Assembly: GCA_015039365.1 (NCBI GenBank)
Contig: WION01000018.1
Coordinates: forward strand, 186,001-250,000
Source of the DNA: Amanita rubescens
Taxonomy: Eukaryota; Basidiomycota; Agaricomycetes; Agaricales; Amanitaceae
Direction of reading: 5' to 3'
DNA length: 64,000 bases
Position numbers and translations under genes: made by a program. Positions 1 to 64,000 of this stretch are shown in pieces. The notes under the pieces are model-generated. The model saw nothing but the letters and a program-made list of their open reading frames with translations, searched no databases and had not been told where the DNA came from. Numbering within the stretch: position 1 is the first letter of the stretch; every line of letters begins with the position of its first letter.

Positions 1-1119
1 CCTTTGCATAAGCCGCTGTCCTCAAAAGTGCCCATTCGAACCTTGCGAATCCAAGAGTTGGACTGGGCGCTGGACGGCTCTTTGGACCCGCCCTTCGCCT
101 TTTCTTCTGTCTTGCCTTCCTTGGGTTGATTCGATTGTTTTTTCCCTGGAGAAGGGAACCGATGGGCGGCCAGCATCTCGATGATATCGGCCTCGGTCGT
201 TTCGAATCCCAGATTGCCGAGGAACAGGGTTGGGCCTGGAGGTTGCTTCTGGACCTTGAGGATCTTCTGCGCAGTTTTTGAATGAGTTTTGGGTGCACTG
301 TCCCCTGTCGCGTTGCTAGAGCCGGCCGGCTGGGGTCTGCCTGCAAAGTTGTCACCTATTGGAGTCGATGTTAGCTTTAGGCGTGCTGGGAAACAGACGT
401 AGAGATATTGATCGCACCATCTTTTATGAGTAGCTTACGGCCGATGAGATGCTGCTCCGACAAGGCAATTGCGCGGGTTTGGGCTTCTGGGGCTGCAAAA
501 TCGACATAGGCGAATCTGGCGCGTGCAACGTCAGTTTAATCAGTTGGGGGTTGAACGTCGAACGTTTAGGATAAAGATATGCGCACCCCCGATTTTCGAA
601 CTTTCGGCCTGGCCCTGGAAGCACCTTGATAGGCATATTGATTCTAGTAACCTCCCCCGCATCCGCGAAAAATGCCTTTAGATCGTCGACCGTTGTCTTG
701 TACGAAAGATTACCAACCCAAACGGAGTTTTGGCGCTTGGCATTGGAGCTTGCAGCTGATACATCCGCTCCTGCAGATTTCTTGCGTTTTTGTGTCTTGG
801 ATTCTTGAGCCTTGAGCTTTTGTTGCTCCCTTTTCATTTGACGGCGTTTTTCAGCATGAGAGAGGACTTTCTCTTCTTCTATGGGCTCGCCTTCAGCCTC
901 TTGACGTTTTCGCTTCTTCCCAGTTATCTTCGCGCTCGTGTTTGCAGAGTCTTCATCATCCTCCTCCTCTGACGATTCATCACTGTCAATTGCCTCCTCG
1001 GATTGAGAATCGTCCTCCACACGGTGGGAGCTTTCTGAGTCTGAAGTTTCATTTTCTAGATCGTCATCTGGCCCTGAAGATGCGGAATCTGGGGAGGATG
1101 ATTTTGAAGACGGACCCAT
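1..1119 (-). CDS. nop13: Nop13-like nucleolar RNA-binding protein, C-terminal part cut by window edge
   Basis: The N-terminus (from 1119) is a long acidic Ser/Asp/Glu-rich tract followed by Lys/Arg-rich stretches, typical of nucleolar ribosome-biogenesis proteins. A first RRM begins near residue 133 with VWVGNLSYKTTVDDL and continues after an intron (about 598-530) with the FAYVDFAAPEA RNP1-like strand. A second intron lies near 420-355. A second RRM then starts near 235 with LFLGNLGFETTEADI and runs to IRKVRMGTFEDSGLCK at the window edge, so the end of RRM2 and the C-terminus are missing. Two RRMs after an acidic N-terminus, with the FEDSG motif in RRM2, is the Nop13 arrangement (a pre-60S-associated factor in yeast). 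The family call is by recognised motifs; the role is family knowledge. Confidence 0.8.
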
Positions 1120-2215
1120 TATTTTTTGCTTCTCGAGAATTTATTACCAAAAGCGGAAATTATCTATGAACTTCGCAGCACGCGCCGTGTCCCGAAGAAG
1201 CTGGATATAGTAATGTAGAGAATATAGCATGTCTAATAGAATATAGTGTCTAGTATAATAGTTATGGTGAATGATGTACATCTAGGCTCAACTGTTATTG
1301 GGGACTCGCAAGACCCAGAATCATCCATGCGAAATTACATTCCTCCCAACATAAGAAATGCTATACTGCCACCAGACAGGCTAGTTCACTACATCACCTC
1401 GTTCATTTTCCCATACCAACTAATGGCGCACTTCCAATCATTTTGGCAATTGATGGATGAGAGTTCGCACAGATACTTCCTGTGTGTATCACAAAATATT
1501 CCTCACAATTTCTGATCATTTTCGCTCAGAAAATCTTTGCCATTCATATAAACTCAATGTTGGATGATCATGGCTTGTTGTCCAATTTCGTGGAGCAAAC
1601 AATTCTGATAGTGGCATAGACAGCTCAGCTGCATTTGAGGCGCATTAGAAGGCACGGTCTACGAGTGCCCTGTGGCGAATTTCTATTCTCAGGGCAATGG
1701 GTATGAATAATACCCAGAGTGTTAACCAATCACGAACCGCCTCATGCCAATGTGTTCCTCTTCAAATGGGAGCGATTATACTCATGTCGTAACTGTTGGT
1801 TTCATAGATAAATCAATCGGGCTCTTAACACACTCCTTCACTACCCGGCTCTTTCGGATATCATGGGATATGGTATAGTGACTCTTGCACTGGGGCTCCG
1901 AAACTTTGGTAGAGATGTCAGCTGAGACGTTCGCGATCCAGTTCTCAATATAATCGGACAGTAACGAGACTTATCATAGCTCGGGCAGATGATAGTTCGC
2001 TTGTCACATGTTGAGAAATGGATGATGATATCGCGGACCTATCTTCAACTGATGGGAAATGCTTTGTTCATTCCACATGGCACATATCGGGAAACGGTAG
2101 CGATGGACAGTTTGGATGTCATGGAAGGGATCGTTATAGTTTCTATGAGTCAAGTGCGAAGAAATGCTTCGCGTATCGAAGAATGGTATTATACTCGCAG
2201 AGGTATTCCTATATA
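1120..2215. other. Intergenic, about 1.1 kb, no supported gene
   Basis: Only short AT-rich open frames occur (for example 1246-1515 on plus). They have no recognisable motif and no splice continuation. The stretch holds the upstream region of the Nop13-like gene on its left and the 3' flank of the thioesterase gene on its right. Confidence 0.6.
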
Positions 2216-3240
2216 TCAGATTTCTTTGGGAATAACGGACTTTATCCATGTGCTTAGGTCCTCGAGCTCCTTAGGACAGGAAGCATGCGTCAATCCTTGG
2301 TATATTTTGACTGTGAGACCTTTAATGTCGCCTTCAGGGGCCTTGGGTACGCCGCAATCGTTCGTTAGGTGATCAGTAGATGCCTGGCATAGCCAGACAG
2401 GGACAAGAGGGTCGCTGGAACCATGGCCGCAGAAAATGGGAATTTTGGTGGCATGCTGGGACATCATCTGTAGTGGGGTAGAATCAGACGGAGAAAGATA
2501 TCATTTGCACAACGCTCACGCTCTTGAATTTTTTGCGGAGTGGCAACCAGGCACTGAGGACCGCAACGCCGCCAAGCTTCCTCTCCGAGGTGAGGCCAGT
2601 AAGAAGCGACATTGCGCCTCCTTGACTAAACCCCCCGAGCACAATTCGACTAGGGTTCATACCAGCGTCGATTTCAGCAGAGATTAATTCATTGATCTGC
2701 CGGGATGATCGCAGCATTCCGGCCTCGTCCTCGTCGGGGTTGAAATTGTCGTCTTTGGGATTGTTTTTGAAATCGAAGGAGTAAATGTCAAACCTTAGAA
2801 GGAAGGCACAATACATGAGTTATGAGTTAATTTGAAAAGACAATAGTCGGTACCAAGACGGCATGACGAAGCCGCTGTTGGCTGTCACCGCAAGTTCAGG
2901 CCTGCACATCATGAAGAAAGGGGATGTGGGGATGCGATGATCGCAATAAGTAAATCAAGTAGGTATCGAAGTCAGAAGCATGTCACCAGTTCGATGCTAG
3001 AGGAAGCTCACGAATGAGGCAGCACCCATTTAATGTGCTGAAGTCCAGGATCCCTGTTGAACATTTGCGCGACAGGCTCCCAACCGTGGCCTGAGTCACC
3101 CAAACCCTACAAATGAATAAGAACCTCTTGTGCTGCGCAATGCAATAGATAATGGACAAAATATTTACATGAACAAATATTACCGTAGCGGTGTGCTTAG
3201 CAATAGGGGAAACCGTAAGGAATTTGAGAGATAAGGCCAT
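2216..3240 (-). CDS. apt1: Acyl-protein thioesterase 1 (lysophospholipase-like serine hydrolase)
   Basis: Exons run from the MALSLKFLTV start at 3240 through TATVIFVH, GLGDSGHGWEPVA (3106-), PELAVTANSGFVMPSW, FDIYSFDF and the nucleophile elbow GFSQGGAMS near 2620, ending KSVIPKEI at 2216. All three triad positions are visible: Ser in GFSQGG, Asp in GSSDPLVP, and His in GLTHASC. Introns are about 3170-3108, 3012-2905, 2856-2803 and 2516-2467. Family members remove palmitate from proteins such as Ras and G-alpha subunits in the cytosol. An in-frame upstream Met at 3294 would add a hydrophobic leader, but family members start at the MA-x-LKFLTV position, so 3240 is preferred. The gene is divergent from Trm10 with about 150 bp between starts. 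Confidence 0.92.
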
Positions 3241-3389
3241 GTCGAAGGTCAAAAGGCAAAGGATTAAAGCGGAAAGTAACAAGAAAGGAAACAAGCACGC
3301 AAGATGATCTGCAATTCAATTCTTTCGGTGATTCTCTTGTCCCAAAATAGTCCTCGTCGGCATCCGCCGGTCCTCCAGCCGAATCGGAT

Positions 3390-4459
3390 ATGGACGACAC
3401 GTCCACAGTCATATCTCCGACGCCGCAGGAAGTTGACGATCCTCCCAAGCTATCTAAAAATGCGCTCAAGAAAGCTGCAAAGGCAGAGAGATATGCCGCG
3501 TACAAGTTAGAACGCCGTGCTAAGGAGAAAGAAGCGCGGAAAGAGAAGAAGAGAATCCATGCGGAAAAAAGGGCAGCGGGAGAGCTTGACGATGACGATG
3601 AGCATGAACGTGGTCAGAAGAAAAAGATCAAGCTTGATTTTGGCGGGAGAGTCGTGATTGATCTTGGATTCGACGATAAGATGACTGACAAGGTATGCAG
3701 CTATCCTTGATAAGCACTGTGTTACAACTCTACGCCGTAACAAAACTGCAGGAAATCACATCGCTTTGCTCTCAGTTGGCCTACACATACAGCGCCAATC
3801 GCAATGCATCTTATCCTTTCTCTCTTCTCTACGTTTCTCTCAACGGCCGTACACTCGCCCGCCTGGAGAGCATGGGTAATGCTGGATATAAACGGTGGAC
3901 TGAAACGGAGTGGTGGACGGAGGGATATGAACATTTGTGGGCTACATCCGCACAGGACCAGCCAACGGACCCGACGTCTATTGCCGAACCCAAGGCATCA
4001 ACGTCAGCAAAGGCCGCGCAGAATACCGTTGTCTATCTAACGGCAGACTCTGAAGAAGAATTGACAGAGTTAAGACCGGATGAAACCTATATCATTGGTG
4101 GTATATGCGACCATAACCGTTACAAGGTCGTTAAATGGCGCATCTTCCAGAAAAGGCGTTGACTAAACCTGCATTCTCAGAACATATGCCTAGATAAAGC
4201 AAAAGAATCTGGTATTCGCACTGCGCGGCTTCCAATAGGGCGATACCTGGCATCCCTCCCCACTCGCAAGGTGCTCACCGTAAACCAGGTTTTTGAGATT
4301 ATGGTGAAATGGGTCGAGACTAGGAGCTGGGAAGAGGCACTTTACTCCATTGTGCCGAAACGAAAATTTCAAGCGGGAAAAAAGAGCAGAAATCCTGACA
4401 GTGGAACAGCAAGCGAAGTTGTTCAGGAGGGGGTTCCGGGAGGTTCTGATACATCGTAA
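3390..4459 (+). CDS. trm10: tRNA (guanine9-N1)-methyltransferase Trm10
   Basis: Three exons: 3390-3692, 3751-4128 and about 4180-4459. The N-terminus has a Lys/Arg/Glu-rich helix (KNALKKAAKAERYAAYKLER, KRIHAEKRAAGE), as is usual before the SPOUT domain. The catalytic domain shows VVIDLGFDDKMTDKE, then YSANRNASYPFSLLYVSLNG, YIIGGICDHNRYK, GIRTARLPIGRYL and LTVNQVFEIMVKWVE. The TxNQVFEI and GGxxDHN motifs are Trm10 hallmarks for SAM binding and the knot. It methylates N1 of G9 in cytosolic tRNAs. The C-terminal tail is Ser/Gly-rich without motif. No frame break is seen. Confidence 0.95.
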
Positions 4460-4568
4460 TGTACAAACTATCTGCTAGCCTAGATAGCTCGTGTGTATAC
4501 GTCGCCCGACTGTGGTCATACGCAGCTTGCAACCTGCCAGATGATACACGACGGATATACAGACAAAG

Positions 4569-6001
4569 TTATAAAACTTCTTTAAAGTTGACGTCCGCCG
4601 ATCCACGTTCGAGCGGTTTGGGCTGAGATGGTGCTGGCTTCCAACCGATCTATCAGAGATTTAGTTTTATTTCCTCAAAGATGTAAACAAACTGGCCATA
4701 TAAATGATTTGGAAGGTCGCAGGTATACTGCCAACTTCATTACCAAGCAACTCTGTCCATTGCTCAGCCAGTTGCAAATTTTGGTAAATAAATAACGCAC
4801 CCTTATAGATAGCAGACGCGGCAGTCAGCGTATCTCGTTGGATATATTGTTTTCTGAGAGAGATTTTGTCAGACATGACCTGGGCCTAGTTCATAAACAT
4901 GTTACCGGCCAATGACAGCATTGTTTTCACCCATATCTTTCAAGTCTTCCATGAGTTCCCATATGCTAGGATAGGCCACTGTGATCTCATCGGTATCTAC
5001 CGTCAGAAGCGTAAATCCGGCTCGGCCAAGTAGGTTTGAGACATCTCTTACGTCTCGATGAAATGAGCGGGGAGAATGCTAATAAATAAAAAATATACCT
5101 GTCATCGGTGATATATGCGGTGATATGCCTCCTTGTCGCTCCATTTCAGCCAGCTGAAGTGATGTCCTAGCGGTATCAGGCCATTTTATAATCTTCATTC
5201 CGGGTGGATGTTACCTAAGTTCGAAAAGAGTGTCCCCTCCAAACATCGCCCCTAGGAAAAGGCCATCCGATTTAAGTGCCTCCTTGATTTGCACAAGGAT
5301 ACCTTGGAGTGAACAGTTAATTGTGGCATAAATGGACCTCTATGGGATTATTGACCTGGAAGATCGTTGATCCAATGAAGGCTTAGGCATGAAACAATGG
5401 CCTCTTGAGAATTGGGTTCGATAACTTGCAGCAGGCTTTCCTCGTCCGCATGTATTCTTTCGACGTCAACTATGGTGTCTTCTTAATGCTGTATTGTGGT
5501 TAAAGCTCAGTTCACTCACCTTCAAACTGAGAATCGGGGTCACGATAGAGAGTCGAGTCTAGAGCCGTTCTACCTCAGACTGACATTGAATCATGATGCT
5601 TCTTACTGCTGGAATCTATCATTATAGATTTTTTGACTTTGTCCAGCTCGAGGCGTTTGGTGAAATGGCCAGGGCCTGACCCCAAGTCGACAATGGTATT
5701 GAACTGGCGCTTTATATCCTAAGCAGAAAACATAATGGCATGCGTCGGCGGCTTACAATGCAGATGATCGCACCTTGAATCTTTCCATTAATCTCTCAGC
5801 CGCTTCGTCCCGGACATAGTCAACTGTTGCACTCCGAATACCACCATCGATACTAGCAGCCGCATCTCTCTGATGACGTTTCACTGCGCGGTCAAACACT
5901 TGATAAGGATTGGTTGTGTTGAAGTTGGTCGCGTTCAGAGGGGGACAGGAGGTAAAGAGTCGCGTCAGTATTGTACGTCCAACGGAACGGACGAAAGGCA
6001 T
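4569..6001 (-). CDS. NDUFAF5: Complex I assembly factor NDUFAF5-like class I SAM-dependent enzyme, mitochondrial
   Basis: The first exon (from 6001) has an Arg-rich mitochondrial-type N-terminus and then [18 protein letters not shown] and [15 protein letters not shown]. Later exons give the SAM motif [17 protein letters not shown] (near 5690), [12 protein letters not shown] (near 5390), [13 protein letters not shown] (near 5240), [14 protein letters not shown] (near 5130), [17 protein letters not shown] (near 5000), [10 protein letters not shown] (near 4910), and [13 protein letters not shown] followed by [15 protein letters not shown]. Order and motifs match NDUFAF5, which modifies an arginine of the NDUFS7 subunit during complex I assembly in the matrix. 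The gene has about nine short exons. The last intron appears to start with GC rather than GT. It is convergent with Trm10 (110 bp apart) and divergent from the next gene (about 107 bp). Confidence 0.9.
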
Positions 6002-6107
6002 CAGTTCACACGACTGTCACGCGTGTGACGCATTAGCCTTGTACTCCAAACGAGGAGTTGGGCAGCGCGCTCCCCCGTGTACATTTTTCAGTTTGAATGG
6101 GCAAAAA

Positions 6108-9100
6108 ATGTCTTACGGGCCACCTATCAACATTCCAAAAGTTATTTCTCAAGACGAGTATCGGGTGAACAAGGAACGATTGGAGAAGGCGAAGAGGCTG
6201 ATTGAAATGTATGACTCTATGAACGAAGATGCGTGGCGGCAACATCGCGAGGAGGAGCTGGCGCGCAAGATTTCAGAAGGCGATAGAGCTAGGTCAGTTA
6301 TATTTGATGATACGAAATTGTGTGAAACTTGATGCTTGAAAGGGAGGAACTGGAAAGGCTGAGAGCGTTAAGTCTCTGATACAGAACATACTTTCGTCTG
6401 CTGACGTGGAGCTAGTCCTCTAGCAATCACTGCACCACCAATGATCAGTGAGCCCCAGGTTCCATATTCCCCTCACCACCTGTATGTTCCGACTACGGCC
6501 AGGATCGAGGAAGTCCCAAGCAATACCCCGTATGGCGACCAAAGGGTATGATACAACTGACACGGCGTCCATTCTTTTACTCACGTCTAAGGGAAGGTCC
6601 CTGTCCAAAATTCCTATCCTTCAACGTCGAACAGCCAGGTTCAAATGAACCGACCTGTGCAGAATCCCAATCCTTCAACTTCGAGCAGCCGAGTTCAGGT
6701 GAATCAATCTAGGCAAAATCCCTATCCTTCAACGTCGAGTATCCAGATTCAGATGAACCAACCTGTGCGAAAGCCCCATCCTTCAACGTCAAGAACTCCG
6801 GTTCAGGTCCAACCCACGCAAAATAATCCATACTACCCACCGACTCCGCATACCTTCTTTAACAATTCGGGAACTATACAAGAACAACCAGACCAAACGG
6901 CGGCAACTACTAGCTTTCGTCATCATCCGAAGGCAATCCCTTCCCAAGCAACCCGTACTCCTGTGTCTGTGCAACAACATATGAATCCAGCTATTGTTCA
7001 TAGCCAAGTTTCCCAGTCTGCTCCAGCCCAGCAGATTGTAATTCCGGCAGCTCAAAATGATGTATACCGACCTGCACCCCCAGCACGAAGACAGTCAGGG
7101 CCTCAGCAACCCCCGGAGTCTACGCGTTCCAATACTCAGCAGAAGGCTACTGTCATTCAACAACAGACTGTGCATCGGCAAGCAAATGCGCCAATAACTA
7201 GTGTAAGCGTCAAATCAAGCGAACACGGTCACTCGAAGAGTATGTCGTCGCACTCTACCATAGATTTCACCTGTTTAAGTATAATATAGGCTCTGGAAAC
7301 TCATCTACTTCGCTCATTGTGGTGGGGCAAGGACCATCCACCAGACCGAATGTAGCAATGGTATTATTTGTACTGGGCTAAGGCAACAGACTTACTTTTC
7401 CGTCAGCAGGACAACGCTAATGCAAGTACACCGGCTTCTACTGTAGGGCAACCCAAGGGGACCACGGTGCCTACGACTCCATCACCCTCTTCGATGCACA
7501 GCGGTGACGTTAACACGCGTTTATTCCGGCAAGTTTCAAGTTACCAGCCTCTCATTGAGTATCTGCGTGCAGGGTATCCGCATTGGGTCAATTCAGTCCG
7601 CCCAGATAGCTATTCTGGAATTCCAAATACGCCGCTTTTTGTTGCTAAACGTTCTGACCATGTCATGTTTCTGGTAGTTCCAGACGGACAGACCGGTGGC
7701 TACGCTTTCCTTGATATGGTCTCCCTAATTATGCAAACACCAGCTACGGCTCAGCCTGCGTCACAGGGCAATGCACAACAACCGGCGGGGCTACAAAAGT
7801 TGCCACATTCGACCACATTAGTAGGGAACGCCTCAATGTCTGTTCAAACACCGGCGGTCTCGCAATCACAGTTACAAGCACGCACAGCAAGTGGACCACC
7901 TTCGATCGCATTGGAAGGAGGCAGCTCCCAGTCATCTTTTCAGGTGTCGATAACCCCACAATCACAATTACCAATAGCAAGCAAACCACATTCAACTGCG
8001 TCCGAAACAGGCAGCACTCAGTCATCCTTTCAATCCCAGGCAGTTCCCCAATCACCGCTACGAATGATATTCGTATCACCACAGAAACCGAAAATGCGTA
8101 CGCCAGCTGACGCTGATAAACGACATCTAGCCCGAGACATTTTGCGTGCTCTTGGATTCAAGCGACCTCGCCCAGTGGATGCCTCAGAAACCCGAGACTT
8201 GGAACCTGCATTAAAACGCCATCAACCAGGGCCTGGTATTCGTGTTGCATCTGCTAGTAAAGAACAGGAGACTCAACCAACTCAACCAACCCCTAGAGCG
8301 CTGCCCGTTGATGAAATGCAGGGCGTACAATCAGGCCAGCCTGTCGTTCCGGTGCAACCTACTGTTAATCGAGAGCAGAGCACGAAGGAAGATGTTGAAC
8401 CTGTTGGAACCTCAGCTGTTGATCGCGGACCGACTCCGCCGGTTTCAGACACTGTTCCTGCCGTTAGCATTCCAGAAAGCGCCCAAGCAGCTCAGCCTGA
8501 TGCGAGCGTTGTCCCGTCCGATGAATTGAAATCTGCGCCCACTCCAACTAGTCCCCACACAGGTAGTTCGCCGATCGATGCATCAGTCGTGTTGGCGACA
8601 GACGAAACACCCGTGACAGCTCCATCAGCCTTGATTGATATCCCCTCGCCTATCATCAGGTCTCCGGAGTTGGGGCCGGTAATTGAAAACGTTGCCCCTG
8701 AATCGGCGATAGAATGCTCACCTGAGGAGGAGCCAATCATCATGGATGTTGATGGGCCGTTGTCCCCCACCCATGATATGCCCTATATCGTTGAGAGCCC
8801 AGGGACCAAGGCTTTCGACCTTCAAAAATCCGATGATGCGGCCTCCGAATTTGATCGTCTTACTATTCAAGATGAGATAATAAGCCCAGCAACGGATCTT
8901 CCCGAGTCATCACTGCGAATAGAGGAGCTTGAAGATGGTGAAGTCGAGATGCTCGATGTGCGAGGCGCGTCGCGGGAAGGGTTGATGTTGCAAGATGTTC
9001 GGGAGCCATCGGAGGAAGGGGAGATATCGGCATTGGACCACGCACGGGAAGCATCGCAGGAGGGAGAAATAACGATATTGCGAGATCCACGGGAGACGTC

Positions 9101-10826
9101 GCCGGAGGAGGCAGAAGTAACGATGTTGCGGGATATACGGGAGACGTCGCCGGGGGAGGGGGAGGTACTGATGTCACCCGAGATCAAACGTGGCTTAGTG
9201 AATGCCGAAGGCATGCCACCCGTTCAGCCAGTCACGCCCATGCCACAAGCAAAGGAAGAGAACAAGAAAGCATCTAGGACGCCACTGTTCTTGCCATCAC
9301 CATCATCTTCTTCTCAAAGGGGTGAAAGCCCAAGTTTGTCAAGCATGATTCTTCCGCCCTCTGCCGACTATGTGGATGAAGTTATGCATGACGTAGATGA
9401 CATTCCCGAAGCCACAAAGACAGAACGCAAGTTGAAGTCTATTTACCGCCGAGTCAAGAGAGGGCACCAGCCATTCTACGTTCTTGTGCCCTCGTCCCCG
9501 TCTTATCTAGTTAAGTTTAGAAAAGAAGAGGCCAGACGACAGAGGAAGAAGCGAAAGTTGGCGTCCCTGCAATCAGACGCCGTTGACTACCGCAGGCGTA
9601 AGTTTTACAAGCAGCGAAGTGACGGGTAGACCATGACTATGTTCCTTTTATGATTATAGCTAGGTATAGTCGATCTGCGAGTCAAGACGATGTCGTTGGT
9701 TAGTTCATTTCGAAATAAACAGTTAGCATTACTTGACAAACGGTAGATCCTGTTACCAAGAAAGCTTTAGAAGATTCTACGACCCGACTAGCTGAGCGGC
9801 GGTGCAAATGGAGTGGTTGTGATACCGTGATGAATTCGCCCCAACATCTCTTTAAACATCTACGACGGCACTGCGTGCCAGACTATACAAAGGTCTGATA
9901 CTTCATCATTCTCACTTGTTGGCGTGCTTATGGGGCCTCCTACCAGAAATATGTGCTATGTTATTGGACTGGATGTGGCGACCATATACCCAATTCGCAA
10001 ATAGACGAACATCTTGCTACTCATGCATTCTCTCCCCTTTCTTGTCCATACGAGGGTATGTTAACATTCTACATTTCTCGTGCTTTGAATAATGACGTTC
10101 GCAGATTGCGAAGAATCATTTCGTGCAGTCCAATCACTTATAAAACACAATGATTTAAACCACAAGGATGGTCAGTTAAAAAGGTCACCTGAGCCCTTTG
10201 CTCCTAGTGTCGAGGAACCGCCGTCACTTGTACCCAACAAAGTTCCTGCATATATGATCAACTCAGGACTGGTCAGACAGGAATCCATAGATCATCGCAG
10301 GCATATGAGCCTCCTTGGACCATGGGTAAGATATTTTTTGATTGTCATCGTGAAGGAATATTACTCATTGTATGCTATCAAGGTGTATAACAACATTGCG
10401 GGACCTGTAAAAGTGACGAAGAAGTACAATGCCGCCAAAGGAAAGCCTGATGATTATGAACCCATCCAGGATTCTTCAATGCAGTTCTCGGCCAATCCCT
10501 CCAAACCAGCCAAGGTTCGGGGAATGGGGGATCTGCAGTCAGTCGAGGTCTCCGAGTTGGTTAGCGATGGTCTAATCATATGGCCGCCGAAAAAGAAGAA
10601 GGCTCCGCACAAAATAGAACTGAAACCGTTAGTGCCGAATACTAGCTCAGAGGAAGACGAGTTGCAGGACGACGATTTATTTGGGAACAACGATTTAGTG
10701 AAGGATGAACAACCGGAGATAGGACAAGCGCGAAACCTGGAATCAAAACACGATCCCCACCCTGCAGGGCCTGCCCAAACTAGTAGCGATGAAGATGCCG
10801 TAGTGACTATGTTAACAGAGTCATGA
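6108..10826 (+). CDS. Large low-complexity protein with C-terminal C2H2 zinc fingers
   Basis: Start at the ATG of MSYGPPINIPKV, the first good Met in frame. The N-terminal 60 residues form a charged helix (YRVNKERLEKAKRLIEMYD). Exons near 6425-6540 and 6590-7250 follow; the second contains four tandem ~18-residue Asn/Gln/Pro/Ser repeats. A long exon of about 7410-9597 holds a folded-looking stretch (TRLFRQVSSYQPLIEYLRAG, then PHWVNSVRPDSY) and a long acidic disordered region with short EASQEGEI-type repeats. After a GTAAGT donor at 9598, the C-terminal exons encode CKWSGCDTVMNSPQHLFKH (9790-9860), CYWTGCGDHIPNSQIDEH (9958-10015) and CPYEDCEESFRAVQSLIKH (10040-10150), three C2H2 fingers. The tail is acidic and Lys-rich. 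It is probably a chromatin or DNA-binding protein; no specific family recognised. Treating all exons as one gene is an inference from frame and splice continuity. Confidence 0.65.
6600..6830 (+). repeat. In-frame tandem repeat of about 54 bp, four copies, within the zinc-finger gene
   Basis: The unit reads roughly PVQNPYPSTSSSxVQMNQ at protein level. Copies begin near 6602, 6656, 6713 and 6767 with 80-90% identity by eye. It is coding and in frame. Confidence 0.8.
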
Positions 10827-10967
10827 TGAGATATTACAATAGAATCGGATATTGGAATACGTTATTTGATCAGCGTCTTAGCGAGCCCGAATAGTGATAG
10901 TGAGACTACCCCTGGTAAACCTTTTTTCGGTTGATTTGTTTCTGTGACAAACATACCACCGCACATC

Positions 10968-13900
10968 ATGTCGGGTATTTTGGAGGAAAATGGTGAGTAG
11001 AATGCCTTGCATGGGCTCCCATAACTTTCTTATGTACACAGGCCCTTCGTACGTCGCGGCGCAATCGGCCGAGGTTATTCTATCGGATGTGCGCCCTATC
11101 CGACTCAAAGTCGAGGCCCTGAAGGCTATCAACGTTCTACTCGATGAATTCTTGTTCAATATACTCAAGAGCGCAAACTCACTCTCTACGGACAGACTGA
11201 GAGCAAGTTTGCTCGGGCTGCTGCCTACAAGTCTCGGAAAAGAAGCGCTCTTAGAAGCCGAGGTGGAACTGAGGGCATATTACGAGCGGATGGGGACGGG
11301 TGCCGTTTCAGCTCTCGGCGATGACACGAAGACGTTCAATTTTCAATTTGCCTTTAAGGTGTGTTCGGCAGTAATTGTGGGGTCCTGTTCTTTAAAGCCG
11401 ACGACCATCGTACGCCAGTTACTAAGATTGAAATGCGCGGCCTACTCTACGCTGAATGATTCGGACGAGGATCCAAATACTGAGGCCTGCATCATGGAGA
11501 AAATGAGGGACGCTGGTGTTGTGCCTTTCACAGCTGTTCGAATTGCTCCAGCAGCTTTGTACCTGACGGCAATTGTGGAGTAAGTACCCTGGCCGGTTGC
11601 TACGGTGCGGAAGTCATCTGACATATACATTATAATTGCAGAGCCATGTGCGAGTATGTGGTTGAGTATGGCCTATCAATCCGGGTAACTGATTAGGATG
11701 TGTTAGACATATTTTAAGTAACGTCGCCAAAGTTACAGCAAGAGATAGTAGTCGCACAGACGCGACGATCCAAGATCTATATACCGCGTTGTGTGAAGAC
11801 GAGTCAATATACGGCATGTTCAAGTCTATGAAGGGTTCGTCTTCCGTCCATCCGGTCTTCTCGTTTTGATTAAACGGATGTTACCATGTTGCAGTATATG
11901 AGCAGGTGGGGCAGCTGTCAAGCAAACCTTTCGCACGCAGCGAAAAACAATCCATTTCTCGCTCTCATCACGATTCCACTGCTACAGCTGCCACCGTGAT
12001 GTCAGGTTCCAATTCCTCTCGTACGCGTGTATCTTCCGATACTCAATCTGGATCCATTTCTGGCTCTCGGTCTTCGTTTGATACGTCAAGGGTCATGAAA
12101 AAATTGATCAGTAACCGGTCCTCTCATGAGCGTGAAGACTCGCAGGGCACCTATACCCAGCAGGATTCGGCGTCACAAAGCAGTAGCCTAAGGCGGAGTA
12201 CATCCACTCAAGAAGAGAACGAAAAGAACCCATCTTTTGAAGTGTGTCCTTTATAAGTTATTTTGGATCCTGTCTTATCCTTCATCAGACACTACAAGGA
12301 TTTGATGACCTTATGCGGTCTACATCAACTATGAAAGTTTCTCTCACACCAGACAGGCTAAAGACAATGGAGGTATGTGCCTCTATTTGGTCACAACATA
12401 ACGTAAAAACCTTAAATGGAATAGGCGTATAAGCAAGAAAAAGATCAAAGGGCGCAGAAAATGCTAGTCAACAATAAACTAGATGCGGATACGTCTTCCG
12501 TAGTCTCCGGCAGCGGCCGACTCTCAGCTCGCCAGGTCGAATCCATTGTCGAGGACGAAGAAGAGGGAAACGCTTTTCCGAAACTGCCTCCTGCTTCACG
12601 TCATCGTCAGGGCAGCATTACGTCCCCACCAGATGAACCCTCTTTAGCGTCGAACCGTAATCGGTCTTTTTCAATGTCAAGCTCAAGTTCCCGCGCTTTT
12701 GGCAAAAAGCTTTTGCGTAACACGCCACCTGTCTCTTCGTCCCACATGTTTCACTCCCCCTCACTGTCCTCAATGCGCGCTCCCAACCAAGCGGTTTCAC
12801 GCCAGCTTCCTGGCGGGGCGGATATAAATCCGTTCCCTGTTCGAACGCGCAAAGTCCAACGTCATCGTGAATCACTGGATTTGGACGATGTCATGAATGG
12901 CTTAGATGATGACATCCCAAGCTCCGCGAAGCAAACGAAGCCACCCGTCGCAACTCATACCATACATTCAGAGCCTGCCAAAAAAGGAGTGTCGCAAAGC
13001 ACGAGAGATCTCATGGATTTTCTCTCCGAAGGGCCACCAGAAACTCCCAGTATGGGAAGCAGTTTTGATGGTCCGAGCGCAAGCCCAAAAATGAGTGCAA
13101 CGGATACCGCAAGGAAGACTCCTGGTCGACTGCAGCGCATGATTTCCAAGTTGAGCATAGGTGGATCCGATAGGCCAGATGGAAGGGACGGATTACGGAC
13201 ACCTACGAAACCAACGCCGCCTCCAGTTCCATACCTCCCTACGAAACCACCTTCTATCGCATCTCTACCTCCATTGGCTAACAAGCCCATACCCCCGCGA
13301 TACCCCCGGCCTCCCTCACCGCCACCTTCCTCACCGTCACAGAGTTCAACTGACGAGCCCATTGGGACTCGCGCGAAGAAGTCCAGCGGTCAAGATTCAT
13401 TGGATGCCAGGAGCCTGGATACGCTTTCACTGCAATCTCGTCAGAACAATCAGAACCATGTGGCATCACCCGTCGCTCAGAAACGAGATGAGAATGCGTC
13501 ATCAAATCACGAGATCAACGGACATGTTCCCAAAGCTGCGGAGCAAGAAGGGAAATCAATTAACGTTAACCATCACGGTCACAAATCTTCAGATAGGGCG
13601 TATCCAATAACTCCTGCGTCTTCATCGCGAGTCTCACCAGCCCACGACCCTGTCTCGTTGCCACCCCAGACATTGACCCGCTCGCCTTCCTTCAGAAAAC
13701 CTGTTCCCCCAATCACCCCTCTGGTCTCGCCCCCAACAGAAACAGTACCGCCGGCAGTTCGTCCCACACCGTCAGGCCCCCTGTCTGGAAGCGATGCCCA
13801 TGAAATTCATCGTCTGATGTCCCATGCGGGATCTGCAGATGAATGCCGTCTCATCCTGGATATGTTCCTTGCGAGGGCAGGGATCAGAGTCGAGGGAGCT

Positions 13901-14137
13901 AAGCCGGTGACAGTGACTTTACCTCCTGGTGGACTATCCCTTAACGATTCTCCGCTTGAAAGCACGGTAGTCGAATTATTCCTAGGTGGAGAATCACTTC
14001 AAGAGATACCCAGCTCCCCCCGAAGGTTGCGCTTTAAAAGACACAGAAAGGGCTTTGAACTGCGCCCTCATACCGCCGACGGTGCCTTGATTTCTCTACC
14101 CCCCGATCCATCGGTCGCCAACACTCCCCTTCTTTAA
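10968..14137 (+). CDS. Conserved fungal protein, histone-fold-like N-terminus plus long disordered tail
   Basis: A tiny first exon (MSGILEEN, 10968-10990) splices to SYVAAQSAEVILSDVRPIRL, then EALKAINVLLDEFLFNIL, TDRLRASLLGLLPTSLGKEA, APAALYLTAIVE, AMCE, HILSNVAKVTARDSSRT and ATIQDLYTALCEDESIYGMF. This helix-loop pattern (a sentry-like helix, ALYLTA, EHILSNV, TIQDLYTAL) resembles a histone fold and is conserved among filamentous fungi as I recall it. The rest (about 11900-14137) is Ser/Pro-rich and disordered, with a short conserved-looking block near 13800-14030 (HEIHRLMSHAGSADECRLIL, VTVTLPPGG, VVELFLGGES). Eight or so exons, all joined cleanly without frame breaks. Function unknown; I do not assign a name. 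Confidence 0.75.
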
Positions 14138-14348
14138 TGTAAATTCGACCTATTTCGTTATTTTTCTACTTCGATTTATCTATCTATCTTTGGCCTATAT
14201 ATGCCAGTGACTTTTGCTTGGCTTTTTTCGGTTTCCTTCTCATTCAGAAAGCTGTTAATATTTATTAGTTGTTAATATCGATACCAAAAGGTTGATATGC
14301 GTCAATCAAGACGGTTATCATAATCCTACGTCGAATATCCTATGGTAT

Positions 14349-17300
14349 TTATTGGACCTCCAAAGATACAGCAATACCCATTGCGGCCAGCTCCGCACAG
14401 AGATATCTAAATACATAAGGGACGGCAACAACGTCTAAGTCGCCGCCTTTTGAGGACTGTCCAAGGATATTTTGAGATGATATTGCAACCCGGATATCGG
14501 CTTGCGGTCGTCCAGCCGTCTGGCCATTAGCAATGGCCTGCCGTTCTCTCTCCTCCTGTTCTTCGGAAGCGGCTCGACAGACCCTACAGTATTCGCCGCC
14601 CGGTCCGACAGGTTTTAATGAGGAATTCGGTCCGATTGCAACCTCGCCCAAACTTATGTCTTCATATCCCAGCGAGATAAGGCTACCGCACGTACGGCAG
14701 ACCCACGCCGTGGAATAATCAGAGCAGTTCATCAACCTATCCTGTAACAGGAAAGCAGTACCATGGGCGATGAGAGCGTCTCGTTCCATCTCCCCAAACC
14801 GGATTCCTCCAGCACGTTTCCGTCCCTTGTGATAAGTAGAGTTAACGTAAGCATACACGAGAAATGTGGTATTATTCACCTTGACAGGTTGTCTTGTCAA
14901 CTGGTCTACAGGACCTGTTGTTCGGACTTGGAATTTGTCGTTAACCATGTGCCTTAGTCGCTGATAATAGACCACGCCAAGGTAGATATCCGCTGCAAAT
15001 TCCTGACCAGTAATGCCAGAATACATGGGCTCGTTGCCATAGTAGTTGTAGCCGGCGGCTATGAGCTGTTTTCCGAAATAATCGACGGCTGTGTCTTCCT
15101 CAGAGAATCTATTGATGACGATGCTGAGCGCCGGACAACACGAATCCAGACAACAACTTACTTGAATGGGGTCGCATCCTGAGCTAAGCCGTGCATTGCT
15201 CCAGCTTTGCCTGCCATACTCTCGACCAGCATTCCGATTGTCATACGACTTGGGAATGCATGGGGGTTGATGATAACGTCCGGTTGAATCCCGCTTTCAC
15301 TGAATGGCATATCAACAGCAGGCCATTTTTGCGAGCAGACACCCTTTTGCCCATGACGGGACGAGAATTTATCGCCAATGACTGGGGATCGCGGTACTCG
15401 GAGGGTGACTTGAACTTTTTGCAGCTCAGTATCCCCGGCATCGCTACCTGGTGGCAGAATATGAGATCAGGTAGAGGACGAAATATGAGCGATCTCACCC
15501 AATAATCTGACTTGGTCAACATACGCGGTCTCGTCACCTTTGTATTTCACGAATCGCGTCCGACCAACTGTATCATCAATATATGCTGCAAGAATGTCTC
15601 CGTTCTTGAGTTTTGTACCGACGAAGGGAAGACCATCGACGTCCACTGTCTCGGAGCAGGGGTGCGGGTCGTTACCATTCAATTTAACGTCACGACTGAT
15701 GCCAAAATGCAAGGAAGGCGCGGAATTAGATCTTGACGCTCCGGGAACATCTTTAAGGTCGATGGTCTGAGACTTGTAGATGGTGCCATAACCAAAACCG
15801 CGCTCATGCGCCGATTTATTCAGGATCATAGCATCTTCCATGTCATATCCCGTATAGGAAATGACTGCCACGATAGCGTTCGCTCCGTTTGGGAAAGCAT
15901 CCATAGCATACGTGCTGTGAAGCGCGGGTCTGACTATGGGACTCTGGCCTGTCTGCAAGCGGTAGAGCTTGTTATCTGTCCGGTGCTGGAGGGCCGTTGA
16001 TGGTGTACCCATTGATTGTTTACCCATCTTGAATAGTTTTCAGCTTTTATACGGATCTAACATCGTCAAACGTACCTGACATTGATAGATATTTCTTGGG
16101 CTCTAATACTCTTTAGTTTGGGTCGCCATATATGAACAGATGAAACATACTTGATTGAAATCTGAGAAAGGTGTAAGGTTGGCAAGTATAGAAAGGAAGT
16201 TGGTGGGGTCATGTTCCACATGAGTAGACATGTTTGGCTCGACCTCTTCTGGTGTAATAGCGATATTCATGTACACTTGCTCAAAGGACCCAACTTGATC
16301 ATCTTTTCCATTTGCCAAGTATTTGACGGGACGCATCATTCTTGCTCTAGAAGAGAACAAGTACAAGCCAGGATATTGGCCTCCTTCTAGTTCTGGAACT
16401 AGCCCTATCTCGAGGTCTGTGGGTATCTGATGCAACCCTTCTGTTTTCCATATCCGGAGACTTGTTGCAAGGGCCGAGGCCACGGCAGGACGTGCCCAGC
16501 CAATGACTCGTCCATCGAGTTGGACACACATGTTTGCTCGCCCATCGACGTTTGTTGAGAACGATTGCGTCATTCCATGTGTCATGAGGAGGGCAGGGAT
16601 ATGTGCGACCGATAAAGGTGTAGTTACGATCCTGCATGTTCTTGAGAGGTGATTGAGAAGTCCACAGGGTGTACCATCAGGAGTATGTACCGGACATAAG
16701 AAACCTGAATGGTGACAGCATGAGTAGCGGCTAAGAAAAAGTGTCTAATGTATACCCCAAGCTTCGGGCAGCAGCTTTCGCACTGTCGTCGTCTTAAGCT
16801 CCGCAAAGAAAGCACCACGATGGATAGATCTGAAGTGACTGATGTAACGCAACCAGTTTAATTTTTCAGCGACGATGGTAAAACCAGATGCTTGTTGCAG
16901 ATCAAGTCCAGTAGGCGAAATTAAATTTCCTGTGGCGAGGAAATTTTGCATCTTTGCCCCGATGTCGAAGTTGACTTTTGATGCGGCCTTTGCAAAGTAT
17001 TTTTCTTGAAGTTCGTTATTATCAGCCGTCGACGTCAGTAAAGAAGACTTACTGTCGTGGAAATCAACATTTACGCCGTTTCTGACGTCGTTCGCAATGG
17101 TGTTACGAACTTGATTGAGCGCTTCTTCCAACCGTTCCTTGACGATCATCCCGTATAGGTAGCCTGGTAAAAGCACTTCTTGATGTTGGGGAGAATCCGG
17201 ATTATCAGCGGAACATGATCCTGAAACGAGGGAGAAAAGTTTTCTCAACATGAACCTAGAACATATTTGAGATTGTCCTGAAGGCACAACGATAGGACCC

Positions 17301-18538
17301 ACAGTAGCATTCTAAACTTATCACGAGGTGCTTCCAAGTGCACAAGAACCATTTTCTGCAGAAGCCATACGCCCAATGCAGCGTTGGTCCAATCTTCAGG
17401 TCTTCCTAGGACAACCCGGAATTTATCTCCCAGATATTCCAGACATTGATCGCCAGTAAGCAAGGTGAACATTTTAAAACTGCGTAATAGCAACTCCACT
17501 CTGTCCGTCAAAAATGTATTTTCGTAGTCTTGCATGATGATACCCTCGAAAATTTCTTTGTCGGAGGCACCGACGAGAGCTTTGAGAACCAACATGATGG
17601 GAATGACATATTCTTGTTTCCTCCAGCTGAATCGCAGCATGGCACTACCATTCGACAAATAGTGAAGAGTATTCGTGACGCTTGATTGATCAGGACGCGC
17701 ACAGCGAATCTGTACAGCATACTGGGTATATGATGGACCACGGTTGGCGAATGAAGGTCGTAAAAGAGCAATGACGTGATTCCGACGTGGAACGATCAGG
17801 TATCGTATTAGACGTTCATTGCCATTGATTATGAAATAAGCCCCAAATTCTTCTGCCTCCTCATGATGCCGAACGAGCTCGGAAGAGGACATGTTTCGAA
17901 TATTACATCGCACTGACTATGCAAAGATGTAAAGGCTGCCATATCACGAAACCAAGACTTACTCGAACCATGACAGGCAATAAACCACAATCTTTTGGTA
18001 CTTCATGTATTTGCCCAGCTGGATCAGTCCAGCAAAGTTTGATGGTCATTCGACCACGATACGAAGTGAGGCGTTCCCGGGCCTAGTCACACTATGGAGC
18101 ATTCATATATGGGACGACCTCATGCACATACTTCTGACGGGAAAACCCTTCGTTCCCGAGCACTCTTATCCTTGTCTGGCACCATGGGCCTCGCTACTGT
18201 TACCTGTTCAATCCATACTGTCATATTACCATCAAACGAAGACCGCCAAGAACGAATTTAGCAACTTACTTCTCATCCGGTTCCCCCATCCTTCCCCGTC
18301 CGTCGCATCGAAAACGACGCGTTCACCGATGTCTCTTAAGCCAAGCGAAAGCAACCCTTTGCCATCACCGTCTCCTACAGGGAGACCAGAGTCGTCGAAG
18401 AGTGCATTGAAGGACTCAATATGAGGAGTAACGAATTGATTCAAGATCTGGTATGTAGAGCCTTGTTTTTTAGGATTTCTGAACGAGTTCTTCGCGTGCA
18501 AGGGTATCAAAGGTAGGCGTCCGTGAGCCGTCAGGCAT
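14349..18538 (-). CDS. rpa135: RNA polymerase I second-largest subunit RPA135/Rpa2
   Basis: Recognisable blocks run through the gene: [12 protein letters not shown] (18430), [20 protein letters not shown] and [19 protein letters not shown] (17890-17780), [19 protein letters not shown] (17650), [20 protein letters not shown] (16890), [17 protein letters not shown] (16270), [10 protein letters not shown] and SPRNIYQCQ joined to [10 protein letters not shown] (16020), [20 protein letters not shown] (15840), [20 protein letters not shown] (14800) and a Cys4 zinc site CRTCGS...[12 protein letters not shown] and the [14 protein letters not shown] context identify the Pol I paralogue. It catalyses rRNA transcription in the nucleolus with RPA190. 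The start [18 protein letters not shown] (18538) is out of frame with the following [12 protein letters not shown] by one extra base near 18476; see findings. It is divergent from Nup98 over 127 bp. Confidence 0.93.
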
Positions 18539-18665
18539 TATAATTTTGACGAGATGGGAAAATGCCTTCTAAATCTGGTGTACAGCCGTGGGAAAAAGCA
18601 CGTCGGAGGGTGAAATCTTAGACCAGAGGTGAGGCTTGTAAACGCTTGCTTTCATATTGTCGACG
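18539..18665. promoter_or_regulatory. Shared divergent promoter of RPA135 and Nup98
   Basis: Only 127 bp separate the two start codons, so both genes must be driven from this interval or from within each other's 5' ends. No specific element identified. Confidence 0.6.
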
Positions 18666-21600
18666 ATGTTTGGAAGCAATATCACGTCCTCTTGGGCGAA
18701 TCCACAACAAAATCCACAGCAGCAACCCAGTGCCTTTGGTCAGTCTGGCTTTAGTTCAACAGGTATGCCTTATTCAATCTCCCAACTCTCTGATCTCCTC
18801 ACACCTCACAGGCTTCGGATCAGGGACAAGTGCCTTTGGCCAGAATCCTCAGCAGCAACCCGCAGCCAATCCTATGTTTGGAAATCTAGCTGGTGGAACC
18901 ACTTCTGGCCCAGGAAACACGGGTTTTGGTACGCGTCTCGACTCGCGGAACCCAAACCCAACTGACTCGACCACTCGTCCAGGTGCCTTCAGCTCCGGTA
19001 CTTCCACCCAAAACCCTCCAGGATTCGGCGCTTTTGGTGGTGCCAAGCCTGCCACAGGGTTCGGAGCATTTGGAGGAGGTGGCAGCACTTTTGGTGGCGG
19101 CACCTTTGGACAACCCAGTACAAGTCAGACAGGCGCGGCTAGCACCAATATGTTCGGGCAACCTTCGTCCACTCCTAGCGCGTTCGGCTCTGGCGGAGGC
19201 ATTTTCGGGGCCAAGCCTACGTCCACTTTTGGCTCAACAGCCAGTAAGCGCATTATCGTCTCAATCATTTCAACTACTGAGAGGTGGACTATGTTGTAGC
19301 TGGCGCGCAACCCACACCTCCTGTGATCACAACAGGAACGTCTAACCCCCCATATCAGGCTCATACAGACAAGGATGCGACTTCAAATGTCACCTTGCAA
19401 TATCAAGCGATTACATGCATGCCCGCTTACAGTGGATATTCCTTTGAGGTAATTGCTTTTTCCCTTCAATTACATCATCTGTTTACTCTTTTCTGCAGGA
19501 ATTGCGGCTACAAGATTACATGCAAAATCGAAAGACCGCGGGTGCCTTTGGACAGTCTGCCTTTAGGTTCTACCCAACCTTCCACCGGAGTCTATGGCCC
19601 GCAACAACCACAACAAACAACCCAACCATCCGCATTCGGAGCAACCACTAGTGCCCCAAGCACAGGATTCGGTGCCTTTGGTCAGAATACAGGAACGAAC
19701 ACTACAGGTGGGGGAATGTTCGGCGGCTTTGGGTCTCAGCAGCAACAACCCCAACAACAACCAGCCCAATCGGCATTCGGCTCGTTTGGTTCCCAAACAC
19801 AACCCCAACAGCAGACGGGTGGCGCTTTCGGCAGTACTACAGGCGCTTTCAGTAGCGCTGCAAAACCAGCCTTTGGCTCATTCGGAGGTAAATACCTGAT
19901 TACTTTTTCTTAATCAACTTAATGAAGCCAACCATGATTTAGGTGCGGGTGGTGCGGGCTGGTGGATTCGGTACTTTCGGACAACAACAGCAGCAGCAAC
20001 AACCAGCTCAGCAGCAAGGCTCTCTTTTTGGTGGAGGTGGTCAGTCTTCCACCGGTTTTCGGAGCATTCGGTACGTATCTTCACATTGCCATGGTTTCGC
20101 CTCACTGAGTTGAAACGCAGGAGCAAAGCCGAGCGTCTTTGGCAGTACCCAGACGAGTACTACACAACCAAGGCGCTTTTGGGTCATTCGGTGCTCAACA
20201 GCAGCAACAGCAGCAGCAGCAGCCACAAGGTCAACAACCATCCGTCTTTGGCGGGGGATCATTATTCGGTCAGCAGCAGCAAACACAACCCCAGCAGGGA
20301 GCCCAGCCTGGTTCAAAGCCGTACGTCCTAATTCCTAGATTCCTTTTTGACGTTTGTTGAGAAACATAAACATAGTTTTTGGCTCCAGCACGACGCAACC
20401 ATCTACTGGAATGTTTGGTGGTGGCTCACTATTTGGTGCCCAGCAGCAGCAAGCAACAGCCGCAACAGCAACCTACCACTCAACCATCTAGTTTTGGTCT
20501 TTTCGGTGTCAAAACAACAACGCCTCAGACAGGCGGAGGTCTGTTTGGGCAGCCAACTGCACCTACTACTACTCAGCCGAGCCTGTTTGGAAATGCCCAA
20601 CAATCTACTTTAGGCGGAGGCGGCCTCTTTGGCGCGAAACCAGCTGCTCCTACCTTAGGGATGACTCAATCAACCGGTCAAAATGGCGGTTTATTTGGTT
20701 CTTTTACTTCCCAACCCTACTGCCATTGCAATCTGCACCCGCACAACCAACACTTACTGCGTCGATCTCCCAACCCATAGTTTCCTCTGATCTGCCGCTA
20801 TCCTCTCTGCTTCCCCCTGGGCCACGACTGATCAACCTCGATCAAACACAACCAAAGAAGAAAACAGGCTTTTTTGCTGATATACCAACACGATCGCCTG
20901 TGCCTCGGGTTCAGCTCGGGTATACTCCTGCGAGTTCAAAACTTCGTGGTTTCACGGCGTCCACAGCCTCATCCACAGCAAACGGCAATCCCATTTACCG
21001 TCAGCATGTCTCTGACATCCGGAAAAATTGGTGCCCTCTCCATCTCCAAGGAAACCAAGGGCGCAGCTGGACCTGATTCATTTATTCGCAGTTCAAGCCC
21101 TTCACTAGGGAGTAGCACGCGACAAAGCGTAAAAAAGGTAGTATTAGACAAAAAAATTGATCCAGCACAGATTTTCTCCAAGTCTGGAAGTCCTAGCCTT
21201 CTAAAAGGAAGCAAAGTGACATTCAGCCCGCAATTGAGTGTAGCGATCCGGGAGAAGGATGCTGCCTCTGCCGCTTTACCCCAAACACAATTAACCCCAT
21301 CTCCAACTCCTCGTGCACAGCGAACGCCAAACAAATTTACCGCTCACACGAGAGACGGCTCGCAAGCCGATGGTGTCGACACGGACGCACTTGACGATGG
21401 AGATTATTACGTCAAACCTGACCTGTCCGCGTTGAAGAAGCTGGGATATGACGAGTTGTCGTCATTTGAAGGGACTTGTGGTTGGTCGCGTTGGCTACGG
21501 CGAAGTCCATTTTTTGGAGCCCGTCGATCTCACAGGTTTAGCGAAACTAGGCGCATTACTCGGGGAGGTTATCAGATTCGAAGACAAGGAGTGTAGCGTG

Positions 21601-21837
21601 TATCCCGACAGCGAAGACGCCGAGAAGCCGCCTCCCGGCTCAGGACTGAACGTAAAAGCAACTCTGGGATTGTTGAGGTGTTGGGCTGTAGATAAAGCAA
21701 CAAGAGAGCCTATCAAGGACCCATCGCACTTGGCAGCCGTTAAACATCTGAAGCGCCTCAAAAGTATGAAGGATACTCACTTTGAAGGCTTCGACATCGA
21801 GGAAGGGAAATGGACATTTACGGTGGACCACTTTTAG
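18666..21837 (+). CDS. nup98: Nup98/Nup116-type FG nucleoporin with GLEBS motif and C-terminal autoproteolytic-type domain
   Basis: The N-terminal FG/GLFG repeats (FGSGTSAFGQ, GGLFGQP and similar) are interrupted at 19390-19540 by a GLEBS motif, YQAITCMPAYSGYSFE spliced to ELRLQDYMQNRK, the Gle2/Rae1-binding site. Further Gln-rich FG repeats follow to about 20700. KKKTGFFADIPTRSPVPRVQ (20860) leads to the C-terminal Nup98 domain at 21400-21837: YYVKPDLSALKKLGYDEL, then VVGRVGYGEVHFLEPVDL, ECSVYPD, KPPPGSGLN and WTFTVDHF stop. The ORF ends at the His-Phe preceding the usual cleavage Ser. Introns near 18761-18809, 18929-18982, 19243-19299, 19450-19499, 19888-19942, 20072-20120 and 20322-20384. 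As given, the frame breaks about nine times by single extra bases, so no continuous translation exists; domain order is intact. Confidence 0.9.
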
Positions 21838-22152
21838 CTCCTGAAATGAAAGTCTCCTTCCACTTCTGTGACGGTTACCTTTGAATTTACGGTTCCTGTA
21901 GTTACATTGTTGTTTCATTTTGCTGTCACCAATACCTTTCTAATTACGTACGGCCTTTATGACGTAGATATACTCGTAGTACTACATAGCACAATATACA
22001 CAACGTTCCAGACCTTCCAGGTCCGCGCTCATCTTTTTGCCGGAGTCGGCCCAAGCGGAGTGAATCGGAATGATATTAGTCACGTGCCGGGATGACTATG
22101 ACCTCACGGCCGCCTTTATAAACGGCGAGTCCATGGGCGTTACAACAACGTT

Positions 22153-23060
22153 ATGAAGGTCAGTTTTGATTTACTTGTGACCGGGGTATGTGGCTAATTC
22201 CAGCTAGCTTTTAACAGAAAAACAGATCAAGGAGCACGAAGCAGCGTCGCTGCGCGGTGTTTTGGAAGGTGGGGCGGGCGGGATCGCCTTTGCCACTTCC
22301 ATTGGATGGTTCTTGAATCGACGATGGACGTCTTTTCGCAATTTACCATTTCCTCTCAAAGTCCTTGGAGGCGTCATCAGTCACTGCGCCGCTCATTGCT
22401 ATCCAAGCGGAACGTCGTGGGCTAGAATATGACCGATCGCAATGGTACGTACTATGGTCGGATATTAAAAAAGTCGCAGATTCTGACGTTTTGTAGGGAT
22501 GGTGCTATAGGTTCAGTTACTTGAAGAGAAGGCAAGCGAAAGAGGAGATGCACTGGCAGCAGCTGTCGGGGACTGAGAAACTGAAGGAATGGGCTCTTCG
22601 ACACCAGTATGGCCTCATTTTCGGAGGATGGGCAGCTTCGATTTGTGTTGCTGGTGCAGTTATCTGGCGTAACAAGTACGTGATTTGCCCTTTTTTTTTA
22701 TTAATGTGTTATGCTTAAAATGTTGTCAGATATCAAACGCCTGCTCAAAAAATTGTCCAGGCTCGTATGTGGGCCCAGGGGCTGACGATTGGGTTGCTCA
22801 TTGCTGCCGGCTGCTTTGACTCAATCCCAAAGAGGGGAACTATGCTAGGACTGTAAGTTAACTGTTCATTCAGTCATTTCCCTTATTGAAAGCGCTCTTC
22901 TCAGTTGAAAGCAGACCATTCATGGGCTGAAGTCGTGAGTATCAGGCTACATGGACCTGAATGGGATGTTTATTTACTAAATCCCTTGCAGCTCGAGCAA
23001 CATGAAAGGGAGCGGCTGGAAGCTGCCAAAGTCCCGCAGCGCACTTCTCTAAACATATAA
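22153..23060 (+). CDS. rcf2: Respiratory supercomplex factor 2 homologue with HIG1 domain
   Basis: MK splices to a segment reading LTEKQIKEHEAASLRGVLEG, then AFATSIGWFLNRRWTSFRNL, TAPLIAIQAERRGLEYDRSQ and, after an intron ending near 22511, FSYLKRRQAKEEMHWQQLSG, then LKEWALRHQYGLIFGGWAAS, AGAVIWRNKY, QKIVQARMWAQGLTIGLLIA and finally LKADHSWAEV, LEQHERERLEA. The HQY...GGWAAS...RNKY...QARMWAQGLT pattern is the HIG1 domain (two membrane segments). Rcf2 stabilises complex III-IV supercomplexes in the inner membrane. At least four apparent +1 insertions (about 22210, 22379, 22812, 22827) break the frame. Confidence 0.85.
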
Positions 23061-23939
23061 ATTAGACAATAGATCTCGCAATCATCACTAAGATCGGTTT
23101 GTAATACGAAGACCTTACACACTATTAAAATATTTGATGGTTGTAACGTGTAATAGAGTAGCATAGGCACCTTATTTGATTTCAATATTCCCGTAGCCTG
23201 GCTGGCCAGTTTCATGCCTTCACGCGTCATTTCAACATTCTGTCTAAAGCTGTTTGCGACCGTCAGATCATATTGATCTTTCAAGCGTATCACTGCCCAC
23301 CATAAGAGTTAGAGTAGCAATTGACTTGGCCAAAGATTATGACGGCCACGTTTATCGTCCTACGGAAGGGATGCTACTTCAAAGCTTCAACGGTCAGCGG
23401 CACGAGGCGGTGAAGATGTTGTGTGGAGATGTTTTAACTCATTGAGCATGAAGGTCGCGGCAATGCTACCAGTCAACTTTGAGGATCCTTAATGGCCTAG
23501 TGTGGTTACAACCGTATCATTGCCTTGAATTATCAACATTTAAATAACTCATATTTTTTAAATTGTTTTTTGCTTGAAATATGAGGAGGAATTAAGAAGT
23601 ACACGAGAGCGTGGCAATGGAAGGGGAAGAGTTGCCGCAAATGACGTGAACGGTACCGATAAACGACAGGCGAGAAAATCGCCATATTGGATATACGGAG
23701 GGAGATGCGTACGTACAGTTAAATAGAATTCATGGTGATCCGGTCATTCAAACGAAAAGGATAATTAACTGTCAGAAAAACCATAAAGAGGAAAGGCACC
23801 CATCGATACTTATCCATTGAATAGTACTTGCTGAAACGTTAAGGTGACGTCGGAGTTACATACAAGATAAGATAGTTCTCGTGCTAATGCAATTGTTCTG
23901 CAGATCTTACGCCTTTGAGCCTTTCATTTACCCACCGAC
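23061..23939. other. Intergenic, about 880 bp, no supported gene
   Basis: Contains only short frames. A 63-codon plus frame at 23254-23445 has somewhat protein-like composition but no motif, no good start and no splice continuation. The right part holds the PAPS reductase promoter. Confidence 0.5.
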
Positions 23940-24810
23940 ATGCTTCCACCGCCCAACTTAGAAAAGCCTCTTCGCCTTCCCTTATCGAAGGAGGAACTAG
24001 ACGTAATAAATGCTTATCTCTCGCCATTGATCCCGGAAGAGATCTTGGCGTGGGGCCTGGAACACCTACCCGGACTGTACCAAACGACAGCTTTTGGTCT
24101 TACAGGCCTGGTGACTATAGATATATTATCCAAACTGGCGCCAAGCCCTCCACCCGTCATTTTCATCGATACCCTTTATCATTTCCCCGAGACGTACGAG
24201 CTGGTAGAAGAGGTGAAAGGGCGGTACAATGTTCCCATCCATGTGTACAAGCCAAAAGATTGCAACACCGTTGACGAATTTGAGGCCAAGTATGGCGAAA
24301 AGTTATGGGAAAGTGACGAGAACACATATGACTACGCAGTGAAGGCAGGTGGTCCTAAACTGTACTCTAATGCCACCGAGACAAGCTAACGCCTTTTGAG
24401 TAAGGCTGAGCCAGCACGTCGTGCCTATGATGAACTCCATGTGCAGTCATGTCATAACGGGCAGACGCGCATCTCAAGGTGGTGACCGCGCGAATCTTAA
24501 GCCGCTGGAGGTAGATTCGACGGGGTTGATTAAATTGAATCCCCTGTTCTCGTGGAACTTTTACCTGGTGGAATGGTATATCAAGGAAAACAAGGTACCC
24601 AGGAACAGGCTTCTTGATCAGGGATACAAGAGTGTGGGTGACTGGCATAGCACGGTGAAAGTGGGAGAAGGTGAAGATGAGCGGGCCGGTCGTTGGGCTG
24701 GGACAGAAAAGACGGAATGTGGGCTACATACAGATTATTTTGTGATGAAGACCAACGCCCAAGCTGCTGGTATGTGTGATGCGATGATGTCCCTGTTTAG
24801 AGATGGCTAA
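23940..24810 (+). CDS. met16: Phosphoadenylyl-sulfate (PAPS) reductase
   Basis: First exon from MLPPPNLEKPLRLPLSKEEL (23940) gives EEILAWGLEHLPGLYQTTAF, VIFIDTLYHFPETYELVEEV and YGEKLWESDENTYDYAVK. An intron of about 57 nt (24346-24402) with a CTAAC branch site separates it from AEPARRAYDELHVQ, VITGRRASQGGDR, LIKLNPLFSWNF, LLDQGYKSVGDWHSTV, GEDERAGRW and the catalytic KTECGLH. The enzyme reduces PAPS to sulfite with thioredoxin in sulfate assimilation. The intron seems to begin GCAGGT, a GC-AG type. One apparent extra T near 24450 breaks the frame; the duplicate at 26293 lacks it. The C-terminal extension after ECGLH (about 24 residues) is longer than in yeast. Confidence 0.92.
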
Positions 24811-24998
24811 CAGTATGTCAGCGTAAAAAGCTGAGGCGTTTTTGTAAGTTCGGTGGAGCAAGGCGCACTTATCATGTAGATTTTACCACTGTTCACTGCC
24901 ACATTAACTGATGGATATTGATGCGTGTCTCAGAACTAAGCGTCTGCCACGGCGCATCCATCCGAAGCTGTCTGATCTCACATCGGACTGATAGACTA
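24306..24998 (+). repeat. Duplicated segment, copy 1 (3' half of PAPS reductase plus 3' flank)
   Basis: From about GACTACGCAGTGAAGGCAGG (24331) to GATAGACTATCGCGCGCG (24998) the sequence recurs at 26293-26978 with roughly 95% identity by eye, including the intron, the second exon and about 190 bp of downstream flank. The left limit is uncertain by some 25 bp. Confidence 0.9.
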
Positions 24999-25206
24999 TC
25001 GCGCGCGCCGCGCGACGAGGAGGTACGCCGGGGGCGGGATCACGTGCCACGCCCCGCCAACGTTGCCTATGCAAACGTACAAGAGATTGGGGAGAAATAA
25101 TGTGGAATTGTATGCGTATTATAAGAAATCTATTTGTATCGTTGAGTCGTACTGTGTACAAGTTTCTGAAGTAGAATCGCGTGTAACGTTGAGACCTTAA
25201 CAGTTT

Positions 25207-26292
25207 TCAGGTAGCCTGAACAGCCGTGTCTTCCCGCCAGCGGGCTAATCTCGCTGCACGCTCCTTCTGTATCAGTTCTCTCTCCTTCTCCTCGTCTTGC
25301 AAGTATTTTCTGAGCTCTTCCCTCCACATCGGATCATCGCGCGCCAGCATGATGAGCTCGTCTCGGAAGGTAGCATCCGCATCCTCCGCATCCTCATCGA
25401 CACCTTCGAGAACCAGGAGACCTTGGGTCTTGAAGGAAAATCCTCCTAGCTCCACCTCAGTTGCCTTCTGTCCCTCTCCGTTACCGATAAGTGGTAGGGG
25501 AGCTGGTCGTCGATGCTGCTCCGGAGTCCGCCTGTCCTCCCCCGTCTCCAGTTTGCCCACGTCGAAGATTAGAGCCTCCTTGTTCATCACCGCTCCCGCC
25601 ATTGGGAGGATGGGATTGGCTGTTGGCGTTGGCGGTCCGTGTAGAGTGCAAATATTCTCGATATTCATCGATGCGGGATAACTCTTCAATGGGCATGACA
25701 AGGGGAGGGATTACTCGTTTAAACTGGATTTAATGAAAACTACAATTAATCAAGCGAAAGACTTACTAGCCTATGGAGAGGTATAACGAACCTGCCTAGG
25801 AATGACATGAAGGAATGAGTCTCTAGAGTTTGACCAGTCTCCTAAATCAAGCGATGGTCCGAAAGAATCAGGCGTAGGATGTCGGAATGACAAAGGTGGG
25901 AGCGGGAGAAGTGTTGCTTTGGTGGCGTCAGGCAGCATATTGTAGATAGAAACAGCTCCGCCGGTCCTGCTGAAGGAAACCACCGGGTAGACCTCAAGTA
26001 TGCAAGCACGACCCGGCAATGGGTCTACTACGCGGATGAATCCGAAGTGCTGGGGGCATAATCCATTTGAAGCGGGCGGGAGATCCGTTCCAACGACAGT
26101 TGCTTCGTTATCGACATGCCCCCCTACCTGCATCTCTCCGGGAATCCTGACAAGAACGTATTCGCCGACCACAAAGTTAGGAGCCCCGCTTCCCAGCGAA
26201 CAAGGGGGTCCCAGATCCATCAGGTTGAAGGGAAGAGAAACGTCAACAAGACCAAACACTATTTCCGAGGCCGAAGGAACCTTGCCTGTGGT
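25207..26292 (-). pseudogene. 5'-truncated unknown gene between the two PAPS reductase copies
   Basis: An open frame enters from the duplication boundary at about 26292 without a start codon (VFGLVDVSLPFNLMDLG, NFVVGEYVLVRIPGEMQV, FGFIRVVDPLPGRACILEVY) and continues through an intron near 25770-25700 to MPIEELSRIDEYREYLHSTR and a C-terminal charged segment (FRDELIMLARDDPMWREEL, KERELIQKERAARLARW). The frame shifts once near 25490. No domain recognised. It looks like a real gene whose 5' end was lost at the junction with repeat copy 2, either by rearrangement or by misassembly. Confidence 0.55.
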
Positions 26293-26978
26293 GTGACTAC
26301 GCAGTGAAGGCAGGTGGTCTTAAACTGTACTCTAATGCCACCGAGACAAGCTAACGCCTTTTGAGCAAGGCTGAGCCAAGCACGTCGTGCCTATGATGAA
26401 CTCCATGTGCAGTCAGTCATAACGGGCAGACGAGCATCTCAAGGTGTTGATCGCGCGAATCTTAAGCCACTGGAGGTAGATTCGACGGGGTTGATTAAAT
26501 TGAATCCCCTGTTCTCGTGGAACTTTTACCTGGTGGAATGGTATATCAAGGAAAACAAGGTACCCAGGAACAGGCTTCTTGATCAGGGATACAAGAGTGT
26601 GGGTGACTGGCATAGTACGGTGAAAGTGGGAGAAGGTGAAGATGAGCGGGCCGGTCGGTGGGCTGGGACAGAAAAGACGGAATGTGGGCTACATAAAGAT
26701 TATTTTGTGATGAAGACCAACGCCCAAGCTGCTGGTATGTGTGATGCGATGATGTCCCTGTTTAGAGATGGCTAACAGTATGTCAGCGTAAAAAGCTGAG
26801 GCGTTTTTGATAAGTTCGGTGGAGCAGGGCAACGCACTTATCATGTAGATTTTACCACTGTTCACTGCCACATTACCATTACTGATGATATTGATGCGTG
26901 TCTCAGAACTGTGCGTCTATCACGGCGCATCCATCCGAAGCTGTCTGATCTCACATCAGACTGATAGACTATCGCGCG
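26293..26978 (+). pseudogene. Duplicate 3' half of PAPS reductase (no 5' half)
   Basis: It begins inside the first exon at TGACTACGCAGTG, retains the intron and the second exon through KTECGLH (GGGACAGAAAAGACGGAATG near 26665) to the same stop at 26775, and runs into matching 3' flank. It has an extra A near 26378 in the GAGCCAAGCACG context, but lacks the extra T of copy 1. Without the N-terminal half it cannot make an enzyme alone. Confidence 0.85.
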
Positions 26979-27163
26979 CGGTGATATCATGTGATCATAC
27001 AAGGCCCTTGGAATACCCACCAGGTATGCGCTGGCTAAGGAACAAGTGCAGGGGTGCCGCTGCGACGGTACGCTCTTTAAGCAGCGATCCTCAGCGATAC
27101 CGTAGATACCCTCTTCCTTTCTCATATCCACGGTCAGTACCGAGGCGGCGCATATTTGACAAA

Positions 27164-28529
27164 ATGACGTCTAGGTACATGACTTGTTTTATGCTATTCC
27201 TGCTGCTATGCTGAGAGTCCCACCGTCCCAGGCGTGGACAGACTGGTCCTACCAGCGCACTTCCCTCCGTTACCCAACATCTTGTCGGCAAACATTAACC
27301 AGCAAGTATTCACGCATCGCAGTTACCACGGTCGCCCTACACACGTATTTGAGGATCATCTCAGTGATCTGAGTCCGGACAATGAGAGGTAATTGCCTCC
27401 TCGACATACTTCCGGATGTTTAGGCGAGCTGATTTACTGATATAGGCTAGAATACCTGGGCGATTCGGTTCTAAGCCTAGTCGTAACAACGTTATTGTTG
27501 GATATGTATCCTGGGTTGCATGTTGGACCGTTAACTGTGGGTCCACTGATGCAGTGGCCGATACTAGCTTGACGGCCCTTTTCCCCCCCAGAAAATCAAA
27601 GGCATGATAGTAGGCAATACTACCTTGGCCGAGATGCGAGTCCTATCTAGCTCTTTCAGCGTTGGACGAATTATTGACGGTGTGATTTAGCTCTAGGGGG
27701 TATAAACTGCCCGATCGTCTGGTCCTGCACCACGCTCATGCTGTGACGTTGCGTGCATCGTCAAACATTCAAGGTACGTTGGTTGTCTTGTATCTTTTTA
27801 TCGCATCGCGAACGCAACTGTTGTTCTCCAGCCGATGTTTTCGAGGCAGGTGGTCATCCCATTATTTTGAAATTGCGATTAATTCTACTCTCATTGAATG
27901 TCATCCCTTGGCAGGCATTCGTCGGTGGTTTATACGAGGACCAAGGAGAAGATGTGGTCCGAGATTGGCTCATCCGACTGTTGCGTCCGTATGCAGCCGA
28001 TGCGTATGCAATGGTGAGAAGGCAGCATGGACTCTCTAGCCCGGTCCCGCTACCTACGCCCACCTCGTCACCACCTCCTTCGTCGCCGTCATCTGCCCTT
28101 TCCGTAGAGTTATTAACTTTACCTGGCGATACCCTTACAACACCACCAACACCAGTGACGCCATCGTCAGCGAGCCCTCTTGCAGTGTTCAACCAACATA
28201 TCAGTCAATTGAACCAGCACGTGGAGTGGACTTACTCTGATGGAACGATGAGTAGAGTAGAAGATACGCTGGCCGCCGTTAATTTGGAAGATAGACAGAG
28301 AGGAGTAACGACTCCGACGCCAAATGGACGAAACACCCGGGGCAGACATAGAAGAAGCGCATTGGAAGTCTTGATGGTTAGGAGCAGTAGATCTACGCCG
28401 GTGTGGCTTGCCAGTGCCATCGTCGATGGTGAATGCCTTGGCACTGGACTCGGTAACACGAAAAAGATTGCTAGAAACGAAGCTGCTAAACAGGGATTAC
28501 AAAAATTGGGTGTTACTCTTGATCACTAA
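27164..28529 (+). CDS. RNase III family endoribonuclease with one RIII domain and C-terminal dsRBD
   Basis: The RIII domain reads LPPLPNILSANINQQVFTHR, the signature NER joined to LEYLGDSVLSLVVTTLLLD, LTKIKGMIVGNTTLAEM, YKLPDRLVLHHAHAVTLRAS, ADVFE and AFVGGLYEDQGEDVVRDWL. Acidic residues of the active site (Glu and Asp in NERLEYLGD, the later Asp and Glu in ADVFEA) are present. A ~100-residue Pro/Ser/Thr-rich insert (28030-28190) precedes a dsRBD (TPVWLASAIVDGECLGTGLG, KKIARNEAAKQGLQKLG). Single RIII plus dsRBD suggests an Rnt1-type enzyme or a catalytic-like MRPL3/MRPL44 relative, not Dicer. One intron appears GC-AG (GAG then GCAGGT near 27857). The exact start is uncertain; the ATG at 27164 does not join cleanly in frame. 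Confidence 0.8.
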
Positions 28530-28579
28530 TTTCGATACCCTAGGTTGCGGAAGAAAGATGTACCGCCGAGGCGAGTTGG

Positions 28580-28860
28580 TGGTACTTATATGTAACGTTA
28601 CTGGTGGTGATACTGATGGGTGACGGTACTGGTGGTGATACTGATGGGTGACGGTACTATTCTTGTTCTTGTACTATTAATGTTGTTGCAAGGGGTTGAT
28701 TCCGATGGCGAAGCAAGCGTGTATGTACTGTACTTTGTATATGTAACGTTACTGGTGGTGATACTGATAAGTACTTGAGTGACGGCACTACTATATTCTT
28801 GTTCCCGTACTATTTTGTTGTTGCAAGGAGCTGATTCCGATGGCGAAGCAAGTGGGTATT
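28580..28860. repeat. Imperfect direct repeats downstream of the RNase III gene
   Basis: A block beginning ATGTAACGTTACTGGTGGTG occurs at about 28590 and 28740, each followed by GATACTGATRRGT..., a TTCTTGTTC..GTACTATT segment and TTGATTCCGATGGCGAAGCA-like ends. The period is about 150 bp. Inside copy 1, a ~27 bp unit (GGTGGTGATACTGATGGGTG) is itself tandemly doubled. Noncoding by all signs. Confidence 0.85.
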
Positions 28861-29097
28861 AGTAATGTTGTGCTACTGGTTTCGTAAATCCGTTTATGCG
28901 TCGCCCGCTTTCATCTCATGAAATCGATTGACGAATATTCGCCTCGTGGCTCCGATGCAGATGGAACGATCTGAAAATTCCCAGCTCGATGTTGTGCCAC
29001 TCCTGTCGGGCATCGGCAGTTTCGCCAATCCTTGTCAATTGATATGACCGCGCGGCTGGTAAATCAATCAACATGTGATTGCGAATTTGGTAAATAA
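28861..29097. other. Rest of the RNase III to cytochrome b5 gap
   Basis: Unique sequence with no supported gene; convergent 3' flanks of the two neighbouring genes. Together with the repeats it makes a gap of about 570 bp. Confidence 0.5.
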
Positions 29098-29905
29098 TCA
29101 TGTCACGCCATTCGTGTGCATGGTTTGTCTACGTGGAATACGAATTATTGTCCATCGAACACGCAGATTGGCGTATTCCAGGGAAAATAAAGCAAGTGAT
29201 ATATGAGGGTAAACGATTAAGTTAAGTGGGAAGAGGAGATCTATGCAGGAACCTGTATAGTACCGCCACCCGAAGTAGGCGCCGAGAAGACCCAAGGGAA
29301 CAAAGTACATCATGCTAGAAGAATGTGTTCAGAGATGCAATTTTGACATGAGCAAAGACGTACTTGGATCCTTGCTCAACAGCGTTTGAGACCTTGCTCT
29401 TATCATAAGATGATGAAGAGGTTGACTTTATGGAACCCTGTGAGAAGGTCATGTAATCAGTCCCCCCGAATTAGTAAACCTATTGGTTGCTTACGCTCTT
29501 CGGGTCGATGTCGCCAACATACATGTTGGGGAGTAGAGCACGAGCCTCGTCCGAATGTCCAACGTCCTCAAAGGCCTCAGTTGCATCGCGTCCTAGCAAA
29601 GAGGTTTCGTCAGTATCAACACGTGGGAGAGCTAACGACGTGTACTCACCCGCTTCGGCAAGAATGACCTCGTCGCCTCCTGGGTGCTAGAGGGGTTTGA
29701 GTAAGTCAAGATGACACGCAATGGGGTCAACAATGGAAACCAACTTCATCCAAGAATTTTGTGACATTGTACACTATGGATTTGCTTTAGTAAGACGTTA
29801 ATTTTGATTGGTGCAATTAAGCATACCCTTTCCGTGAATGACAACGTAGAGCTTGTCTCTTGTGTTGTTGGCACGAAGCTCGTCAACGCTTATGATCTTG
29901 GACAT
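29098..29905 (-). CDS. Cytochrome b5, tail-anchored
   Basis: [20 protein letters not shown] (start 29905) gives [16 protein letters not shown] (29750), [13 protein letters not shown] (29690-29650), [32 protein letters not shown] and, after further introns, a hydrophobic anchor [20 protein letters not shown] (29313-29255). The heme ligands are the His of HPGG and the His of GHS. It supplies electrons to ER desaturases and P450s. The frame stays open past the anchor to 29098, unusually long for a tail; the true C-terminus may be nearer 29250 after a missed splice. Five short exons. Confidence 0.88.
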
Positions 29906-30462
29906 GACTGCGGGAGCGGAAGACTGGATGGTGCTACCAATGGGAGAAGGATAATTTGGTAGTTGTGTCAGGTTTGGTTTAAATACGCGCCTGGCGCTTC
30001 CCACGCAACGGCTAGCATACTAATACAATGGACCTGAACTTGGGGCAAGCAGGAAAAACATATTTGATTGGAGAAGCGTATTCTAATGATATTAGTGATA
30101 TATGCCTAGTTTAGTACTCGAGTAGCCACAGCGCCTTGACTCCTCAAGCGTGGACTAAGCAATTCGTTCTTCCACACCGCAAGTAGAGGTAACAAAGGCA
30201 TATAGTAGGGCCATGTTCCTAGGCAAAGGCGAGTGGCGAAAATATAAGAGAAAAAGGGATTACTGGTTGGATCTGTTGAATTGAACATTGAATTCAGAAC
30301 AAGGAGAAAATTTTTTGCGTCGAGAATTTTGAATGCCGATTTGAAACTCCGACACAAGCGGAGCCAAACAGACAAAGCAGACGCGGCTTCTCGAGGCTCT
30401 CAACCATCATCAACTGCCCGGGACAGCGTTTACTCGCTGCTTCCTTTCCCCCCTTCGTCGTC
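29906..30462. other. Intergenic between divergent genes, about 560 bp
   Basis: It lies between the cytochrome b5 start and the membrane-protein start, so it carries both promoters. Open frames here lack motifs. Confidence 0.5.
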
Positions 30463-31313
30463 ATGCAAGACGACTACTCAGATATCCTTGGAAATGGTGC
30501 ACTCAATGTCAAGCCAAAATCATCCACCTCTTTCGCAGTCAAGGCTGCCTTTGCGCTTTTCGCGCTCCTCGTCCTTTACGTCGTCGGTTTGAACCTTTGG
30601 ACTAAATTCTTGAAATGGAGGGAGAGGTCTTACAGATTGTACGTATTTTCACGCGTGTATCCATCTGCTTCTTGTTCTGACTCATGCTTTTTAAGGGCGA
30701 TGCGTCGCAAGCATGGCATCCCCGATGATGACCACCGTCCCTTCAACGTCGCTTACGCAGCTGTTCAACGGGCGCGCCAGGAACGTGAGGCGCTACGGTC
30801 AGCAAAGTCAAGGCCGATGAATAATATGCCCAGGGAGCAGCCACGATCTTCTGCACAGCTTGGCCAGGATCTAAGACAGCGAACAGGTATATTCGATTAT
30901 CAATCATTTTTGTTCTTATCACCTCTGATATCTTTTATAATAGGTATTGGTAGGAACGTGGAAACGGTGCGGGTAGGCGATCGCATCGGGGTCCTTCCTG
31001 GGGCGTATCGTCAATCTCCACCCCAAAATGTTACCGCTGGTCCAAGTAGATACAACCAGTACGTATCCAGCACATATCCTTTGATTTTTATCGATCAATC
31101 GTTTTCTACAGGACCATCAGTGGCCAGTCTGCAGTCTATTTGAATGATGAAAAAGTGATATATGCGCGCGCTACGGAGCTTGTGAGTCAAACGAACTACG
31201 CCCCCCAAGGTTCAGCCCGGGCGGTCAGGGGCCAGAAAAGCTACGATGGTGATGTTCGGCGGCGGAATCACGTCTACATGGATGTGGATGACTGGTCCTG
31301 TGGTTGCTGAGAA
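30463..31313 (+). CDS. Small single-pass membrane protein, unknown
   Basis: MQDDYSDILGNGALNVKPKS is followed by one strong transmembrane segment (AAFALFALLVLYVVGLNLW, residues about 28-46), a basic juxtamembrane stretch, and after an intron (30640-30696) a soluble tail: RRKHGIPDDDHRPFNVAYAA, then VQRARQEREAL, GRNVETVRVGDRIGVLPGAY and the last exon TISGQSAVYLNDEKVIYARA ending VYMDVDDWSCGC stop. Four exons. No family recognised. Its last exon overlaps, in another frame, the first Met of the next gene model. Confidence 0.65.
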
Positions 31314-34300
31314 TATCACTCCTAAACGTGGATCAAAACGTGAATTTGGTGACGCAGACGAGACCGATGACGTTGTTGCATCGAAGCGTGCGCGCGAGAA
31401 ACGCGCTCGGAAAGTTTCACTGGAGAAAGCGTTGTCAGACGAGAATATGGAGGTGGATGAAAATGAGTTGGAGGATGACGCTGATCGAGGCCACATCGCG
31501 AGAGGCAAGAAGCGTGACCGCGATGAAGCTGGTTCTACATTTGGTTGTGATGACGAGGATCAGAGTGAACTAGAGGATGTCCAAGATGATGACGAGACTC
31601 GACCACGGTCACGCAAACGTAGGTCTGTTGTGAAGAAGAAATCTGACCTTTCGGTTGCGATACGTGGCAAGAAGCGTGATAGGGATATTGACGATGAACT
31701 AAGCGAAGACGCTGATGATCAGGCCTCCAATCAAACCTCATCACGTAAAAGGAGAAACAAAAGAGAAGGAAGATTGGAATACGTTAATGAGGACATTTCA
31801 ATGGATGAGGCAGTTAAGGGAAGGCCACGTAAAATCGGCGAGGAATGGACAAGCAATGGCGTTATCTACAAGATTGGCCCAATGGTCAACGGCTCCGGCA
31901 AGCTCTTGTTAAAAGGGCCAGGCAGAAGTATAGCATGGTAAGTCATACACGTTGTATCCGCGTGGCACGTTCAAATTTTGTTTCAGCCTGAAGATTCTCA
32001 GCATCCCGATCGTGATGCTAATCTGGAGGTGTATGTTGAAACGTGGCTTACTGATGACGAATATCAAGACGCAAAGGAAGAGCATTTACTTGCAGTGGCA
32101 GGACTCCCCAAAGGCATCCGCAGAACGCGGCTCTCACCCTGATGTAAGTCTTCATATCAATTATCATCCAACTAGTTAATCACGAGTCCCATTTTTAGCA
32201 TACACAGCCACCTCCATCGCCCAGTGGTAAGAGCCTCTTGTGGAAATCACCCGCCGTGTCTACGCCCGAAGGCGGTTCCCCGACGTCAGAGCTTGCGCCT
32301 ATTACCCCCGTTAAAGCCAAGGGCAGGGTCACTCACGATTCCCGGCGGCAGTCCATAGCCTGTCGATGTTGCCATGAGGCTTAACCCTTTCCAACAATAT
32401 CCATCGCAGACAAACAGGCGAATTGCGTCTGGCAGCCAACGGGTATCGTCTGTCAGTGGCGTTAGTTCTCCTGGGCTGGTCGACAGTACCAACAGCAGCC
32501 CGCGGAGCGCACATAGGATCTACTCTAAATGGGAAAAACAAGATTTGGAGGCAAGCGCCATGATGAAAATGCGTGAGGCTGCTCGGAAGAAGGAAGCTGA
32601 AGAGAAAGAGCGCTTGGAGAAGGAACGTTTAGAGAAGGAACGGGTCGAGCGCGAAAAGGCCGAAAAGGCAAAGGCTGCTGCCGCTCCTCCTGTGCCAACC
32701 ATTACAGTTACGAAGCCACCTGAGAATAAGCCAGTACAGGCCGAGCAGAAGGTTCCTGACTTCTTTGCTAAGCCACCTGAACCGGCGAAGGAACCTAAAC
32801 CTGCAGCTCAACCCTCACCTTTCAGCTTTAAAGCTTCGGAGGAAAAGCCCGCAACCTCGACGGCCAGTACGGCTCCCTTGTTCCCAGCAGCAGCTACAAC
32901 TTCCTACGCCGTCGTTTTCGTTCACCAAGCCAGGTCCAACACCGTTTATGCCCCCGACCAAACCCGCTGAAGAAGCGAAACCTGGCGAGCAGAAGCCCAA
33001 GCCTAGTCCATTTGTTATACCGCAGTCTTCTGGTGCAGCTGCCCCGGTAACCAGTCCCGTCCCTGCAGTTCCCACAACGCCACTATTTTCGTTCCCCAAC
33101 CCCGCGGCACGGCCAGAGCAGAAGCCAAATTCGAATGGACAAGCTAGCGGGGCTTCGTTGTTGTCCAGGTTAGGCAGCGTGGCAGACACGGGCGCTCCGT
33201 CATCGACGCCCCCTACGTTTTCGTTCCCCAAGCCCGGCGAAGCACCAAAATCGTTCTTTGGTACAACGTCAATGACTCCATCAGCTCCAGCTACCCAAAC
33301 TACTCAATCTCAGCCTGTACCACCTACGACAGCTCCGTCTACTACCGCGGCACCACTGAAGTTTGATTTCAAAGTCCAAAACAAGCCTGCTGCTCCTACC
33401 TCTGCCCCTCCTGTTTTGCCCACATCATCCCTGGCACCCACAGCTGCTCCGGATGTTGCAAAACCTCCCGTATTTTCTGCTACAACTGTTGCCCCCAAGT
33501 TCACCTTTGGATTCAAAAGTGGGGCTTCGCAAGCACCCAGCGATGTGAAAAAGGATATTTTCAGTTTTTCGAATATCAATCCCGGTACAAGTAACGGAGT
33601 TCCTTCGGGATTCTCTGGGTTCAACAATATTCCAACACCAAGTACCGCTACATCTGATGCATCATCAAAACCGTTGGGATTTGGAACGGGTGGCGCTGGA
33701 TTCTCTGGGTTTCCAACATCAAGTACCGCTACATCCGATGCATCATCAAAACCATCAGGATTGGGAACGGGATTAGGCACTAATATCAACGTTTTTGCAA
33801 CAGGGGGGCAGAGTTCATTTGGGACCAGGGCGGTAGAACCTTCGAAGTTCGCATTTGGACCAACTCCTTCACCACAAGCGAATTCGGCGACGACTACAGC
33901 TGATGGAACCAACAATTTGTTCAGCTTTAGCAATACGACCGCGCCAGCAGCTCAGACTGCGGCTCCTACTACCCTTCCTAAGTTCTCTTTCGATGCAAGC
34001 AATTCGCTGAACAAGGCTGGTGCTACGGAGGGTGCTGTAGCTGCTTTTGCCGCAGCTCCTACATCAGACGCGCCAGCCCCTGGCCTCGTCAAGTTTGGAA
34101 CGACTTCGGCACTATCTGGTTTTGGAGGTGGTGGAAGCGGGATTTTCTCCCCGAGTTCGATGTCCGCGACACCTTTTGGTGGTGCTGGGCAGTCTTTTGG
34201 TTTTTCTTCAATGCCGTCTGCTACGGCAGCGACGGCTAGCCAGCAATCAATATTTGGCTCGACCAGCTCTTCAACACCTTCCACATTTCTTGGGAATGCG

Positions 34301-34587
34301 TCAGGCCCTAGCAACCTCTACTTTCGGCGCGACTGGAAGTGGGCAGTCAACATCTGGCTCAACCACTTCAATGCAACCTGCTTTTGGGCCCCCACACGGT
34401 GGAGCGTTTACCTTTGGCACGCCATCTGAGAAGCCTACTTCGGCATTAGAGAACGTTGCCGGTCCACAGTCGAACACACAGTCAATCTTTGGCAATACAT
34501 CAACGGAAAAAACTGGTTCGACAACACCGTTCTTTTTCGGACAAACATCGTCGAGTAATACAAACAGTAGTTCTAGTGGGCAGAGTT
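31246..34587 (+). CDS. FxFG nucleoporin, Nup1/Nup2/Nup153-like
   Basis: The N-terminal region is basic/acidic with KR clusters (SKREFGDADETDDVVASKRA, KKRDRDEAGS). NGVIYKIGPMVNGSGKLLLK precedes an intron at 31937. A short exon includes EDSQHPDRDANLEVYVETWL. From 32370 comes NPFQQYPSQTNRRIASGSQR, a charged helix of KERLEKER repeats, and then many FxFG/FG motifs (TPLFSFPNP, LKFDFKVQN, PKFTFGFKSG, KDIFSFSNINP, GGAFTFGTPS) to a Ser-rich end at 34587. This is the composition of nuclear-basket nucleoporins. At least five +1 frame breaks (31931, 32095, 32359, 32901, 34307). The ATG at 31246 overlaps the previous CDS, so the true start is uncertain. Confidence 0.75.
33640..33770 (+). repeat. Two in-frame tandem copies of a ~70 bp FG-nucleoporin segment
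   Basis: PSTATSDASSKPLGFGTG and SSTATSDASSKPSGLGTG, each preceded by GFSGFxxxPT, are near-identical at DNA level (GTACCGCTACATCYGATGCA in both). Confidence 0.8.
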
Positions 34588-34976
34588 GAAAGGGTTCTTT
34601 TTCTTGATTTTATACCATGCAGACTGTACATTAGCATATAAATTTTTATTAGTTATTCGGATACGAACTTGATTTGATTGGCGAGGCGTTGAACATGAAT
34701 TTGGAGACTACACGTGGGGTAGCACACAGCTAGCTGATGCACTAAGGAAGTGTTGCTGATTTCTTTCTCTTCACTCATTCTGTCTGCCGCCCAGCCAAGC
34801 GTTACGATATCGACTGAACCCGCGGCTGACGAGGAAACCTTGTTGCGGTCCAAAAGGATATTTGGAGTTCATCCGATCCTCCTTATACTTTTCTTCTCCA
34901 CACCCCTTTTTGGTTTTATATTCAACCGCTCAGACTACACTCTCTCTACCTTTCTTTACTATCCACCGCCATAATC
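34588..34976. other. Intergenic, about 390 bp
   Basis: 3' flank of the FxFG nucleoporin and promoter of the coiled-coil gene. It has a pyrimidine-rich stretch (34935-34960) just before the ATG. No gene seen. Confidence 0.5.
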
Positions 34977-37392
34977 ATGCTAGCCTCCGCACGCGAAACC
35001 TCCAGGCCACGTCCCCCCGCAAAGGCTCGCCGGTCTCTCTCAACAAACAAGGGACTCCGGCCAAGTGTATCCAGTCCGCCGCCGTCGTATTCAGCTTCTT
35101 TCGCTGAGGGCGTTGTACAGAGGTTTGCCGCACTCCTCGACAGAAGACGGGCTGGCGAGCCCCATCGCCCGAAGAGGAAGAGGAAGAGAGGACGAAATGG
35201 ACGGTGACGATCCATGGGGTGTACGCGGTGGTAGTGACGAGGAGCGCTACCGCGAAGGGCGAAGAAAACTACCCTGGTTGGGGAAGAAGCGTCACCAGAC
35301 GCAGTGCTCGATGGAGCAACCGGAGATGGTCAGTTGGTTTTTTCCGTTTTACGCGTCTCGCCAGTTTCTGATGTTCAATACTCCTAATCTCGCCTTGACG
35401 TTGTGCTGCATTGGGCCAATGTGTAGATGTGTCGTCTGTAACGCACAGAAGCGTACAGGAAGAGTCCACCACGTTCAACACTTTTCTTTCCGGCCCAACT
35501 GGGTCGCCGCCAAGGGGAACATCGCCATTACCAACCATGCCTCCACTGTTCAGCACACCATCTAGACATTACTATACATACAGTCATTCTACTCCCGAAA
35601 GGTTGTCCGACCTTTCCATGTCTTCCCGGTCCTTCCGGCGACACTCGCAACGATCGTCTATGTCTGCTACCGACGTTGCTTACCTTGCCGATCAGAATGC
35701 CGAGCTTTTGGAGAAGCTAGAGAAGCTTGAGCACGAGTCTAATCATCAAGACCAGTCCGGGCGACGGCAGTTGAAACGTCTGGAAAGGGAAATAGCAGAT
35801 CTTAGAGAGGAACTGGAAAAGACGCAAGCTAAGAGCGAGGAGTTGGAAGAGAAATCCAAACGTGGTTGGAACTCTGAGCAAGTTATCAATGCCGTCGCTA
35901 GGAAGAAGCTTGAGAGGGAAGCCAAAATGAAGGCGTTAAGGAATCTCGGGCAAGGAAGTGGAACTACCGAGGACACTGAAGTGAAGAGTTTTGCGCCAGA
36001 AGGTTCAGGATTCGGCTATACGTTCACGACGACCCCGAGCGGAAGGTCAAAGTCATCAGTTGTCTTTCCATCTGGTGGCGACACGCGTTCCTGTGTCCTC
36101 TCCTTTCCCTTCTAAACTTGTTTTGCCCCTCCAAGACGATTCAACCAATGAGACCTCGCCCGTTCCCGCGGAATCGTCAAGAGATTACTCTCATTAACAG
36201 GCTCATGGACAAAATGACCGAATTGCAAGAGGCAAATACTCGTATCATCGAGCAACAAGCCGAGACGACGAAACAGCTGCAAGTCTTCCAAAAGGAGACT
36301 GAACAGATGAACAAGATCTATCACTCAATGAGCTCGCCGTTCGAAGTTGAAGACGAGAGCGATAGCGATCACGACCGTACTGGGTTGACCAGGTTCTACA
36401 GCTTCTCCCAGGTTGACGACGGCCGACCCATGCCCAGCGCTTCAATCAAGAAGAAATACGGGACTTCACGACATCGCCGAAGGACCCTAGGCTGCACTGA
36501 CGAAAAGGTCGCAAAGACAGCCGTTCAACGCGCGGACGTCTCGTCGAGCCGATTGAACCTGCCTGTGCCTTTCCCTCCTTCTCCAAATATGAATAGACAT
36601 TCATTCACCTCGCTCCATGAGGCGTTTGCTTCTCCTGCTTTATCTTTACTGAGTCTTGACTCACCGGTAGAAGAGCTAAAGCAACCATCGCCTGCGTTAC
36701 AGACCCTTCAATCAGAGTTAGGGAACGCACTGGGCGCCGAAGACGCTGACAAGAACAATTTCCATCTTCGATCCACAAGCATCTTCAATTTGAGTGTCAA
36801 ACCGTCTTCAAACGTATCTATCCCTCCTTCGCCATCGCCATCTCCGGGTCATTTACAAGCTCTCCGCAATGCCTTAACTGGTAATCAGAATGCTGACGCT
36901 CTGGGCCCTCCTACTCCAATGTCGTTGGGGCCTCGCGGTGGCAGCCTCTTATTGCATCCGGAAGGTTCTTTTAACCAACTCTTGGCAACACCTGCGAAGG
37001 ATAATCGCCCGACTTTGGAATTCACCTCTCCTGGTTTGCAGTCACCTCGATACTACCGAATGTCAGAGACTGTGCGTTCACGAACGGATCGTTGGGTCAA
37101 GGGACGATTTGGTAATTCCTTGATTGGGAACCTTGACGACGTTGATGAGTCGTCGCCGACACCTCCAGCGTCCTTGGGGGTATCCCAACGTTTGGCGCAC
37201 GCGTTCGAAGCGGTGGTTGAAGGTTTCGCAAGTGCAGGTCCGGAGATTGCGGTGACATGCGAAGATGACGAGTCTTCAAGGGCATCGAGCAGACGTTCCA
37301 GCGTGTATGAGGATGCGACGGTAGCAAATGAAAGTCCCCGTCCAAGAAGTTTCGGAAATCAGTACCTCGCCGTCATCGAAACCGGCCTTTAG
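34977..37392 (+). CDS. Coiled-coil protein of unknown function
   Basis: MLASARETSRPRPPAKARRS begins a disordered N-terminus, followed by an acidic stretch (DEMDGDDPWGVRGG). After an intron (35330-35427), a Ser-rich part leads to a strong coiled coil at 35670-35880 (ATDVAYLADQNAELLEKLEK, REIADLREELEKTQAK). A second helix at 36180-36310 reads INRLMDKMTELQEANTRIIE. The C-terminal half is disordered with short blocks (SFTSLHEAFASPALSLLSLD; PRYYRMSETVRSRTDRWV; GVSQRLAHAFEAVVEGFASA). Frame breaks near 35180, 35259, 35283, 36082 and 36180 are all apparent extra bases. No family assigned. Confidence 0.6.
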
Positions 37393-38149
37393 CAAGGTTA
37401 TACTCGAGCTTTGGCTGTGGTTGCAATTCGCCTGTCATCATCATCGTGTTCTTATGGGCGATGGCACGGAGAGGTCCAAAGGCGATTCTATTTGAAGGAG
37501 CCGATGGTAAACGTGCTCTCTCCGCCAAATCAAGGTGATCAGGCGACGATTACAAGTGTAACGTTTCTTTTACTACTCTAGTCCTTTGCTGTGATCGTAC
37601 TGTTCATAATTTCTTTTCCCTACCCACACGCTCCTTCTGAACCCGCATACCTCTACGCTCCTCTCTCCTTTCTTGTTTTTTTTCTTTCATCTGCGCCTAT
37701 ATAGACAGGATGGAACGGAGGATAACTTAGCACAGTGTATCTTAGTGTACCGTAATGGAATACATACTATTGGAGGTGATGCTTTGGTGTGACCATTGCC
37801 GCCGCTTTGTGATGGTCCGGAACCTTTCGCGTCAGGGCTAACTATGAACTCATTCAACCTTCGTCACATCCGACCAATCCAGCAGCTTTCTACTGTCTAT
37901 AACCTTCGCAGTGGATAAAGAAAAGCATCCATAACGGAGAATGCTAGCCAAGCATATCTTTGTCCGTAATTGGAATTCATGAGTCAAAACATGGAGATAC
38001 CGATTTAGTCAAGGTGTTCTGGCGTGACAGGCACTCGTTCCTGTAGCTGTACCACTCTTGGCTCCTACCTTGTACGCTCCAGTAACCTCATTTACGTTTT
38101 CAGTTGTAACTAAACCACTAGTTTCCAGTTCTACGAGAGGTTGTGATCT
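37393..38149. other. Intergenic, about 760 bp
   Basis: 3' flank of the coiled-coil gene with a pyrimidine-rich stretch at 37610-37700. No open frame of note. Confidence 0.5.
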
Positions 38150-38575
38150 ATGAGTCGCTACAACTCCAATCAACCTCCACCGTATTACGCGGGTGGCTGT
38201 GGCTCTAGTCTTATGCCCAGCAGAAACGACCAGTCGCTACCGCAATACAGATATCATCACGATGGGGTGACTGTGCGCTTGCTGCCAGTGGTGCCTTCGG
38301 CACGTCGACATGATGATCCCGAGGCGGATGCAAGAGGCGCTCGACCGATTTTGGGGTGCTTTGATTATGGGACTTGTTGTCTGGTTATCGATAATATGGT
38401 TCACGGATGCCGTGGAAACGATGCGTTTATTGGCCATCGACGTAAGGAAGGTGTTGAAACGGATATTGGAGGAGTTGAGGAACTCTGGGTGGGATATCTA
38501 GCCGCCATTCGAACTTGCTGCCTAGCCTTCTGTATTAACCCTTTGTACTATTATACCGTAACCGGTGCCCTCTAG
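38150..38575 (+). CDS. Small hypothetical protein, possibly single-pass membrane
   Basis: MSRYNSNQPPPYYAGGCGSS starts a 141-codon frame. From about 38309 the +1 frame is more protein-like (MMIPRRMQEALDRFWGALIM, GLVVWLSIIWFTDAVETMRL, KRILEEL, stop at 38501) and contains a transmembrane-like segment. One extra base near 38308 would join the two, giving about 115 residues. Weakly supported either way. Confidence 0.4.
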   Translation: MSRYNSNQPPPYYAGGCGSSLMPSRNDQSLPQYRYHHDGVTVRLLPVVPSARRHDDPEADARGARPILGCFDYGTCCLVIDNMVHGCRGNDAFIGHRRKEGVETDIGGVEELWVGYLAAIRTCCLAFCINPLYYYTVTGAL

Positions 38576-39430
38576 CTATCCATAATGATGATGTGTGACA
38601 ACAATACGGTGGAGAAGAGCGGGCCGTGTGACGATGATGCACAATAATAATGCAAAAATGGATAAAAATTTAACCTGGGTCTCCATTGCGCTTTTATTTC
38701 ACTTTTTAGGCCATCATTAAATTTATGACATCCAATGATCCATGACGCATGGCGCTCGCGTGTGCTGCTTTCTCTGTTTCCTTTTCCTTCCTCTCTCTCC
38801 CGCTTTGCCCTCCTCCACAGCCTCAAGCCAGTGTCTGCTCGACATGTCATCTGCCATTGTTCTTAATTCAGCTCATTAACTTGATCTGTCTATGATCGTA
38901 CATCAGATGACACCGCCTTGTTTCAAGACCGACGGGCAGGTCCTTGCAAATCATTGCCAGCTATTGGGGAATGACGTGTAGTATGGTCAGGTGAGTGTCT
39001 ATTCGCTCATATGGGTCTTAGGTGTCGAGTAAGAGCGCATACAGCGAGGGTGTGAGGCGGGGATGCCGAGAAGCCGAATCACGTGATAATAAAGTTTTAT
39101 TGTTTAGGGTCTGTGCGTGGGATGGTGAAATGTGACAAGCATGGCTCGGGACCGTCCGACTTCCTTCATCACATACCCACCTCGATCGCTCCCCAGGACG
39201 CCGTACACGTCTCTCCGTCGCTTCAAACGACGTCCACCGCGCTTCACCTCGCTTTATCTCTATTCTCGTCCTAATCCAACTTTCCGACCGCCCGCTTCCT
39301 CCATTATCCTTCCGTCGCGCCGAGCTTTCCTTCACAACAGCCTTGGCCGCGCTCCCACCTCTCTAGTTGATGTTCTGGTGCATTCTCTGATTCCACAAAC
39401 CACCCCCTTATCTATTTATCCACCAACTTC
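38576..39430. other. Intergenic and 5' leader region of the Whi3-like gene
   Basis: No supported gene to about 39100. From 39160 the plus strand becomes C/T-rich with Pro/Ser/Arg-like reading frames, probably a long transcribed leader or unresolved 5' exons. Confidence 0.45.
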
Positions 39431-39469
39431 TTGCCCACGCTGGCTACCTTCACCGCTTGTCAATTGTCC

Positions 39470-42429
39470 CATCGAGCTGACGAGGACTACATCAACAAGT
39501 CCCTTTTAGACTCCCTAGACGAACAGGCCGACTCGGAGCCCATATCTTCCTCTGAATCTGATCACGCGGCCCCGCACTCGTACGGCTCACCAGTCGAGTT
39601 CTTCCTCCGGCTCTCCTACTGTGCCCTACCATTATTCTCAACCCCTTCAACCTTTCAATCGTCCCGAGTCACCGACTAATAATTATTCCCTACTCTCCCC
39701 GACCATGTCTTCTAACCAGGATCCTATGTATTCCATGACGAGCTCTCAAAACGGCATTTTCCCAACTATGATGCACTCCAATAATTTCGACTTTGTTCCC
39801 CCCGATATCGACTCCAAACATCAGACAAAATTGAACGGCTACGATACTAACGCGTTTCGGTCTCTCTCGTCTTATAACACCCTTCGCCAACGTCATTATC
39901 CCGGTCATTCTGTCGTCAACCCGCCTCTTCGTGAAAATTATTACCAGAACACTTCTAACGATATGCTCGGTATGGGTTCTCCCATTCAATCGCATACCCC
40001 TGTAGCCATGGATTTCGGCTCTGGACAATCTGGACACAATTACAAACAATTCCACGAGGCGTATGGGGTTCAGAACTCGACTCACGCGCTCGCGGGTCTT
40101 AACGGGAAAAGTAATGTTGCGCAGCACAACAAGGGTTTTACAACGCAATTCTCCTCTGGGATGCAAATATCGTCGCAAACACCATTCGGCCCTCATATTC
40201 CCGTCAACGTGCCGTCTCATATTCCCAACGGATTACCTAACGTCAACGGTGCCAACACATCCCAGAATCCCTCAAACCCTTCCGCTGTATCAGCCGGCAA
40301 TTCTGTAGCTCCGGGCCAGGAAGAAATTTGTACCATATTTGTTGTCGGCTTTCCAGATGATATGCAGGTGAGTAACGATTGCTACTTCCCAAACTAAGTC
40401 TGACAATGAGTAGGAGCGAGAATTCCAAAACATGTTTACATTTTCTCAAGGTTTCGAGGCGGCCACTTTGAAGATTCCTAATAAGGACAATACCACATAC
40501 ACGGGTAATCCCGGAAGGCCTTATGGAGGATCCGACCCCTTCAACCTCGTCCAAGGCGCCGTCGCCGATAGTGGGAGAGATATTGCCTGGCCCGCGAGTG
40601 ATGAGCCCTCTGCTTCGCAGTTTGGCAGCAATGGCAGTGCGCCGCCGCGCAAGCAAATCATCGGGTTCGCCAAGTTCCGTACTCGACAGGACGCCGTTGC
40701 TGCGAAAGATCATTTGCAAGGCAAGAGGATTGACATGGAGAAGGGCGCAGTCTTGAAGGCGGAGATGGCGAAGAAAAACCTACACACGAAAAGAGGTGTT
40801 GGTGCCGTATCAGGCAACGGCACCGTTCCCTCCGTTGCCATTGGTAATGCAGCCGCCGGGATGGGCCCAAACTTTTTGTTTCAGCAGCCCGTCATGAGTG
40901 GACTGAACAATGGGCAAGATGGGTATTCCATAGATCCTGTCAGCACGCTTACCCCGTTGGGTCTCAACCGCGTTAACCCGTCTTTGGTACGCGAGCCAAG
41001 CATGGGCATGTTGCGCGAGAGGGATGAGGAAGATGCACGAAGAAGTTTTGGACGCGGTGCGCGCGCGGATGACGAAGAACGCGAGAGAAGAAGGGAAAAG
41101 GAATTCCAACGAGCTGGGGTAGCAGGATTCGACCCTTTCATCGGCTATCCTCCACAGTCATATCCTGAAGCGATGCGACCATCAGTTAGCATGAATGCGT
41201 CCAGTTTCAGGTCACCAGAGTTGAACGGAGTTCCTCAAGACGAACCTGTGGGCCCTTGGGATAATGTTGCCACTGCGAGTGCGCAACTTACCCCGGCGCG
41301 GTCCTCTTCTCCCAACCCAAGCGCTCAACACCTGCATATCGAGCATGTCACGTTGATGGTCGAGCAGCAGTCATCCTCTGGTTCTATATCTCCAGGCGGT
41401 GGAGTTGGATCACGAAGTGATGGTATTATTGACCCCGTCACAATGGAAGCTGAAATCGCAAGGTCATTGAATGGGCTTTCCCTGAGCACGAATTCCGGCG
41501 ACGTATCTCCACAGTTTCCCTCTCCTGTATCAAATGCTAGCTCCGGTGGAGGCAGGGTCGTAGATCAGAACCCTCCTGTGCGTATGATTGTCTGTGGTTT
41601 TATTTTTGCTGGTGCTGATAATGTCAATAGATCAATACGCTGTATGTTGGCAATCTTCCAACCGGCGTCGTGGAGCAACTAGAAGATAAACTGCGGGAGT
41701 TGTTCTTTGCTCAGCCTGGGTACCGCCGCCTGTGCTTCCGACAGAAGAACAATGGACCAATGTGTTTCGTCGAGGTTAGCATTTTTTTTCGCCGCTTGTA
41801 CAAATCAGTCAACTGATATGTTGTCCAGTTCGAGGATGTTCACTTCGCTACGAAAGCTCTCCACAATCTTCAAGGCCAAACACTCAATGGCCTTGTCAAG
41901 GGGACGGGCATTCGTCTGTCGTATAGCAAGAATCCGCTTGGAGTTCGAACACCGACAAGCACAGGCGGTGGGCAATTACAGCAACAACAATCGCAATCTG
42001 CTGTTGACCCTGTGCAATCTAGGTTCGGTGATGACTCGACTCAACCAAAGCCAAGCGCTATGAGACGTGACGTCCCTATGTCACCTCAAGGAACCGGGAA
42101 TGGAACACACAACTCCTACGGAAACTCCTTTCCTCGCGTCACCCCCTCCGCGATTCTTCTCGTCGACGCCGTCCGCATTGACGACGTTCGGCACAGTCAC
42201 ATCTTCTCAATCCATCTCAGGGCTTTTTTCACGTAATTCCGCCATCTTAAATTTATACAATCCACCATCGAGCTTTTCGCCTTTTGGGTTGTCTCAACCC
42301 ATGATACCCGACCACCATATAACTTCTCCGGACGAGCAAAATTCGCCCAATTCGCATAATGTACAACAGCATTTTCATCGCGTCATGTCACCCCCTGTCG
42401 CTAATCTAGAGGCTGCTAGGGCCAGCTAA
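39470..42429 (+). CDS. whi3: Whi3-like RNA-binding protein (RRM)
   Basis: [20 protein letters not shown] and, one base out of frame, [17 protein letters not shown] lead into a Gln/Asn/Ser-rich N-terminus. [11 protein letters not shown] splices (40369-40413) to [20 protein letters not shown], then [20 protein letters not shown], an atypical RRM. A Ser-rich linker ends at 41578, and after an intron comes the canonical C-terminal [61 protein letters not shown] and [12 protein letters not shown]. The YRRLCFR...CFVEFED...SKNPLGVR block is typical of Whi3, which binds cyclin mRNAs and can form condensates. The tail has [20 protein letters not shown]. The start is unresolved; apparent extra bases at 39596 and 42129. 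Confidence 0.85.
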
Positions 42430-43171
42430 GCAGGGCTATGGCCGCTGGCGTTTCATCTTTGCAACTAAAGTCATTGCCGCACGCAACACGGTCAAGCAAA
42501 TAATACATGCATCGCATCTGAAGCAAGATTCTTCGTCAATCCCTGCAAATCTTCGCAATATATCTATGTATTACGTTGTCATATTTTTTTTACCCCGATA
42601 CACTTTGCTCCCCTGGTATATCATACATAAACATATTTCGCGCAAACTCTCTCCTCGCGCTCTATATTGGCTTCAGGACCTGTTGTTTGTGTGTTTCGAT
42701 CGATATCTCATCCCCGCCTCTTCGTCTCGTTCTGTTTATTATATGATTCACGCCAGTACCATTTTACGTCTCGTCCATGTCATTGCCCGTAATCCACTGC
42801 GTACACTTGCTTCCTTTGCTTTTTGCTGCATCCCACATCCGTATAAATCAGTTACCCCATACTTTGTCCTTAGTTAGTCGGCCTACATCGAGCCCTTTGT
42901 TATACAGAGAACCATTCACGCTATTCATAAGATTTTGTATAATACGTCTCAGGAGATTTTATCATCGTTGGTATAGAATGCAGAATGATATTTCCTCAAC
43001 TCAAAAGTCTCGACGACTGAAGGGAATAATTACTGTAACATTATTTAATATCCATGTGCTTCAAAAGAAAAAAACTGTACATCACATACAACAAAGCACA
43101 AAAAAAAGGTACAATATCATCTATTTAACCCTTTTCAAAAGAACGTCCCGAAAAGCAAGCCCCCCGTGTCG
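42430..43171. other. Intergenic between convergent genes, about 740 bp
   Basis: AT-rich, with T- and A-runs near 42570 and 43060-43110. 3' flanks of Whi3 (plus) and PP4R3 (minus). No gene seen. Confidence 0.55.
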
Positions 43172-46100
43172 TTAGCCCGTATCTCCATCTTTTGCGCCCG
43201 TTTCTGATTGAGTACTCGGAGGAGTTGGAGACGAAATCGACACGGTAGCGATACTCGCACCGCCAAGCTTGAGCTTGAACCGTTGTTTAGGTGGCTCCTC
43301 GCCGGACTTTGTACGCAGCAAAACAGGCCGTTGAGGCACAGCACCCGTTAACGAAAACGGCATCTCCGTCGTTGTCGTTGTCGTTTCGGGCTGCAAAACC
43401 TGAGTCGAAAGACTTTGGGGAGAGATCGCCGCTTGCCGCCGACCGGGACTTGGACTGCGTGCCTTTTGGAGCGAGGATGATGACCCTGCACCCATCTTTT
43501 TTGATGCTTTAGTCAGCCGCTCGAGTCCTTCCTCATCGTCGTCGTCGTCCACGCCTCTCCGTCTCTTTTCGCTTGGTCGCATGGGGCCTGGACCCGTGCT
43601 CGAGGCCATCATGCCTGGCGTCGGCGTCGACGGTCGTGGCCGTGCACGCACAAGTGCCTCGAAAAGGTTATCTTCATCGTCATCCTCCTCCTTGAGCCGT
43701 CTGGGCGGAGGAGGGTTTGCAGAGGGTGACGATGCAGAGACTTGTCTGTGGAATAGTTTCGGACTTGAGGGAGGGCCGTCAGTGGGTATTGGGAGGGGCG
43801 AAGCAAGGAGGGACGAGGTTGTTTGGGAAGCAGAGGACGAGTCTGGAACTGCGTCCTCGTTTTCGTCTTCGGCGTAATCTACCAGCTGGGTAAAGGATGG
43901 GATCCGTAAGGGAGGTCGGTAGCCTTTTGTGGCTGCTCCGACTGCTGGACGCCGTTTTCGTTTGAGTGCGTTTGACAGTGGTATTGACGGCGACGGTGGC
44001 CGTTGGTGTGGTTGTCGAGTTTGGAATTCGGGAAGTGGTAGGAGATCTTCGTCGTCGTCATCCCCATTGAAGTAACTTTCCTCTTCCTCGTCAGGCACGC
44101 GTGATGCACCAGGCCACGGACGAGGATCGACGGTCCTGAAGGAAATAATAAGCACCGAGACTATGATATGACATCGGCTAATCGTCACGTACTTTTCCGC
44201 TTTAGGTTCATCGGGAGGCGGTGGTTCGTTGTTCATCTCGTACCGGCGAATCAACAATTCGAACCGTGGACCGCCAAGCGGAGTTTCAGCCAATTGACGT
44301 ATCAGGGGCTCGTGTTTTGTCATACAGAAGTTTATCATCTCCTTCATGTTATCCTGTAGGTATATATGGGCACGAACGCCACAAACAAGAGCCGTCAATC
44401 CGATGAAACAAATAACATGACGAGTTACTAATAGAACACCAACCCGGCGCATGTTCTCGAAAAACTCTTGGCAGGAGCAACTTAGCAAGTTATCTCGCCG
44501 CGACTCTTGCAGTGTGAGGTCCAGGATAGGGTGCACGACGTCCACCTTTATCATCTGCTTGTGAGTATTTGGGTTGTTTTGCTTGAGCAGGAGCCGAAAT
44601 ATCCGAAAGGCAGCTGATAAAGAGTGACATCTTGACATTTATGTTTGACGTGATGGGGACTTACAGTGGCGTAGGTGTTTGTCTTTTGATTTCAGAAGTG
44701 TGGCCAGACGGGTCATCAGACCGGTCGAGAGGACATAGAAACTACTCCGGAAATTATGCTGCTGTAGGAAATTGTATAGCAGGTCACAGAGATAGACGAA
44801 GCGGTTTGTCTCTTCCCTTGTCAAGACCAAAACAGGTTCTGTTAAAGCTGTCATCAGAGTCCACCATAGCGACGTTGTAAAAAACATTGATTACCCTTGA
44901 CAACTCGCCATTCGGATAAATTATGCAGTGGCCTAAAGAGAATGTGGACACAGCATTTATAGAAGTAGTCCATGTAGCGCTCAGTTCCCGGGTCGTCCTT
45001 TTTGGGTGGTGGCCTCGAGGCCAGTGGCTTAAGAAAAAGGGTCAGATTGCGTTCCTGGCAAAAGCTGTTCATAATACTCACGTTAGCTTCTGAAGGTGCC
45101 GTTGGCGACTCGGTATTGGGAATCTCCATCCACGCCTTCAGGGCGTCGCCAACCTGGCTCTGCACTGCAAATTCGCGACTTGTTGCCATCAACCTAGAGA
45201 CCATCTCCAGGATCGTTTCCGCCTTGTCCGCACCCTTCCTCCCTGCCTCTCGCTCCTTCTCAATGACCATAACCTGCTTGAGAACGTGCCCACGAACGCC
45301 ATTAAGGTCGTGATCGAGCAGCGCGGATAGTATTTCGCCAGCTGCGCTGATCATCGGCCTGTTCGCATCTTCCTTCTCGGGTAGGCCTAGCGCCCATTGC
45401 ACAGCAAATAACACACCCCGATCAACAAGTGAACGGAAAAGGGTCATCCGTGCTGGAAGTTGCACGTTTTTCCCCATCACACACAACTGCTGCACCAGCA
45501 GGATCACCTCCCTTCGTAAGTTGACTTCTTCCTCTGTCATATTCTCGGGAGGTGCAAAGGCGTATGATGATCTTCTAGCTTGGGGAAGACGACCATTCGT
45601 TACTCCATTGACGGGCTTGAGAGGCAGAGAAGGTGGCGGTTTGGGATCGACGTCCATGGCTAATGGATCCTTTTCGCTATCACCATCAGGATTGAGGTTA
45701 ATGATGACCGGTAGCTGAGGTGGATTTGGCATTTGATTTGGGGACTGTCCTGCACCAACGGCCTTCCTCGGCTGAGGCACAGATACCTCGCGCGGTCCGC
45801 CCAACATCTCCTCATCTACGAACAACTTGACAATATCACGCAGAAAATTGGGATCTTGCTGCACGTGGGTGATGATGTCTATTTGATTGTAGATGATGCA
45901 CGAGCTTAGCACGTTGAACGTTGAATCGTCGAGCACACGAGCAAGCACAACATCCTTGAGGAACTGCAATCGGTAAGTGTGGTGGATTTTCCGTTGGATT
46001 TGAGGTTCTCGGATGGGAATAGGTTGGTGAAATTGGGAGGTATTGTGCAGGAACTCGCGGTAGTTGGCTTTATGGTTTGGAAACTCGGGATCGTCTATAT

Positions 46101-47578
46101 ATAGGACATGAGCACCCCCGGGACGGTCAGGAACGCACGTTCACTCACATTCGAGCATGCCCACGACGCCGAAGAAGATGTCATCATCCAAGATGTGTTC
46201 ATAAAGCCCAAGATCATTGAGCATAACTGGAAATGAAATCAGCTGGTATGCCCTTCTTGGTAGGTTTACGAGAGGTACGTACGAATCGTCTGCATGAGGC
46301 TGCATAATGCGTGGAGATTGTCTAGGCTCTCTAAATCCTCGGCAGTGTTCATGACCTCAATCAGACCTTTGATGTATTCCTAATTGCGGACCGAGATCAG
46401 AACATGCGGCAATTCATTTAGTTGGACAATATGCGAATGACGAAATACAGGAAGAACAAAGTATGTGTACTGAACGACTTGATACTCACCTCCTGCATGA
46501 TGTACTCGCATATTCTCTCCTTAACCGGCTGTGTTCGTGAAAGTGCCTTGATAGCTCGTTCAATCTCCCCAATGATGCCAAGTTGCGGTTGCGGCAGTTG
46601 GCCAGAGCGAATGATGGATGCTGTGGTTATTGAGGAAGGATCAGAGCCCATAATCGGAGAAGAAGATATAATAGCCGAATTGTCTGCAACACATTCGGAC
46701 TATATGTCCAAGACTGATCAGGCAATTGACGTACCTCCACTGTTCATGTGCCGTTGAACTTCGCGTATGAAATTCCAAACCTCCGCGCAGCCTTCGGGGT
46801 CTTGAAAGCTAAGGGCATAGTCAACCCCATCCAGTTCTGTCCAGACGATAAGGGTGTCTATAAATTGCAAGTTCGGTTAAATAACGGGACTGGAATACAG
46901 CAGTTGATACACGCACCTTGTTGCCGTTGATATACATCGTCTGCCCGAATCGCAGTTGATAGAATGACCTCATCGTAGTTTCCTTCGGCACGCGCGACTA
47001 GAAGGGCCTCATTGGTGTCTTCTAGTATCTGACCGAAGCAAAAGGCGGTTCCTTGGTCGACCCAGCGCGAGCCTATGAGTTCATAGACCTATCAGGACGA
47101 AAGTTGAGCTTGTCGACATTGGTGAGGAACATGTGCGGCGCAGATGGCTTCCCTCACATGGTCGACACTCGGCAAGACGTACCTTTACGCGTTTAAGTTC
47201 GTGGTCGCCTTCAGAAAGCCAGTCCTGACCATCCTCCGCCATCTGCGTGGCTGACTCGCTGGGACCCGCCATGACCTCCTGTGACTGGTCCAGCAACTCT
47301 ATCTGACCGTTGACCGGGTCGAGTAGCACTTCGCCCTCTTCTTTTATGTCCGTCTGTGGCAAAAGCTGGGCGTCCTCTGGGGCCTTGACCAGGCGTTCTT
47401 GGGAAGAGTTTTGAGGGGCATTATGTGATTCCTGGTCGTGTGAGAGGGATTGGCCGGCGCCGCCGTTCATTGGGAGATGGAAGTGAGACGTAAGATTATT
47501 CCAGCGAGCCCGGGTCGTTTTCCCCCGCCTTTCGGACTCATTTTTGATCACATTTGAGTTGCTCAGTTCGCTTCCCAT
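43172..47578 (-). CDS. psy2: Protein phosphatase 4 regulatory subunit 3 (SMEK/Psy2)
   Basis: After an acidic N-terminal extension (MGSELSNSNV, 47578) the EVH1/PH-like domain is seen in exons: VYELIGSRWVDQGTAFCFGQ (47090), LLVARAEGNYDEVI, TLIVWTELDGVDYALSFQDP (46820), CAEVWNFIREVQRHMNSG. The SMEK armadillo region follows: DDIFFGVVGMLE, YREFLHNTSQFHQPIPIREP, LARVLDDSTFNVLSSCIIYN (45940), SSYAFAPPENMTEEEVN, YMDYFYKCCVHILFRPL (45000), EETNRFVYLCDLLYNFLQQH (44790), KDKHLRH, NNPNTHKQMIKVDVVHPILD and SCQEFFENMRR. The tail (43172-44150) is acidic and Ser/Pro-rich. It targets PP4 to DNA-damage and signalling substrates. No frame break. Divergent from Tom20 over about 140 bp. Confidence 0.94.
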
Positions 47579-47719
47579 ATCTTCGTATTTCCGTGCTTTT
47601 TTGTCCTTGTTAGACTCTCAATTTCCCCGTGTTCGCAGCGTGCGCTCGCCTCCGAGCTAGCCTGAGCATTACGTAAGTATAAAACTTCCCAGCTTGTGAC
47701 GTTGTACTAGCTTTGCGAC

Positions 47720-48488
47720 ATGGCTTCCTCTTCAAAATCAACCACCAGCGTCCTCGCCATCGCTGGTATCACTGTCGCCACCAGTCTACTCGCTTATATC
47801 GTCTACTTTGACTACAAGCGTAGGAATGACGCCGTGTTCCGCAAAAAACTACGTGCGTACCTGCTCGAACATCCATCCTGTTTTTCTTCTAACTCCGGCA
47901 CAGGTAAAGACAAGAAACGCGTAGACAAGGCTGTGGCGGAGTCCAAAACATCTGCGGGACCTTCAGAATCAAATGACATTTCTCCCGAGAAGCTCCGTGA
48001 TGCCCTAGAGCAGCTCAAGAATGAGGAGTCTCCAAAGACGCCGGACGAAAAGGAAGCCTATTTCATGCAACAAGTAAGCATTGGTGAACAATTGGCCGCT
48101 CAAGGTAATGTCGCGCCCATCATCCAACGTCATCCAGAACCTCATTCTCGATTCCAGGGCCAGAGTTTCCACTTTACCGCTGCTTTATCCTTCTTCCGGG
48201 CTCTTAGGGTCTATCCTTCCCCTGTTGAGCTTATCATGATCTATCAAAAAACGGTGCCAGAGCCTGTGTTCAAGGTACCCAATCTCCAACCTATAGCATG
48301 GCTCATGTCTCATTGACCACGTTGCCTCTAGTTAATTATGGAACTAACAAATCAGAACGTGAGTGATACCCCCTCGATCGACGACTCGTTGGAGGAAGTG
48401 GATGAGGAAACAAGAAGGCCCTCCTTCCGAAACATCCTCGCAAGAATGGGATAGGATCACTGACCCGGGCATCCAAACACCCGCATAA
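47720..48488 (+). CDS. tom20: Mitochondrial import receptor Tom20
   Basis: MASSSKSTTSVLAIAGITVA opens an N-terminal membrane anchor (TVATSLLAYIVYFDYKRR) followed by KKLR, spliced to KDKKRVDKAVAES. The receptor domain gives ISPEKLRDALEQLKNEE, DEKEAYFMQQVSIGEQLAAQ and, after an intron (48106-48153), AALSFFRALRVYPSPVELIM, IYQKTVPEPVFK. After another intron, LIMELTNQNVSDTP and an acidic tail. Two apparent extra bases: near 48167 (between GPEF and the FHFTAAL frame) and near 48410, where the tail otherwise stops at 48454 instead of SSQEWDRITDPGIQTPA at 48488. It binds presequences on the outer membrane. Confidence 0.9.
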
Positions 48489-48748
48489 TACCCGCTGGTC
48501 ATGTAATACCGTCCTCATTTTCTTTTCGGGAGGATGGAGGGGATAGTACGCTGTCGCTCGTAGGGCACATCCAAACGTAATCATTCACACCACATTCTTA
48601 TTTTGCTTTTCGTCACCGAATTTGATGGACATGATCTAATAGATGTTTTTTTCCCTTTGCATGCCCTTGTGACCTGTAGGTTAAGGCGCAAGTCGAGGGT
48701 AAGTACATTGGCAACCTAAAATGACCCTTGTCACTGAGACAGGTTGCT

Positions 48749-50214
48749 ATGCCTATTTTAGGTTACTACAATTACTTCCCGCCAAAATGGATGAATGTCT
48801 CCGTCGAGTCGAGGTCGGGCCCTGAATCTCAAAGCACACGCAGCGTCCTCGTGTTGAACAAAGATGTCAAGGCCGGTGATATGATCTACAAGGTGGCCCT
48901 AACTTCTTTCATCAAATGCGGTGCACACGTTAATATCCCCCGATTAGGAATATCCCATCGTCACTGCCCTCGATGCTGATCTTGAAGCCGTTGGTCGCTA
49001 CTGCTCGCAATGTCTGCGTAGCCTCGACGCTTCGAGCATCGTCAGACCAGGATCATCAAATCCTCTTGGCTCATCTTATTGCTCACATACATGCCTCGCT
49101 ACCGCCAAAAACCAATATTACACCCTCCTCTTTACTCTAGATGCCCCCTTACCTCCCGAGATCCCCGCAGGACCCATTCCTGCCTCTGCTCTCGAAACAC
49201 GCAAAAACGCACAGGCTTCTTTCGTTGAACACATAAAAAACAGCGACCGTGCCTCCCCTCTCCTCGTTGCTAAATTCATTGCTCGCCAAGTCGCGATCGA
49301 GACCAACAAAATGGTTCAGAAGCACCAGATCAGCCGTATCGGGCGCATCGCTGTCCCAGGATGCCACAGCACAAAACGATTTCACAGATGCCGACGGTGG
49401 AGAGTACCTCCTCGCAGACCACATCGAGCGTTTGAGGTACCTCGAACTCGTGCCCGACGCCAACGGCATGAAACACCTAGCTCAAGTGTTGGAAAGTGGA
49501 CTTCCGGGCTTGGAGCAATTCGTCACTGAAGAGCGACACGCTACTCTCCTCGGAAAGATGGCATACAACGCTTATGGCGTCTACTTTGACGGTGGCCGCG
49601 ACGACAAGGTTAGTCAACGGGGGTTTTTTTTTTCAACTTGACACTGAAACCAACACGCTTTCTCTAGCCGCAGCCTACACAACGCCCCGAAGACATTGAA
49701 AGGATCCCGCACGCCAGTAGGCACCCAACGCCAAATCGGCACAGCCGTGTACACCCTCTCCTCCTACCTCACTCACTCGTGCACACCCAACGCACGCGTG
49801 TCTTTCTCCTCCGGCACCGCCCAAATCTGCCTCACCGCCGAACGCGACCTTAAAAAGGGCGATGAGCTCACGATCGCCTTTGTCGACATCACCCAACACG
49901 AGGGTGAGACCGCCCTCGAGTGTCGCAGGCGGAGGAGAATCGAGCTCGCGCGCGGATGGCGGTTCGCGTGTTCCTGCTCGAGGTGCGAAGAGGAGTTGCC
50001 CGCGTCTGGACCTGGCGCGTCCGGTTCTGGGGGATCTGGATCTGGGATGGGATCCGGCCCGGGATCCGCGGCTGCTGGTGAGGAGTCGGCGACGACGACG
50101 GAGAAGAAACCAGAGGAAGACGTCGGTTCGGATTTGAAGGATGAATCAAAAGTTGACGTTTCGGTGAGTCGATTTGAGGAGGCTCAGCGGTTGGAGAAGG
50201 AAGAGACGCGTTGA
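48749..50214 (+). CDS. SET-domain protein (SMYD/SET5-6-like)
   Basis: The first visible exon has GYYNYFPPKWMNVSVESRSG and VLVLNKDVKAGDMIYK, the start of a SET domain. After an intron (48890-48948), YPIVTALDADLEAVGRYCSQ and CSHTCLATA look like a MYND-type Cys cluster inserted in the SET domain. Further on, LLGKMAYNAYGVYFDGGRDD (49555-49610) and the SET core GTAVYTLSSYLTHSCTPNAR, GDELTIAFVDI are followed by a post-SET-like FACSCSRCEEEL. The SMYD/Set5-Set6 order fits lysine methyltransferases; substrate unknown. The tail is Gly/Ser then acidic. The first exon's start is uncertain (48749 is the first clear Met); apparent extra bases at 49341 and 49706. Confidence 0.78.
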
Positions 50215-50729
50215 CGGAGTGCGATACATGCCCTTATTATTAATGTCGTTTGACCTTTGCTTTGCGTATTTCTATGACCTGGAGGCTACATACATTATAG
50301 CCATAATCACCCAATCCCTGCTTTCACGAAAACAATATTCGGAGAGATGCACAACCAACAAGATCGATTTCACCATTACATAAGTTAAAAAAAGTTATGC
50401 AAGGGACACTATTAAATGGTACAACTTCAGACATTGCAGGGGGGAATGACAATTAAAAACGGGATTGAAAAGAGTACACCAAATGAGCAGCGGATACTTA
50501 CACGTGTGCTATGTATGAACGGGCTTGAGTATCGTTACAACTGGATAAACAGAAGAAAAAAACAGAGGGAAACCAATTAATGACCTTTTTTTTTTAATAA
50601 GGGCCGTGAATAAGTAGTAGGAATGATAGGGCTCGTACGGACCATGTGTTTCTGGAACCATGCATGCATGCCGGTATCAAGAAAGAGGCAGGTTGACTGT
50701 CCTCCAAAAAAAAAAAAAAAACCACGAGA
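50215..50729. other. Intergenic between convergent genes, about 515 bp
   Basis: AT-rich with a T-run at 50586-50596 and an A-run at 50706-50719. 3' flanks only. Confidence 0.55.
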
Positions 50730-53469
50730 TCACGCAGCTAAACTGCGCCACATGCCTTCCTCTGGAATCTCGCTCCTCTTCTGCAAGATCCTGAGCGCCC
50801 GCCGGCGGCTGCGCGTTCCCATTTCCGCTTCAACGTCACCAAGACTGGCACCGGCACCGGCACCGGCACCCGTATCGACCTCGTCTTCCGAACTCTCGCC
50901 CTCTTCTTCGTCGTCCTCTGTTGCGAAATCGAGCGCACCGGGATCCATCGCGCGTTGTCTGTCTCGCTCCGCATAGGAGGCGCGACGCAGCGCGGCTGCA
51001 GACACAGCATGTTTGGATACCAAAGAAGGCACAGTCATTATCGTCCCGTCAGGCTGGTACGAGGCCAAGCTCAACACCCGCTTTTGCTTGCTGATCGGGG
51101 CAATGGGTATAGGCAGCGACCCCGGCACACCAACAAAGCGTTCATCTAAATTATAAAAAAAAAAGGTTAACAAGAGGTCTCTCTCTCCCCTCCAACACAA
51201 GAACTCACTCAGATAATACTCCTCATCACCGCCACTCTGCTCACTCGGTCCCAACGCTAAACCACCCTCACCCTCGTCTTCCGACACATCCGTACTACCT
51301 CTCCCTTTCCCTAACGGCTGCGTAAGCGATTTCCACGCCTCGCTATCAGGCCTCCAAGCACCGCGATGACTCGGCGTATCCGCCGCAACCAGTCGCAAAA
51401 TAACCGCATCCCTCGGATCCAATTCCTCCTCCGGCACATCCATCAACGTGGTGTGCTTAGCGCTCAACAACCGCTTCTGCTGATCCAGAGTCGTTTGCTT
51501 GGGTAAAGACATCATGACGTTCTGAGAAGACGCGTCGATGCCATGTGGGGACCGTGGCGGCCGAATCTGGGATGGCCCCGGTAATGACAGAGGCCGGAGG
51601 GACGAGAACGATGACGGCAAGCCAGCATTTGATAACGATTTAACCTTCCGATGACGCACTGGCCGCGCTGGAGGTTGTTCAAGCAGAGGTAAAATCTGCG
51701 GCGGTCCGTTCGATGACGGCTCAGCACCTTCCTCCCCTTCCGTGTCTTCAAGCTCGAAAATCATATCAGCTTCAAAAAAAAACATTAAAAAAAACCACAA
51801 CCAAAAAAACGATCAACACACCTCGGAGATCCTGCCCGTGCGCCTGGCTCGATCCCGCCTCCGGCTTTTTAGCTTCCCCATCAATTGTTACCACTTCTGG
51901 CTCAACATCAAACGTGACATGCCGTTTTCCCTTGCTTGGAGACTTCTCACTGGTCTCCACAACCGAACCTTCCGTATCGACCTGCACGTGCCTCACCTGA
52001 AGCTCAGCACGTTCCTGAGATGGCTTCACCTTCCGCTTTCTGCCCATTGATGACGGGAACCTGAGAAGAAGAAGTGGAAGAAGGACCGGCATCCGATCGC
52101 CCCCTAGCCCGATGGCCCTTGTTTACTTCTTCCAAGCGCTCCTTCTTCTTTCGCTTCATCTCGTACTCGAGATCCACAAAATACTTGAAGCTAACGGCTG
52201 TATTAACCATATCATCGATATTACGAGGGAATTGAAGTACGTTTGCCCCTAGTTCGCGGTGCGAAGGGGGATGGATTAATGTGGCTGAACCGGACCGTTC
52301 CGATGAGTGACTAGATCTCGAATGGTTGGAACCGTTGGATTCCGATAAGGCTCGTGGGTGATGGAAAGACGATGTGGCGAGTGAGGCGGAAAGTGCGGAA
52401 ATGCGGGGCGGGGATAGAGCCCTAGCAGGTGACTCGGACATCGCGACGGGTACAAACTCCTTAATCGCGACCGGCAAACTTCGGGCGGCATCCGCAGCGG
52501 GTAGTTCTTGGCCCGCCGCCACCGCTCCTCCACCCCAAGTGGCGGCAACAGAAGCCTTTGGTTTTTCCTTCTCCTTTTTGATCGCGTCGACGGTCGTCTT
52601 GAACTTGACCCAGATAGCTTTGACTTGATCTCTGATTTCGTCTTCAGCTTTTTCGACTTGATCCATTCTCTCCTTGACGATCCGAAAGATGTACTCTTCC
52701 GCTTCGGCGCGAAGAGCGTTGGAGCGCGCGACAGCGGTATCCGCCAAGTGCACAAATACAGGATGTGAAGGTGTGAAAGGGGCAGGAGGCAAAAACGGCT
52801 TCATCTTTTCGAGATAGGATGTGGGAGGCTGCGGTGATGGTGGTGAACGGGCGGTGACGACGTCATGCGCCACTTGAAACGCTGGAGAGGGAGGTGACGA
52901 TAGTTTAGGCAACACGACAGAAAATAAGGGTGAATAGTCCGGGTTGGATTCGACGGCTTGCACAGCATCGTCCACCTGCAACGAGTCATAAGCAACGTTA
53001 AGCACCAGATGATGAATCAGAAACGGCCTCACCAGGCATTGGTTGCCGACTTGGATCCAGCCTGTTGAGCTTTTCATTATTTCATCTTCTACCCAATCTT
53101 CAGTGGGTAGCAAGGGACCTTCTTTCCCTTGAATATCGATGGGGACGACTTGATAGACGCGATAGACGAGTGCTTCGCATACGAGGCAGGTGAGGGTGGT
53201 GTATCTTGCACATCGGGATGTGCCGTCGATGGGAACGCCGCGCGTCCGTGTGCGTAGAGTAAGATGGGGATGAGCCTGTGTGGCAGACAAGTTGGTAAAA
53301 ATGAAGTTCAAGGAGTAGATTCTCGGATGATGCTCACGACACGGATGCCGTCGTCGGCGACGTAGAGCTGAGTAAAGTTATCGTCTTGAGGTAGGTCTGG
53401 TGGATGGGGTGGAGGTGCAGTGGAGACGAGGTGGACATTGAGGCAAGGACAGGCGTACACCTGTGCCAT
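50730..53469 (-). CDS. Large unknown protein with conserved N-terminus and disordered C-terminal half
   Basis: Start MAQVYACPCLNVHLVSTAPP (53469), then DNFTQLYVADDGIRV spliced (53345-53284) to HPHLTLRTRTRGVPI and CARYTTLTCLVCEALVYRVY, KEGPLLPTEDWVEDEI. The paired Cys motifs CPC and CLVC could bind a metal. A helical segment (SNALRAEAEEYIFRIVKERM, 52710-52600) and long Ser/Pro-rich regions follow; a late basic/acidic part (SPSKGKRHVTFDVEPEVVTI) joins after an intron to EEELDPRDAVILRLVAADTP and ALRILQKRSEIPEEGMWRSL at the end. A break near 52017 looks like another extra base. I do not recognise the family. It lies 99 bp downstream of CLPTM1, same strand. Confidence 0.6.
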
Positions 53470-53567
53470 GGGGCAGGAGGCAAAGAATGCTCAGAGCGGC
53501 TTCACCAAGACGCGGTTCCGATTCGGGTGAAAATAAATATATTATTTTCAAATATCATTAATCTAAC

Positions 53568-56280
53568 CTACTCATCCTTCTCCCTCTCCTTTACCTGTCC
53601 ATACTCGTTTACTCGCTTCGGATCCACGCGATATATCCACCGCTGTCACACACATTTAGCACCCTACACACACATACCTAGCACAGTGCACAAGCTTACC
53701 TGGTAAAGAAAGATGAGGAACACCGCGTCGTCACTAAGAGTCAGAACCAGTCAACTCCCACGCGATTCAATACCGGATATTCCTCTTACCGGAAACACGC
53801 CAGTCGGTGTAGGAAGGGCATCTTGATACAAAACCTGACCAATGGTCACATGAGCACCCACTACATGAAAAACACGTTTTGCCAAGTCCTTACGCAAAAA
53901 AGTCATCAACAACCGTAGACAGCGTCTTGTAGATCATCGCTTTCATGGGCATGTGGGCCACACTCTACATTCCCGTTAGCACCATTGCTTACTCGGCTTT
54001 TCAAAAAGCTCCAAACCTTGAGTTTATAATTAATGATTAATTGAGGTATAAGTTGCGCCTGCATATGACATGAATGGACTAGCTCCGCCGAGAAGCAAGG
54101 GCACTTACAAATCCAAACATGTAGACAAAAGACGTCAAGGTTGATATGGTGAAGCTGTACCACCCCTTGTGTGACTCGTACAACAAGGAATAGACCGTAT
54201 ATGCGGCAAGTGTGGGAATGGCAACGTATGATACATAGCGGAACGCTAGCTTGTCGTACCTTTTTTGCCAACGGTCGTCAGCGTGTCACCTGTCAATTTA
54301 CGGTAAAACCCTGGGCTTACTCTTGCGTTTTCTTCTCGTCTTCGCTAAGTACGTGCTTGTCTGTAGTCTACGGTAAGTAAACACACGACCCGCAGCAGCT
54401 AGTTTGACACACCTGTAACTTCAAGCTTGTAAGGCAGAACAGAACCCGCGGGTGCGGGTACCAGTTTAATATCCACTGCTTTGGTGATCTAGCCATTACG
54501 TTAAAAATAGTCAGAAGCGAACACAAGACCCAAATTGACCTTCCACGCCTCGATCAGCACTCCAGTGGCTGACCCGAAGAGAATCATCCATGACGTGTTT
54601 TCGTTATTGTCGATGAGGTAAAGCAAAATAACAATTTGGACAAAAACGTTTGTAACAATCTGTGGTAGAGTAGAATTGAATCGATGCACACGATCCATTT
54701 GGATATGTTGCTTACGGTCCTGTAATGGGCACTCATCAACACATGGCGTATAAAATGCATTACAAAGATGAATCATTTACCGGACAGAAACACCCGTCAA
54801 TTCCTTCTTCTGACGCCAGTGAGAAACGTCGCTCTTGAATGCAAGCATTTCAAACACGACATGCAATAAGCTGACTGTCGCCGTCAACGCCAAGAACCAT
54901 GGATTGGTCTCGAGCAACATGCGCTTGATCTCATCGAGCTCAGCACCCGCGGAAGCACCTTGCTGCTTCGCAGCCTCATCAAATCCATGAGTCATCGATG
55001 CGAACATCTGAAACTTCCAAAATGACATGGGCTGAAAGGTTATTTGTAGAGGGAGCGAAGGCGTAGCTTGCATTGACTTCGACATAGTGTTGTTTGAGAT
55101 GCCAAAAGTCGTTGGGAAAGATGATTGGCTTGTAGAAGCCCTTGGTGCCGGTCTCATCGCGTTGCCCTTGTAAAATGTGTACATCTAGACGGACGTGGAG
55201 CATGAGGTTATCAGCCGAGCATTAAAAGTGCTGCACAAACGTTGGGCGAGAGGTGGAGGTAGACCGCTGGACTGGAGAGTCGATGCATCTGATACTAGAG
55301 CAAGGGTAAGGTTCTAAGATTGATCAGTTCTGTGGATCCTATGGAGCATCAAACACGGTTAACTACCTTGTGCCAATGAGGCATAATGACGTCTGCAGGC
55401 TGTAGAGTGAATCATCAACTGCTTCAACAATACTTGATGAAATGAAATTAACCTCTTCGGGTTCCATTTGTTCTCCCTCCTGTGAGGCGCTCAACAGGTT
55501 CTTCTGTTTACGAACCTTGGGCCTAGCCATGTACGGAGTCAACACTACAACGCCGTAAACACGAGTAGTAACGATCTGAAGTCAACGCTCACGTTTGCGG
55601 ATATGGTGAATATTTCGCGGGTCATATTCGGGATGATGGGGATTGGGATGGGTACCATCTTTGGCAAGAAATACGTCCACCCATAATGACCCGTTCCTGA
55701 GAACCCTCTACGTGAGATTAGTTGTTGTAAACAGCAGGAAATGAAACAAGACCAACCTCGGGAAATTTAATCTCAAAATCGACAAAGCGATGGTCTGCGT
55801 AGTCGCCAAAAATGATTTTTTCCCATACAAAGTGAGGAAGGCCGTCGTCCCGATCTTTCCGCAATCCGTTTGTCCATTGCGTGAATACGTTACCGTTTGG
55901 AGAGGTCGATAGATAGACGTGCATGTCTAATGTCTGACCGATGGGCCATCCGAGATGAAGCTCGGCTGGGGGTAGCAGCTGGGCATCTTGTGGGTTGCCA
56001 TTTGCAGCAGCCGGCACAGCGGTCTGTGGTTGTGACGGCTGTTGGAGAAATTTTGATACTGATGTGGGGTCAAAGGGCTGTAAAAACGGTAGAACAGTTA
56101 CTTACATAGTTGAGTGATGACAAACACGAGCAAGATTTGCTGCACGTTGATATCAGGTTGGAGGGTTCAAAAAAATTAATAAATGAAGCGCACCTGAGCT
56201 ACTGGCCAAATACGAGCCAGAAAGGAATCTTCGTCCTGTCTCTGCTGGCGAGGACGGGACTCGGAGGCGGTGCTGGACAT
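53568..56280 (-). CDS. CLPTM1 family multi-pass membrane protein
   Basis: MSSTASESRPRQQRQDEDSF (56280) starts a short cytosolic N-terminus. The luminal part follows: LLPPAELHLGWPIGQTLDMH, VYLSTSPNGNVF, HFVWEKIIFGDYADHRFVDF. Then LTFQPMSFWKFQMFASMTHG, LLETNPWFLALTATVSLLHV, FEMLAFKSDVSHWRQKKEL, TIVTNVFVQIVILLYLIDNN, SWMILFGSATGVLIEAWK, AAYTVYSLLYESHKGWYS, LIPQLIINYKLKSVAHMPMK and FLYQRWIYRVDPKRVNEYG. These are the core CLPTM1/CLPTM1L motifs, including SDVxHWRxKKxLxGxSxR and YQRWIYRVDPxRVNE. Family members sit in the ER; human relatives affect lipid scrambling and GABA-A receptor trafficking. About twelve exons, frames consistent. Confidence 0.94.
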
Positions 56281-56411
56281 TGTGTCACTGTGGTGGATGG
56301 GAAGAGGAAAGCCACGTGGGATCGAGCGATGGGGATCTGCAGAAACGATGACGCCCTGGCTATGCTACTACCTGCGTCTATACTGATATAAGTCATCCCT
56401 TCCTTCCTACC

Positions 56412-57873
56412 ATGTCCGTCTCTCTCATGTCAGACATCGCCTGTCCAGATTATAATTCTGCCGTCAGTGGCAGGTGAGCCTTCACTACTTCCCATCCCTT
56501 TCATCTACATAGTAACCCCCTCAGTTCAAGCATTAATTCTACTTCCGTCAGTCATCAGACCCGATGGGTTCCGCCTCTGCCACCACCACGATTCAATGCT
56601 CCATCTCCACCGTGTGTTCTTCTCCTTGCTCTCACCAAATCGCTGACGAACCCCGACCAGGCCCGCCCGTCGGCTTCCGCGGCCGCTTCAAAGAAACGAA
56701 CGATACGTTTACACATACACCCTCGTCGCATCTGCAACCCCCCTCAAATTCATAATCTCGTCAGTACCCTCTCGCTCTCAAGTCCACGGACTGACGTTTG
56801 CCTCATTGCCAGGGTAGAACCTTTAACCGGAAAACCCACAACCGGAAAATACAAATTCAAACTCTTCCTCAGAACAGGTGGCGTCGAACGATCTCTAGGC
56901 GAACCAGTCGAGATGAGTCTCACCGTCGACCCTCGGCAGCTATCATTTGTCGTCTTGTGAGAGAAGCATTTCATCATCCAATATGGGCGCTTAATAAGAT
57001 GATTTTCATAGCGTCTTCCCAGGAAAGACAAAGCTCCCTATCGGCGGCCTCTGGTGCCTGCGCGTCTGGCTCCGGGTCAATTCGGTCGATCATCGGATAT
57101 TCGGAGAAGACGAGCTATGGATCGGCAAAGACATCGACTTTACATCCATCCCAGATGCCTCATTTGCACGTCACAGACTCACAAACCCAAAAGAACAAGT
57201 GTACAGCTCCCTCTTGGGCAACGCACAAGTCAACTTTATTATCAGGTGAGAACGTGCCTTGATCTTCCTTTCCTCTCCTTCCGGTTCCGATACTTACGTT
57301 ACATCCCCCCTGAAGATGGCAAAGTTTGGGCCACAACGCTTATAAATATACACTCGACTATGAAGCGGGCGGTGTATCATCAACCCTCTTTGATGATTTG
57401 GAACTCAAGTTTGAACTTGACCCACGACAGGTTACCTTCGTCATATAGTAAGTCGGTCCCCAAACGGCCCCTTCATAGATCCTAATCAATCAATACGCAG
57501 TACCGCCCCACAACAGTCTTTACCAGTCGGCGCATCGCATGCCCTACGCGTATGGGTCCGATCACCGATACCCACCTCATTGGGCTCATCATCATCCATT
57601 TACGAACCATCATCAGCGCACTCTTCTATCCCAAGTTCTTACGCATACCAACGAATATGGAAAACAGACACCCTTAAAATCGGGTCCAGACTTGACTTTG
57701 CCTCGCTGGGAAGTAAAGTGATCATGGGCCTCCCTAGATCAGGAGGCCCAGAAACGATGTTTTCCGACGAATCGCCGATATCGCCTTCTTCTTCTTCCTT
57801 GTCGTACGGTCGCACACCTGGGGGCTCGCTTGACACTGGGGCACCATCCTTTTACCGCCATGCATATCAATAA
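56412..57873 (+). CDS. Unknown protein with two related beta-rich repeats
   Basis: The 5' exons (from the ATG at 56412) are uncertain. From about 56700 the sequence reads RYVYTYTLVASATPLKFIIS, GKYKFKLFLRTGG, MSLTVDPRQLSFVVF spliced to VFPGKTKLPIGGLWCLRVWL, IGKDIDFTSIPDASFARHRL, QVNFIIR, then WQSLGHNAYKYTLDYEAGG, LKFELDPRQVTFVIY spliced to LPVGASHALRVWVRSP and IGSRLDFASLGSKVIMGL. The VDPRQLSFVV/LDPRQVTFVI and CLRVWLR/ALRVWVR pairs show an internal duplication, each unit ending with an intron at the same place. The Ser-rich tail ends at 57873. Mostly predicted beta strand; no family recognised. Divergent from CLPTM1. Confidence 0.65.
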
Positions 57874-58736
57874 AAGGGCAAGTTCTGTGCTCTTATCTCA
57901 TATCATCTCCATTCCATCGTCTCTCTCTTTCTCTCTCTCTTTCTCTAGGGTATTTTTGGTTAATCGGGATTCGGCGTCACGGTGTCTCTCAAACGTACGT
58001 ACATACATGTATAGATTCATTTGTATTATGCGGTGTATCACAATGTCCATTTATGTAGCTTCTATTAGTTATGTTTTATTCAAAGTCTTTGTTGAGGCTG
58101 ACGTCCACATGTTAAGCAATGAGTCGGGACCCCGGGTCCGAGTGTAATGATTGTAACCGTAGACATAGCCTTTTAAGCGGCCTATCGACCCCTCCTTTAC
58201 TCCGTTCCGAATAATCTTAGTATGTACTAGTTTGATTGATATTCTTATTTGACACCTCCCCTTGTTTTGATCAAATAATCATTAAATGCCAAGGCACGTA
58301 TTTCAATTCCAACAATCTTCGACAATACAAGTTGTACAAAGTACCCAAATTTGGACTTGAGTCATAAGTGGGACATTCAACAAAATAGAAATTCAACAGA
58401 TATAACTACAGAGACTCGAGGGAAGGCATGGATTGTGAATCATTCAAGTGGTTAGTTTTCCTATGCCAAATTTGAGTATTGAGCTCAGAAGCATTAGTAG
58501 CAGTGACATACCACCAATCTTGGAAATCTGAGCCAGATTACACATGAACACCAGTAAATCTCGGTGGTCAGAAGGCAATTGGTTCGTAACAGTACTAATA
58601 CTAGTATTACATTTCAATCCTCAAAACAATCTTTGACACTGCTTGTACAAAGGAGTCTGTGCTCAAACCTAGGCAAATTGGAGTTTCATAAGTGGGACTC
58701 AGAGAGGAGCCTGAGAGACATTCAACAAAATGAAAT
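57874..58736. other. Gap downstream of the microexon gene, with a degenerate repeat of its 3' end
   Basis: 57910-57950 is a CT-rich simple repeat in the 3' flank of the preceding gene. About 58360-58585 is a diverged copy of 58710-58935 (see the repeat entry). Nothing else supported. Confidence 0.6.
58360..58585 (-). repeat. Diverged tandem copy of the last exons of the microexon gene
   Basis: On the minus strand it reads LPSDHRDLLVFMCNLAQISK followed by GTATGTCACTG, matching LPSDHQGLLVFMCNLSQISS plus GTATGTCC at 58915-58854. The following intron and terminal segment (GAAGGCATGGATTGTRAA, TTCAACARRYATAA on plus) also match at a ~350 bp offset. Confidence 0.8.
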
Positions 58737-61700
58737 TCAACAGGCATAAGTAGTACAGAGAGGGAAGGCATGGATTGTAAACTTTGTTGTGGTCACTAGT
58801 ATCCTATGGCAAATTCTAGTATTGTATATATGACTCAGAAGCAGAGTGTTGAAGGACATACCACTGATACTGGAAATCTGACTCAGATTGCACATAAATA
58901 CAAGTAAACCCTGATGGTCAGAAGGCAGCAAGTCTGAAGTAATGGAGGTCTTCAGTTTCTCTGCATGACCTTCTCTTTTGAACTGTTTGAAAGCATTCAT
59001 GAGTGATTCCTTCAAAGACTGCCTCCCAAATGATCCAATGATGGATCTCTTAGTTTGGTTCATTATCCAAAATGACAATTTTGCAATGATGGCCATTGCT
59101 TCAGAGTATTAGTATTCTTGCAAAATGGTAAATGAATAAGGATGAATTACCAACTAAGATTTGACATCCTGCAGGCTAATTACAGAAGCATCAATCAGTA
59201 ATTGTAACAGCACACTAAAAGAAAATCTTACACTTGCTGAGAACTGAGTCTCACTTGATGTTTGTACTAAGCTGGACTTGAGGTAAAGTCTTGGCTAATG
59301 ATGAGAAAATGTGAAACCATCAAAATCTGATTCAGTTGTGGAAAATCACTCTTACAGCTCTTGTGACTTCCATCAAAGATAGAAGCTCAGGCTGATGGCA
59401 ACAAGTGTGAAATTATCTGGTTCAGCACAGAAGAGGGCATACAAGCTGAAAGTAAATGAACATAAGCCATTCCTTTTCATGTATTTCATTACTCACCTAG
59501 CAGTAGTAGAGGATGGAATAAAGTCAGGAAGAAGATGAACAAAATGTCATCTTACAATCTGTAGTAGATATTGGTAAGATACTAAAGAGAGCAGAACATG
59601 CATAGCAAAAGTAAATGTTCACTAACTTCCTGTTAAGTTTATGTATATTGAAGTGTTACATTTCAATGCAAGTGCAATCTTGCTCACTTCCTATTTTTAC
59701 AAGTAAAAGGATTTACAAAGGGAAACACAAACCCACTCACATCCTGTTTTCATGGAACAGAGATATGTCGAGGTGACAGTGGGGTAGGAAATGCTTATGT
59801 CTCTCACAAACTAATTCATATTGACATGAGAGTGTGTATTGGCAACAGAAAAAGTGCAGTATCACTTACAAACTATTAATCATAAGTAACAATATCCTGC
59901 CAGAAAAAATAGCAATGTGACTCACTTCCTGTTTGTCATGCAGAAATGTTGCTATATAATTCCAGTGCACTTACTGCCTTTAATTATTGAATAACCTGAG
60001 AAGAGGCCACCTGGTACTACGATAGAGCCACTTACTCGCTAGTGATCATGAGTGAGATCCTGTCTGGCAAACAAAGTACAATATCACTCACATTCTATGT
60101 ATTTGTTATGGGGGGGTGAGTAAGATGAGAGTGCTTGGCAACACTTACATCCTGTTCAATAAGACATAAGATGTTGTACTTGCAATGCATTCTAGCAGAA
60201 AACACAACTGACTCTCTGATGATGATTGTTGAATTGGGTGTGATGGGGGTGCCTGGTATTATTTCATTGTACTCACAGTCTATCATTAGTCATGGGATGA
60301 GATAAAATGAGACAATTGTACCAAAGAAGAATTGAGGTCACTCACACCCTTCAATAGTCATGACTCATGGGATAAACTACCTGACCAAAAATGTGGTGTC
60401 ACTCACTTCCTGTTGGTCGTGAGATGAGACTGTCTAGCAAAACAACTTGTAGTTCCACTTACACTCTGTCAGTCCCAGAATGAGAAGCAATGAAACTAAG
60501 CATAGAAACATTAATGGGGCTCACAATCTGTTTCCCAGTGATATGATGTGACCAGCTTGGAAAGAACAAAAATCCTGCTCACTCCCTAATAATCATTGGA
60601 GGAGGTGTGATGGAATGGCTGAAAAAGAAGTGTGACCATGACTCACATCCTAATGGTCATGGAATAGACTGTGATGAGAACCCCTGTTGGAAATGACAAA
60701 ATGCAATGTCTCTCACATGTCCTTCCTGTTGCTCATGCAATGTGATGAGGTGTCACTGCCTGACATGGAAAAATAGTATTTCAACTCACAAACTGGTAGT
60801 AGGATGACTGAAGTGAGATTGCCTGGAAAAATAAAAATGAAGTGTCACTCACTTGCTGTTGATGTTGATCATGTCCCTGTTTGAAAAAAGGTGTAGTGTC
60901 ACTCACATACTGTTGTTCACGAGACAGTGAGGTGTGATGAATGCCTTGAAAAAAAGATACAGGTGTCACTCACATGCTGTCAGCCATAATTATAAGATGT
61001 GATGAGATGAGACTCCCTAGTGAAGAAAAATTGAAATTTCTCTCACATACTATTGGCCATGAATGAGATTGCAATGAGACTCATTAGCACAGAATAAAGG
61101 TAGTGCTCACTCCTTCCAACTGTTGGTTCATAAATTGGATGTGATGAGACTGAAAGTGTTGAGTGTCACTCACAAACTATTCATTACATGGAATGAGATG
61201 TGACAAAAGTGCATGGCAAAGAAATGGCATAGTATTACTCACCCTCTGTTGGTCACAGTGTGCTGCTACATGAGACTGCCAGAAAACAGGGCATTTCACT
61301 CACATCCTGTTGATGATGTAATGTGATTGAGACTACCAGCAAAGAAAAATGTTCAAAGTCACTCATCACTCACTTTCTGTTTCAACAGGATTAGATATTA
61401 TTTAAGTATCTAGCAAAGATGAGGAATGTATTTTCACTCACATCCTGTTAATGGTGGGGTGAGTTGAGTTTAACAAAGAGTAAAATTCAGTGTTACTCAC
61501 TTTCTGTTAATGGTTGGATGTCAAGTGATATGATCACCTAAATAAGTGTAGTATCACTCACGCTCTATTGATTGTGTGATGTGATGTGACTGCCCAGTGA
61601 AGTTCCTTACAAACTTTTGGTGATGCATGTATAAGACTGCCTGAGAAAGAAAAGATTACTCACAAACTGTTGGCCAGTCAATAAGACTGTCTGTAGAAAA

Positions 61701-64000
61701 ATACAGTGTTACTCACTCCCTATCAATAATGAGATAAGATGTTTTGAAACTGCTTGGAAAAGATAAAACTCTAGTGCCACTCACATACTGTTGGTGATAC
61801 AGTGGAAAATTAAAATGCTAAACAAATGTAGAATTGCTTACTCCCTGTTGGTTATGTGTGATGCTATTATCTGGCACAAAATAAATGAAACATCACTCAC
61901 AAACTGTTGGTCATGACAAAGGTTAAAACTGCCTGAAAGGGGAAATTAGTTGCAATGGACTCACATCCTGTCGACGATAAGATGTTACATATGTGACTAC
62001 CTGAAAAGACAGAAATGCATAGTCACTTACTTCCTGTTGTTCATGTGATGCAACCATTTGACAAAGAAAAAATGGAGTGACACCCACTCTCTAGAATTGC
62101 ATTGGTGACTCAATAAGACTTCCTGCAAACAGCAAAAATATACTGCCAGTCACTCACATCCTGTTGTTCATCACTGGATGAGGGAAACTGTCTGGAAAAG
62201 ATGCAGTATCACTTACATACTGCCATAGGTTGTGTGATGACAATGAGCAAAAGATTACTGTGTTACTTACAGTCTGTTGGTGCTGTGGTGAGGGATGTGA
62301 CATGAATTTATGAAAATGCAAGAAAGGAAAAGAAAAGCTGTTTTACTGACTTTCTGTCAATGAGATGAGATCATGACAACATGGCATAGAAGAAAAATGT
62401 GGTGTCACTCACATCCTGTTGTTCATGGTAATGAGTTGTGATGACTTGCAAACAAGTACAGGGGCCGTGTCACTCACTTCCTGTTGAGTATGCAATATGA
62501 AATGACAAAATGGTTCAACAGAAAATACACTTACATACTGTTGATTTTGAGAGATATAAAGAGAATGACAAGCTGTGCTGCAAAGTACAAAAGCACTTAC
62601 CCACTGTTGGACAGCAAATGACATGAATAAGTTTGTCTGACTCTGTCCAGATATTTGCAGTGACAAACATCCTGTTTATTGACAATCAGTGTTTCTGTAC
62701 ACTGCCAAAGAATCATGCAATTCTCACTCTCTGTTGAATTAAATTAACAAAACAATTTAACAAAAAAAAATTGCAATGTCACTTACTTCCTTTCAATCAT
62801 GTGATGAAATTATGATGAAGAGGAACATGCACTGCCACTCACTTCCTGCCAGTCATAAAATGTTGAGATATCCTATAGATAACTGTACAGCATTTGGCAC
62901 TCACTCTCTGTAAATGAAATGCATAGGGTGTACAAAAATGAGTGCAGTCTCACTTACTGCCTGTTGTGCATACTATGGGATGTGGTGAGACTACTAAACA
63001 CTTGTTGCTCACAATCTATCAACAATTTGAACATCAGAAAACAAGCATCAGTAGTACAATGTTGCATACTCTCTTAATCAGATAAGATGAATCTGTGTGC
63101 CATCAAGAGAATAGAGTAACTCACATTCTATGTGGCATAGCATGACATGTGACTGCCTGGCCAATGCAGCATTAACACTCACTGCCTGTTCACATGGGAT
63201 AAAAGGTGGTTATGCTGTTCTCAAAAAAGTGCAACTCACCCTCTGTTTGCCATATGAAGAATCTTGATGAGAGCATTCATAGAAATTTGCACATCACTTA
63301 CTTCCTATTGCTCATAGTGGGACAAGTTCTGTCTGTAGAAGGTACAGCATCACTCACAAACTGTTTTTGAAAAAAAAAAAGATCATCAAAGACTGACTAA
63401 TAACTAAATTCTTGTCACTTGCCCACTGAAGTTGTACAAGGTACATATCAGGTATGCAAATGAGCATATTTTGTGCAATTTCACTCACATTAATTTCATT
63501 GTGTTTCTTGAGACAGAGTTTTGTTGTCAAACTGCAATGTGCAAGATGAAGCTCAACATACACCCAGCTCATCATTTTGTTCAGTGCAGTTCATCATCAA
63601 AGAGAGTGAATTTCTGTACTCACATCTCTCTTGAATTTGTGCCAACAATAACTAATTATTGCTGTCATATATTTTGCACAAACTAAAGCTTACTTTTCGG
63701 TTAACCTGTTTTTATCTCAGATTTCCCATATTCATCTGAATCTGTTTGGGAAGTTACCCAGTAATGAGGGAACTTGCTGAGGATAATAATAAAAACTTTT
63801 TCCAATGGTGTATCCAGTTGTCGACTCATAACATGCCTAGACACTGAACATTTGAAATAAATATTTCAGTGTGATCCACTCACTTGAGCCCAGATTTAAC
63901 ACAAAGACCAAGATTGTTCATTTGAGTTGAGACAAAGAGTTCTCGTAGACTGGCATCATCAATTGCATCAGCAGTCCTCTCAGTCAATTCTGGACAGTTC
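58737..64000 (-). CDS. Gene of unknown function with a block of single-codon exons, 5' end beyond window
   Basis: From the right edge, conventional exons join in phase: 64000-63884 (TERTADAIDDASLRELFVST...), 63836-63706 (RQLDTPLEKVFIIILSKFPH...), 63661-63624 (AIISYCWHKFKRD) and 63551-63489 (LHLAHCSLTTKLCLKKHNEI). After the microexon block come 59385-59356 (LLSLMEVTRA), an exon ending FSAS at 59232 (12 to 45 nt, acceptor ambiguous), 59175-59151 (PAGCQILV), 59098-58862 (MAIIAKLSFWIMNQTKRSII...LVFMCNLSQISSIS) and the last exon 58795-58737 ending PLCTTYAC stop. Outside the block introns are 41-80 nt and phases agree at every junction (for example G|TG at the last). Composition is AT-richer than the rest of the window. 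I recognise no domain. The conventional exons read as real protein; expression is unproven. Confidence 0.7.
59386..63488 (-). repeat. Array of about 67 short related introns enclosing 63 three-nt exons, two 9-nt exons and one 0-nt exon
   Basis: Each unit on the minus strand is (Y)AG, then NNN, then GTGAGT (variants GTAAGT, GTATGC, GTCAGT, GTTAGT, GCAAGT). Exon left ends (plus coordinates) with residue: 63423 W, 63358 F, 63302 E, 63240 R, 63183 A, 63125 N, 63070 R, 63013 I, 62958 A, 62905 R, 62843 E, 62787 E, 62728 R, 62669 D, 62601 W, 62535 Y, 62478 E, 62413 D, 62351 K, 62271 T, 62217 Y, 62158 D, 62088 R, 62031 E, 61965 D, 61901 F, 61842 G, 61785 Y, 61717 G, 61664 F, 61611 F, 61562 S, 61501 K, 61442 D, 61374 K, 61304 D, 61243 R, 61174 F, 61111 LEG, 61047 Y, 60974 H, 60907 Y, 60853 Q, 60790 F, 60717 EGH, 60647 D, 60583 G, 60525 I, 60463 S, 60407 E, 60346 G, 60277 T, 60213 R, 60149 D, 60092 N, 60036 R, 59975 A, 59926 E, 59870 F, 59808 F, 59741 D, 59688 E, 59627 E, 59556 I, (0-nt at 59496/59497), 59443 L. 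Introns are 46-77 nt and share a consensus: GTGAGTGACACTRCATTTTT, mid TTTGCCAGGCAGTCTCATC, end CATGACCAACAG. Confidence 0.75.

Follow-up and report, generated by a model that had tools for sequence, protein, structure and literature searches.

Can a gene be assembled from dozens of consecutive exons that each hold a single codon? The question is raised by the minus strand of a 64,000-nt stretch of the Amanita rubescens genome (contig WION01000018.1, positions 186,001 to 250,000; hereafter the window), where 63 candidate exons of 3 nt and two of 9 nt lie in series between conventional exons. The best explanation, in which we place high confidence, is that a predicted GTPase gene has its 63 one-codon and two three-codon exons spliced in-frame into a 69-residue segment. 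On sequence comparisons, A. rubescens cells are likely to splice dozens of 3-nt exons in a row.

The array and its gene

A first-pass annotation of the window had described about 65 serial minus-strand exons of 3 or 9 nt. A recount agreed: the 63 plus two exons hold 69 codons, none of which is a stop, and every exon is in phase 0 (Table 1). The introns between them measure 46–77 nt, apart from one of 110 nt with an AG|GT site inside. The first pass had described GTRAGT-like donors; the TGG exon has a GC donor. The array parser tolerates stops and finds 63 of the 65 exons (61 of 3 nt and the two of 9 nt); the TGG and CTT exons were missed and were added by eye and homology. In-phase joining at both array ends, as originally claimed, held in the gene model, which keeps the frame and gives a stop-free CDS of 1140 nt. 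The flanking exons themselves had to be redrawn: they had been placed at 63551–63489 upstream and 59385–59356 downstream, and relatives place them at 63506–63489 (KHNEIN) and 59391–59356 (PELLSL...). Further small exons of 6 nt (RD) and 12 nt (VNRK) lie upstream of the array, which constitutes a long series of symmetric micro-exons within a coding region, the pattern that characterizes micro-exon genes. Between the PELLSL exon and the C-terminal exon, intervening exons were left unplaced in the model.

Table 1. Exons and junctions of the predicted GTPase gene, in window positions.
Feature	Position	Strand	Basis
Exons G1–G5, GTPase gene	64969–64075, beyond the window	-	read from L009
Conventional exon G6, GTPase gene	63884..64000, on to 64019 beyond the window	-	gene model; homology to P0024/P0016
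Conventional exon G7, ends FPHYW	63758..63836	-	gene model; FPHxW conserved in relatives
12-nt exon VNRK	63694..63705	-	gene model; aligns to VIRE of P0024
6-nt exon RD	63624..63629	-	gene model; alignment with P0024/P0016
18-nt exon KHNEIN	63489..63506	-	gene model; KHNEID in P0024
First one-codon exon TGG (W), GC donor	63423..63425	-	gene model; W conserved in relatives
61 one-codon exons (63360 to 59556) and 9-nt exons LEG (61119–61111) and EGH (60725–60717), phase 0	59556..63360	-	parse, gene model
AG|GT junction within 110-nt intron: zero-nt exon, possible site of recursive splicing	59496..59497	-	sequence
Last one-codon exon CTT (L)	59443..59445	-	gene model; EIL-P in P0016/P0024
36-nt exon PELLSLMEVTRA	59356..59391	-	gene model; PELFSV / PGLLSL in relatives
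C-terminal conventional exon MAIIAKLSFW...	58866..59096, approximate limits	-	gene model; IIAKLSF conserved in relatives

The zero-nt AG|GT junction is consistent with the EIL-P of relatives, and a scan of 22 loci located the preceding ATT exon in 15, of which 12 have the junction.

P-loop GTPases are recognized by the motifs G1 (GxxxxGKT), G3 (DxxG) and G4 ((N/T)KxD), and the window gene model carries GRANAGKT, DSQG and TKFD. Against Pfam MMR_HSR1 (PF01926), the model of a second locus, L010, scored 19.2 bits, below the curated cut-off of 21.9; some relatives carry the domain. The predicted 69-residue segment follows the G domain and precedes a helical domain at the C terminus. The best Foldseek matches for the structural model of P0024, a contiguous ORF considered below, were immunity-related GTPases (IRG) and dynamin-like proteins, in which a helical domain comes after the G domain, an arrangement that the model may share. 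TM-scores were mostly 0.2–0.4 and identity ~9–15%; the best E value was 6.5e-06, yet with TM 0.35/0.42 and an rmsd of 13.9.

Related arrays and controls for chance

The Amanita rubescens genome holds many such arrays: strict pairs of one-codon units numbered 2,539 genome-wide, compared with 0 for the reversed pattern. Of the 22 loci checked, 20 have a predicted-GTPase G domain upstream of the array on its strand; in the remaining two, the array as parsed begins at the locus edge. The first-pass annotation had put the absence of stops at about 1 in 25 by chance; the argument against chance becomes far stronger once the genome's other arrays are counted: no stop occurs among 936 one-codon exons from 17 arrays (one array per locus, known copies removed), where 55.8 were expected from base composition per codon position. 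The parser did leave longer, stop-containing pieces in L013, L020 and L044, and two exons of 4 nt and three of 2 nt put the L044 array out of frame, which is not regained before the array ends.

Chance chains were short. The longest was two units in 100 dinucleotide shuffles of 58901–64000, and one unit both on the opposite strand of 58001–64000 and on either strand of 1–58000. Running the parser on reversed sequence proved unclean as a control for uniform repeats, giving chains of 7–57 units in 14 of 20 loci (the longest being 57 in L018 and 53 in L010); therefore, order-shuffle, offset and dinucleotide-shuffle controls were used instead.

A motif like WFEQGKKETDREIKYDG, whole or partial and split one codon per exon, was found in 13 of the 20 first-parsed loci and more weakly in two others (L014 and L019), and is common to paralogues and to the ORFs P0001 and P0011. 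Codon changes within it are mostly nonsynonymous. Its exons are 88% conserved versus 83% for intron interiors (64 pairs from 12 loci, two near-copy pairs among them; L021 is out of register and L020 irregular), so codon-versus-intron conservation was set aside as a proof of coding, the difference being weak evidence only.

The array segment is missing from the four A. rubescens database proteins read (P0002, P0012, P0031 and P0046), which end shortly after its expected start or jump over it. Coding sequence split into one-codon exons is easily overlooked.

Contiguous homologous reading frames

A search for an uninterrupted homologue, proposed in the first-pass annotation, found the same segment contiguous on JGI contigs of 1.4–1.7 kb. 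The contigs are probably RNA-derived, judging from their missing introns (the source gives no contig names); the introns of the G domain are likewise absent from the ORFs of relatives, as they would be from spliced RNA. The alignment of the window array with P0024 runs from end to end, and its 69 residues scored 88 against P0024 (best shuffle 80) and 62 against P0016 (best shuffle 55), scores reached by 0 of 5000 shuffles in both cases. Matches of the window tail to P0019 and P0072 were less clear (9 and 36 of 5000 shuffles reached the score) and that to P0014 was weak (159 of 5000); shuffle tests against P0037, P0001, P0011, P0046 and P0055 gave no match.

For the paralogous array L045, 32 of 51 aligned residues are identical to the P0014 ORF, which lies on a 1.5-kb JGI contig. 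The alignment has two gaps and spans almost all of the array, and the score of 150 compares with 61 for the best of 5000 order shuffles. Triplets taken 1–25 nt to either side of the L045 exons scored at most 41, versus 150 for the exact exons; the same offsets in the window scored at most 36, versus 77. The match to contiguous ORFs is limited to the exact exon triplets. The tails of L012, L013, L015 and L027 had no clear match among eight ORFs (11, 46, 461 and 451 of 500 shuffles, respectively), and a search with residues 260–457 alone, comprising part of the pre-array region, the array and the C-terminal part, gave no match at E 0.001. The earlier choice of a spliced gene as the best reading is supported by these homologous ORFs: the window gene has P0024 and P0016, and the paralogue has P0014.

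Beyond the array match, P0014 reads VCDIAQFSE and the next L045 intron at that place reads VCEMPQFSE, a match read by eye; the P0014 ORF looks as if it runs on, unspliced, into the same intron. When the P0014 end was compared with A. rubescens introns, at least 1 of 300 shuffles equalled the match of the real end to some intron (maximum 46 v 46, mean 30.6).

Splicing, intron origin and known systems

Because a 3-nt exon is too short for exon definition, we propose that the ~60-nt introns (mean 59.7 nt for 933 introns in 17 arrays), with their strong GTGAGT-type donors, would be recognized through intron definition and spliced out in succession, so that the growing exon takes up each 3-nt exon before the following donor comes into use. 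Such an array tests how the spliceosome pairs splice sites without room for exon definition. All units are in phase 0 and hold one codon, or three in two cases; thus, the gain, loss or skipping of a one-codon unit alters the protein by exactly one residue. The predicted segment is expected to be largely disordered and may serve an expanded family of GTPases as a linker that evolves fast. We tentatively suggest a broader possibility, a genome with many genes that keep a variable segment as single codons in splice-flanked, frame-neutral cassettes, with introns homogenized independently of codons; if true, proteins would be edited residue by residue as one-codon exons are gained, lost, shuffled or skipped.

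Compatible with serial splicing, but somewhat doubtful, is that many molecules skip units and so yield proteins that differ residue by residue. Any subset of the window units keeps the frame, P0014 suggests incomplete splicing and a single GGA unit is absent from one copy of the L016 array, but the alignment of P0014 over nearly all of L045 argues against widespread skipping.

How the arrays arose is a question separate from splicing. In L018, 41 introns are one identical 62-nt sequence and the codons between them differ; outside the motif region, its introns are 98% identical, whereas neighbouring codons agree in 21%. Near-identical introns around differing codons present a concrete puzzle of how introns copy. 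Simple unit-by-unit tandem duplication, which had been raised as a possible source of the constant 3-nt spacing, leaves this pattern unexplained and was rejected since adjacent units have the same codon in only 7–24% across 12 arrays, although L018 shows duplication of a block (9 of 12 codons at lag 18). Codon hypermutation as the origin of codon variety is unsupported at present: between copies of one array on separate contigs, only 1 codon base of 939 and 35 intron bases of 17,606 differ, summed over five pairs (L016/L041, L016/L043, L017/L023, L018/L028 and L015/L042) and omitting L041/L043 (not independent), L045/L030 (a partial copy) and 11 introns of unequal length, with units aligned by codon, which hides some differences.

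Introners are described as near-identical intron families of one genome that insert into many genes (PMC9860276). The L018 introns, identical around different codons, would fit the insertion of such a mobile intron at every codon boundary of a contiguous tail, but we consider this origin unlikely. Its copies seem confined to one-codon arrays: 685 of the 712 exact copies of a 29-nt intron piece follow AG-NNN, and within the 20 loci plus the window 1,356 intron-piece matches fall inside parsed arrays and the other 89 in second arrays (in L013, L021 and L022), with none outside an array. Nor is uniform 3-nt spacing in phase 0 expected from random insertion.

It is improbable that the window locus is an unexpressed relic within a coding, spliced family; among the 12 arrays compared, its introns have diverged furthest (mean identity 58%), and some splice sites are weak, besides the one GC donor, but all 69 codons are open, the frame is kept at both ends and P0024 matches from end to end. 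A degenerate tandem repeat within one large intron, its AG-NNN-GT sites duplicated and never joined, would account for the similar units and regular spacing but is very improbable given the stop-free codons of the 17 arrays, the restriction of ORF matches to exact exon triplets, the motif common to paralogues and P0001/P0011, and the homologous intron apparently retained in P0014.

Under the preferred reading, a spliced series of one-codon exons, exon size stands at the one-codon limit dozens of times in one gene. Exons of 1–3 nt can be spliced, as is reported for single 3-nt microexons of Ncam and Drosophila troponin T (PMC8042270) and a 1-nt Arabidopsis exon (PMC4674806); those are single exons, whereas A. 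rubescens has dozens in series. No report of serial one-codon exons was found among the matches listed from the open-access literature, for queries some of which were narrow or off target. Schistosoma mansoni MEGs similarly have many tiny exons with lengths mostly multiples of three and are described as hard to trace by automatic annotation, with exons mostly of 15 bp (minimum given as 6, or range 3–81), introns up to 5 kb and secreted proteins (PMC10526429). The A. rubescens segment differs in having almost exclusively 3-nt exons, introns of ~60 nt rather than kilobases and a predicted GTPase as its product. Aphid bicycle and megacycle genes have exons larger than one codon. Like the arrays, these families string together many unusually small exons, almost always of one phase, which in aphids is phase 2, and they encode putative effectors (PMC9168663). 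The window array, in contrast, is in phase 0 throughout, with one codon per exon.

A predicted array of one-codon exons in the window

The first-pass annotation had described a row of 63 candidate 3-nt exons, together with two 9-nt ones, on the minus strand, joined to conventional exons in phase 0 at both ends; our analysis gave the same counts and frame. Introns within the array measure 46–77 nt, plus one of 110 nt. The parser, which permits stops, chained 63 of the 65 exons; its longest chain had 2 units over 100 dinucleotide shuffles, and 1 unit at other places in the window. The gene model, from the G domain (mostly beyond the window and taken from the fetched locus L009) to PELLSL, the exon after the array, comprises 1140 nt without a stop. 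GC content is 36–41% in 58001–64000 versus 43–56% in the remaining window (1-kb windows).

Coordinates of the array and associated features in the window and at other A. rubescens loci (L) or contigs (C)
Feature	Location	Strand	Remarks
One-codon array	window 63425 to 59443	minus	AG before and GTRAGT-like donor after each exon (one GC donor)
AG/GT junction, no exon between	window 59496–59497	minus	also at other loci of L009–L045
Motif loci	L010, L011, L012, L016–L018, L020, L021, L023–L026, L028		some are mutual copies
Irregular exons	L044 2744–3917		two 4-nt and three 2-nt exons amid 3-nt ones; total over the stretch read not divisible by three
Array of few codons	C13:581782–584805 (in L044)		codons mostly CTA, CAA or CGA (middle base varies); introns mostly identical
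Repeat-like insert	L010 ~7740–9070		seemingly within the intron between array and C-terminal exons (by eye)

Uninterrupted homologues

A search for an uninterrupted homologue, called for by the same annotation, yielded contiguous ORFs, of which P0024, from a relative, matches the window model over 99% of its length at 60% identity. The match takes in both the start of the array with the short exons before it (VNRK-RD-KHNEIN-W-F-E-R) and its end (EEI-L-PELLSL). When the model of locus L010 served as protein query, ORFs covering nearly all of it were recovered on JGI contigs of ~1.4–1.7 kb; these contigs are most likely RNA-derived because the ORFs lack the G-domain introns too.

The 69 residues of the window array scored 88 against P0024 (0/5000 shuffles; best 80) and 62 against P0016 (0/5000). 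Scores against P0019 (51) and P0072 (45) were reached by 9 and 36 of 5000 shuffles, the match to P0014 was weak (159/5000), and the shuffle comparison gave no match to P0037, P0001, P0011, P0046 or P0055. A protein search with window-model residues 260–457 returned no match at E 0.001. On sequence comparison, the strongest case among the outside matches is that of L045 with P0014: 32 of 51 aligned residues are identical across the 53 one-codon exons of L045, and the score is 150, with the best shuffle at 61. Past this match P0014 reads VCDIAQFSE, and the next intron of L045, translated through, reads VCEMPQFSE; P0014 thus has the appearance expected of a transcript in which a single intron had been left in place. 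The weight of this intron match rests on its position in L045, since the P0014 end, compared blind with 1,074 introns, scored 46 at best, a value that shuffling reached as well (300 shuffles, maximum 46, mean 30.6). Triplets displaced by 1–25 nt from the exon positions scored at most 41 versus 150 for L045 and at most 36 versus 77 for the window. Against eight ORFs, 12 of 17 arrays outscored all 500 shuffles, and L014, L012, L013, L015 and L027 were reached by 2, 11, 46, 461 and 451 of them, respectively, with some queries (L014, L018 and L019) containing a short conventional exon that raised the score.

As modeled by AlphaFold2 from 50 sequences (mean pLDDT 81), P0024 has a confidently predicted G domain and helices at the C terminus. 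The stretch aligned to the one-codon exons runs from W327 to ~376, and pLDDT falls below 50 at residues 316–359. This may be due in part to a thin alignment; many of the 50 sequences lack the one-codon segment. Foldseek with the model returned IRG and dynamin-like GTPases at low TM-scores, and kinship to them is a lead only. The segment is absent from four A. rubescens database models of the GTPase family (P0002, P0012, P0031 and P0046), which stop soon after the upstream FPHxW motif or continue tail-less.

Codons and introns of arrays across the genome

The 75.7-Mb genome, in which the window is C90:186001–250000, contains 2,539 occurrences of a strict two-unit pattern and 0 of the same pattern reversed. 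The loci sampled (20 of ≤10 kb, then five more) represent part of the genome's arrays. A same-strand G domain lies upstream at 20 of the 22 loci with a parsed array (L009–L028, L044 and L045); in the other two, L013 and L022, the parsed array begins at the locus edge.

Among 936 one-codon exons in 17 arrays there are no stops, with 55.8 expected from base composition per codon position, although the units are not independent trials because they are related by duplication. One array was counted per locus, excluding copies or near-copies (L020, L022, L023, L028 and L041–L043), second arrays of L013, L021 and L022, the irregular L044 and short loci. A motif like WFEQGKKETDREIKYDG, whole or partial, is spelled one codon per exon at 13 of the 20 loci first parsed. 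L012 was included on its TDREIEY stretch (an earlier parse gave a WFEQGKETD start), and weaker versions occur in L014 and L019. Identity within the motif is 88% for exons and 83% for intron interiors (64 pairs), which makes base conservation by itself weak evidence of coding. The third codon base is A/T in 878/936 one-codon exons and C in 4/936; the corresponding counts for the window gene's G domain are 189/287 and 44/287. Leucine is mostly CTT, arginine CGA and glycine GGA. Splice-site constraint, CpG loss or a small number of founder units may underlie this bias.

One 62-nt sequence forms 41 introns separating different codons in L018 (C79), and L044 (C13) has 37 copies of an identical 62-nt intron, again between different codons. 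Beyond the motif region of L018, introns are 98% alike and neighboring codons agree in 21%. Across 12 arrays, the upstream codon is the same in 18% of the 930 pairs whose introns are identical and in about 7–11% of pairs whose introns are 50–80% alike, a small excess. The data do not point to present codon hypermutation, as differences between copies of one array amount to 1/939 codon bases and 35/17,606 intron bases. The intron family seems confined to one-codon arrays. Taken together, these observations argue that intron sequence seems to spread, or to be homogenized, largely without the codons; intron insertion, RNA-mediated intron replacement, and recombination with selection on codons are each possible sources. 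Three copies of one array (L016, L041 and L043) lie on different contigs; in one of them a single GGA unit is missing, which removes one residue and keeps the frame.

Related structures and possible splicing

Among the nearest known structures are schistosome MEGs (PMC10526429), aphid bicycle genes (PMC9168663), single 3-nt microexons (PMC8042270), introners (PMC9860276) and a 1-nt exon in Arabidopsis (PMC4674806), but in the material consulted here none consists of one-codon exons in a row. Our searches of an open-access library gave no earlier report of such runs.

For fungal introns of this length, recognition across the intron is assumed. Intron definition would be the geometry that leaves room when exons are 3 nt, and the array introns would be removed sequentially. 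Where a terminal ATT exon was found (15 of 22 loci scanned), the zero-exon AG/GT junction lies 55–83 nt past it at 12 loci, and could possibly be a recursive splice site within a short intron.
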